Virus record (IMG/VR): IMGVR_UViG_3300030085_000034
Coordinates: 26,367-56,251 of that record
Length of the DNA: 29,885 nucleotides
Source: a virus
Strand: one strand, 5' to 3'
Part shown: positions 1-29,885 of the stretch, one piece after another
Layout: each line of letters begins with the position of its first letter
Position numbering within the stretch: the first letter of the stretch is position 1
Translations under genes and position numbers: made by a program
Notes under the pieces: generated by a model
Seen by the model: the letters and a program-made list of their open reading frames with translations, nothing else
What the model was told of the DNA's origin: nothing
Databases searched by the model: none

Positions 1-7
1 TAAATAA

Positions 8-2929
8 ATGATGCAGTTTAAAGCATTTAAACCAGAAGCCATGAATAAGATAGCTAAGACTATGGGCTATCAGGGTGATATGGGACAATTCCAAAACTTT
101 ATTGAACAAGATCGTGAACGTCAGAAGCAGATGGATATGTATACTAATGCTGCTAAGATGATGGCACAGGGTGGTATGGTTAAAAAGTTTCCTAATGGTG
201 GTGATGTAACTCCATTTCAACGGGGCAAAAGTTTTTATCGTGTACCTGTTGGGACAGGACGAGGCGAAGACCAAAAATTTAAAAAAGTTTACATAGGCTC
301 TGAACAAGACACTATGGAAAATAGGCAGCTTGGTTCTAGTAGCTTTGCTTCAGCAACTCAAGACATGCCCGGGCCTATACCAGAAGCAGTTAATAGAGAA
401 GAGTTTTTAATAGAATATAATAAAAAACTTGCAGCCTTACAAGGTCGGCCTGACCCATCTGCTGCTGAAGAAGCAGCCGCTGATGCTCAAGCTGCAGCAG
501 ACGCACAGGCCGCTGCAGATGCACAAGCTGCTGCTGATGCACAAGCTGCTGCTCAACAAGCTGCAGCCATGCAACAACAACAAGCATCAATACAGCAAGC
601 TGCTAACCTTCAGAACGCAGGTATTTCTCAACCTATTTACCAAGCACCTTATTTAAGTGGGACAAGGTTTACTCCTGCAGGTCAATATGTACAAGACCCT
701 AATACAATGCAGATGATTCCACAGGCATACGTTCCACTTAATCAAGGGTATGGTGCTGCTGCAGCTAACTTTCAAAACGTCATACAGGGAGTTCCACAAG
801 CCCCTGCTTTAAATCCGTCAGTGGGACGAGCATTGGGTAGTTTAACGGGTACAGTAGGAAATGTGCCATCTAATACTAATAACTCAGGCATTATAGGCAA
901 TTTTGCACAATCGCAATTAAACCAAAATGAGGGTGGTTTTATTGAACCACAAAAGTTTGCAGTAGGTGGTACTGTAACTAACCCTGCAGGTACACAAGCA
1001 GCTACACCAGTAGTAACTGCACCATCACAAGCACCTGCAGGACAGCCTCAAATCGGTCAGTTCTCTGTAGAGCAAATGTACACTCCGGGTGTGCCTATTG
1101 GTGGTACAACAATTGCTGCTGAAACAAAAACAGACCCGTCACAAGATATTGCTGCTGGCACAGGCACAATAACTGGACAGGTTGCTGTGCCTACAGCCAC
1201 TGCCACAGCATCACAAGCACAACAAATTACTCCATCACAAGTGAATACAATGCAAGCTGCACAGGCTGCACCTGCAGTAGCTTCCGCTGTACAAGCCACA
1301 CAAGCGGCACAGGCTAATCCACAAGACCCTCGTGCGCAAGTTACTGCAGCACAGCAAACAGCATCCTCTGTGGGCAATCTACAGGCCGCACAGGGACAAG
1401 CACAGCTTATTAATAATCCTGTACAGAGGCAGATACAGTCAGGTGAACTCGTAACAGGCACAGGTGTTAATGCTACCACTGCTGCTGCTGCTACAGCACA
1501 AACACAGGCTGCTGCTGCACAGGGTAATCCTAGTCAACAAGCTATGGTACAAGACCAGTTAGCCAGCTTGATGACACAGTTTCAGGGTACTAACCCACCT
1601 GCATGGGCTGCTGGTGCTATACGTACAGCTAATGCACAGATGGCTGCACGTGGTCTAGGCTCTTCATCTCTTGCTGGTCAGGCTATTGTACAGGCAGCTA
1701 TGGAAAGTGCATTGCCAATAGCACAGGCAGATGCACGTACTATCGCTAGTTTTGACGCACAGAATTTATCTAACAGACAACAAGCTGCTATGCTTGCTGC
1801 AGAACAACGTGCTAAGTTTCTAGGACAAGAGTTTGACCAAGCCTTTCAGGTAAGAGTGCAAAATGCTGCACGTATATCTGACATAGCTAATCAAAACTTT
1901 ACAGCAGATCAACAGGTACAGCTAGAGAATAGCCGTATCGCTAACACCATGAATTTACAAAACCTGTCTAACTCACAGGCTCTTGTGATGTCAGAGGCTG
2001 CTGCTCTTGCACAGTTAGATGTATCTAACCTAAATAACAGACAACAATCTGCTGTACAAAACGCACAGAGTTTTCTACAGACTGATATGGCTAACCTTTC
2101 TAATCAACAGCAAACAGATTTATTTAAGGCACAACAACGTGTACAATCTTTATTTACAGATCAAGCTGCAGAAAATGCGGCACGACAGTTTAATGCATCT
2201 AGTCAAAATCAGGTTGACCAGTTCTTTCAACAACTTGGATCACAAGTATCTCAGTTTAATGCGACACAAGCTAACGCTCAAGCACAATATAATGCGGGTC
2301 AAACTAATACAGTTAACCGTTTTAATGCGGAACTAAATAATCAACGTGACCAGTTTAACGCACAAAACCAAATGGTGATTGCGCAAGCTAATGCACAGTG
2401 GCGTAGGCAGATAGCTACAGCAGATACGGCTGCAGTTAATCGTGCTAATGAAATTAACGCTAATAATATTCTTGATATTAGTAAACAGGCATATAATAAT
2501 CTATGGCAATACTATGGAGACACAATGGAGTGGGCATGGACATCTGCTGAAGGTGAGTTGGATAGGTTAAGTGCTATGGCTATAGCTGAATTAGACGCAA
2601 AAACACAGACCGCTGCTTCTGCTGCCGCAAGTAAAACGGCTGCAGGTAATGCTATTGGAAGTCTTATTGGAACATTAGGTAGTGCTTATTTATTTGGTGC
2701 TTGTTGGGTAGCACGAGAAGTGTATGGCAAACAAAACGTACAGTGGTTTATATTCCGTACATGGTTGCAATACGACTCACCTAAATGGTTTAAGAAACTA
2801 TACATGAAGCATGGTGAAACATATGCTAAAATAATTTCTAAAGTACCCCCTCTTAAATGGGCTACCAAACAATTTATGGATATGGTTATAGATAATAAGC
2901 GGAGAAAACATAATGTCCAGATCGTATGA
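8..2929 (+). CDS. Large Ala/Gln-rich marine-phage virion protein
   Basis: Probable structural protein of 973 residues, placed in the virion by context and composition; its exact role is unknown. Visible parts: an N-terminal segment with GGMVKKFPNGG (55-65); four DAQAAA repeats (159-182); a Gln- and Pro-rich middle; a long helical Gln/Asn/Ala region (about 540-850) with recurring NLSNRQQ and FNA units; and a compact C-terminal domain (about 896-960) starting GACWVAREVYG and rich in Trp, Lys and aromatic residues. The same layout is known from many uncharacterised proteins of marine podoviruses and cyanophages. The start ATG follows in-frame stops at the window edge; its ribosome-binding site is outside the window. 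The last 17 bases overlap the next gene. A tail-associated or internal core protein are both possible. Confidence 0.75.
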   Translation: MMQFKAFKPEAMNKIAKTMGYQGDMGQFQNFIEQDRERQKQMDMYTNAAKMMAQGGMVKKFPNGGDVTPFQRGKSFYRVPVGTGRGEDQKFKKVYIGSEQDTMENRQLGSSSFASATQDMPGPIPEAVNREEFLIEYNKKLAALQGRPDPSAAEEAAADAQAAADAQAAADAQAAADAQAAAQQAAAMQQQQASIQQAANLQNAGISQPIYQAPYLSGTRFTPAGQYVQDPNTMQMIPQAYVPLNQGYGAAAANFQNVIQGVPQAPALNPSVGRALGSLTGTVGNVPSNTNNSGIIGNFAQSQLNQNEGGFIEPQKFAVGGTVTNPAGTQAATPVVTAPSQAPAGQPQIGQFSVEQMYTPGVPIGGTTIAAETKTDPSQDIAAGTGTITGQVAVPTATATASQAQQITPSQVNTMQAAQAAPAVASAVQATQAAQANPQDPRAQVTAAQQTASSVGNLQAAQGQAQLINNPVQRQIQSGELVTGTGVNATTAAAATAQTQAAAAQGNPSQQAMVQDQLASLMTQFQGTNPPAWAAGAIRTANAQMAARGLGSSSLAGQAIVQAAMESALPIAQADARTIASFDAQNLSNRQQAAMLAAEQRAKFLGQEFDQAFQVRVQNAARISDIANQNFTADQQVQLENSRIANTMNLQNLSNSQALVMSEAAALAQLDVSNLNNRQQSAVQNAQSFLQTDMANLSNQQQTDLFKAQQRVQSLFTDQAAENAARQFNASSQNQVDQFFQQLGSQVSQFNATQANAQAQYNAGQTNTVNRFNAELNNQRDQFNAQNQMVIAQANAQWRRQIATADTAAVNRANEINANNILDISKQAYNNLWQYYGDTMEWAWTSAEGELDRLSAMAIAELDAKTQTAASAAASKTAAGNAIGSLIGTLGSAYLFGACWVAREVYGKQNVQWFIFRTWLQYDSPKWFKKLYMKHGETYAKIISKVPPLKWATKQFMDMVIDNKRRKHNVQIV
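482..553 (+). repeat. 18-bp tandem repeat encoding DAQAAA x4
   Basis: Four in-frame units of 18 bases encode DAQAAA four times (residues 159-182 of the virion protein). Third positions differ between units (GCT, GCA and GCC for Ala), so the protein repeat has been kept while the DNA diverged. It probably forms an Ala-rich helix or flexible spacer. Confidence 0.85.
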
Positions 2930-3137
2930 TCCTGCTGCTGCAGCTTACGCTAGAATGAACCTAGATGAGTTTGCTACGTTAGAGGGACAACAACAACCAG
3001 AAAAAAGTAAAGGTTTATTGTCTAAAACTAACATGAGTAAAAACTCTTACATGGATTACAAAAACCCTGCAGTTAGAATAGCAAAACGTATGCAAGGTAT
3101 ACGTCAATACAGAGAAGATATAAATGGAACTGAATAA
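2913..3137 (+). CDS. Small basic protein of the virion module, unknown function
   Basis: A 74-residue protein with no recognised domain. It begins MSRSYDPAAAAYARMNL and has many Lys and Arg residues in its second half. CGGAG lies 8 bases before the ATG. It overlaps the end of the large virion protein by 17 bases and the start of the next gene by 14, so the three are probably translated together. Position suggests an assembly or minor structural role, which is inference. Confidence 0.7.
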   Translation: MSRSYDPAAAAYARMNLDEFATLEGQQQPEKSKGLLSKTNMSKNSYMDYKNPAVRIAKRMQGIRQYREDINGTE

Positions 3138-3627
3138 TAACGAACCATCCTTTGATGCTCCCATTCCCGGTATGTCATTAACCCATGAGTTAGGTGACAG
3201 ACCTTGGCAAACACCTGCTCGATTTACAACTGTGGATGAGGTTGCCGATCATTACATGGAACGGATGAGCAGTGAAGATTTTATGTTGCAGCTTGTCGAT
3301 GTCTTAGAAATGGGTGTTCCTGTAACCGTTCTTGCAAATACAATTCAAATGGCAGGTATAATGGATGGTACACATAGTGTAGATACAGGTATGCTTGTCA
3401 TGCCACTACTTATGGAAATGATTATGATGCTAGGCGATAGTGCTGGTGTAGACTATGAGACTGGTATGCAAGATACAATTAAGCTGAGAGACAGTATGCT
3501 TGCAAAATTTACTGTTAATTATGAAAAGAAACTTGCTGAGACAGAAGAAATGCTTAAAGAAGATAAAGAAGAAGATGCAGTTACGGAAGATACAGAACCA
3601 ACTGGACTTATGGCACGGAGAAAGTAA
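3124..3627 (+). CDS. Conserved marine-phage protein with IPGMSLTHE motif
   Basis: A 167-residue acidic protein. The N-terminus has PIPGMSLTHELGDRPWQTP (14-32), a type of sequence I have seen in proteins of many marine phages. The middle is helical and Met-rich (about 60-110), and the tail is very acidic (about 135-160) before a basic ARRK end. The ribosome-binding site is weak, and the start lies inside the previous gene, so translation is probably coupled. Its stop TAA shares a base with the next ATG (TAATG). Function is unknown; a virion or assembly protein is inferred from position. Confidence 0.7.
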   Translation: MELNNNEPSFDAPIPGMSLTHELGDRPWQTPARFTTVDEVADHYMERMSSEDFMLQLVDVLEMGVPVTVLANTIQMAGIMDGTHSVDTGMLVMPLLMEMIMMLGDSAGVDYETGMQDTIKLRDSMLAKFTVNYEKKLAETEEMLKEDKEEDAVTEDTEPTGLMARRK

Positions 3628-5276
3628 TGAGTTTTTGGACAGGATTTACTACAGGATTAGCAGGTTCAGTTGACAGAGCCTTACAATCAGCTATGGAACA
3701 AGATAGAAATGAATTAAGTCGTGCCAAAAGATTTTGGAGAGAAAGACGTGCGCAAAAGTTAGATAGGGAACAAGAGAAAAAAGAAGCCTATGATGAAAAA
3801 GCAGAAAAAGCATATGGATTTTTAGCTGATGAATTAGGCGATGCAACAATGGCATATGCCGTTATGAAAAAGTTAGGTGGTGCAGATGAAGCCTTAGCCT
3901 ATATAGATAAGGTAAAAGCAAAGCGTGACACGTTACAGGCAGGTGAAGTTTATAATATACGTGATGACTTTGTTAATTATAAACCGGGAGAGACTACACT
4001 AACTAGAGATCAGGGTATGGAACGTGTACGTTATCAAATACCATCGTCTGTCTTTGCTCCTGTTAAACAAGGGGATTTAGGGTTTGAGAGTAGAATAGAT
4101 AAATACTTTGGACGTGAGGGACAAGCGGCACAGCAAGCGGCAAGCACTTTAACTAAACAATTTGCTGCGCAAGCACCAGAAAGACTAGAGCCACTTACGG
4201 GTATGGGAAGCATTGAACGTGTAGATAGGTCACGGTTACTGGCAGCAGAACAGGCTGCTGATGCTGCTACCAAAAAAGAAAGAGAAAAGAAACTATTTGA
4301 TATTAAAGTTGAAACCTTTGATATGGAGAAAGGTTTAGCTGAACTAAATAAAGACAAAATAGAACAACAAATGGAACTAGCGGAAAAAGCTAACACTATG
4401 GCAGAAAAAAGATTAGCATTAGCTGAAGCAGAATCATTGAGGAGTCAGGCTAGATTAATACAGGATGCACAGGCTTTTGTAAAAAATCAGATGCTTACGG
4501 ATTTAAGCATAGAAGAAAAAGAAGCAGCACTAGCTAAACAAAAAGAGTTTCCAGAGTTTACTAGCTACGAAGGTGCAGCAGCATTTGCTACTGCAGAATT
4601 AGCAAGGTCTGAATTGCGCTATAAAAGAGAAGACTTAGAAAAGCTAAGAGATGACGCAAACGAAGGTCAAATAAAATGGAATGAAGAAGCCGGAAAGACA
4701 GGAAAGAAAAAGGCTCCTTTCTCACCAGCAAGTCTTAACTCTATTGTTGACGGTGCTATGGATGAGGAATTAAAGAACCTTCCTACAGAAAATATTGAGG
4801 GCAGGATTGAAAGGGTCTTTCAGGGTAATGAAGCTAAATATTTAGCAGGAAGACAAAGAGGGTTCAAGGCAATAGAGGCTAGGTTAGGAACCTATGATAA
4901 AATGGAAGATGGGCAGCTTGTAGAAGGGACTATGCCAAAAGAGGCACAAAGATACCTTAAACAACTAAAACGAAACGATCAAGATAGAGCATTAGCATAT
5001 GCTCTGGGACGTAGATCACAATACGATGCTGCAGGAGCAAACGTGCGGAAAAAAGAACAAGCTAATTTTGTTCCGTTCAATGAGGTTCAGGGTGCAGTTA
5101 AAAAAATAAAACAAAACGCACCTATAGGCAGTGCCGTAGACGACCAAGCAGCACTTAAAATGTATGGCAGAACTCAATTAAAAGAAGGACAGGTTCTATC
5201 TGTTGACCCAGACAGTATGACATATCTTATCTGGACAGGCACTAGATTTATAAGAGCAAATGCGAAGGTTGATTAA
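3627..5276 (+). CDS. Coiled-coil protein, probable internal virion protein
   Basis: A 549-residue protein very rich in Glu, Lys, Ala and Gln. A short hydrophobic N-terminus (FWTGFTTGLAGS) is followed by long predicted helices and coiled coils, notably about 20-75 and 205-340. No catalytic motif is visible. GGAG lies 6 bases before the ATG. The gene sits directly upstream of a 1244-residue protein, the arrangement seen for internal virion or ejection proteins of podoviruses (compare T7 gp15/gp16). Assignment rests on position, size and composition only. A scaffold or tail protein cannot be excluded. Confidence 0.65.
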   Translation: MSFWTGFTTGLAGSVDRALQSAMEQDRNELSRAKRFWRERRAQKLDREQEKKEAYDEKAEKAYGFLADELGDATMAYAVMKKLGGADEALAYIDKVKAKRDTLQAGEVYNIRDDFVNYKPGETTLTRDQGMERVRYQIPSSVFAPVKQGDLGFESRIDKYFGREGQAAQQAASTLTKQFAAQAPERLEPLTGMGSIERVDRSRLLAAEQAADAATKKEREKKLFDIKVETFDMEKGLAELNKDKIEQQMELAEKANTMAEKRLALAEAESLRSQARLIQDAQAFVKNQMLTDLSIEEKEAALAKQKEFPEFTSYEGAAAFATAELARSELRYKREDLEKLRDDANEGQIKWNEEAGKTGKKKAPFSPASLNSIVDGAMDEELKNLPTENIEGRIERVFQGNEAKYLAGRQRGFKAIEARLGTYDKMEDGQLVEGTMPKEAQRYLKQLKRNDQDRALAYALGRRSQYDAAGANVRKKEQANFVPFNEVQGAVKKIKQNAPIGSAVDDQAALKMYGRTQLKEGQVLSVDPDSMTYLIWTGTRFIRANAKVD

Positions 5277-5279
5277 GCC

Positions 5280-8200
5280 ATGTCTGCATTGGACATTACA
5301 GGTTTGTTTGACGAAGACGGACATGAAATCGTTAAAACAAATAAACAAGACGATACTGATGATGCGTTAGAAAGCATTAGTGTAGAACAGCTAGATGATT
5401 CTACACCACTTTCTAATGGTAGAGGTTTAAACATCACAGGTATTGAGGACGATGAGGATGACGTACCACCACCAACGTCCGAAAGTAATGCACAAGATAT
5501 ATTAAGAAGTACAGGTAAGGTTCCAGAAGGGTTCCAACTTGTCCCCCAAGTACCTACTGGCGATGCACCAGAGGACTATCTCCCAAAACTAAAACGTATT
5601 GATGCGCCTACTTCAACAGTCTCAGAGCAAACTGAGGCTGTGTTTAACTATGACAAAACTAGAGAGTTAGCAAAACTATTTGATGACAACCCTGACCTAG
5701 ATATTCTGGGTGTGGATGAGTTCGTTGAAAAGTCAGTTCCAAAACCACTACAAGGAGTTGTTAGATTTCTTGGAAAAGCTACCAACGAAGATTTAGAATC
5801 ATTAGCTGTTGCGGTGCAGAGTGTAGAAGACACTGCTGTAAATCTTGGAGCCGCACTAACTATGGGGCTAGAAAAGGTTGGAGTTGATATGGGTTTTGGC
5901 GATGACCGAAAAGCTGGTGAAAAGTTTGCGGGTGATTTAAGTATGTTGCTAGAGATGACAGAAGCTACCGTGCCGGGAGCAGGTGCTTTATTTTCTCCTG
6001 TAAGAAGAACATTTAAAGAAGCTAAAAAAATAGCTAAAGAAAAAGCAAGAGGTGAGGCTTTTAAAGCCAGAAGAATGAACATAAATAAAGCTAAAGAAGC
6101 AACTCTTGAACAAAGGCAAGCAAAAGAAACTTTAGCTAAAGAGGTTGCGGATAATAATGATAACATCCGACAAACATTAATAGATGAATTTGAAAAAGAA
6201 AACGATGTTATTATTTCCACTAGGGTTGGTGATAAGAAAGTTTTAGATGGTGAAAAGGCAAGAGAGGCAGGGCTAGAAAAAGCAAGAGAGATACAGTTTA
6301 CAAAAACAGGCACAGATTTTGGTGGAGAGTCTGGTGGTGTTGATGTGGCTGCAGATGACATGTCTAGGTTGCTGTTTGAAATGAGGGGCCAAGCAGATGA
6401 AATGGTATCTCCTATTATTAAACCAGAAAAGTTAGATGGTTTAGTTGCAGCAGTTGCCGATCTAAAGCAAATAGCCAAAGAAAAAAACTTGGATGTATTT
6501 AAACCAAAGAAATATTCTAATGGTAAAGACTATCAACTAATTGACCATTTATTTGACATGACAGTTAGTAAAGATTTAGTAGAAGGAGATGAGCTTGTAG
6601 GAATACTAAATAAATATAATGTATCATTTGAAGATTATATATTGACGGTGGTAGGTTCTGGCTCACAAGCAGGTAAAGTATTACAAAAATTGTCTCAAAT
6701 AAAAAGAATGAGACCTGCAAATGAAATGGCTGAAATGCGAAGAGTTGCAACACAGCAAAGACAAAATGTTTTTAGAGAAACATTCATGCGTCTTGAGGGT
6801 ATAAGACGTGGTGGTTTAGTGTCGCAGTTAGCCACTGCCGCACGTAACGTAACCTCTGCTGGTATACGTGCGCCTTTAGACACACTGGCAAACGTAATGG
6901 ACACTGCTCTGTATAACGCAGGTGAAGCAGAGGGGGTAGCAGGTGCTACAAAAGCATTTACAAAATCGTTAATTCAAAGAGAAAATTGGGCAGACAGCTA
7001 TCGTCATATGAGGTACATGTTTGGACCTGAAAGTAGGTTTGACGCTAAAGATTACGTTGACTTTATATTAGACAGACCTGAATTAGCGCAGCAGTATGAT
7101 TTAATGTTTAATCAACTTAATGAACTACAAAAAACTACAGGTAGAGGAAGACCTGCTAGAGAGCAAGTTGATAGATTGCTAAAAGAAGCTAGAGACAAGG
7201 CCAAAAGAACAAAAACAAAATTTAATGAAAGACAAGCCCGTAAAGAAGCGGAAGCAGAAGCACGTAGACTACTATCAGGCACGGGTGGTGAAAAATTTGG
7301 GAAGGTTGTTGATGGTATTTTATCAGAGGGAGAGGATGCTGTTAGTGTTTTAAACAGTGCAAACCGTTGGCAAGAATATCTTGTAAGACGGGGTTCTTTT
7401 TTGGGCGAGTTAGAAAGATTAGTAAAGCGTGAATATAAAATAGATTTAATAGATGCTTTGAATGATGGCAAGATACTAGATTTATTAAACGATGCACCTA
7501 GTATTAAGCCAAAAAATGCTCGTTCCTTTACGGAGTTAGCGGCAGATGCCACAACTAAAGCACTAGATGTGACCTATGCTAAACAACCTGAAACAAAAAT
7601 GTTTAGAGAAATAACCAGTTTTATAACAAGAAATGGTTTAACTGTTGCTATTCCTTTTCCACGATTTATGTTTAATAGCCTTGAACTAATGGGTAATTAT
7701 GCGGGTGGCGCATCTATACCTTTGTATAAGAAAATAATGGGACAGATACCTAAAGGAACTAAACTGTCTGCTAAAGATAGACAGCGTATATCACGTAATT
7801 TTGTTGGTATTGCGGCTGCGTTAGCTGCTTATCAAGCAAGAACAACAGAAGATGCAGACGCAGACTACAAACTATTAAGTGTAGGGGACGGGACCGTAAT
7901 GGACACTACACCTCAGTTTCCTTTACGGCAGTATATGTATATAGGAGAATCTATAAAGCATCTTAGACAAGGTACATTTAAAGACTTTTTCTTTAATAAG
8001 AACAACTACAAAGAATTTTCAGAAACTTTTTTAGGGACTAATATTAGAACGGGAGTTGGTTCTGGAATAGTAGAAGAGGTATTTAATATGGCACAGGCAG
8101 CGTCCGGGGATGGGTCTGGTGACATTGCAAAAGATGAAGCTAACGCAAAAGCGTTTGGCAGACTGTATGGAGAATACCTCTCTACGTGGGCTGTCCCAGC

Positions 8201-9014
8201 AGCACAAATCATAGATGCGCAGAGGGCGATAGGAGTACGTGGAGAAACATACAAGGAGACAGGTGTAGACCCAACGCTAGACCCAGAAGAAGCTAAAAAA
8301 CAAGCCGCTGATAGACCATTTATAGCAAGAGGATTGATGGCGAGAGATGTACGAAAGAATGCAGATGGCAGTATAAATGAAATAGATGCAGACCTAGACT
8401 TAAATAAGGACGGGGTAATATCAGAAGATGAACTACCCGTTAGAGAAAGTTTATTTCAAGAGAATCCTAGTAGGGTTGGGTCAGCTTATAAGGTGGGTCT
8501 AGGACTATCTTTAAAGACTAAAGACCCAGCAGATGGTCAGTACATGAAATCTTTTGGTATAACAGAGTTTGAAGCGGGTAGCCAGTCAAGAGTGCCTAGC
8601 ATAAGAAACTTTCAAAACAAACAACTAAGAGATTTAATACTTCCTACTGTAGTTAGTAACGCTAGAGCATTTGAAGAAGAACAAAGAGACAGATATAAGA
8701 CAGAAAGTAAAGTTATAAAAGATGAAATGAGTGAGGAATTATACGTTAGGCAATCTGTTCGCACTTATATGCAAGAACAGATGAAACATTATAGGGCTAC
8801 GTTTAAAGATAACGCTAAACTTATGGCAGATGCCCCTGCATATATTGATAACTATATGAAGTTTGTGCGTATACCACCTGCCATAAGGAAAGAAGCGGCT
8901 AAAGAATTTATGTCATTAGAGGATAGAAAACCAAATGGTGGTGATCTTTATGACATAATTAGACTAATGGAATACGCAAAAGATATTAAGCGAAGGTATA
9001 GGCAAGGGGGTTAA
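5280..9014 (+). CDS. Very large protein, probable internal/ejected virion protein
   Basis: A 1244-residue protein, the largest in the window and last of the rightward virion module. The N-terminal 120 residues are acidic and probably disordered. Charged helices follow (about 240-360). A central region (about 500-880) contains RRGGLVSQLATAARNVTSAG, a pattern I associate with large internal virion proteins of marine podoviruses. Near the C-terminus, residues 1040-1051 read DLNKDGVISEDE and fit a canonical EF-hand calcium loop. No lytic transglycosylase or protease motif was found. It starts 3 bases after the previous stop with a weak AAGG upstream, suggesting coupled translation. The role in DNA ejection is inferred. 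Confidence 0.7.
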   Translation: MSALDITGLFDEDGHEIVKTNKQDDTDDALESISVEQLDDSTPLSNGRGLNITGIEDDEDDVPPPTSESNAQDILRSTGKVPEGFQLVPQVPTGDAPEDYLPKLKRIDAPTSTVSEQTEAVFNYDKTRELAKLFDDNPDLDILGVDEFVEKSVPKPLQGVVRFLGKATNEDLESLAVAVQSVEDTAVNLGAALTMGLEKVGVDMGFGDDRKAGEKFAGDLSMLLEMTEATVPGAGALFSPVRRTFKEAKKIAKEKARGEAFKARRMNINKAKEATLEQRQAKETLAKEVADNNDNIRQTLIDEFEKENDVIISTRVGDKKVLDGEKAREAGLEKAREIQFTKTGTDFGGESGGVDVAADDMSRLLFEMRGQADEMVSPIIKPEKLDGLVAAVADLKQIAKEKNLDVFKPKKYSNGKDYQLIDHLFDMTVSKDLVEGDELVGILNKYNVSFEDYILTVVGSGSQAGKVLQKLSQIKRMRPANEMAEMRRVATQQRQNVFRETFMRLEGIRRGGLVSQLATAARNVTSAGIRAPLDTLANVMDTALYNAGEAEGVAGATKAFTKSLIQRENWADSYRHMRYMFGPESRFDAKDYVDFILDRPELAQQYDLMFNQLNELQKTTGRGRPAREQVDRLLKEARDKAKRTKTKFNERQARKEAEAEARRLLSGTGGEKFGKVVDGILSEGEDAVSVLNSANRWQEYLVRRGSFLGELERLVKREYKIDLIDALNDGKILDLLNDAPSIKPKNARSFTELAADATTKALDVTYAKQPETKMFREITSFITRNGLTVAIPFPRFMFNSLELMGNYAGGASIPLYKKIMGQIPKGTKLSAKDRQRISRNFVGIAAALAAYQARTTEDADADYKLLSVGDGTVMDTTPQFPLRQYMYIGESIKHLRQGTFKDFFFNKNNYKEFSETFLGTNIRTGVGSGIVEEVFNMAQAASGDGSGDIAKDEANAKAFGRLYGEYLSTWAVPAAQIIDAQRAIGVRGETYKETGVDPTLDPEEAKKQAADRPFIARGLMARDVRKNADGSINEIDADLDLNKDGVISEDELPVRESLFQENPSRVGSAYKVGLGLSLKTKDPADGQYMKSFGITEFEAGSQSRVPSIRNFQNKQLRDLILPTVVSNARAFEEEQRDRYKTESKVIKDEMSEELYVRQSVRTYMQEQMKHYRATFKDNAKLMADAPAYIDNYMKFVRIPPAIRKEAAKEFMSLEDRKPNGGDLYDIIRLMEYAKDIKRRYRQGG

Positions 9015-9084
9015 ATCCCCTGCTCCTTTGCTAACACGTGTAGCATATACATATATAACATTGTTATTATACCTAGCAGTATAA
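9015..9084. terminator. Convergent intergenic region, possible bidirectional terminator
   Basis: This 70-base gap separates the rightward virion module from the end of the leftward operon. It holds a GGGG/CCCC hairpin just after the rightward stop (about 9005-9020) and a 7-bp hairpin ATTATAC...GTATAAT with a 6-base loop at 9066-9085, touching the MazG stop. Neither has a clear T-run, so a rho-independent terminator is only suggested by position. Confidence 0.35.
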
Positions 9085-9423
9085 TCATCGGTTATCACCA
9101 TCACCCTGTAATCTATTCCTAGCTTTCCTGTCTGCCAGCTTGTCAAGATTATCTTCCATAATTCTACCAAGGTTCATGTCCACTTCTTTGGCAAGCATGG
9201 CGCAGTACCACATCACATCACCTAACTCGTAACCTATTTGATTTAGCTTTTCGTGATAACCCTCTCTGTCTGCACCGTCACGTATCAGCTTCTTTACTTT
9301 GTTAGCAATCTCACCAGCTTCCCCTGTCAGCCCAAGAGTTAAATACTCAAGGGCTTTTTCTTTTGGAAAGATGGCAGTCTCTGCTGCTTTTTGTTGATAC
9401 TCAGTGGCTGTTATATTACTCAT
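9085..9423 (-). CDS. mazG: MazG-like nucleoside triphosphate pyrophosphohydrolase
   Basis: A 112-residue all-helical NTP pyrophosphohydrolase. It is expected to hydrolyse (d)NTPs to monophosphates, acting in nucleotide sanitation or, as proposed for cyanophage MazG, in resetting host alarmone and nucleotide balance. The metal-binding pattern is visible: EAGE (E35, E38) and ELGD (E66, D69), followed by a C-terminal helix. The ATG at 9423 is preferred over one 15 codons upstream because GGAG lies 9 bases before it and the protein then begins directly with the MazG fold. It is the last gene of the leftward operon, in line with the nucleotide-metabolism genes further upstream. Confidence 0.88.
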   Translation of the reverse strand: MSNITATEYQQKAAETAIFPKEKALEYLTLGLTGEAGEIANKVKKLIRDGADREGYHEKLNQIGYELGDVMWYCAMLAKEVDMNLGRIMEDNLDKLADRKARNRLQGDGDNR

Positions 9424-9445
9424 GTTCTTTCTCTCCATCCATAGT

Positions 9446-9688
9446 TTAGCATCTTCCTTTAATCCCATTGTACTTGCCCTTTTCTAAATTCTCATAGTAA
9501 GCAGCATTCCATCCACGCTGCCACTCTCGTGCTTGCATACTATTAGGATGCAGGTTAGGGCGGCTTTCTTGAAACATCTTCTTTCCATTTACAGTCACAA
9601 ACCTGCCACCCTTTTTGAAAGCATCGTACCCCCAATCGTACTGAATACGAAGGGGGGCATCATACTTACCTAGTCCATTACGCCTCAT
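9446..9688 (-). CDS. Small protein with RMF/CrpP-like pattern
   Basis: An 80-residue basic protein. The pattern GYDAFKKGG ... P ... REWQRGWNAA (about 19-64) matches the spacing GYxAxxxG...WxxGWxxA of ribosome modulation factor and the related CrpP family. In bacteria RMF dimerises and inactivates ribosomes; whether this phage protein binds ribosomes is unknown. The ATG has GGAG 7 bases upstream, within the tail of the previous gene, which it overlaps by 11 bases. The family assignment is from pattern matching by eye. Confidence 0.55.
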   Translation of the reverse strand: MRRNGLGKYDAPLRIQYDWGYDAFKKGGRFVTVNGKKMFQESRPNLHPNSMQAREWQRGWNAAYYENLEKGKYNGIKGRC

Positions 9689-10163
9689 TCTCTAACTCCA
9701 CTAGAATTGCATCTTGATATGGTATGTGAAAGAAGTGTTCACCCGGCTCAATCCTAAAGCCTTGTGCTTCTTTTACTTCCGATTGTTCAAGCAGTGTATC
9801 TTTAATACGCCATGCCTTTTTACAATCCCCTCGTATAACGTAGAAGTTTAGAAAGGTCTTGTCATTCTTTACTTCTTCAAACTTGTTAATGAGTTTATGT
9901 TTACGATACGGAATACGTATCTCTTTCCATGACGGATTCCAGTCACCTACCCACTGGTTCTTCATCTCTACCTCACTGTAGTAGATGTTACCATTCTTCT
10001 CACTCTTGATGTCAAACGAAAAGTTTTCTTTTGAATCAAGTATCGTGTGTCCATTCGCTTCAAGATAGGTGCTGATAGTTTCCTTTGCCACCTCATCATT
10101 TCTGCGATAGGATGATGGTCTGAACCTGCGGTTCACTGCTCCTTTAATCGGTTGTAGTGCCAT
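9678..10163 (-). CDS. Putative PD-(D/E)xK-fold nuclease-like protein
   Basis: A 161-residue protein whose middle resembles a restriction-endonuclease-like core: FSFDIK (D51), then a strand ending EVEMK (E66, K68), then KEIRIPYRKHK, a plausible DNA-contacting stretch. This fits the D...ExK pattern. The N-terminus is basic (NRRFRPSSYRR), and no extra domain is visible. The start is ATG 10163, with AAGGAG 7 bases upstream; an earlier TTG was not used. It overlaps the upstream gene by 20 bases and the downstream gene by 11. Target and activity are unknown; a role in DNA processing or host DNA breakdown is a guess. Confidence 0.5.
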   Translation of the reverse strand: MALQPIKGAVNRRFRPSSYRRNDEVAKETISTYLEANGHTILDSKENFSFDIKSEKNGNIYYSEVEMKNQWVGDWNPSWKEIRIPYRKHKLINKFEEVKNDKTFLNFYVIRGDCKKAWRIKDTLLEQSEVKEAQGFRIEPGEHFFHIPYQDAILVELENEA

Positions 10164-10398
10164 CTTCAATCTCCTTTTCTTCCTGTTGGAGTTGTGGTTG
10201 TATAAAGTATTTAGTAAGCATTTCTAGTTTATCGTGATAGGCAGCAGCTTTATCAAGTTCTAATTCAATAGTCTCAATTATGTCTGAATGTTCGCCAATG
10301 CCTACCGTACTATTCATGTACACCTGTACATTTGCTAGGTGTTTATTAATGTTCCCTGTAAAATAGGAACGCAGGGAATTAATTAGCACGTCTCTCAT
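10144..10398 (-). CDS. Conserved phage protein, unknown function
   Basis: An 84-residue helical acidic protein beginning MRDVLINSLRSYFTGNI and containing VGIGEHSDIIETIE. Similar small proteins are common in marine phages, but I know of no function. A clear AAGGAG lies 6 bases before the ATG. The gene sits between ribonucleotide reductase and the putative nuclease in one transcription unit. Its C-terminus (QQEEKEIEDG) is strongly acidic. Confidence 0.75.
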   Translation of the reverse strand: MRDVLINSLRSYFTGNINKHLANVQVYMNSTVGIGEHSDIIETIELELDKAAAYHDKLEMLTKYFIQPQLQQEEKEIEDGTTTD

Positions 10399-10410
10399 TT
10401 CTTCTCCTTT

Positions 10411-12342
10411 CTATGCCGCCTCTATGTCTACAATCTCACAGACACCTGCAGTACAGGCTAACTCACGTCCACCTGTAGTGGTGTCCTCTTTTTCAAACTC
10501 TTGCAACAGTGACCAGTCTACATTCTTTGGCATCTTTGTCAAGAAGTTTTTGTATTCTTTTTCATCTATGTCCTGATAAGGTGCTTGCTGATATGTGTGT
10601 TCACTGAATGGCAAGAAGCTGATGCCCGATACCTCATCAAAGTGGTCATATACCCAAGAGCCTACCTGCATCCATTCGTTTTCCTTCACAGAAATTGTTA
10701 CGCTAGGCTTATGTTCGCACCAATGACGCTGATACATAAGCCACAACTCAAGCTGCTCAATAGCATTCATCTGTGTCCGTGTGACTGCACCAGTAGGTGA
10801 CTTCATAGGAAAGCTGAACACTGTGGTACTGTCTGGCTTCATTACGTCTGCCTCTGCAGGTATGCCCTGCGACATAAGGAACTGTGTGAGTGGGTCTTTA
10901 TTATCACCACGCACAGTGCGTATGTAGTGGGCATTGTGTCTAGCATGAATACCTGACGCTGCATCTGTAAGCTGCGAGACAGTGCCGCTTGGCTTGACAC
11001 AGGTAACAGCCGTTGACTGTGGTATGCCTATCTGCTTTGCCATAGCTGCGTTAGTCTGTACAGCTACGTCACGTAGCAGGGTAAGGGCAGTCTCTAGCTT
11101 TGTGCTTGCCTCTGCTGTAATGGCATTGTCCATGATACCTGTAAGAGATACACCAAGCAGTCTTTCTTCTTCTGTATTCTTCTTCCAGACAGAGCGAAGA
11201 TACTTGAAGTTAGTCAGCGTAGCTTGGAACGTGCCAAGTATAGTAGCAAGGCGAACCTTCTCTTTCAGTGTATCCACTGTATCTGATTCACGCACAACTA
11301 CCTCTGACAAGTTACAGAACTGGTATGGGCGTAAGATGATCTCACTGCAGGGGTTGCAACCGAAGTCGTGATCTGTATCACGTCTACCGTTCTTCTCTGC
11401 TTGCTTGATAGCAGACTGACGGTTGAAGATACCACGCTCACCTGACTTACTGTCATACAGAGCAAGCCACTCACGCATGAATGTACCCATCTCTGGCTTT
11501 ACCTTGTATGCCACAGAGTTATTAGCCAAGGCTCGTTGTCCCTCATGCTCCCACCATTGACCTGACTTAGCATGTGCCATCTGGTCATCGTTTAGGTTAG
11601 ACAAACTAATCAGTGCTGACCTACGTACACCACCAACAACTACAACCTCACCAATCTTACACATGATGTCGTGACACTCAATAGGATATAGCCTACGACC
11701 TGCTGCACCTTTGAACTTCTGTACAACAAACTCAAACAACTCAACCAATGGCTGTGGGCCTGATGCCCTGCCGCCAAATGTCTTGAGCCTAGCACCTGCA
11801 GGACGTACCTCTGATACATCCCACTCTGGTATCTGTCCAGTGTACAGCATAGCAATAAGTTCCTTCAGTGACTTTGCCCATCCGGGTCTGCTGTCACCTA
11901 CCTTTATCACTGTGTCTGTACGATGGAAGTCCTCATTCACAATGGGTAGCTTCTCAATGTTATGTCGCTCTACGCTGAAGCCTACACCTGTACCACACAT
12001 AAGTATGTACATAGTCTCATCAAACGCACGTGGGCTGTCCACGGGTACGTAAGAACAGTTGTATCCACCAACATGGCATCTATCCAGTGCGGGGCCACTG
12101 GTCATCAATGCTCTCATGCTAGGCATTACAGATAGGCTAAGTACGGCACTCTCTAACTCACCTCTCAGTGAATCAGATAGCTTATAGTCATGGTTGTCAG
12201 ACAAATGCCTAGCCATATAATCAAAATATCTAGTGACAGTTTCACTCCATGTCTCCCTTCTTTGTTCATCTTCCTTCCAACGGGCGTACCGTGAAAGAGC
12301 GATGAAGTTTTGGTAGTCTGTAGGTAATTGATTGCTTATCAT
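10411..12342 (-). CDS. nrdJ: Adenosylcobalamin-dependent (class II) ribonucleotide reductase
   Basis: Reduces ribonucleotides to deoxyribonucleotides using a B12-derived radical, supplying precursors for phage DNA synthesis without oxygen or a second subunit. The 643 residues contain the class II set: C96 in GYNCSYVP and C343 in FCNLSE as the reducing pair, C332 in NPCSEI as the thiyl radical site with E334 close by, and C630/C635 in CTAGVCE as the C-terminal relay. The 11-residue spacing of C332-C343 and 5-residue spacing of C630-C635 equal those of the monomeric Lactobacillus enzyme (C408/C419, C731/C736), but the chain is about 100 residues shorter. GGAG from the end of the preceding small gene lies 7 bases before the ATG. 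The host must make or import B12. Confidence 0.95.
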   Translation of the reverse strand: MISNQLPTDYQNFIALSRYARWKEDEQRRETWSETVTRYFDYMARHLSDNHDYKLSDSLRGELESAVLSLSVMPSMRALMTSGPALDRCHVGGYNCSYVPVDSPRAFDETMYILMCGTGVGFSVERHNIEKLPIVNEDFHRTDTVIKVGDSRPGWAKSLKELIAMLYTGQIPEWDVSEVRPAGARLKTFGGRASGPQPLVELFEFVVQKFKGAAGRRLYPIECHDIMCKIGEVVVVGGVRRSALISLSNLNDDQMAHAKSGQWWEHEGQRALANNSVAYKVKPEMGTFMREWLALYDSKSGERGIFNRQSAIKQAEKNGRRDTDHDFGCNPCSEIILRPYQFCNLSEVVVRESDTVDTLKEKVRLATILGTFQATLTNFKYLRSVWKKNTEEERLLGVSLTGIMDNAITAEASTKLETALTLLRDVAVQTNAAMAKQIGIPQSTAVTCVKPSGTVSQLTDAASGIHARHNAHYIRTVRGDNKDPLTQFLMSQGIPAEADVMKPDSTTVFSFPMKSPTGAVTRTQMNAIEQLELWLMYQRHWCEHKPSVTISVKENEWMQVGSWVYDHFDEVSGISFLPFSEHTYQQAPYQDIDEKEYKNFLTKMPKNVDWSLLQEFEKEDTTTGGRELACTAGVCEIVDIEAA

Positions 12343-12346
12343 CTCT

Positions 12347-12493
12347 TTACTCCGTTATCGTTTTAATGTGTTTAATATCAGCACCCTCTATATCATAGAA
12401 GTATTCTTGAATGCTGTCCTCTAATTCATCACCAACACGTCCATCGGCTGGTATGGGGTACTCTTCTTCGTCAATATCAATTGTAATGAACAT
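12347..12493 (-). CDS. Acidic 48-residue protein upstream of nrdJ
   Basis: A short gene filling the gap between the DUF3310 gene and nrdJ. It begins MFITIDIDEEEYPIPADG and is very acidic (about 16 Asp and Glu). It starts one base after the DUF3310 stop (TAAGATG), so it is probably translated by re-initiation. Its last codons (ACG GAG TAA) also form the ribosome-binding site of nrdJ, which ties the two together. No homology is recognised. It may merely couple translation or may be a small partner protein. Confidence 0.6.
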   Translation of the reverse strand: MFITIDIDEEEYPIPADGRVGDELEDSIQEYFYDIEGADIKHIKTITE

Positions 12494-12494
12494 C

Positions 12495-12797
12495 TTAACT
12501 CGCATCACTTGCCATTACCTCTTCTATCAATCTTTCTAAATACCACTGCGCTTTCTGTAAATCTTCTAGTGGTTTATCCTTATAGTCAAACCGCCACAGA
12601 TACTTCATTACATTGCCTTGTAGGTAATATTTAAATCCTTTGTCTGTTGCAGCAGAGATAGCATGTATGCACTCTATACCTGTCTGGTTGTAGTGAGGTG
12701 GGTTATTCACCATATCTACTACTTTTCCACTGTATGCTTCCTTACCTGCCTGTTCTCGCTCTTCCATCAACTTCATGTACTGTTCATGTCTACTCAT
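12495..12797 (-). CDS. DUF3310 (SaV-like) protein
   Basis: A 100-residue protein with the DUF3310 signature NPPHYNQTGIECIHAI ... GFKYYLQGNVMKYLWRF ... KPLEDLQKAQWYLERLI (about 31-92). The family includes the C-terminal part of T7 gp1.7, a nucleotide kinase, and is often found beside phage nucleotide-metabolism genes. Here it lies two genes upstream of the reductase. Kinase activity is not shown by the sequence. The ATG overlaps the previous stop as ATGA, and a G-rich stretch upstream may serve as ribosome-binding site. Confidence 0.85.
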   Translation of the reverse strand: MSRHEQYMKLMEEREQAGKEAYSGKVVDMVNNPPHYNQTGIECIHAISAATDKGFKYYLQGNVMKYLWRFDYKDKPLEDLQKAQWYLERLIEEVMASDAS

Positions 12798-13165
12798 GCT
12801 GAACCCCCTGTCTTTGTGTTAAAGTTTAGGTGTACTACATTACCATCGTAGGTCTTTTCCACACCAGCTTCTTCCTCTAGTTCTACATCAATTTCCATCT
12901 CTTTGTCAATAACATTCGTAACATACTCATGTACTACATCACGTAAATCTGTTACCTCTTCCATCACAGGGACAGCAGCGCACATCATCTTAGTAAAGTG
13001 CATGACCTTATTATAGTCATCATCATACATTGGGTTGTCAGGCATAGCCATTATAGATATGTCTACCTCTCCTGACCAAGACCCATCGTCATCTGCAAAG
13101 GGTCTTACTCGTATCAGGAAATCTTCTTCACTTATTTCTGCCATTAGTTTCTCTATCATTTTCAT
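12794..13165 (-). CDS. Acidic phage protein, unknown function
   Basis: A 123-residue protein rich in Asp, Glu and Met with no recognised domain. It begins MKMIEKLMAEISEEDFLIRVRPF and contains GEVDISIMAMPDNPMYDDDY, as in a mixed alpha/beta fold. The start was moved two codons into the open frame because AAGGAG abuts the first ATG but lies 6 bases before the one at 13165. It overlaps the DUF3310 gene by 4 bases and follows endonuclease I. Possibly a small DNA-mimic or accessory protein, judged only from charge. Confidence 0.65.
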   Translation of the reverse strand: MKMIEKLMAEISEEDFLIRVRPFADDDGSWSGEVDISIMAMPDNPMYDDDYNKVMHFTKMMCAAVPVMEEVTDLRDVVHEYVTNVIDKEMEIDVELEEEAGVEKTYDGNVVHLNFNTKTGGSA

Positions 13166-13167
13166 AG

Positions 13168-13623
13168 TCATCTCCTTTTCACTTTCGTACCCCCAAACTT
13201 AATGAACTTTGGGTGTTTGTTTTTGCCTTTCTCCTTCAACCAATCTTCAGGGATAACCCTGTCATAATATCTGAAGCCATGTTTGATACACCATTCACCG
13301 TATGTAGACTTAGCACCCTTACGTAGCTTACGTCTGCTGTTCTCAAACACAAAACGTATATCTAATTTAGGATGCTGTTTCTTTACAGCGATATGCTTAC
13401 GCCTATCTGCTGCAGTAAACATACCCTTTGTTTCGATTATGATGCCATTGGACAGCACGAAGTCTGGTGTGTATGTTCTGTATGCTAGGTCTTCCCACTC
13501 AATCTTCACACCCTCATATAAGAACTTTATCTTTAGTTCTTTAAGGTACTCAGATACTTTGAGTTCAAGACCGCTACGATAACCATACTTTCGTGCTGCC
13601 CTAAATTGTTTTGCGTTAGGCAC
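13168..13623 (-). CDS. T7-type endonuclease I (Holliday junction resolvase)
   Basis: Resolves branched DNA such as Holliday junctions during phage recombination, replication and packaging; the T7 enzyme also breaks down host DNA. The 151 residues match the T7 gp3 family closely in length. Its catalytic residues are in place: E20 (RSGLE), D54 (TPDF), E64 and K66 (ETKG), against E20, D55, E65 and K67 in T7. DRRKHIAVKKQHPKLDIRFVF and YGEWCIKHGFRYYDRVIPEDW are also typical. The start is GTG, overlapping the preceding TAG stop (TAGTG) with no strong ribosome-binding site, so translation is probably coupled. The tail is Lys-rich. Confidence 0.93.
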   Translation of the reverse strand: MPNAKQFRAARKYGYRSGLELKVSEYLKELKIKFLYEGVKIEWEDLAYRTYTPDFVLSNGIIIETKGMFTAADRRKHIAVKKQHPKLDIRFVFENSRRKLRKGAKSTYGEWCIKHGFRYYDRVIPEDWLKEKGKNKHPKFIKFGGTKVKRR

Positions 13624-13841
13624 TAGAAGAAACTAGGGCTACTAATACGATAACGATAGCTGCCACCAAGAGCCTTGAGTTCCTCTTGGATAGCTTTGTC
13701 AGCTTCATTACGTGCTGCAACAGCATCTCGTAAACCTGCAGTCCTACGCTCACGGTATTCCTTGCGAAGTTCCAGAAGACGTTGTTCTGTAGTTTTGATT
13801 TCATCCAGTAAAGCATCAAGTTCCAGTCGTTCATCATCCAT
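13623..13841 (-). CDS. Small coiled-coil protein
   Basis: A 72-residue protein predicted to be one long charged coiled coil (about 3-55), rich in Glu, Arg, Leu and Ala, ending RYRISSPSFF. GAGGAG lies 7 bases before the ATG. It overlaps the exonuclease gene by 8 bases and shares its stop with the GTG start of endonuclease I. Lying between two nucleases, it could be an accessory or regulator of either, but nothing in the sequence proves this. Confidence 0.7.
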   Translation of the reverse strand: MDDERLELDALLDEIKTTEQRLLELRKEYRERRTAGLRDAVAARNEADKAIQEELKALGGSYRYRISSPSFF

Positions 13842-14697
13842 TCATGTACTCCTCTTTCAGTTCGACATATGCCACAATGGGCGGGTTCTTTGCCTGTGAT
13901 TTTACAGCAGGTCTTTCCACAAGAGTAGGGAAACAGCTAAAACGATAAGAACAAAACTTGCACCCATCGTTAAGAACTTTATTACCCGTCTCCTGTCCTC
14001 TAAACTTTTCTGGTACTGGTTGAAAGGCTCTTTCAAATTTATTCTCCTTTACTGTTTGTACTGTGGTAGCAATCTTTTCTACCTCTTGTTGTTCATCCAA
14101 GCCTGTAGCTGGTACGTACTTAAACTGTCCGTTGGATTTGTTTACAACCCACCAGCCCCCTGCTTTCTTGCCTGATGCTCTAGCATAACCAGCTAACTGT
14201 GCGACATAGCCGAAGCCATCACCGCTGGCAAGACTGTCATAGGACTCAAATTTATTTCGGTATGACCAGTCTGAAGCTGATTTAATATCATCAACTGCGT
14301 CATTAATGATAATGTCATAAGAGCCAGAAACGCTATCGTCACCAAGGTCAAGAGTAACTTTGTCCGTATCTTCATACTGCACTCCTGCTTCTTTCAAGAT
14401 ACCCTTGAATACAGCCTCTACTATATCACCTAGCATCATGTTCATTACAAATGTGGTAGGAAAAGGCAACGCAAGTTCGGGTTTATTCTTCTCATACCAT
14501 AGCTGGCAAGTAGGTCTGCCAACATTAGACATGCGTAGAGTAAACTCATCCCGCTTGTTGCCCCCACCGAACTGGCGTTTCAAAGCTGCGGTTATGTCAT
14601 CAGCCACACGTTTGATTGTGTCATTCGACATAGTTGTATTACCTTTAGTTGCTTTGTCCATGTACTGGTGCAACGCCAATTCAGCAGGGTGATTCAT
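13834..14697 (-). CDS. Cas4/RecB-like exonuclease with predicted Fe-S cluster
   Basis: A 287-residue nuclease of the PD-(D/E)xK superfamily, expected to resect DNA ends in phage recombination or host DNA degradation. Core motifs: GSYD (D128), DDIKSAS (D137, K139) and the RecB-type QLAGY (Q167, Y171). Four cysteines, C64 in RPTCQLWYE and C246, C249 and C255 in DGCKFCSYRFSC, have the arrangement of the iron-sulfur cluster in Cas4 and AddB. The ATG overlaps the previous stop (TAATG), with GAGG 7 bases upstream. An internal ATG at 14631 is a possible alternative start. It lies between an SSB-like protein and endonuclease I, forming a recombination set. Confidence 0.85.
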   Translation of the reverse strand: MNHPAELALHQYMDKATKGNTTMSNDTIKRVADDITAALKRQFGGGNKRDEFTLRMSNVGRPTCQLWYEKNKPELALPFPTTFVMNMMLGDIVEAVFKGILKEAGVQYEDTDKVTLDLGDDSVSGSYDIIINDAVDDIKSASDWSYRNKFESYDSLASGDGFGYVAQLAGYARASGKKAGGWWVVNKSNGQFKYVPATGLDEQQEVEKIATTVQTVKENKFERAFQPVPEKFRGQETGNKVLNDGCKFCSYRFSCFPTLVERPAVKSQAKNPPIVAYVELKEEYMNG

Positions 14698-15569
14698 TAC
14701 GCTACCTCTTCTTCTAGTTCTATATCAATCATGCCATCTGTGATAGCGGCATCGTCCTCATCATCGTGAGGGGATGCTTTCTCCGCATAAGCATTAATGA
14801 TATACTCGTTATAGTTAGATACCCAAGACATAAAGTCAGAGAACTTATCCTGATCTTCTTGTGTAACCTCAACAGTATTCGTTACGTCAAGAGATACCAT
14901 CGGAAGAAAGAAACTATTTCCGTTAGGAAGTTTACGCTCATCCGTATTCGCAGTAATGATATGCTGAACAGGAAGACGCTTCATCTTATTCAGTTTAGCA
15001 AATACATTACCTACCTCTTTAAAGGCATCACGGTTTTCAATCTCCCATATGAACGCTGTCTCAGGGACATTAACCTCATTACCGTTGCTATCAGTAGCAC
15101 CGATAAGTTCAACGGTTCCTAATACAACACGCACTCGCTTAATCTGCCTGATTAGTTCCTGCGTATTCTTAGGTAGACCCTGAAAGTCTTGGATGTAACC
15201 AGCAGGTTTACCACAGTTAAACCCACCATCGTTATCTTTCAAGTCTATCGTAAGCGTATCAGCCATGACAGTCTTGACATAACGATTAGGTACGTTACCA
15301 GAACCCTTCACAAAACGCTTATACATAAAGCGTTGCATGTATGGGCGTACCTTTACAGAGGAAGCATAATAGGTTTCTCCGTCAGGAATCTCCATCTTAT
15401 ACTGCCCTGCCTTTACCAACACCTTATCGTCACCCAAGATAGGTGAGTGTTGGATTCGCAAACGGGCAAGCGTACTTGCCTTTTGTTTGTTACCACCTTC
15501 ATTTGCTATGCCCATAGCCTTTGCCATAGCTGCATAGTTATTCGTATCAATCGTTGTTAATTCGGACAT
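14697..15569 (-). CDS. Probable single-stranded DNA-binding protein
   Basis: A 290-residue protein suggested to coat single-stranded DNA at the fork. Its gene lies between DNA polymerase and exonuclease. The core (about 30-235) looks rich in beta strands with many aromatic and basic residues (YMQRFMYKRFVKGSGNVPNR). The C-terminus is a long acidic tail (DDEDDAAITDGMIDIELEEEVA region), as in many SSBs such as T7 gp2.5. I know similar proteins from marine podoviruses, but no exact SSB motif can be named. AAGGAG lies 8 bases before the ATG. The 39-base gap upstream is one of the few in this operon. Confidence 0.6.
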   Translation of the reverse strand: MSELTTIDTNNYAAMAKAMGIANEGGNKQKASTLARLRIQHSPILGDDKVLVKAGQYKMEIPDGETYYASSVKVRPYMQRFMYKRFVKGSGNVPNRYVKTVMADTLTIDLKDNDGGFNCGKPAGYIQDFQGLPKNTQELIRQIKRVRVVLGTVELIGATDSNGNEVNVPETAFIWEIENRDAFKEVGNVFAKLNKMKRLPVQHIITANTDERKLPNGNSFFLPMVSLDVTNTVEVTQEDQDKFSDFMSWVSNYNEYIINAYAEKASPHDDEDDAAITDGMIDIELEEEVA

Positions 15570-15608
15570 ATATTTAACTCCTTTTTTCTAGTTAGACGCA
15601 TAGTTATA

Positions 15609-17651
15609 TCAGATAACATCTTTGGTGTCAAGCCAATTTGGGCCTATTTTTGCCTCTAAAAGTAGCGGCACATTAAATACCAAGCCCCATCGTGTAGTGA
15701 TAAGATTTGGTAGGTCTTCATTGGTTTGGTTTATTACTTCTAATACTTTCCTTTCTTCATTAGGGTGGACATCAATAACAATACTGTCATGCACTGTGTT
15801 TACTATACATGACTGCATACCTTTTAGCAACCCATCAATGTGTAATAATGCAATGGGAACTATATCTGCTGTAGCAAAAGACTGCACAGGATAATTCTTT
15901 ATCTGTGTAAAGTGAGACACACGCCCCGTCACCTTACGTACCACGTCAGGAAAGGCAAACTCTCTACCACTAGGTGTGGTAATCTTCCTTGTAGTTACAG
16001 CTTCTTTAGCCAGTCTGGTGTGCCAAGCTGCGACTCCTTTGTACTTTTCGGTGAAGTGGGTGTAGTATTCTGCTTCTGCTTTACTTCTTCCATATCCCGT
16101 TGCCCCGTAAAGGGGCGCAAATGTGTGTGCTTTTGCATCCTGTCTATTCGTAGGCTGACCAGCTTCACTAATAACTTTAGCGGTGTATGAGTGTACATCA
16201 AATCCAGTAGAAACTTCTTCAATAGCAACTCCATCTTGTGATAGGTAGGCAGCAGTACGGAACTCAAGCTGTGCAAAGTCAGCTTCCATAATCTTGCCGC
16301 CATCAAATCGTGACACAAATACTTTCTTCACAGGAAACGTGCCGCCACGTGGCATGTTCTGCATGTTAGGGTCAGCACCAGAGAACCGACCAGTAGCTGT
16401 GCGGTGCTGTAGCAACCTCACATGTAGCTTACCATCCTGTTTGGTATGTGTCTCAATACCGTCAACAAAGGATGACAGGTATGTATCCACGGCAGACAAC
16501 CTACGTACCTTAGACAGAAAGTCTACGGCATCATCCATACCACGTTGCCTAGCGGCAGACTCTAACACCTCTAGGTTTTGTTTACTGGTGGTAAAGCCAT
16601 TAGCACTAGCCCACTTGGGTGTGGGTGGCTTAAACTTTAGTCCAGCCAAGTCTTTGCTAGATATATAATGATAACCAAGCCCATCACATGATGTACATTT
16701 ATTTGTGTTAGCAAAAGGTGTTCCATCTTTCTTTACCTTTCTTACTTTACCAGAGCCATAGCAGGTCTTACACTGCTGTGCTTTTGTTTTGTAGATACGT
16801 TGTGTACCTGCATTAATAAGATCACGGAACTCATCCGCATCCATGTAGGGGTTGATAGCATTGCCCCAATACTGCTTGTCCAGTACCTTGCGGCTATAGA
16901 TAACCCAAGACAACTGCTCTGGACTGTTGAGATTGATAGGCGTATCGCCCATCAGATCGTGTACGTGGGCTTGCAGGTCAGCTTGTAGCTGTAGCTTCTC
17001 TTGCTCAAACTCTTGTCGTACCTCTGTCAGCTTGGATAAGTCAACAGTAAACCCACGCTGGTATATACGAGACAGACACACAGCGACTTGATTTGTCAGG
17101 TCTACTGTACCCATTAAACCGCTATCCTCTGGCGTATTTAATCTGTACATCAGCCTATCTGCAAGCTGTTGTGTAGCATGAAGATCAGCAGACAGATACT
17201 CTGCCAACTCATCAAGAGGAATGTCTCGTGTACTGTAGCCCTTCTGGAAGTATTCCTTCAGAGTATCTTGCTTCTTGGTATCCAACTCGTATCGTTCAGC
17301 ACAAGCCTCAAGTGACAGGGGTTCTTTAATACCACGTTGTAGTACATACTCAACGAGCATGGTATCAAACACAGGCCCATCATACTTAAAGCCTGACTCC
17401 CACAGCCACAACAAATCGTGCGCTGCATTATGACAGATAAGCACAGTAGCTTCATCAAGATACCATTGCACACGGTCACTATAATCACGCTTACTTAGAT
17501 GCCCGTCATGGTCAAACGGGAAGTGCTGTTCCACACCTTGATCAGTCAGTACACCTACCATAGTCAGTGAGTTCTCTGGCTCAAAGGGGTCAAGGTGCAT
17601 CTTACCACCACGCTTGGTGACAGTGTTCTCTACATCAAGTGTTAGCTTCAT
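15609..17651 (-). CDS. DNA polymerase, family A, with DnaJ-like zinc insert
   Basis: The phage replicative DNA polymerase (680 residues). The proofreading domain shows D6/E8 (LDVENT), D79 (CHNAAHD) and Y152/D156 (YLSAD). The polymerase domain shows motif A with D458 (ADFAQLEFR), motif B with R503, K507, F511 and YG (515-516), and motif C H621-D622 (VHDS). F511 corresponds to E. coli Pol I Phe762. Between the domains, residues 294-326 carry two CxxCxGxG units (C294, C297, C319, C322), a half DnaJ-type zinc domain, as I recall for HMO-2011-type phages; it may replace the T7 thioredoxin-binding insert in function. The ATG overlaps the helicase stop (ATGA), so the two replisome proteins are probably coupled. 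Confidence 0.95.
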   Translation of the reverse strand: MKLTLDVENTVTKRGGKMHLDPFEPENSLTMVGVLTDQGVEQHFPFDHDGHLSKRDYSDRVQWYLDEATVLICHNAAHDLLWLWESGFKYDGPVFDTMLVEYVLQRGIKEPLSLEACAERYELDTKKQDTLKEYFQKGYSTRDIPLDELAEYLSADLHATQQLADRLMYRLNTPEDSGLMGTVDLTNQVAVCLSRIYQRGFTVDLSKLTEVRQEFEQEKLQLQADLQAHVHDLMGDTPINLNSPEQLSWVIYSRKVLDKQYWGNAINPYMDADEFRDLINAGTQRIYKTKAQQCKTCYGSGKVRKVKKDGTPFANTNKCTSCDGLGYHYISSKDLAGLKFKPPTPKWASANGFTTSKQNLEVLESAARQRGMDDAVDFLSKVRRLSAVDTYLSSFVDGIETHTKQDGKLHVRLLQHRTATGRFSGADPNMQNMPRGGTFPVKKVFVSRFDGGKIMEADFAQLEFRTAAYLSQDGVAIEEVSTGFDVHSYTAKVISEAGQPTNRQDAKAHTFAPLYGATGYGRSKAEAEYYTHFTEKYKGVAAWHTRLAKEAVTTRKITTPSGREFAFPDVVRKVTGRVSHFTQIKNYPVQSFATADIVPIALLHIDGLLKGMQSCIVNTVHDSIVIDVHPNEERKVLEVINQTNEDLPNLITTRWGLVFNVPLLLEAKIGPNWLDTKDVI

Positions 17652-18871
17652 CCTGAATACCTCGCTGTCAAATAGTCTAGTTCACAGTTCACCATACCGT
17701 GCCACCCGTTAAGTTTGTTCTTAACAATATTAACATGGCGTAGTGGGCTGTCTTCATCCTGTCCCTCTACAGTGGCAGCTTTACCAATGAGTAACATCAG
17801 GTCTGCCTCTGCAGCTTTACCTGTACGTGAACCTTCCATCATAGACTGGTTCAGTGTTGTCCTACCCTCTGCCTCTGCTGATAGCTGTGACATATAGAAT
17901 ACAGCGCAGTCATAGGTCTTGGCAATCTGCCTTGCGTATATAGCACAAGCCTTGAGTGCTTCATCCTGTCTAGCAAAGGAGCCTTGTACGCCAAACTTAT
18001 CACCCATATCAAGCACCAGAATATCAGGGCTATATGATTTGCATACGGATTCAACCCATGCCATGTCACGTCCCCCTGCTTCTTTAATCTTGATATTGTC
18101 ATACACTGGTTTGTACATAGCTTGTGCCTTGCCCATGTTATCTCGTACCTCACGTGCCGACATACCAGATGCGGCTGTCAGATATCTTGCACCCACTCTG
18201 TGAGTAGGCTCTTCATTACATAAGACAATACACCTAGCACCCTGATGTGCAAAGCCGCCCGGTGCAGCAATCAAGCTGGCATGAAAGGAAGTCTTACCAG
18301 TGTTGGGTCTAGCCCCTACCTCAATAAGCTGTCCACCAGACACACCCTCTACCTTCAGCGTGACGGACGGTATATTAAATGTCCATCGTGCTTCTAGTTC
18401 AGCCTTTGCCATCAATGTCTCAATCGTGATGTCATCCCACTCAATGTTGAGGTTAGGGATGAAGTCATCTCCATATTGCTCAAGCAGGTTACGTAGTCTC
18501 TCCAACGTAGCTGGGTCTCCATTCACCATGTCGAACCCTATGTTGGCTACATCCTCTCCTACTACCTGCTGAAACAGCTTGGACAATACCTCTTGTGATA
18601 CGTCACTGCCCATAGGCTGCTCTCGTTTAATAGAAGCAAACATGGATGTATAGGCTTGCTTCTGTGCTGTAGTCAGCGTTGGATTATTAGACATGAACAG
18701 TGCCTCTACCTCATCAGGTGTGACAGTGCGTTCATACCTATCCATAGCTGTGTCTATAGCTTCTTTAATCTTACGGGCATCCTTACTAAACAATCGTGGT
18801 GGACACTTGGAACCACGGTGATCGTCATAGAAGGACTTGTCCATAAGGCTTCTAATTATTGATAATTCCAT
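17648..18871 (-). CDS. Replicative DNA helicase, DnaB/gp4-like RecA fold
   Basis: A hexameric-type (superfamily 4) helicase of 407 residues that would unwind DNA ahead of the polymerase. After a helical N-terminal domain (about 1-160), the RecA core has Walker A GARPNTGKTS (186-195), a catalytic Glu in CNEEP (about 220-222), Walker B ILVLD (D288) and a Q-containing strand YMSQLS (Q329). EGSRTGKAAEADLMLLI follows, as in DnaB and T7 gp4 helicases. Unlike T7 gp4 it is not fused to the primase, which is encoded just upstream and overlaps by 20 bases. GGAG lies 7 bases before the ATG. Confidence 0.9.
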   Translation of the reverse strand: MELSIIRSLMDKSFYDDHRGSKCPPRLFSKDARKIKEAIDTAMDRYERTVTPDEVEALFMSNNPTLTTAQKQAYTSMFASIKREQPMGSDVSQEVLSKLFQQVVGEDVANIGFDMVNGDPATLERLRNLLEQYGDDFIPNLNIEWDDITIETLMAKAELEARWTFNIPSVTLKVEGVSGGQLIEVGARPNTGKTSFHASLIAAPGGFAHQGARCIVLCNEEPTHRVGARYLTAASGMSAREVRDNMGKAQAMYKPVYDNIKIKEAGGRDMAWVESVCKSYSPDILVLDMGDKFGVQGSFARQDEALKACAIYARQIAKTYDCAVFYMSQLSAEAEGRTTLNQSMMEGSRTGKAAEADLMLLIGKAATVEGQDEDSPLRHVNIVKNKLNGWHGMVNCELDYLTARYSG

Positions 18872-19622
18872 TCAGCTTCTCCATATCTGTCGGGTTGCGA
18901 TATTTCAAATCGTCAGTCAAACGTAGTACACGAACATCGTTTACATGACCACGCAATTCCTTTGCCATCTGCAAAGTCTTTGGTAATGCATCGGGGTCTA
19001 ATGCTATTACCGCTGTCGAGAACTGTGCAAGATACCCTTTATGCGAATCTTGTAGAGATGTACCAAGAAGCGCAACCCCGACAAAGGAACCGTAACCAAC
19101 AACGGCTGCACTCACACAGTCCTCAACAACTACTGCGACATTACCACACCCGTGGGTAAAAGGCAAGCCACTTTTTCCATATCTTTTCCATTTAGGTAAT
19201 CGCTTGCCCAATGCACGTCCCGTAGCATCTACAAGTTTACCGTTGTGTGATATAGGAAACACAACTCTATCTTCTTTGATGTCATAGCTAACGCCAACAT
19301 CGTCTGGCTCAAAGCCATACTCATAACAGAACTTCAGTACAGACCGCCTATTACGATGCGGTATGATATAGCTTGGCAGTTCAAAGGTATCTTCTGCAAA
19401 CTCTTTTGCACCAGTGAACCCAGCACGTATATCATCTGCACTTAGGTGTACACGGTTGCCGCCACGTACATTGCAGGAAGCCTTGTAACAATTCCACACA
19501 AGGCTACCCATATTATTTGTTACTGTGAATGTTTTGATACCCCCACACTCAGGACAATTCATACGCTTTGTATGTCCATTGGGTATATCTATATCACTTA
19601 TAATGTTATTTATATTATTCAT
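18852..19622 (-). CDS. DNA primase with zinc finger and TOPRIM domain
   Basis: Makes RNA primers for lagging-strand synthesis. The 256 residues hold an N-terminal zinc-binding domain (C23, C26, C45, C50; CPECGG ... WNCYKASC), a connecting region, and a TOPRIM domain with E167 in VVVEDCVSA and the DxD pair D209/D211 in ALDPDA. It is like the primase half of T7 gp4 as a separate protein, next to its helicase and overlapping it by 20 bases. GAGG lies 14 bases before the ATG, farther than usual. No RNA polymerase domain follows. Confidence 0.9.
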   Translation of the reverse strand: MNNINNIISDIDIPNGHTKRMNCPECGGIKTFTVTNNMGSLVWNCYKASCNVRGGNRVHLSADDIRAGFTGAKEFAEDTFELPSYIIPHRNRRSVLKFCYEYGFEPDDVGVSYDIKEDRVVFPISHNGKLVDATGRALGKRLPKWKRYGKSGLPFTHGCGNVAVVVEDCVSAAVVGYGSFVGVALLGTSLQDSHKGYLAQFSTAVIALDPDALPKTLQMAKELRGHVNDVRVLRLTDDLKYRNPTDMEKLNGIINN

Positions 19623-19648
19623 GTATATATCACTTTCCTCTGCGGCAG

Positions 19649-20527
19649 TTAAGTGCTTTTACCATGAGATTTACGTGTTGTCAATGCATTATTTGCACTG
19701 GCAAACGTATTTTTCATATATGGTTTTACTGACTGTGGGTTACTGTGTCCCGTAACCGACATGATTTGTCCCATAGATACACCTGCCTCTACCATTTGTG
19801 TTGTACCTGTCCTGCGTAAGTCCATCAGACGTAACTCGTCAGACAGCCCAGCTTCACGCATAACGTCCCTTCCTGCTTTGGACAGTCTCTCCATACTGTA
19901 CGGTTCGTACTGCCCGTGTACGGGCGTTGTACGAGGAACAACGTACTGTTGAAAGCCAAAGTCTTGCTCTTGTTGTACCAGCATATCAAGCAGGTCATCT
20001 TCTATGGGCAAAGTTACCTCTGCCCTACGCTTGGACTGCTCAAGATATAGCTTCTTAGCTTCCAAGTCTAGGTTATCCCACGTCAATAGTCGCATGTCAC
20101 CTAGCCGTTGACACCACTCATATGCCATGTGTACTATCAGTCCGATACTACGCCACTGAAACTCACCATAAGCAGTGTCAAGGAATTGACGCACATCATC
20201 CTCTGTCCACACAACCTTACGTTGCGGTGACGTTTTGCGCTTGACATTGGCAAACGGATTGACCTGCACATACTCCATCTCAATAGCGTAACGAAACAGC
20301 GTGGACGACACAGTGCATACATGGTTGGCGAGACTGATGCCCCGCCCAACCCATGCTTCATATGCATGTTTGGCTTGCTTACTTGTGAGTTCACAAAAAT
20401 TCACAGAACCAAAATCATCCAGCATGATACCAAGAAAGTACCTATAATCTTTCTTAGTTCTGCTTCGTAACATCTTGAAATCATTGGAATTATAATACTT
20501 ATCCACAAGATGTTTTACAGTCTTCAT
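19649..20527 (-). CDS. Tyrosine recombinase/integrase with altered box II
   Basis: A phage integrase-type recombinase of 292 residues with an N-terminal SAM-like domain (about 1-100) and a catalytic domain. Catalytic residues: R141 (CQRLGDMRLLTW), K166 (SKRRAE), R238 (MDLRRTG), H261 (TGHSN) and nucleophile Y270 (KPYMKN). The usual histidine of HxxR is replaced by Met (M235). The gene is embedded in the replication operon, its ATG sharing a base with the previous stop (TAATG), with AAGGA about 7 bases upstream. No repressor, excisionase or tRNA-derived attachment site is visible beside it, so either integration or another site-specific recombination is possible. Confidence 0.88.
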   Translation of the reverse strand: MKTVKHLVDKYYNSNDFKMLRSRTKKDYRYFLGIMLDDFGSVNFCELTSKQAKHAYEAWVGRGISLANHVCTVSSTLFRYAIEMEYVQVNPFANVKRKTSPQRKVVWTEDDVRQFLDTAYGEFQWRSIGLIVHMAYEWCQRLGDMRLLTWDNLDLEAKKLYLEQSKRRAEVTLPIEDDLLDMLVQQEQDFGFQQYVVPRTTPVHGQYEPYSMERLSKAGRDVMREAGLSDELRLMDLRRTGTTQMVEAGVSMGQIMSVTGHSNPQSVKPYMKNTFASANNALTTRKSHGKST

Positions 20528-20757
20528 TAGTGTTTCCTTTCATAAAACCTGATGCTAGAAAACTCATCACAGTATTCTTTGATAGTTTTACTACCTACCA
20601 GTTCGCCACTTTCGTAGCATATGTTCTTTTGAAGATAGGACAACGCTTCCTCTTCGCTGTCCATATCTTTGTAGTTAGTGGCGGTGTACCAATAGTCACC
20701 TACACCGTCAGCATCAAAGCCCATGTCATCATAGTCCATTGCTAGTATGTACTTCAT
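20527..20757 (-). CDS. Small acidic protein, unknown function
   Basis: A 76-residue acidic, Tyr-rich protein: it begins MKYILAMDYDDMGFDADGVGDYWY and ends FSSIRFYERKH. No domain recognised. It is coupled on both sides: its ATG overlaps the stop of the DUF932-like gene (ATGA), and its stop overlaps the integrase start (TAATG). The closest Shine-Dalgarno (GGGAG) is 11 bases away. The placement directly before the integrase invites comparison with small directionality factors, but its strong acidity argues against DNA binding. Confidence 0.7.
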   Translation of the reverse strand: MKYILAMDYDDMGFDADGVGDYWYTATNYKDMDSEEEALSYLQKNICYESGELVGSKTIKEYCDEFSSIRFYERKH

Positions 20758-21587
20758 GCTGCAATCAACTCCCTGAATGGCTTGCTTTCAATCCAACGTG
20801 TTACCTTTTCTTCACGCTCCCACATATTCTTAGCGGCAGTGTCTTTACCAGTATTACGCAGCTTAAAACCATTACGTTCATCAGCATAGCTTGCATAGTT
20901 TGTGAAAGCAGAGTACAACGCAAAGCCATTGTTACCACGCACAGCAGCCTCTTGATTGTATAACTTAAACAATCCATCAGCCTTGCCTTTGTCAAGCGAT
21001 TCAAGCATGGCTTTGACATCTCCTACATACAGAGACTTGTTAGCCCACCGTTGTATTTGTGCATGGTAATTTTTAAAATCGTTATTAGATTTTTGTACTT
21101 GTTCACCAAATCTATCAAGGTTAAAACCACTAGTGTTCTTACGCCTCACCTTGTCATGCTCACCACGTATCATGCCATTGGTGCAGAAGAAGTCGATAGC
21201 ACCAAACAGCACTGTGTTAGAACACGTGCCATCCACACCATGCAATGCAATGATGCGTTGTGCAATCTCTGTCTCATGCTTTGGCGTAACGATAGTGTGC
21301 TTCATGTTAGGCAAGGTCATGTCCATCATAGCCCAACCATTGTTGTGAGCGTCACGCCACACAATACTAGCCCCTTCTATCTCATGTGAGGAAAGATTGT
21401 CTGTCACTCTCCCCATGATGTCACGATAAAAGTCACCATGTGACCTAACTCCTCTAGAAAAGTCTTTGCCAACTATAGCAATAGGTTCGCCAGTGTTATT
21501 GTTAATGACGTACTGCTTATCAACTATACGAGTAGGCTCAAAGGTTACGTCAAAGTCTAGGTTCTCAGGGATATAATCTAATGGCAT
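20754..21587 (-). CDS. DUF932-like phage/plasmid protein
   Basis: A 277-residue protein that fits the DUF932 family found in phages and plasmids: an N-terminal part with YVINNNTGEPIAIVGKDF, then RSHGDFYRDI, a middle with GTCSNTVLFGAIDFFCTNGMI (about 120-140), then an alpha-helical C-terminal half with FNLDRFGEQVQ. The family's function is unknown. AAGGAG lies 7 bases before the ATG. The assignment is from remembered family patterns, so moderate. It lies between early small genes and the integrase in one operon. Confidence 0.6.
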   Translation of the reverse strand: MPLDYIPENLDFDVTFEPTRIVDKQYVINNNTGEPIAIVGKDFSRGVRSHGDFYRDIMGRVTDNLSSHEIEGASIVWRDAHNNGWAMMDMTLPNMKHTIVTPKHETEIAQRIIALHGVDGTCSNTVLFGAIDFFCTNGMIRGEHDKVRRKNTSGFNLDRFGEQVQKSNNDFKNYHAQIQRWANKSLYVGDVKAMLESLDKGKADGLFKLYNQEAAVRGNNGFALYSAFTNYASYADERNGFKLRNTGKDTAAKNMWEREEKVTRWIESKPFRELIAA

Positions 21588-21589
21588 AT

Positions 21590-21868
21590 CTATTCTCCTT
21601 TCAAGTTAAATTGAAATTGTAATGTGTGCATTGCATCGGACAGTTCTTGTAAGTCAAACGCAGTCACGGCTCTGATACCACCCATATCAGGATGCAGTGC
21701 AGTATCAAGCACAGTGTCCAGCAAATTATGTACAGATATAACAGCCGCACGTTGCTCCATAGACAGCTTGGCTATCCTGTTCCTACGATTGATGCGTTCT
21801 TTCTCTCGCACGTTTGTCCAATACTCTATGCGTTCATCTTGCGTCATGTTCTCTAGCTTTTTAGCCAT
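21590..21868 (-). CDS. Small helical protein, unknown function
   Basis: A 92-residue charged, helical protein beginning MAKKLENMTQDERIEYW, with an Arg-rich stretch REKERINRRNRIAKLS (about 20-35) and an amphipathic C-terminal half. The open frame extends 19 codons further upstream, but AAGGAG stands exactly 7 bases before the ATG at 21868 and the longer version would run over the neighbouring 18-codon frame. The stop (GAATAG) is part of the leader of the DUF932-like gene. It might bind nucleic acid through the basic stretch, which is a guess. Confidence 0.7.
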   Translation of the reverse strand: MAKKLENMTQDERIEYWTNVREKERINRRNRIAKLSMEQRAAVISVHNLLDTVLDTALHPDMGGIRAVTAFDLQELSDAMHTLQFQFNLKGE

Positions 21869-21882
21869 CTCTATTCTCCTTT

Positions 21883-21939
21883 TTAAGTTAAGATTATTAT
21901 TAACAGTGGTAAAAAAGTAATCCATAATAATAAATCCAT
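21883..21939 (-). CDS. 18-residue hydrophobic membrane microprotein
   Basis: A very short frame, MDLLLWITFLPLLIIILT, with AGGAG 7 bases before the ATG, the same arrangement as the genes around it. The whole peptide is one hydrophobic helix long enough to enter a membrane. It fits exactly between the glycosylase-like gene (stop 2 bases before the ATG) and the start region of the next gene. Codons are ordinary. Short membrane peptides in phages can regulate lysis or host membrane proteins; nothing more specific can be said. Confidence 0.5.
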   Translation of the reverse strand: MDLLLWITFLPLLIIILT

Positions 21940-21941
21940 AT

Positions 21942-22499
21942 CTACTCTCCTATATTTATTACTAAAGGATTGTTCATCCAAAATGGTTTGTCTCTACCCT
22001 TGTTATACCTAGCGAAACTGCTTTTGTCAAGCGTATAGAACGCACGATATGCAACGATAGGCCAATCCTCATCTGTCTTGCAGTCATCGTGTCCACTGAA
22101 GCATTGTGGGTGTGGTGTCATAAAGTTAGATACATTAGGCATATACTCTACTGCATCAACGAGTGCATCAAAATGCCGCATAGATTTGTGGCCTGTGTTA
22201 GTAACCCACTTACCATTTTCTTTGCGTTTAGGATAACGCCACACATATTCATCATTCATAGCTTTCATAAGGCGAACACCAAACATATAATTCATTCTGC
22301 TTTCTCTAGCCCATATAGTGCATGGGTGATTCTCATAAGCTATCTTGTATAGGCCAGCTTCTTCTGCGAACTCTGGTGCGTGTATGCGCACAGCAGTGTT
22401 CAACATCTGTGCTTCTTCCAATACCATCTTGCATATGTGCTGGTCACATAGCTGTTGGGCAATAGCCTCTGGGTCTCTGTCAATAATAAATCTATTCAT
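21942..22499 (-). CDS. Pyrimidine-dimer DNA glycosylase-like protein
   Basis: A 185-residue protein resembling phage proteins annotated as pyrimidine dimer DNA glycosylases (DenV-like repair of UV damage). Typical segments: MNRFIIDRDPEAIAQQLCDQH, ICKMVLEEAQML (candidate catalytic Glu near 28-29), NHPCTIWARESRMNY (57-71), and a C-terminal MTPHPQCF ... YRAFYTLDKSSFARYNKGR. The start is ATG 22499 with GGAGG 5 bases upstream, because the earlier ATG is part of that site. UV repair would make sense for a surface-ocean phage. The activity is inferred from family resemblance, which I rate moderate. Confidence 0.65.
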   Translation of the reverse strand: MNRFIIDRDPEAIAQQLCDQHICKMVLEEAQMLNTAVRIHAPEFAEEAGLYKIAYENHPCTIWARESRMNYMFGVRLMKAMNDEYVWRYPKRKENGKWVTNTGHKSMRHFDALVDAVEYMPNVSNFMTPHPQCFSGHDDCKTDEDWPIVAYRAFYTLDKSSFARYNKGRDKPFWMNNPLVINIGE

Positions 22500-22773
22500 G
22501 TTCACCTCCATTGCCTCTGCCTAGCCCACCAAAATATTGTGGCCTACGCTTGGCTGTTTCAAATACACCTGCCGTGATGAACACACCTGCTATCAGCAAG
22601 GCATGTGCTATGGCACTAATACCGAACACAACAATGCTACCCATCCACATACTGAAGATGATGCACCACATCCATGCTAGTATCTGCATGATCAGGTGAC
22701 GTGTGTTAGTGTCAGGTATGTTGGACAGTGGGTTGTGTTTACTGTCCATGATTAGTTTGTATAGTTTAATCAT
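22492..22773 (-). CDS. Two-helix membrane protein of marine phages
   Basis: A 93-residue protein with two hydrophobic segments (about 27-48 and 50-71), separated by a very short turn, and a basic Gly-rich tail ending GGLGRGNGGEHE. The segments MQILAWMWCIIFSMW and GISAIAHALLIAGVFIT are familiar from marine phage small membrane proteins of unknown role. The start is fixed by the overlap with the preceding stop (ATGA), giving ATG 22773 rather than an upstream TTG. A holin is possible from the hairpin topology, but its location among early genes argues against that. Confidence 0.7.
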   Translation of the reverse strand: MIKLYKLIMDSKHNPLSNIPDTNTRHLIMQILAWMWCIIFSMWMGSIVVFGISAIAHALLIAGVFITAGVFETAKRRPQYFGGLGRGNGGEHE

Positions 22774-22949
22774 CTGCAATCATCCTCGTCAAATTTACAA
22801 CGTGTTGTGTAGTATGCCATCAGCAATGCAGCTACCTCTGGGAATGCTTCCCAATCAACAGGTCTGCCACCTAATTGGTTCTCTATTTCTGTGTCAAGTG
22901 CCACCAATATGGCGTTCACTTGTTTCTTTGGTAGGTTAAGTGTAATCAT
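22770..22949 (-). CDS. 59-residue protein, unknown function
   Basis: A small gene read directly from the sequence: MITLNLPKKQVNAILVALDT at the N-terminus, then VDWEAFPEVAALLMAYY and an acidic Cys-containing end (CKFDEDDCR). AAGGAG lies 7 bases before the ATG. The start overlaps the previous stop (ATGA) and the stop overlaps the next start (ATGA), strong support for being real. Probably one compact helical domain. Function unknown. Confidence 0.75.
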   Translation of the reverse strand: MITLNLPKKQVNAILVALDTEIENQLGGRPVDWEAFPEVAALLMAYYTTRCKFDEDDCR

Positions 22950-23140
22950 TGTTTGTCTCCTTTCACAATATCTCGTACATCAATACAGAAGCACTGCTGT
23001 TTAGGATAATCAAAGCCACGTTCTGTCGCTGCTACATGACAGCCAGACAGGTACTTGTGGCTAGACCATATCTCTAGGTGAATCTCTACTGGTGTCAGCG
23101 TACCCATGCAAGCCAACACCACGCCAGCTATCTCATTCAT
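22946..23140 (-). CDS. Small Cys-containing protein, possibly exported
   Basis: A 64-residue protein with a mildly hydrophobic N-terminus (NEIAGVVLACMGTLTPV), followed by a part with cysteines C34, C50 and C52 (SGCHVAATERGF ... QQCFCIDV). AAGGAG lies 7 bases before the ATG. It overlaps its neighbours by 8 and 4 bases. The N-terminus could be a weak signal sequence and the cysteines could form disulfides in the periplasm, but a cytoplasmic metal-binding protein is equally possible. Confidence 0.65.
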   Translation of the reverse strand: MNEIAGVVLACMGTLTPVEIHLEIWSSHKYLSGCHVAATERGFDYPKQQCFCIDVRDIVKGDKQ

Positions 23141-23294
23141 CTTGAATCTCCTTTTCGTAGCGAAACAATCTTATGTCTAAACCTAGTTTGTCTGCTCTTT
23201 TTTGCAGTGCTTCGGGGATTGGTTCACCTTTAATTTGTAGGAGCCGTGCAACAGCAAACAACCACTCCCCATTATAATTTTTATAATCATTCAT
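23133..23294 (-). CDS. 53-residue protein, unknown function
   Basis: A short gene beginning MNDYKNYNGEWLFAVARLLQ and continuing with IKGEPIPEALQKRADKLGLD, ending EKEIQDE. It looks like a small helical protein. GGGAG lies 7 bases before this ATG; another ATG one codon upstream is 4 bases away. It overlaps the previous gene by 8 bases and the next by 8. No family recognised. Confidence 0.65.
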   Translation of the reverse strand: MNDYKNYNGEWLFAVARLLQIKGEPIPEALQKRADKLGLDIRLFRYEKEIQDE

Positions 23295-23463
23295 CATCTG
23301 TCTCCCATATACCTTCTATAGTCCAGTCGTGTCCTTCGTCAACTTGCACCCATTCTGTGTCATGCTCCTGTGCCATGCTCCATGCTGTGTCTTCATCAGC
23401 AGCTTCAATGGTAGTTTCGTATGCCACATCCATCGTGGCAGTTACTTTGTATTTAGGCATCAT
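23287..23463 (-). CDS. Acidic small protein, DpnD/PcfM-like pattern
   Basis: A 58-residue acidic protein, MMPKYKVTATMDVAYETTIE then AADEDTAWSMAQEHDTEW. The order strand-strand-helix with an Ala-acidic EAADEDTAW segment recalls the small DpnD/PcfM-like fold, but this is weak. Several ATGs lie close together; the one at 23463 is 6 bases after AAGGG and is preferred. It overlaps the upstream gene by 11 bases and the downstream gene by 8. Confidence 0.6.
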   Translation of the reverse strand: MMPKYKVTATMDVAYETTIEAADEDTAWSMAQEHDTEWVQVDEGHDWTIEGIWETDDE

Positions 23464-23686
23464 CTTCATCCCTTACAAATAGTTCATGTGGTATATTGTC
23501 CCATTCCTCACGCCTGATACGCCACTTGTCGTGTTGTATCGGTGTGCAAAAGCGTACCCATTTACGGCCTACCACTACCCATACAAGGCGTGTGCCGCAT
23601 ACTGGATAGCGTGTGTCATATAGGTCACAGCGATATAGCTTGGCATCTGCCCACGTTTTCTCTGGTGGTTTAGGTGTCAGTAGCAT
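23453..23686 (-). CDS. Small aromatic/basic protein, unknown function
   Basis: A 77-residue protein rich in Trp, Arg and Tyr with three cysteines (YRCDLYDTRYPVCG ... VRFCTP) and an acidic end (VRDEDDA). It looks like a compact beta-rich domain (VWVVVGRKWVRF). GAGG is 9 bases before the ATG, inside the end of the preceding gene, which it overlaps by 17 bases. Function unknown; metal binding by the cysteines is possible but they do not form a standard zinc-finger pattern. Confidence 0.65.
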   Translation of the reverse strand: MLLTPKPPEKTWADAKLYRCDLYDTRYPVCGTRLVWVVVGRKWVRFCTPIQHDKWRIRREEWDNIPHELFVRDEDDA

Positions 23687-23900
23687 TTATCAAGTCCTCA
23701 CGTAACGCTTCCCAATCCGACTTATCCAAGCCACGCCTTGCGTATAAGTTGTATATTATATCATACAACAAATCGGATACAGTATTATCGTTTTCTGTGC
23801 CACCATGAACACGTTGCAAACCTAGTGCATTGTTAGCACTCAGCGTTTTGATTAGGTCAACACAATTAAAATAGTTGTCTGCTTGATTTTCGGTTGTCAC
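23670..23900 (-). CDS. Small protein with GTG start, unknown function
   Basis: A 76-residue protein. The longest frame begins with TTG further upstream, but a strong AAGGAG lies 7 bases before GTG at 23900, giving VTTENQADNYFNCVDLIKTL as the N-terminus (Met in the protein). The rest is helical, with VSDLLYDIIYNLYARRGLDKSDW. No family recognised. The Shine-Dalgarno is formed by the last codons of the small membrane protein gene next to it. Confidence 0.65.
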   Translation of the reverse strand: MTTENQADNYFNCVDLIKTLSANNALGLQRVHGGTENDNTVSDLLYDIIYNLYARRGLDKSDWEALREDLINATDT

Positions 23901-23901
23901 T

Positions 23902-24048
23902 TTAATTCTCCTTCCATGCTTCAATCATTAAGTACACTACGACTACAACAGCGACAACCAGAAACCCAATGATGAACAGGTCATCCATGCCCACATCAGG
24001 CATCTGGTTTTGTACACATAGGATTGTGTTGCAGTTAAGCACTGTCAT
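23902..24048 (-). CDS. Small single-pass membrane protein
   Basis: Up to 48 residues, with one clear membrane helix (IIGFLVVAVVVVVYLM) followed by IEAWKEN. The start is uncertain: ATG 24048 gives 48 residues with a poor ribosome-binding site and a 14-base overlap with the preceding gene, ATG 24003 gives 33 residues. The acidic segment before the helix and basic residue after it suggest an N-out orientation. Its stop region carries the Shine-Dalgarno of the next gene, which supports it being a translated unit. Function unknown. Confidence 0.55.
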   Translation of the reverse strand: MTVLNCNTILCVQNQMPDVGMDDLFIIGFLVVAVVVVVYLMIEAWKEN

Positions 24049-24223
24049 ACTCTTTGACAAAATCAAACTCTACTTGTTTGTCGGGGTACAATGCTTGTGC
24101 CATGTCCAAGACAGTCTGCACAGCATCTTCCCATGTGTGTTGATCTCTTAGCATCACGCTGTCTACATCGTAGATGCCACGTTCTGAACCTATAGTTAGT
24201 CCTACCTGATATGTTGTCTGCAT
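24035..24223 (-). CDS. Small acidic protein, unknown function
   Basis: A 62-residue acidic protein beginning MQTTYQVGLTIGSERGIYDV, with a helix TWEDAVQTVLDMAQALY and an acidic C-terminus (VEFDFVKEYDSA). It looks like a small alpha/beta domain. AAGGAG is 9 bases before the ATG. The upstream neighbour ends 13 bases away. No family recognised. Confidence 0.65.
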   Translation of the reverse strand: MQTTYQVGLTIGSERGIYDVDSVMLRDQHTWEDAVQTVLDMAQALYPDKQVEFDFVKEYDSA

Positions 24224-24236
24224 CGTGTTATACTCC

Positions 24237-24617
24237 TTACGCTACAGCTTTTTTGCCACGCCCACCACGGGCAAGGTCACGGATATTATCGACACGGAAG
24301 CTACCTATCTCAACAAAGATAATATCTTCACGGCTCTTACGCCTGATAGCCTGACCAAGTTGCTTGTGCATGTGGTCAAGTATGATACCTGCTACCGCTT
24401 CGGTAGTGTATTGCAGGTAGCCACCACAGTCACGCTTGGCATCTCTTGCGGCATCAAGTGCAAGATTGTAAAACTTGTAACGTCCTAGCTTCACGCCATG
24501 ATATTGTGCATACAAGGCTTCTACTTTGGACAGCTTTGCTTCGATCTCAGGTGATGCAAGCACTTGTCCTGTCTTGCCTGTTGAACGCTGGTGATATGTT
24601 ACAGTTTTGATTGTCAT
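24237..24617 (-). CDS. Basic early protein led by an AGTCCG palindrome
   Basis: A 126-residue basic protein with no recognised domain. It has a charged helical centre (AKLSKVEALYAQYHGVKLGRY ... LALDAARDAKRD region), then LGQAIRRKSREDIIFVEIG, and a Gly/Lys/Arg-rich tail (LARGGRGKKAVA). The net positive charge suggests nucleic acid binding, but no helix-turn-helix is evident. AAGGAG lies 8 bases before the ATG, and the palindromic element at 24651-24666 is about 18 bases further upstream, so this gene probably begins a separately controlled segment. Confidence 0.7.
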   Translation of the reverse strand: MTIKTVTYHQRSTGKTGQVLASPEIEAKLSKVEALYAQYHGVKLGRYKFYNLALDAARDAKRDCGGYLQYTTEAVAGIILDHMHKQLGQAIRRKSREDIIFVEIGSFRVDNIRDLARGGRGKKAVA

Positions 24618-24650
24618 AATAAAATCTCCTTTTCGGTTGGTTAGTTTGTT

Positions 24651-24666
24651 AGTCCGACATCGGACT
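24651..24666. promoter_or_regulatory. AGTCCG palindrome, copy 1
   Basis: AGTCCG-ACAT-CGGACT, a perfect 6-bp inverted repeat around 4 bases. It lies in the 54-base gap between two leftward genes, about 18 bases upstream of the Shine-Dalgarno of the 126-residue gene. As DNA it could be an operator, as RNA a 5'-leader hairpin. See the other copies at 25220, 26303, 26851 and 27918. Confidence 0.8.
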
Positions 24667-24671
24667 TAGGG

Positions 24672-24923
24672 TTAGTCTTTGCTCCACTCACGCAGAACAT
24701 ACTTGGCACGATTTATATACTGACGAGCAGTCTCATCCATACCACGAGCAATGCACTCTTGTGCATCAGATAAGATGGACATTGCAAGCATATAATGTCC
24801 ACCAATGAAATTCATCGGGTCATTCATCATGCACAGCATATCGTCTTGTGTGCATCCATACATTGTCATAAAACGCTTTTCCGTTTCGGTTTGAGCAACG
24901 TCATCCCAAGTTAAATCACCCAT
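24672..24923 (-). CDS. Small helical protein, unknown function
   Basis: An 83-residue helical protein, MGDLTWDDVAQTETEKRFMT at the N-terminus, unusually rich in Met and with a few Cys. The open frame extends 45 codons upstream across the neighbouring gene, but CAGGAG lies 7 bases before ATG 24923, giving a normal 8-base overlap. The C-terminal half (DETARQYINRAKYVLREW) looks like an amphipathic helix. No family recognised. Confidence 0.65.
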   Translation of the reverse strand: MGDLTWDDVAQTETEKRFMTMYGCTQDDMLCMMNDPMNFIGGHYMLAMSILSDAQECIARGMDETARQYINRAKYVLREWSKD

Positions 24924-25092
24924 AGCTTTGCTCCTGTATCTTACGCTTTGCATTACGTGCCGCTTTGCGGTCACGCTTCCAATCGTCACGCTTTGGGTTG
25001 GCAGTCTTACGCACTGGCAACTTCTCAAATACGCTAACGTCATTCCAGTCATGGTCAAACTCAGGATTTATCATTGTGTGTTTTGTTCGCAC
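24916..25092 (-). CDS. Small basic protein, unknown function
   Basis: About 58 residues, with an acidic start region (INPEFDHDWNDVSVF) and a very basic second half (RDDWKRDRKAARNAKRKIQE), which could bind nucleic acid. The start is probably GTG 25092, because AAGGAG is 7 bases before it but touches the ATG at 25098. It overlaps the preceding basic protein by 32 bases in another frame, which is long for this operon. Confidence 0.55.
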   Translation of the reverse strand: MRTKHTMINPEFDHDWNDVSVFEKLPVRKTANPKRDDWKRDRKAARNAKRKIQEQSYG

Positions 25093-25207
25093 GATCATTC
25101 TCCTTTTTGCGATTGTACTTCTTTTTGTCAGGCACTACTTGTGTACGCTTACGATTAGTCTGTAGGAGTGCCTTTGCTACAGGGTTAATAGTATTTCTAA
25201 TTCGCAT
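25061..25207 (-). CDS. Small basic protein behind palindrome copy 2
   Basis: A 48-residue, highly basic protein beginning MRIRNTINPVAKALLQTNRK, with VVPDKKKYNRKK after it. I recall similar tiny basic proteins, with KKKYNRK motifs, in many marine and enteric phages; function unknown. GGAG is 6 bases before the ATG, and the AGTCCG palindrome lies just 2 bases beyond the GGAG, so a hairpin there could control ribosome access. It is the first gene of its segment. Confidence 0.7.
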   Translation of the reverse strand: MRIRNTINPVAKALLQTNRKRTQVVPDKKKYNRKKENDRANKTHNDKS

Positions 25208-25219
25208 TGTAATCTCCAT

Positions 25220-25235
25220 AGTCCGCTGTCGGACT
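25220..25235. promoter_or_regulatory. AGTCCG palindrome, copy 2
   Basis: AGTCCG-CTGT-CGGACT, the same 6+4+6 palindrome as copies 3 and 5. It stands 2 bases upstream of the GGAG of the 48-residue gene, and 20 bases from the CACTT/AAGTG element. It is the closest of all copies to a Shine-Dalgarno sequence. Confidence 0.85.
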
Positions 25236-25255
25236 TATCTAGTATACCTAAGTGT

Positions 25256-25288
25256 AATACACTTTCACTAAAGTTCAAGTGTTATTAC
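25256..25288 (-). promoter_or_regulatory. CACTT/AAGTG element B, candidate promoter/operator
   Basis: A 33-bp element almost identical to that at 26342-26374. On the plus strand it reads AATACACTTTCACTA, three variable bases, TTCAAGTGT, then an AT-rich end. It contains inverted CACTT/AAGTG arms, and just outside it AAGTGTA-A-TACACTT forms a 15-bp palindrome. In the leftward sense it precedes TATACT and the AGTCCG palindrome. This fits a promoter with operators, though no consensus -35/-10 pair at 17 bases can be assigned. Confidence 0.55.
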
Positions 25289-25310
25289 ACGTAAGGTATA
25301 CGTAAGAGGT

Positions 25311-25997
25311 TTAGCCATTTGCCACGGCATCAGCTTTCTTCTTGCTAGTGCCGTGAGCAGGGAAGCCAATGATGAAGTCACGCTGCCTCTGGCAAAGCTG
25401 GCAAGTGGCACAGGATACATCATCACGTATTGCTGCAGGACACACAACTACCTTGCGACCTTGTGGCGTGGTAGTGTTTGTAGTCTGGTCAATAGGCAAT
25501 ACTGTAGCCACAGGGCCAGCATCCAAGTCAGCAAGCTGGTCAGCATGGGTCATGTTATTGGCAGATAGATTGACAGTGAAACCAGAACGATTCATATGCG
25601 TCACAATCATGCGGTTACGCTCACTCTCAATCACAGGATAGTGAGTGTATGTGAAGCCACGCTTGCCCTCATTGGCTTGTGTCAATTCCATGCAAGCTGT
25701 AGCATCAAGCTGGTCATTGCGACCCGGCAAATCACCAGCCTGATTATGCCTCCACAAAGTGTCAGCTTTCAGATTGGCAATCTTGCCAGTAAACACAGAC
25801 CAAGTGTCACCACGGGCTTTGTCGGATACCTTCATCCAGTGCATCTTGAGTGGCCCTGATTCTGCGTAGCAACCGCCCTCATTGGCATTATTGAACGGGC
25901 AAGCATCAGGGCAAGTCTGTGCCTCAGTCGTAGACACAGGGATAGGGCCAGTCTTTTCGTTCTTGGATTTAGGGGTCAAGTGTACTTGATAAGTCAT
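25311..25997 (-). CDS. Cys-rich phage protein, radical-SAM/Gp88-like features
   Basis: A 228-residue protein of a family common in phages (DUF7227-like, from memory) without known activity. It has two cysteine groups: C29-x3-C33-x9-C43 in TCPDACPF...GGCYAESGP, and C186, C196, C199 and C202 in VCPAAIRDDVSCATCQLC. Between them are LWRHNQAGDLPG (81-92), GKRGFTYTHYP (111-121) and GFTVNLSANNMTHAD. The C-CYA group followed by barrel-like strands resembles Gp37/Gp68 and Gp88-type Fe-S proteins, so an iron-sulfur enzyme is plausible but unproven. GGAG is 7 bases before the ATG, which overlaps the previous stop by 4 bases. The 103-base gap downstream holds element B and palindrome copy 2. Confidence 0.7.
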   Translation of the reverse strand: MTYQVHLTPKSKNEKTGPIPVSTTEAQTCPDACPFNNANEGGCYAESGPLKMHWMKVSDKARGDTWSVFTGKIANLKADTLWRHNQAGDLPGRNDQLDATACMELTQANEGKRGFTYTHYPVIESERNRMIVTHMNRSGFTVNLSANNMTHADQLADLDAGPVATVLPIDQTTNTTTPQGRKVVVCPAAIRDDVSCATCQLCQRQRDFIIGFPAHGTSKKKADAVANG

Positions 25998-26284
25998 ATC
26001 TGTTCTCCATACAGCTTTGTAATTTCAGCATCCACTTCGTGAATACAGGCTTGCAAGAAACCCCAATGCCTAGCGCAATCGGGCGGGTCTTGTTCAAACG
26101 AGTACACAGCGGCTCTCGCATCTATGTCACCATTAGCTATTTCATCTTCAGCCATTTGATAGCCCTCGACAAAATCAGCATGGTAAAACTGTTCAGCATG
26201 GCACATATTGCAGTAATAATCTTCGCAATACGGCACATAAACAGTAGCATTTTGCTGGTCACAGCAAGCACATTTTCTACTCAT
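25994..26284 (-). CDS. Zinc-ribbon-like small protein
   Basis: A 96-residue protein with an N-terminal cysteine cluster (C5, C7, C8 in RKCACCDQ; C20; C25 and C28 in YYCNMCHAEQ), probably a zinc-binding module, followed by an acidic helical C-terminal part. No DNA-binding helix is evident. CGGAG lies 6 bases before the ATG, and palindrome copy 3 is about 7 bases further upstream. It is translationally coupled (ATGA) to the Cys-rich protein that follows, so the two may work together. Confidence 0.7.
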   Translation of the reverse strand: MSRKCACCDQQNATVYVPYCEDYYCNMCHAEQFYHADFVEGYQMAEDEIANGDIDARAAVYSFEQDPPDCARHWGFLQACIHEVDAEITKLYGEQI

Positions 26285-26302
26285 TTCAAACTCCGTTTGT
26301 AA

Positions 26303-26318
26303 AGTCCGCTGTCGGACT
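26303..26318. promoter_or_regulatory. AGTCCG palindrome, copy 3
   Basis: AGTCCG-CTGT-CGGACT, identical to copies 2 and 5. It lies about 7 bases upstream of the CGGAG of the zinc-ribbon gene and 23 bases from element A. The 100-base gap around it contains no gene. Confidence 0.85.
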
Positions 26319-26341
26319 ATGGTTAGTAGTGTATATAAGTA

Positions 26342-26374
26342 AATACACTTTCACTATGTTTCAAGTGTATTTAC
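26342..26374 (-). promoter_or_regulatory. CACTT/AAGTG element A, candidate promoter/operator
   Basis: The second copy of the 33-bp element: AATACACTTTCACTA, three variable bases, TTCAAGTGT and an AT-rich end, as at 25256-25288. In the leftward sense ACTTGAA and GTGAAAGTGTATT precede TATATACACTA, giving weak -35-like and -10-like hexamers. Its place upstream of a palindrome and a gene start is the same as for copy B. Confidence 0.55.
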
Positions 26375-26384
26375 GTTATTCACA

Positions 26385-26600
26385 CTAAAGCAAGCTGTCA
26401 AGTATTGCCAAGGCTTCAGCCTTGTCTTGCTCTTTGCGGTATCTCTCAGCCCAAGCATCAGCTTGGCCTGTGACATAAACACGGAACTCAGGCCGTGTCT
26501 CAGGCTCATAGCTACGGCTATAGGCTTTGCAATCCATAGACTGCCAGCTTGAGCCTAAAGGCTTGTGACGACCCATTGGTGTGATAAATTTTCTAGCCAT
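26385..26600 (-). CDS. Small basic protein, unknown function
   Basis: A 71-residue protein beginning MARKFITPMGRHKPLGSSWQ, with a middle strand EFRVYVTGQADAW and a C-terminal helix YRKEQDKAEALAILDSLL. The start at 26600 is preferred over a longer frame because it gives the typical 8-base overlap with the preceding membrane protein and GAGG lies 10 bases upstream. Function unknown. Confidence 0.65.
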   Translation of the reverse strand: MARKFITPMGRHKPLGSSWQSMDCKAYSRSYEPETRPEFRVYVTGQADAWAERYRKEQDKAEALAILDSLL

Positions 26601-26829
26601 TGTTTGAATACCTCGCCATAATTTCATCTTCGATGCGGCATTGTCTAATCCGCAAAGCACTGTCATAAAAACACAAACCCATTGCCCAAGTCATAAAGCT
26701 AATGCAAAGCATTATCCCTGCAGACATAGCATCATACATCACAAGTATGAATGGGGCTGACGCAAAGGCCATGAACGCTACACACCACCAGAACAGGCAG
26801 CAAATGCTATGGAAATATTCTCTAATCAT
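26593..26829 (-). CDS. Two-helix membrane protein behind palindrome copy 4
   Basis: A 78-residue protein with two membrane helices (about 8-33 and 36-55), rich in Cys, Met, Trp and Phe, and a charged C-terminal tail (RIRQCRIEDEIMARYSNNG). CGGAG is 8 bases before ATG 26829; an upstream TTG is not needed. Palindrome copy 4 is about 8 bases beyond the Shine-Dalgarno. Possible roles are altering the host membrane or excluding other phages; the sequence does not decide. Confidence 0.7.
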   Translation of the reverse strand: MIREYFHSICCLFWWCVAFMAFASAPFILVMYDAMSAGIMLCISFMTWAMGLCFYDSALRIRQCRIEDEIMARYSNNG

Positions 26830-26850
26830 TTTCAATACTCCGTATTGTTA

Positions 26851-26866
26851 AGTCCGCTATCGGACT
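26851..26866. promoter_or_regulatory. AGTCCG palindrome, copy 4
   Basis: AGTCCG-CTAT-CGGACT. It lies in the 57-base gap between the 208-residue gene and the membrane protein gene, about 8 bases upstream of CGGAG. The variable centre (CTAT against CTGT) leaves the arms intact, as expected if pairing or symmetric binding matters. Confidence 0.8.
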
Positions 26867-26886
26867 ATGAAAGGGTAGACTGCAGC

Positions 26887-27513
26887 TTACGCTGCAGCCT
26901 TGATTACTGACTTGTCAGTAGAGTCGTCTAACATTTCCAACTGCTCTTTAAGAGCAGCTAGAAACTTGGCTTTGGATACACCATTCAGTTCACACTGAAC
27001 TAACGCTTCCAAAGCAATGTCAGAAGCTGACAAGGGAGCCTTTGGCTCAACAGAGGACTTGTCCTCAACAGCCAAGACAGGAGCCTTTGGCTCAACAGGA
27101 ACCTTTGGTTCTTTCTCAACCTTTGGGTTGACAATTTTGTCTACCTCTTTCAAGAGGTCTTTCATGTGGCAAATCGTAGATTTCTTGCCAAGCAAATCGT
27201 TTTCAACGATTACATGGAAGTTCTCAAAGAACTTCATAGCTTCACTTCTTCGTTGCTTTGCAACAGTGTGAAGGTTGGCATCTTTCAGCAAAGCTGAATC
27301 AGTCTTCTTGCCGCCAGACTGCTTTAGCAGTTCAAGACAGATTTCCCCAAGGGAAAACCAGAAGCCATCCTTAGCACAAAGTGCTTTGAAGCGGTTGACA
27401 TCACCTCTGGTGATTGACTTATCCCATTGGGATAATACTAAGCCTTTGGCTTGAACAGTGTTATTAGCTTCAGCTAATTGAACAGCGAAAGATTTTTTGG
27501 TTGAGTTTGCCAT
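26887..27513 (-). CDS. First protein of the leftward operon, unknown function
   Basis: A 208-residue basic protein, the first gene of the whole leftward transcription unit and so probably expressed first. It has an N-terminal helical domain (about 1-128) with many Lys, a Pro/Lys/Glu linker (132-160) with repeated VEPKAP, and a small C-terminal helical domain ending VIKAAA. No helix-turn-helix or enzyme motif is clear. Two domains on a flexible linker and the basic charge fit a nucleic-acid-binding protein, by inference. AGGAG is 8 bases before the ATG, and the 61-bp inverted repeat begins 21 bases upstream, which could allow self-regulation. Confidence 0.7.
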   Translation of the reverse strand: MANSTKKSFAVQLAEANNTVQAKGLVLSQWDKSITRGDVNRFKALCAKDGFWFSLGEICLELLKQSGGKKTDSALLKDANLHTVAKQRRSEAMKFFENFHVIVENDLLGKKSTICHMKDLLKEVDKIVNPKVEKEPKVPVEPKAPVLAVEDKSSVEPKAPLSASDIALEALVQCELNGVSKAKFLAALKEQLEMLDDSTDKSVIKAAA

Positions 27514-27534
27514 TTGAACTTCTCCTAAGTTGAA

Positions 27535-27595
27535 GGTTTTATAAAGATATATTAATTACTCACCCTAACGGGTGATTAATATATCTGTTAAAACC
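27535..27595. repeat. 61-bp imperfect inverted repeat upstream of the leftward operon
   Basis: Nested arms: GGTTTTA/TAAAACC outside (27535-27541, 27589-27595), AGATATATTAAT/ATTAATATATCT inside (27545-27556, 27575-27586), then CACCC/GGGTG around a TAAC loop (27561-27574). Small bulges of 2 to 4 bases separate the arms, giving 24 paired bases in all. It may be an operator, a leader-RNA hairpin, a terminator or an origin-like structure. Confidence 0.85.
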
Positions 27596-28162
27596 GTAAC
27601 AACTTAGAGAGGTTTTCGTGTGACGCATTGCCTGATCGTCTGCCCCTGCCGTTTCCCGTGTGGTTGCAGGAAACTTTGTTTCCGAAACTGGTGCGTGAAA
27701 CTTGTGCGGCTGCGAGGCTGACCCTTGGCTGAGAGGGGTATAGTGTAGCAGAAAAACTGTATAGCTATGGCTATACAAAATTGATGCATCAGCATTGCAA
27801 CTTGTTGCAAAATCTGTATGGCTGGCCTCAACATCATGCTAAAGCATGGCAACTGTTACCACAACAGTTGTTTACAACTGGCTGTTTGGGAAAAGATATA
27901 ACATTTTCAATGTTCTAAGTCCGCTGTCGGACTATGAATGGCTCTTACCATACGCTATGCGCTGGCATAATGCGGCACACACAGGCGCAGTAAGGCGGGT
28001 AGGCCGGGGCCACCGGGTGGGTGTGCGTATATGTATACACATAAATACACAGATTAGGTAAATCAACTGTTAACCACAGAAGCAACTGACAAATACCTTA
28101 TGCACAAGCATTGTGCAATTGCCTAAATATTAGGCATATGTAATTATTTTGCATAGGGGGTA
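27596..28162. other. Non-coding hairpin-rich region (candidate origin or structured RNA)
   Basis: No open frame here has a ribosome-binding site. The region is crowded with perfect short inverted repeats with loops of 2 to 5 bases: GGAAAC/GTTTCC (27669-27683), TGTATAGC/GCTATACA (27758-27777), TTGCAAC/GTTGCAA (27795-27810), CATGCT/AGCATG (27835-27848), CAACTGTT/AACAGTTG (27850-27870), CAGTTGT/ACAACTG (27865-27880), AACATT/AATGTT (27900-27914), the AGTCCG palindrome (27918-27933), TGCACAA/TTGTGCA (28101-28117) and TGCCTAA/TTAGGCA (28120-28136). A GC-rich patch lies near 27960-28025. No tRNA was recognised. It is the divergence point between the two gene directions, a usual place for origins and control regions. 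Confidence 0.65.
27918..27933. promoter_or_regulatory. AGTCCG palindrome, copy 5
   Basis: AGTCCG-CTGT-CGGACT inside the non-coding divergent region, about 400 bases upstream of the first leftward gene. Unlike the other four copies it has no Shine-Dalgarno next to it, which suggests that the element acts as a DNA site or RNA-processing site rather than only at ribosome-binding sites. Confidence 0.8.
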
Positions 28163-28191
28163 TTGACATACTTGACAAAATCTGGTATAAT
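28163..28191 (+). promoter_or_regulatory. Consensus sigma70 promoter, rightward
   Basis: TTGACA (28163-28168), 17 bases, TATAAT (28186-28191): a perfect match to the host housekeeping promoter with optimal spacing. AT-rich sequence lies upstream. Transcription would start near 28198 and read into the rightward small genes. The operator-like palindromes directly downstream suggest repression. Confidence 0.85.
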
Positions 28192-28210
28192 TATATAACT
28201 AACACACCCC

Positions 28211-28340
28211 ACAGTTAAACTGTACACTTAACTGACTTTATAGTTAAGATATATAAATCACTAGACTGTACAGTTTAACTGTACAGAGTTAGATGGTACT
28301 AAATTTTCTTTGCTAACTCACTTTAACTGTACACTTAACT
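28211..28340. promoter_or_regulatory. Operator-like ACAGTT-W-AACTGT repeats
   Basis: Two 13-bp palindromes ACAGTT-A-AACTGT (28211-28223) and ACAGTT-T-AACTGT (28270-28282), the second extended to a 21-bp palindrome at 28266-28286. A third, half site AACTGT lies at 28325-28330. The 16 bases AACTGTACACTTAACT occur exactly twice (28218-28233 and 28325-28340). All are just downstream of the consensus promoter, in the leader of the rightward genes, a usual place for repressor binding. The same half sites recur at 27851, 27864 and 28065. Confidence 0.6.
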
Positions 28341-28387
28341 ATACCCCTATAAATAAATATACGTGCTATATAAGAAAGTGCTTGACA

Positions 28388-28603
28388 ATGGCGAAGAAAT
28401 CTGTAAAACTATACACAGATAATGTACTTGATGCATTCTATGATGCTATCCGTACCAATACACTAGACCGTTTGCACATACCTCACAGCGATGTGTTCTA
28501 TGTGCGTAATGCGTTGGAGACTAAGTTCGCCCCACGAACTTTTACATTAAAAGAAACCGAAGACTATATGAGACTTGAGGGATGGAAAGAACGAGATGAG
28601 TGA
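28388..28603 (+). CDS. Small protein, first gene of the rightward unit
   Basis: A 71-residue protein, MAKKSVKLYTDNVLDAFYDA at the N-terminus, ending LKETEDYMRLEGWKERDE. It could be a small DNA-binding protein or regulator, being first behind the consensus promoter and its operator-like sites, but no helix-turn-helix is certain. The start at 28388 is preferred over a longer frame that would run through the operator repeats; its ribosome-binding site is poor (AAGAAAG about 9 bases away). Its stop shares a base with the next ATG (TGATG). Confidence 0.65.
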   Translation: MAKKSVKLYTDNVLDAFYDAIRTNTLDRLHIPHSDVFYVRNALETKFAPRTFTLKETEDYMRLEGWKERDE

Positions 28604-28824
28604 TGGAACCTTATATCTTTTTTGTCTTCTTCTCCGCAATCGTTCTACCGACAGGAGAAGTTAAGACATTAAGTCAGCACGTGACTGAGTGTCCCTCTGA
28701 AGAGATAGTCAAGCAGATGCACGTGCCTAAATTAAATAAAGGTGAAATAGTAGACTGGGGTGCAGTATGTAAGCCCGTTACTCTTTTACTAGATGTACCA
28801 ACAGCAGAGAAGATAGGAACATAA
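28603..28824 (+). CDS. Small probably exported protein
   Basis: A 73-residue protein with a hydrophobic N-terminus (MEPYIFFVFFSAIVLPTGEV), like a signal sequence or membrane anchor, followed by a soluble part with two cysteines (VTECPSEE and AVCKPVT) that could form a disulfide in the periplasm. The ATG at 28603 overlaps the previous stop by one base; an upstream GTG is not needed. Function unknown; such small exported proteins may act at the host envelope. Confidence 0.65.
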   Translation: MEPYIFFVFFSAIVLPTGEVKTLSQHVTECPSEEIVKQMHVPKLNKGEIVDWGAVCKPVTLLLDVPTAEKIGT

Positions 28825-29114
28825 TGCCTTCACCCCGTAAGCCTAGCAAAATGCCACCACGTAATAAGAAAAACTTTCGACCTACAAAGTCGGGAGCAGG
28901 TATGACTGCTGCGGGTGTAGCTGCATATAGAAAAGCAAACCCCGGTAGTAAACTAAAGACTGCCGTTACCGGGAAAGTTAAGAAGGGTAGCAAAGATGCC
29001 AAGAGGCGTAAATCATTTTGTGCTAGGTCTGCAGGTCAGATGAAGAAGTTTCCAAAAGCTGCGAAAGACCCGAACAGCCGTTTACGGCAAGCACGTAGAC
29101 GTTGGAAATGCTAG
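28824..29114 (+). CDS. DUF6321-like basic protein of marine phages
   Basis: A 96-residue, very basic protein containing AGMTAAGVAAYRKANPGSKLKTAV (about 25-48), KKGSKDAKRRKSFCARSAGQMKK and DPNSRLRQARRRWKC, a pattern common in cyanophage and marine-phage proteins (DUF6321, from memory). Strong charge and conserved Arg/Lys clusters suggest nucleic-acid binding. AGGA is 5 bases before the ATG, which overlaps the previous stop (TAATG). Its role is unknown; its place before probable structural genes suggests DNA packaging or virion DNA binding, as inference. Confidence 0.8.
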   Translation: MPSPRKPSKMPPRNKKNFRPTKSGAGMTAAGVAAYRKANPGSKLKTAVTGKVKKGSKDAKRRKSFCARSAGQMKKFPKAAKDPNSRLRQARRRWKC

Positions 29115-29127
29115 AGGAGATTTAATT

Positions 29128-29673
29128 ATGGCATTATCAAAATTTTTAAGGGCTTTCTTAACTGTGAACCCTTTAGCGAGAACAGGCAAATCTAAATCTC
29201 TTGCAGAGACTAAAGCAGGACTTGAGAGAATTTTGCAAGAGGGTAGCGAGGCTACTGCTGCAGAGAAGAAGAAAGCACGTCAAAGATTGCGTGAAATAGC
29301 AAAAGCAGAGGATGTTGAAAATGTACAGCGTTCAGCAAGACAGTCTAAAGCAGCACCAGAAAGTGCAGCAAAGAAAAAGAAACTTGCTCCACCTGCTTTA
29401 AAAATAGATTCCTTGCCTGATGACTTTAATAAGGGTGGCAAGGCCACAAAGAAAGTACCCGTTATTTCTATTGGCGTAGGCATGGCTGAAATGAAAAAAG
29501 GCAAAGCCAAGATGATGCGTGGGGGTATGGCAAATAAGAAAGAGCATATGTATGTAGCAGGTGGAAGTGTTACAGATAAGTTAAAGCCAATGCCCACAGG
29601 TTCAAAGGGTAAAGGTTTAAGAAATTTACCTGACTCCGTGCAGATGAATATGGGTTTTAACCCTAAAAGCTAA
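29128..29673 (+). CDS. Lys-rich marine-phage protein with GGM..KK..GG motif
   Basis: A 181-residue basic protein with helical N-terminal half rich in Lys, Glu, Ala and Arg, and a Gly/Met/Lys-rich half containing FNKGGKATKK (100-109) and MMRGGMANKKEHMYVAGG (129-146). The latter resembles MMAQGGMVKKFPNGG in the virion protein at 8-2929. GGAG is 8 bases before the ATG. No domain recognised. The shared motif suggests that both are virion or assembly proteins. Confidence 0.7.
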   Translation: MALSKFLRAFLTVNPLARTGKSKSLAETKAGLERILQEGSEATAAEKKKARQRLREIAKAEDVENVQRSARQSKAAPESAAKKKKLAPPALKIDSLPDDFNKGGKATKKVPVISIGVGMAEMKKGKAKMMRGGMANKKEHMYVAGGSVTDKLKPMPTGSKGKGLRNLPDSVQMNMGFNPKS

Positions 29674-29885
29674 TGGCTCCTAGAGTACCACGAAAGAAAG
29701 GGCAACCTGCTGGGTCAAAGAAACATAGTGACCTGTATACAGATGAGAACCCCAAGGGTACTATTAAGGGTCTGAAGTTTGCCACAGTCAAAGATGCAGA
29801 AGCATCTGTGCGTAAGATAAAAGCATCTGGACGGTCACATGCTCACAAGACACAAGCTGCTATTGCTATGGAACAACGAGCCAAA
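29673..29885 (+). CDS. Conserved marine-phage protein, 3' end cut off
   Basis: The first 71 residues of a gene that continues beyond the window. It begins MAPRVPRKKGQPAGSKKHSD, followed by LYTDENPKGTIKGLKFATV and ASGRSHAHKTQAAIAMEQRAK. Such sequences are common in marine phages, but I cannot name the function. Its ATG overlaps the previous stop (TAATG). The high Lys/Arg/His content is similar to the preceding two genes. Confidence 0.7.
   Translation, partial: MAPRVPRKKGQPAGSKKHSDLYTDENPKGTIKGLKFATVKDAEASVRKIKASGRSHAHKTQAAIAMEQRAK

Follow-up and report, generated by a model that had tools for sequence, protein, structure and literature searches.

The window analysed here, 29,885 bases long, forms the end of a 56,251-bp virus record. 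Its family A DNA polymerase shares 79% identity with that of Puniceispirillum phage HMO-2011, which has a SAR116 host, and 68-69% identity with those of the Roseobacter phages CRP-345 and CRP-1; we therefore assign the phage to the HMO-2011 type, as an uncultured marine member that has both the related polymerase and the corresponding early region. Below 27.5 kb runs a leftward operon in which small genes are followed by those for integrase, primase, helicase, DNA polymerase and ribonucleotide reductase, and this operon is the early/replication module. Its first gene encodes a protein of 208 residues, P208. A tRNA scan of the region found none, and an Rfam scan of the region returned only one chance-level miRNA match, located elsewhere, and no RNA family for the sites described below. 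The features under discussion are as follows.

27918-27933, minus strand: putative operator 1, in the control region and P208 gene leader; sense AGTCCGACAGCGGACT
26887-27513, minus strand: P208 gene (208 aa), first gene of the leftward operon; proposed operator reader, on the basis of co-occurrence, co-variation and a helical model
27130-27165, minus strand: codons of predicted helix 117-128 of P208, whose residues 118, 122 and 125 track an operator base pair; proposed recognition helix
26851-26866, minus strand: putative operator 2, between P208 and the next small gene; AGTCCGATAGCGGACT
26339-26374, minus strand: inverted repeat GTAAATACACTT/AAGTGTATTTAC with an AGTGA box, upstream of operator 3
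26303-26318, minus strand: putative operator 3, in the leader of a 96-aa gene; AGTCCGACAGCGGACT
25261-25274, minus strand: second conserved box ACTTTAGTGAAAGT, an imperfect dyad upstream of operator 4
25241-25246, minus strand: -10-like hexamer TATACT of the likely operator-4 promoter (GTGAAA-16-TATACT)
25220-25235, minus strand: putative operator 4, in a small-gene leader, 5 nt downstream of the TATACT -10-like hexamer; AGTCCGACAGCGGACT
24651-24666, minus strand: putative operator 5, in the leader of a 126-aa gene; AGTCCGATGTCGGACT

In the whole 56,251-bp record there are exactly five copies of the palindrome AGTCCG-N4-CGGACT, all in the early region, against an expectation of 0 copies from 100 dinucleotide shuffles. 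Allowing up to 2 mismatches added no copy in the window, and a control pattern, the palindrome read backwards, gave 0 matches in the whole record. The five exact copies listed in the initial annotation were recovered at the same coordinates, and the centres it gave (ACAT, CTGT, CTGT, CTAT and CTGT) are correct on the plus strand; along the leftward transcript they read ATGT (24651), ACAG (25220), ACAG (26303), ATAG (26851) and ACAG (27918). All five palindromes sit in gaps between leftward open reading frames or in the control region, that is, in leaders and gaps along the leftward transcripts, as had been described for the four in the operon and the fifth in the control region. The distance from site to Shine-Dalgarno sequence had been put at 2-18 bases: the lower figure stands (about 2 nt at 25220, with 8 at 26303 and 9 at 26851), and the upper one has to be extended to about 20 nt at 24651.

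Searches based on P208 returned 24, then 26, 32, 15, 9, 5 and 7 loci in overlapping sets, on which the sites, their conservation, and their co-occurrence and co-variation with the protein were computed. The core dyad GTCCR-N4-YGGAC was present in 4-9 copies in the corresponding region of more than 80 related contigs, in nearly the same places, and is also carried by the isolates HMO-2011, CRP-1 and CRP-345. The two checks proposed with the original observation thus came out in its favour: the sites are not scattered outside the early region, with only five in 56 kb, and the same dyad is kept in related phages. The arms read AGTCCG in close relatives and GGTCCG, AGTCCA, CGTCCA, TGTCCG and the like in others, and they change in concert across all sites of one genome. 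The sites combine dyad symmetry, with a conserved half-site and a variable centre, and a trait of operators and stoperators, namely many copies of one site (4-9 per genome) at leaders and inside an operon. Most relatives have a counterpart of operator 1, located about 230-320 nt upstream of P208, and many have one site within the P208 coding sequence itself. The integrase gene of CRP-1 and CRP-345 contains a sequence that resembles a site and has a centre fitting the family, but this sequence was not counted in the system because it is missing from the integrase of the window. A run of TAG codons in one relative, considered as a sign of a recoded genome, more probably reflects a break of frame in the contig.

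Sites were present at 86/86 of the P208-bearing loci first examined, and at later loci too. Among whole isolate genomes, those encoding P208 have sites (HMO-2011, 5; CRP-345, 6; CRP-1, 5), and those of CRP-2, CRP-207, HTVC033P and CRP-3 contain neither P208 nor a site. In a reverse test, scanning with the bare 16-mer AGTCCAATGTTGGACT gave 78 new stretches, 43 with clustered sites and 35 with a lone site: P208 was encoded in 31 of the 43 clustered-site stretches versus 1 of the 35 lone-match stretches. Of the leftover clustered-site stretches, several are short fragments, and three further contigs proved on testing to carry P208 elsewhere. Among 84,980 prokaryote species genomes scanned, 80 candidates matched the pattern, 0 of them encoding a P208 relative.

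Protein and sites also change together. Operator type was defined by base pair 6/11 of the dyad, which is either G:C (G-type) or A:T (A-type) and is uniform within a genome, being mixed in only 2/77 loci. The in-gene operator encodes SNVG in A-type phages and SDSG or similar in G-type phages, which indicates that conservation lies in the DNA rather than in the peptide. Operator type switches about six times on the tree of 73 distinct P208 proteins, with four switches forced by well-supported branches; a sign test on 4 to 6 independent pairs is by itself too small to reach 0.05, and protein and operators could also be linked through recombination of the early region, without every change being fully independent. 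Residue 118 was first seen as a rule in 59 proteins, where this one column (window numbering) separated the types, and the 14 distinct proteins fetched after that all obey it (Ser118 in 4/4 G-type, Thr118 in 10/10 A-type). Overall, 54/54 A-type proteins carry Thr there, and the 19 G-type proteins divide into Ser (9), Lys (9) and Thr (1), the single exception being L003, which is G-type with Thr118. When the five scattered G-type lineages were each compared with their nearest A-type relative, only 118, 122, 125 and 154 of 151 columns differed in all five. Residues 118, 122 and 125 (i/i+4/i+7) share a single face of predicted helix 117-128, and Lys occupies 118 or 122 in all G-type proteins. Residue 154 was rejected as a specificity residue: it tracks operator type because the in-gene operator encodes it. 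Lys-guanine and Thr-methyl/thymine contacts are part of general protein-DNA recognition, and we infer that they may apply to P208.

P208 is 62% identical over 200 aa to its HMO-2011 counterpart. That counterpart is gp74, from a G-type phage, and the P208 of CRP-1, an A-type phage, is gp01. Comparisons with Pfam, PHROGs and PDB sequences gave no match above chance, and ToxA, DUF3742 and TAF4 were dropped as relatives, their matches being weak and isolated. Foldseek searches with P208 models found no solved relative, and no profile or fold match connects the protein to the known helix-turn-helix repressor families in Pfam, PHROGs or PDB. AlphaFold models are helical; the full-length model has high confidence for residues of about 9-128, and the domain model has only moderate confidence. 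The case for a DNA-binding fold therefore gains no independent support from comparisons with known families and PDB folds. P208 apparently represents a new protein family, and its association with the sites makes it a probable DNA reader without a recognisable relative.

The P208 gene has a further property: it contains 22 short perfect hairpins, versus 2.5 under codon shuffling (z 13). The enrichment holds in 41/41 P208 genes tested, that of the window included (z 4-14), and hairpin density is at its maximum at P208 and its leader, declining downstream. Selection on the sense RNA is unsupported as an explanation, because single mismatches show no preference for G.U over A.C.

Promoter-like elements lie beside some of the sites. 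A variant of the box ACTTTAGTGAAAGT that lies upstream of operator 4 also precedes operator 3, and an upstream box is present at 45/293 sites. The commonest spacing between the -10-like hexamer and the operator among boxed relatives is 5-6 nt, which would place the operator at about +1 to +16. No promoter was evident near operators 2 and 5.

Since site and protein always co-occur and change together across related phages, the palindromes are very probably docking sites of P208. The initial annotation had proposed a symmetric, protein-bound regulon mark, perhaps read by the 208-residue first gene product, and co-occurrence and co-variation strongly support that proposal. With good confidence, we propose that the palindromes are operators and that P208 would act on them as a dimeric, DNA-binding, autoregulated repressor or roadblock of the early operon. 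Binding, dimerisation, repression and timing, which we infer, would run as follows. A P208 dimer would occupy each 16-bp dyad, with one subunit per GTCCR half-site and helix 117-128 reading base pair 6/11. At promoter-linked operators P208 would occlude initiation, and at operators without a promoter it would form a roadblock to elongation. Repression is the most likely action because the operators lie at or just downstream of a likely transcription start, or inside the operon without a promoter; promoter geometry is clear only at the minority of sites with an upstream box, so the preference for repression over other actions is weakly supported. Autoregulation is probable because a site lies in the leader of the P208 gene and, in many relatives, in its coding sequence. 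After a burst of early-gene expression P208 would turn these genes off; alternatively, in integrase-bearing members, which may be temperate, it would keep them off in lysogeny. CRP-3, which lacks P208, does integrate (PMC6918029, PMC9038755).

The initial annotation had also suggested an RNA hairpin or a processing or stabilising leader. A hairpin in the 5' leader that acts on mRNA stability, processing or translation, perhaps bound by P208 as RNA, would account for the perfect 6-bp arms, for the one more pair that is possible in the centre at 251/293 sites, for the nearness of Shine-Dalgarno sequences and for the position of one operator at a likely transcript start. An RNA stem, however, would drift via compensatory and G.U pairs, whereas the half-sites of a protein dimer would not. 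Across 301 non-redundant sites GTCC/GGAC hardly varies, and no compensatory stem evolution was found in it; at the variable pair 6/11, A:T was counted 207 times, G:C 86 times and G:T once. The outer pair 1/16 fails to pair in 136/293 sites, and A.C, C.A and G.A there match Watson-Crick pairs in frequency. Relative to transcription, asymmetric sites point either way: one HMO-2011 site (site 60) has its asymmetric centre inverted, and in the CRP-like group the control-region site, TGTCC..GGACG, is the reverse complement of the others, CGTCC..GGACA. Some sites also lie in coding sequence, far from any Shine-Dalgarno sequence. Given the lack of stem drift, the near absence of G.U, the non-pairing outer bases and the two orientations, recognition as DNA appears much more likely than recognition as RNA, and the leader-hairpin explanation is disfavoured and quite improbable.

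If the sites are read as DNA, the reader could be a host regulator or another phage protein, with P208 a passenger of the gene cluster; other early genes do adjoin sites as well. A host factor is argued against by CRP-1, which has P208 and sites, and CRP-2, which has neither, as both grow on the same strain, FZCC0023, and a mere passenger would not be expected to have three residues of one helix that track an operator base across separate switches. We regard this explanation as highly unlikely. Nor does a partition locus seem at all probable, whether a centromere-like cluster resembling parS or plasmid KorB sites or a replication or organisation locus: near-identical dyads are indeed dispersed within a few kb around the gene of their presumed binding protein, some of them without promoters or inside genes, but the sites lie largely in gene leaders near start codons, and P208 matches none of the partition families, ParB and ParG included, above chance (the ParG hit of one member had E 0.14). 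P208 could instead activate the early or middle operon or serve it as an antitermination factor, with leader sites used to load an elongation factor. Occlusion better matches the operator position, about +1 to +16 with a gap of 5-6 nt from the -10-like hexamer, and autoregulatory site placement is typical of repressors; an activating role is accordingly unlikely, if less remote than a partition function.

Several known systems resemble the proposed P208 regulon in part. Cluster A mycobacteriophages (L5, TipsytheTRex) have dispersed operators together with stoperators that block elongation (PMC9283540). As with the L5-type immunity repressor, one phage protein would serve many near-identical sites at promoters and in short intra-operon gaps, and joint divergence of protein and sites can yield different specificities. 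The L5 sites are 13-bp, asymmetric, more than twenty genome-wide, monomer-bound and oriented with transcription (PMC9283540), unlike the sites here, which are palindromic, 14-16 bp long, 5-9 in number, confined to the early region and found in both orientations, so that the asymmetric, one-orientation pattern of cluster A does not apply. Lambdoid CI/Cro share palindromic operators near early promoters, dimeric reading, autoregulation and a specificity set by one recognition helix, but the present sites are not arranged in triple operators and lie at or downstream of the start and inside operons; Pfam and PHROGs scans found no similarity between P208 and CI/Cro. In ParB-parS and KorB-OB, too, palindromes are scattered close to the binding protein's gene, but P208 lacks a ParB-type match and the sites here are in leaders. 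The searchable HMO-2011 literature describes no promoter, palindrome, repressor or operator, and within that literature the earlier description of the motif as possibly undescribed holds. A phage operator regulon is a known kind of system, and the P208 protein family is apparently new.

We tentatively raise a broader possibility, on which we lean towards doubt: P208 may found a new class of phage DNA-binding regulators, re-targeted in nature about six times via a small change on one helix face, which would create mutually blind immunity or regulatory groups within these very abundant marine phages, with the dense DNA-hairpin array of its own gene joining in its control. As part of this same tentative reading, Thr118 and Ala122, often with Arg or Lys125, would specify A:T, and Ser or Lys118 with Lys122 would specify G:C.

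HMO-2011-type phages rank among the ocean's dominant viruses, yet the searchable papers on them give no account of a regulator, an operator or promoter logic. This study offers a probable regulator, its putative operators and the helix that probably sets specificity. Clustered GTCCR-N4-YGGAC provides a metagenome marker for one branch of these phages, and the natural A-type/G-type pairs make specificity and superinfection immunity directly testable.

The gene for P208, the 208-residue product of the first gene of the leftward operon, was found to be densely packed with short perfect hairpins, with 22 in its 627 nt compared with a mean of 2.5 for codon-shuffled versions, and its RNA folding z-score in the window was -8.2. 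This packing was present in all P208 genes tested (41/41), their hairpin sequences differing from one another, whereas hairpin density in the remaining genes of the window was at or near background. Since a search of the P208-gene hairpins for a G.U preference revealed none, the packing is perhaps a DNA-level feature. In the P208 relative of contig IMGVR_UViG_3300050343_000057 (L204 and L147), in-frame TAG codons were observed; on inspection, a break of frame in the contig seems likelier than stop-codon reassignment.

Window features near the proposed AGTCCG-N4-CGGACT operators:
26887-27513 plus leader to about 28100 (-), hairpin-dense tract, also in P208 genes of relatives
27757-27778 (-), within the long leader separating operator 1 from P208: a hairpin resembling a terminator, TTGTATAGCCATAGCTATACAG, with TTTTT directly after it
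25261-25274 and 26339-26374 (-), the imperfect dyad ACTTTAGTGAAAGT, a second conserved element that precedes some operators
28163-28340, rightward-facing sigma-70-type promoter with repeats

Downstream of operator 1, the long P208 leader could specify a small RNA or an attenuator, and the ACTTTAGTGAAAGT element is possibly a promoter element or the site of another regulator. In CRP-345 (L029:7078) and CRP-1 (L030:6867) alike, the coding sequence of the integrase contains a site-like GTCCAAGGTTGGAC, which may be functional or a chance match.

The rightward promoter is a perfect TTGACA-17-TATAAT, and downstream of it lie (A)CAGTTAAACTGTACA / TTAACTGTACACTT repeats together with inverted copies; these repeats look like a separate operator cluster serving the rightward genes.
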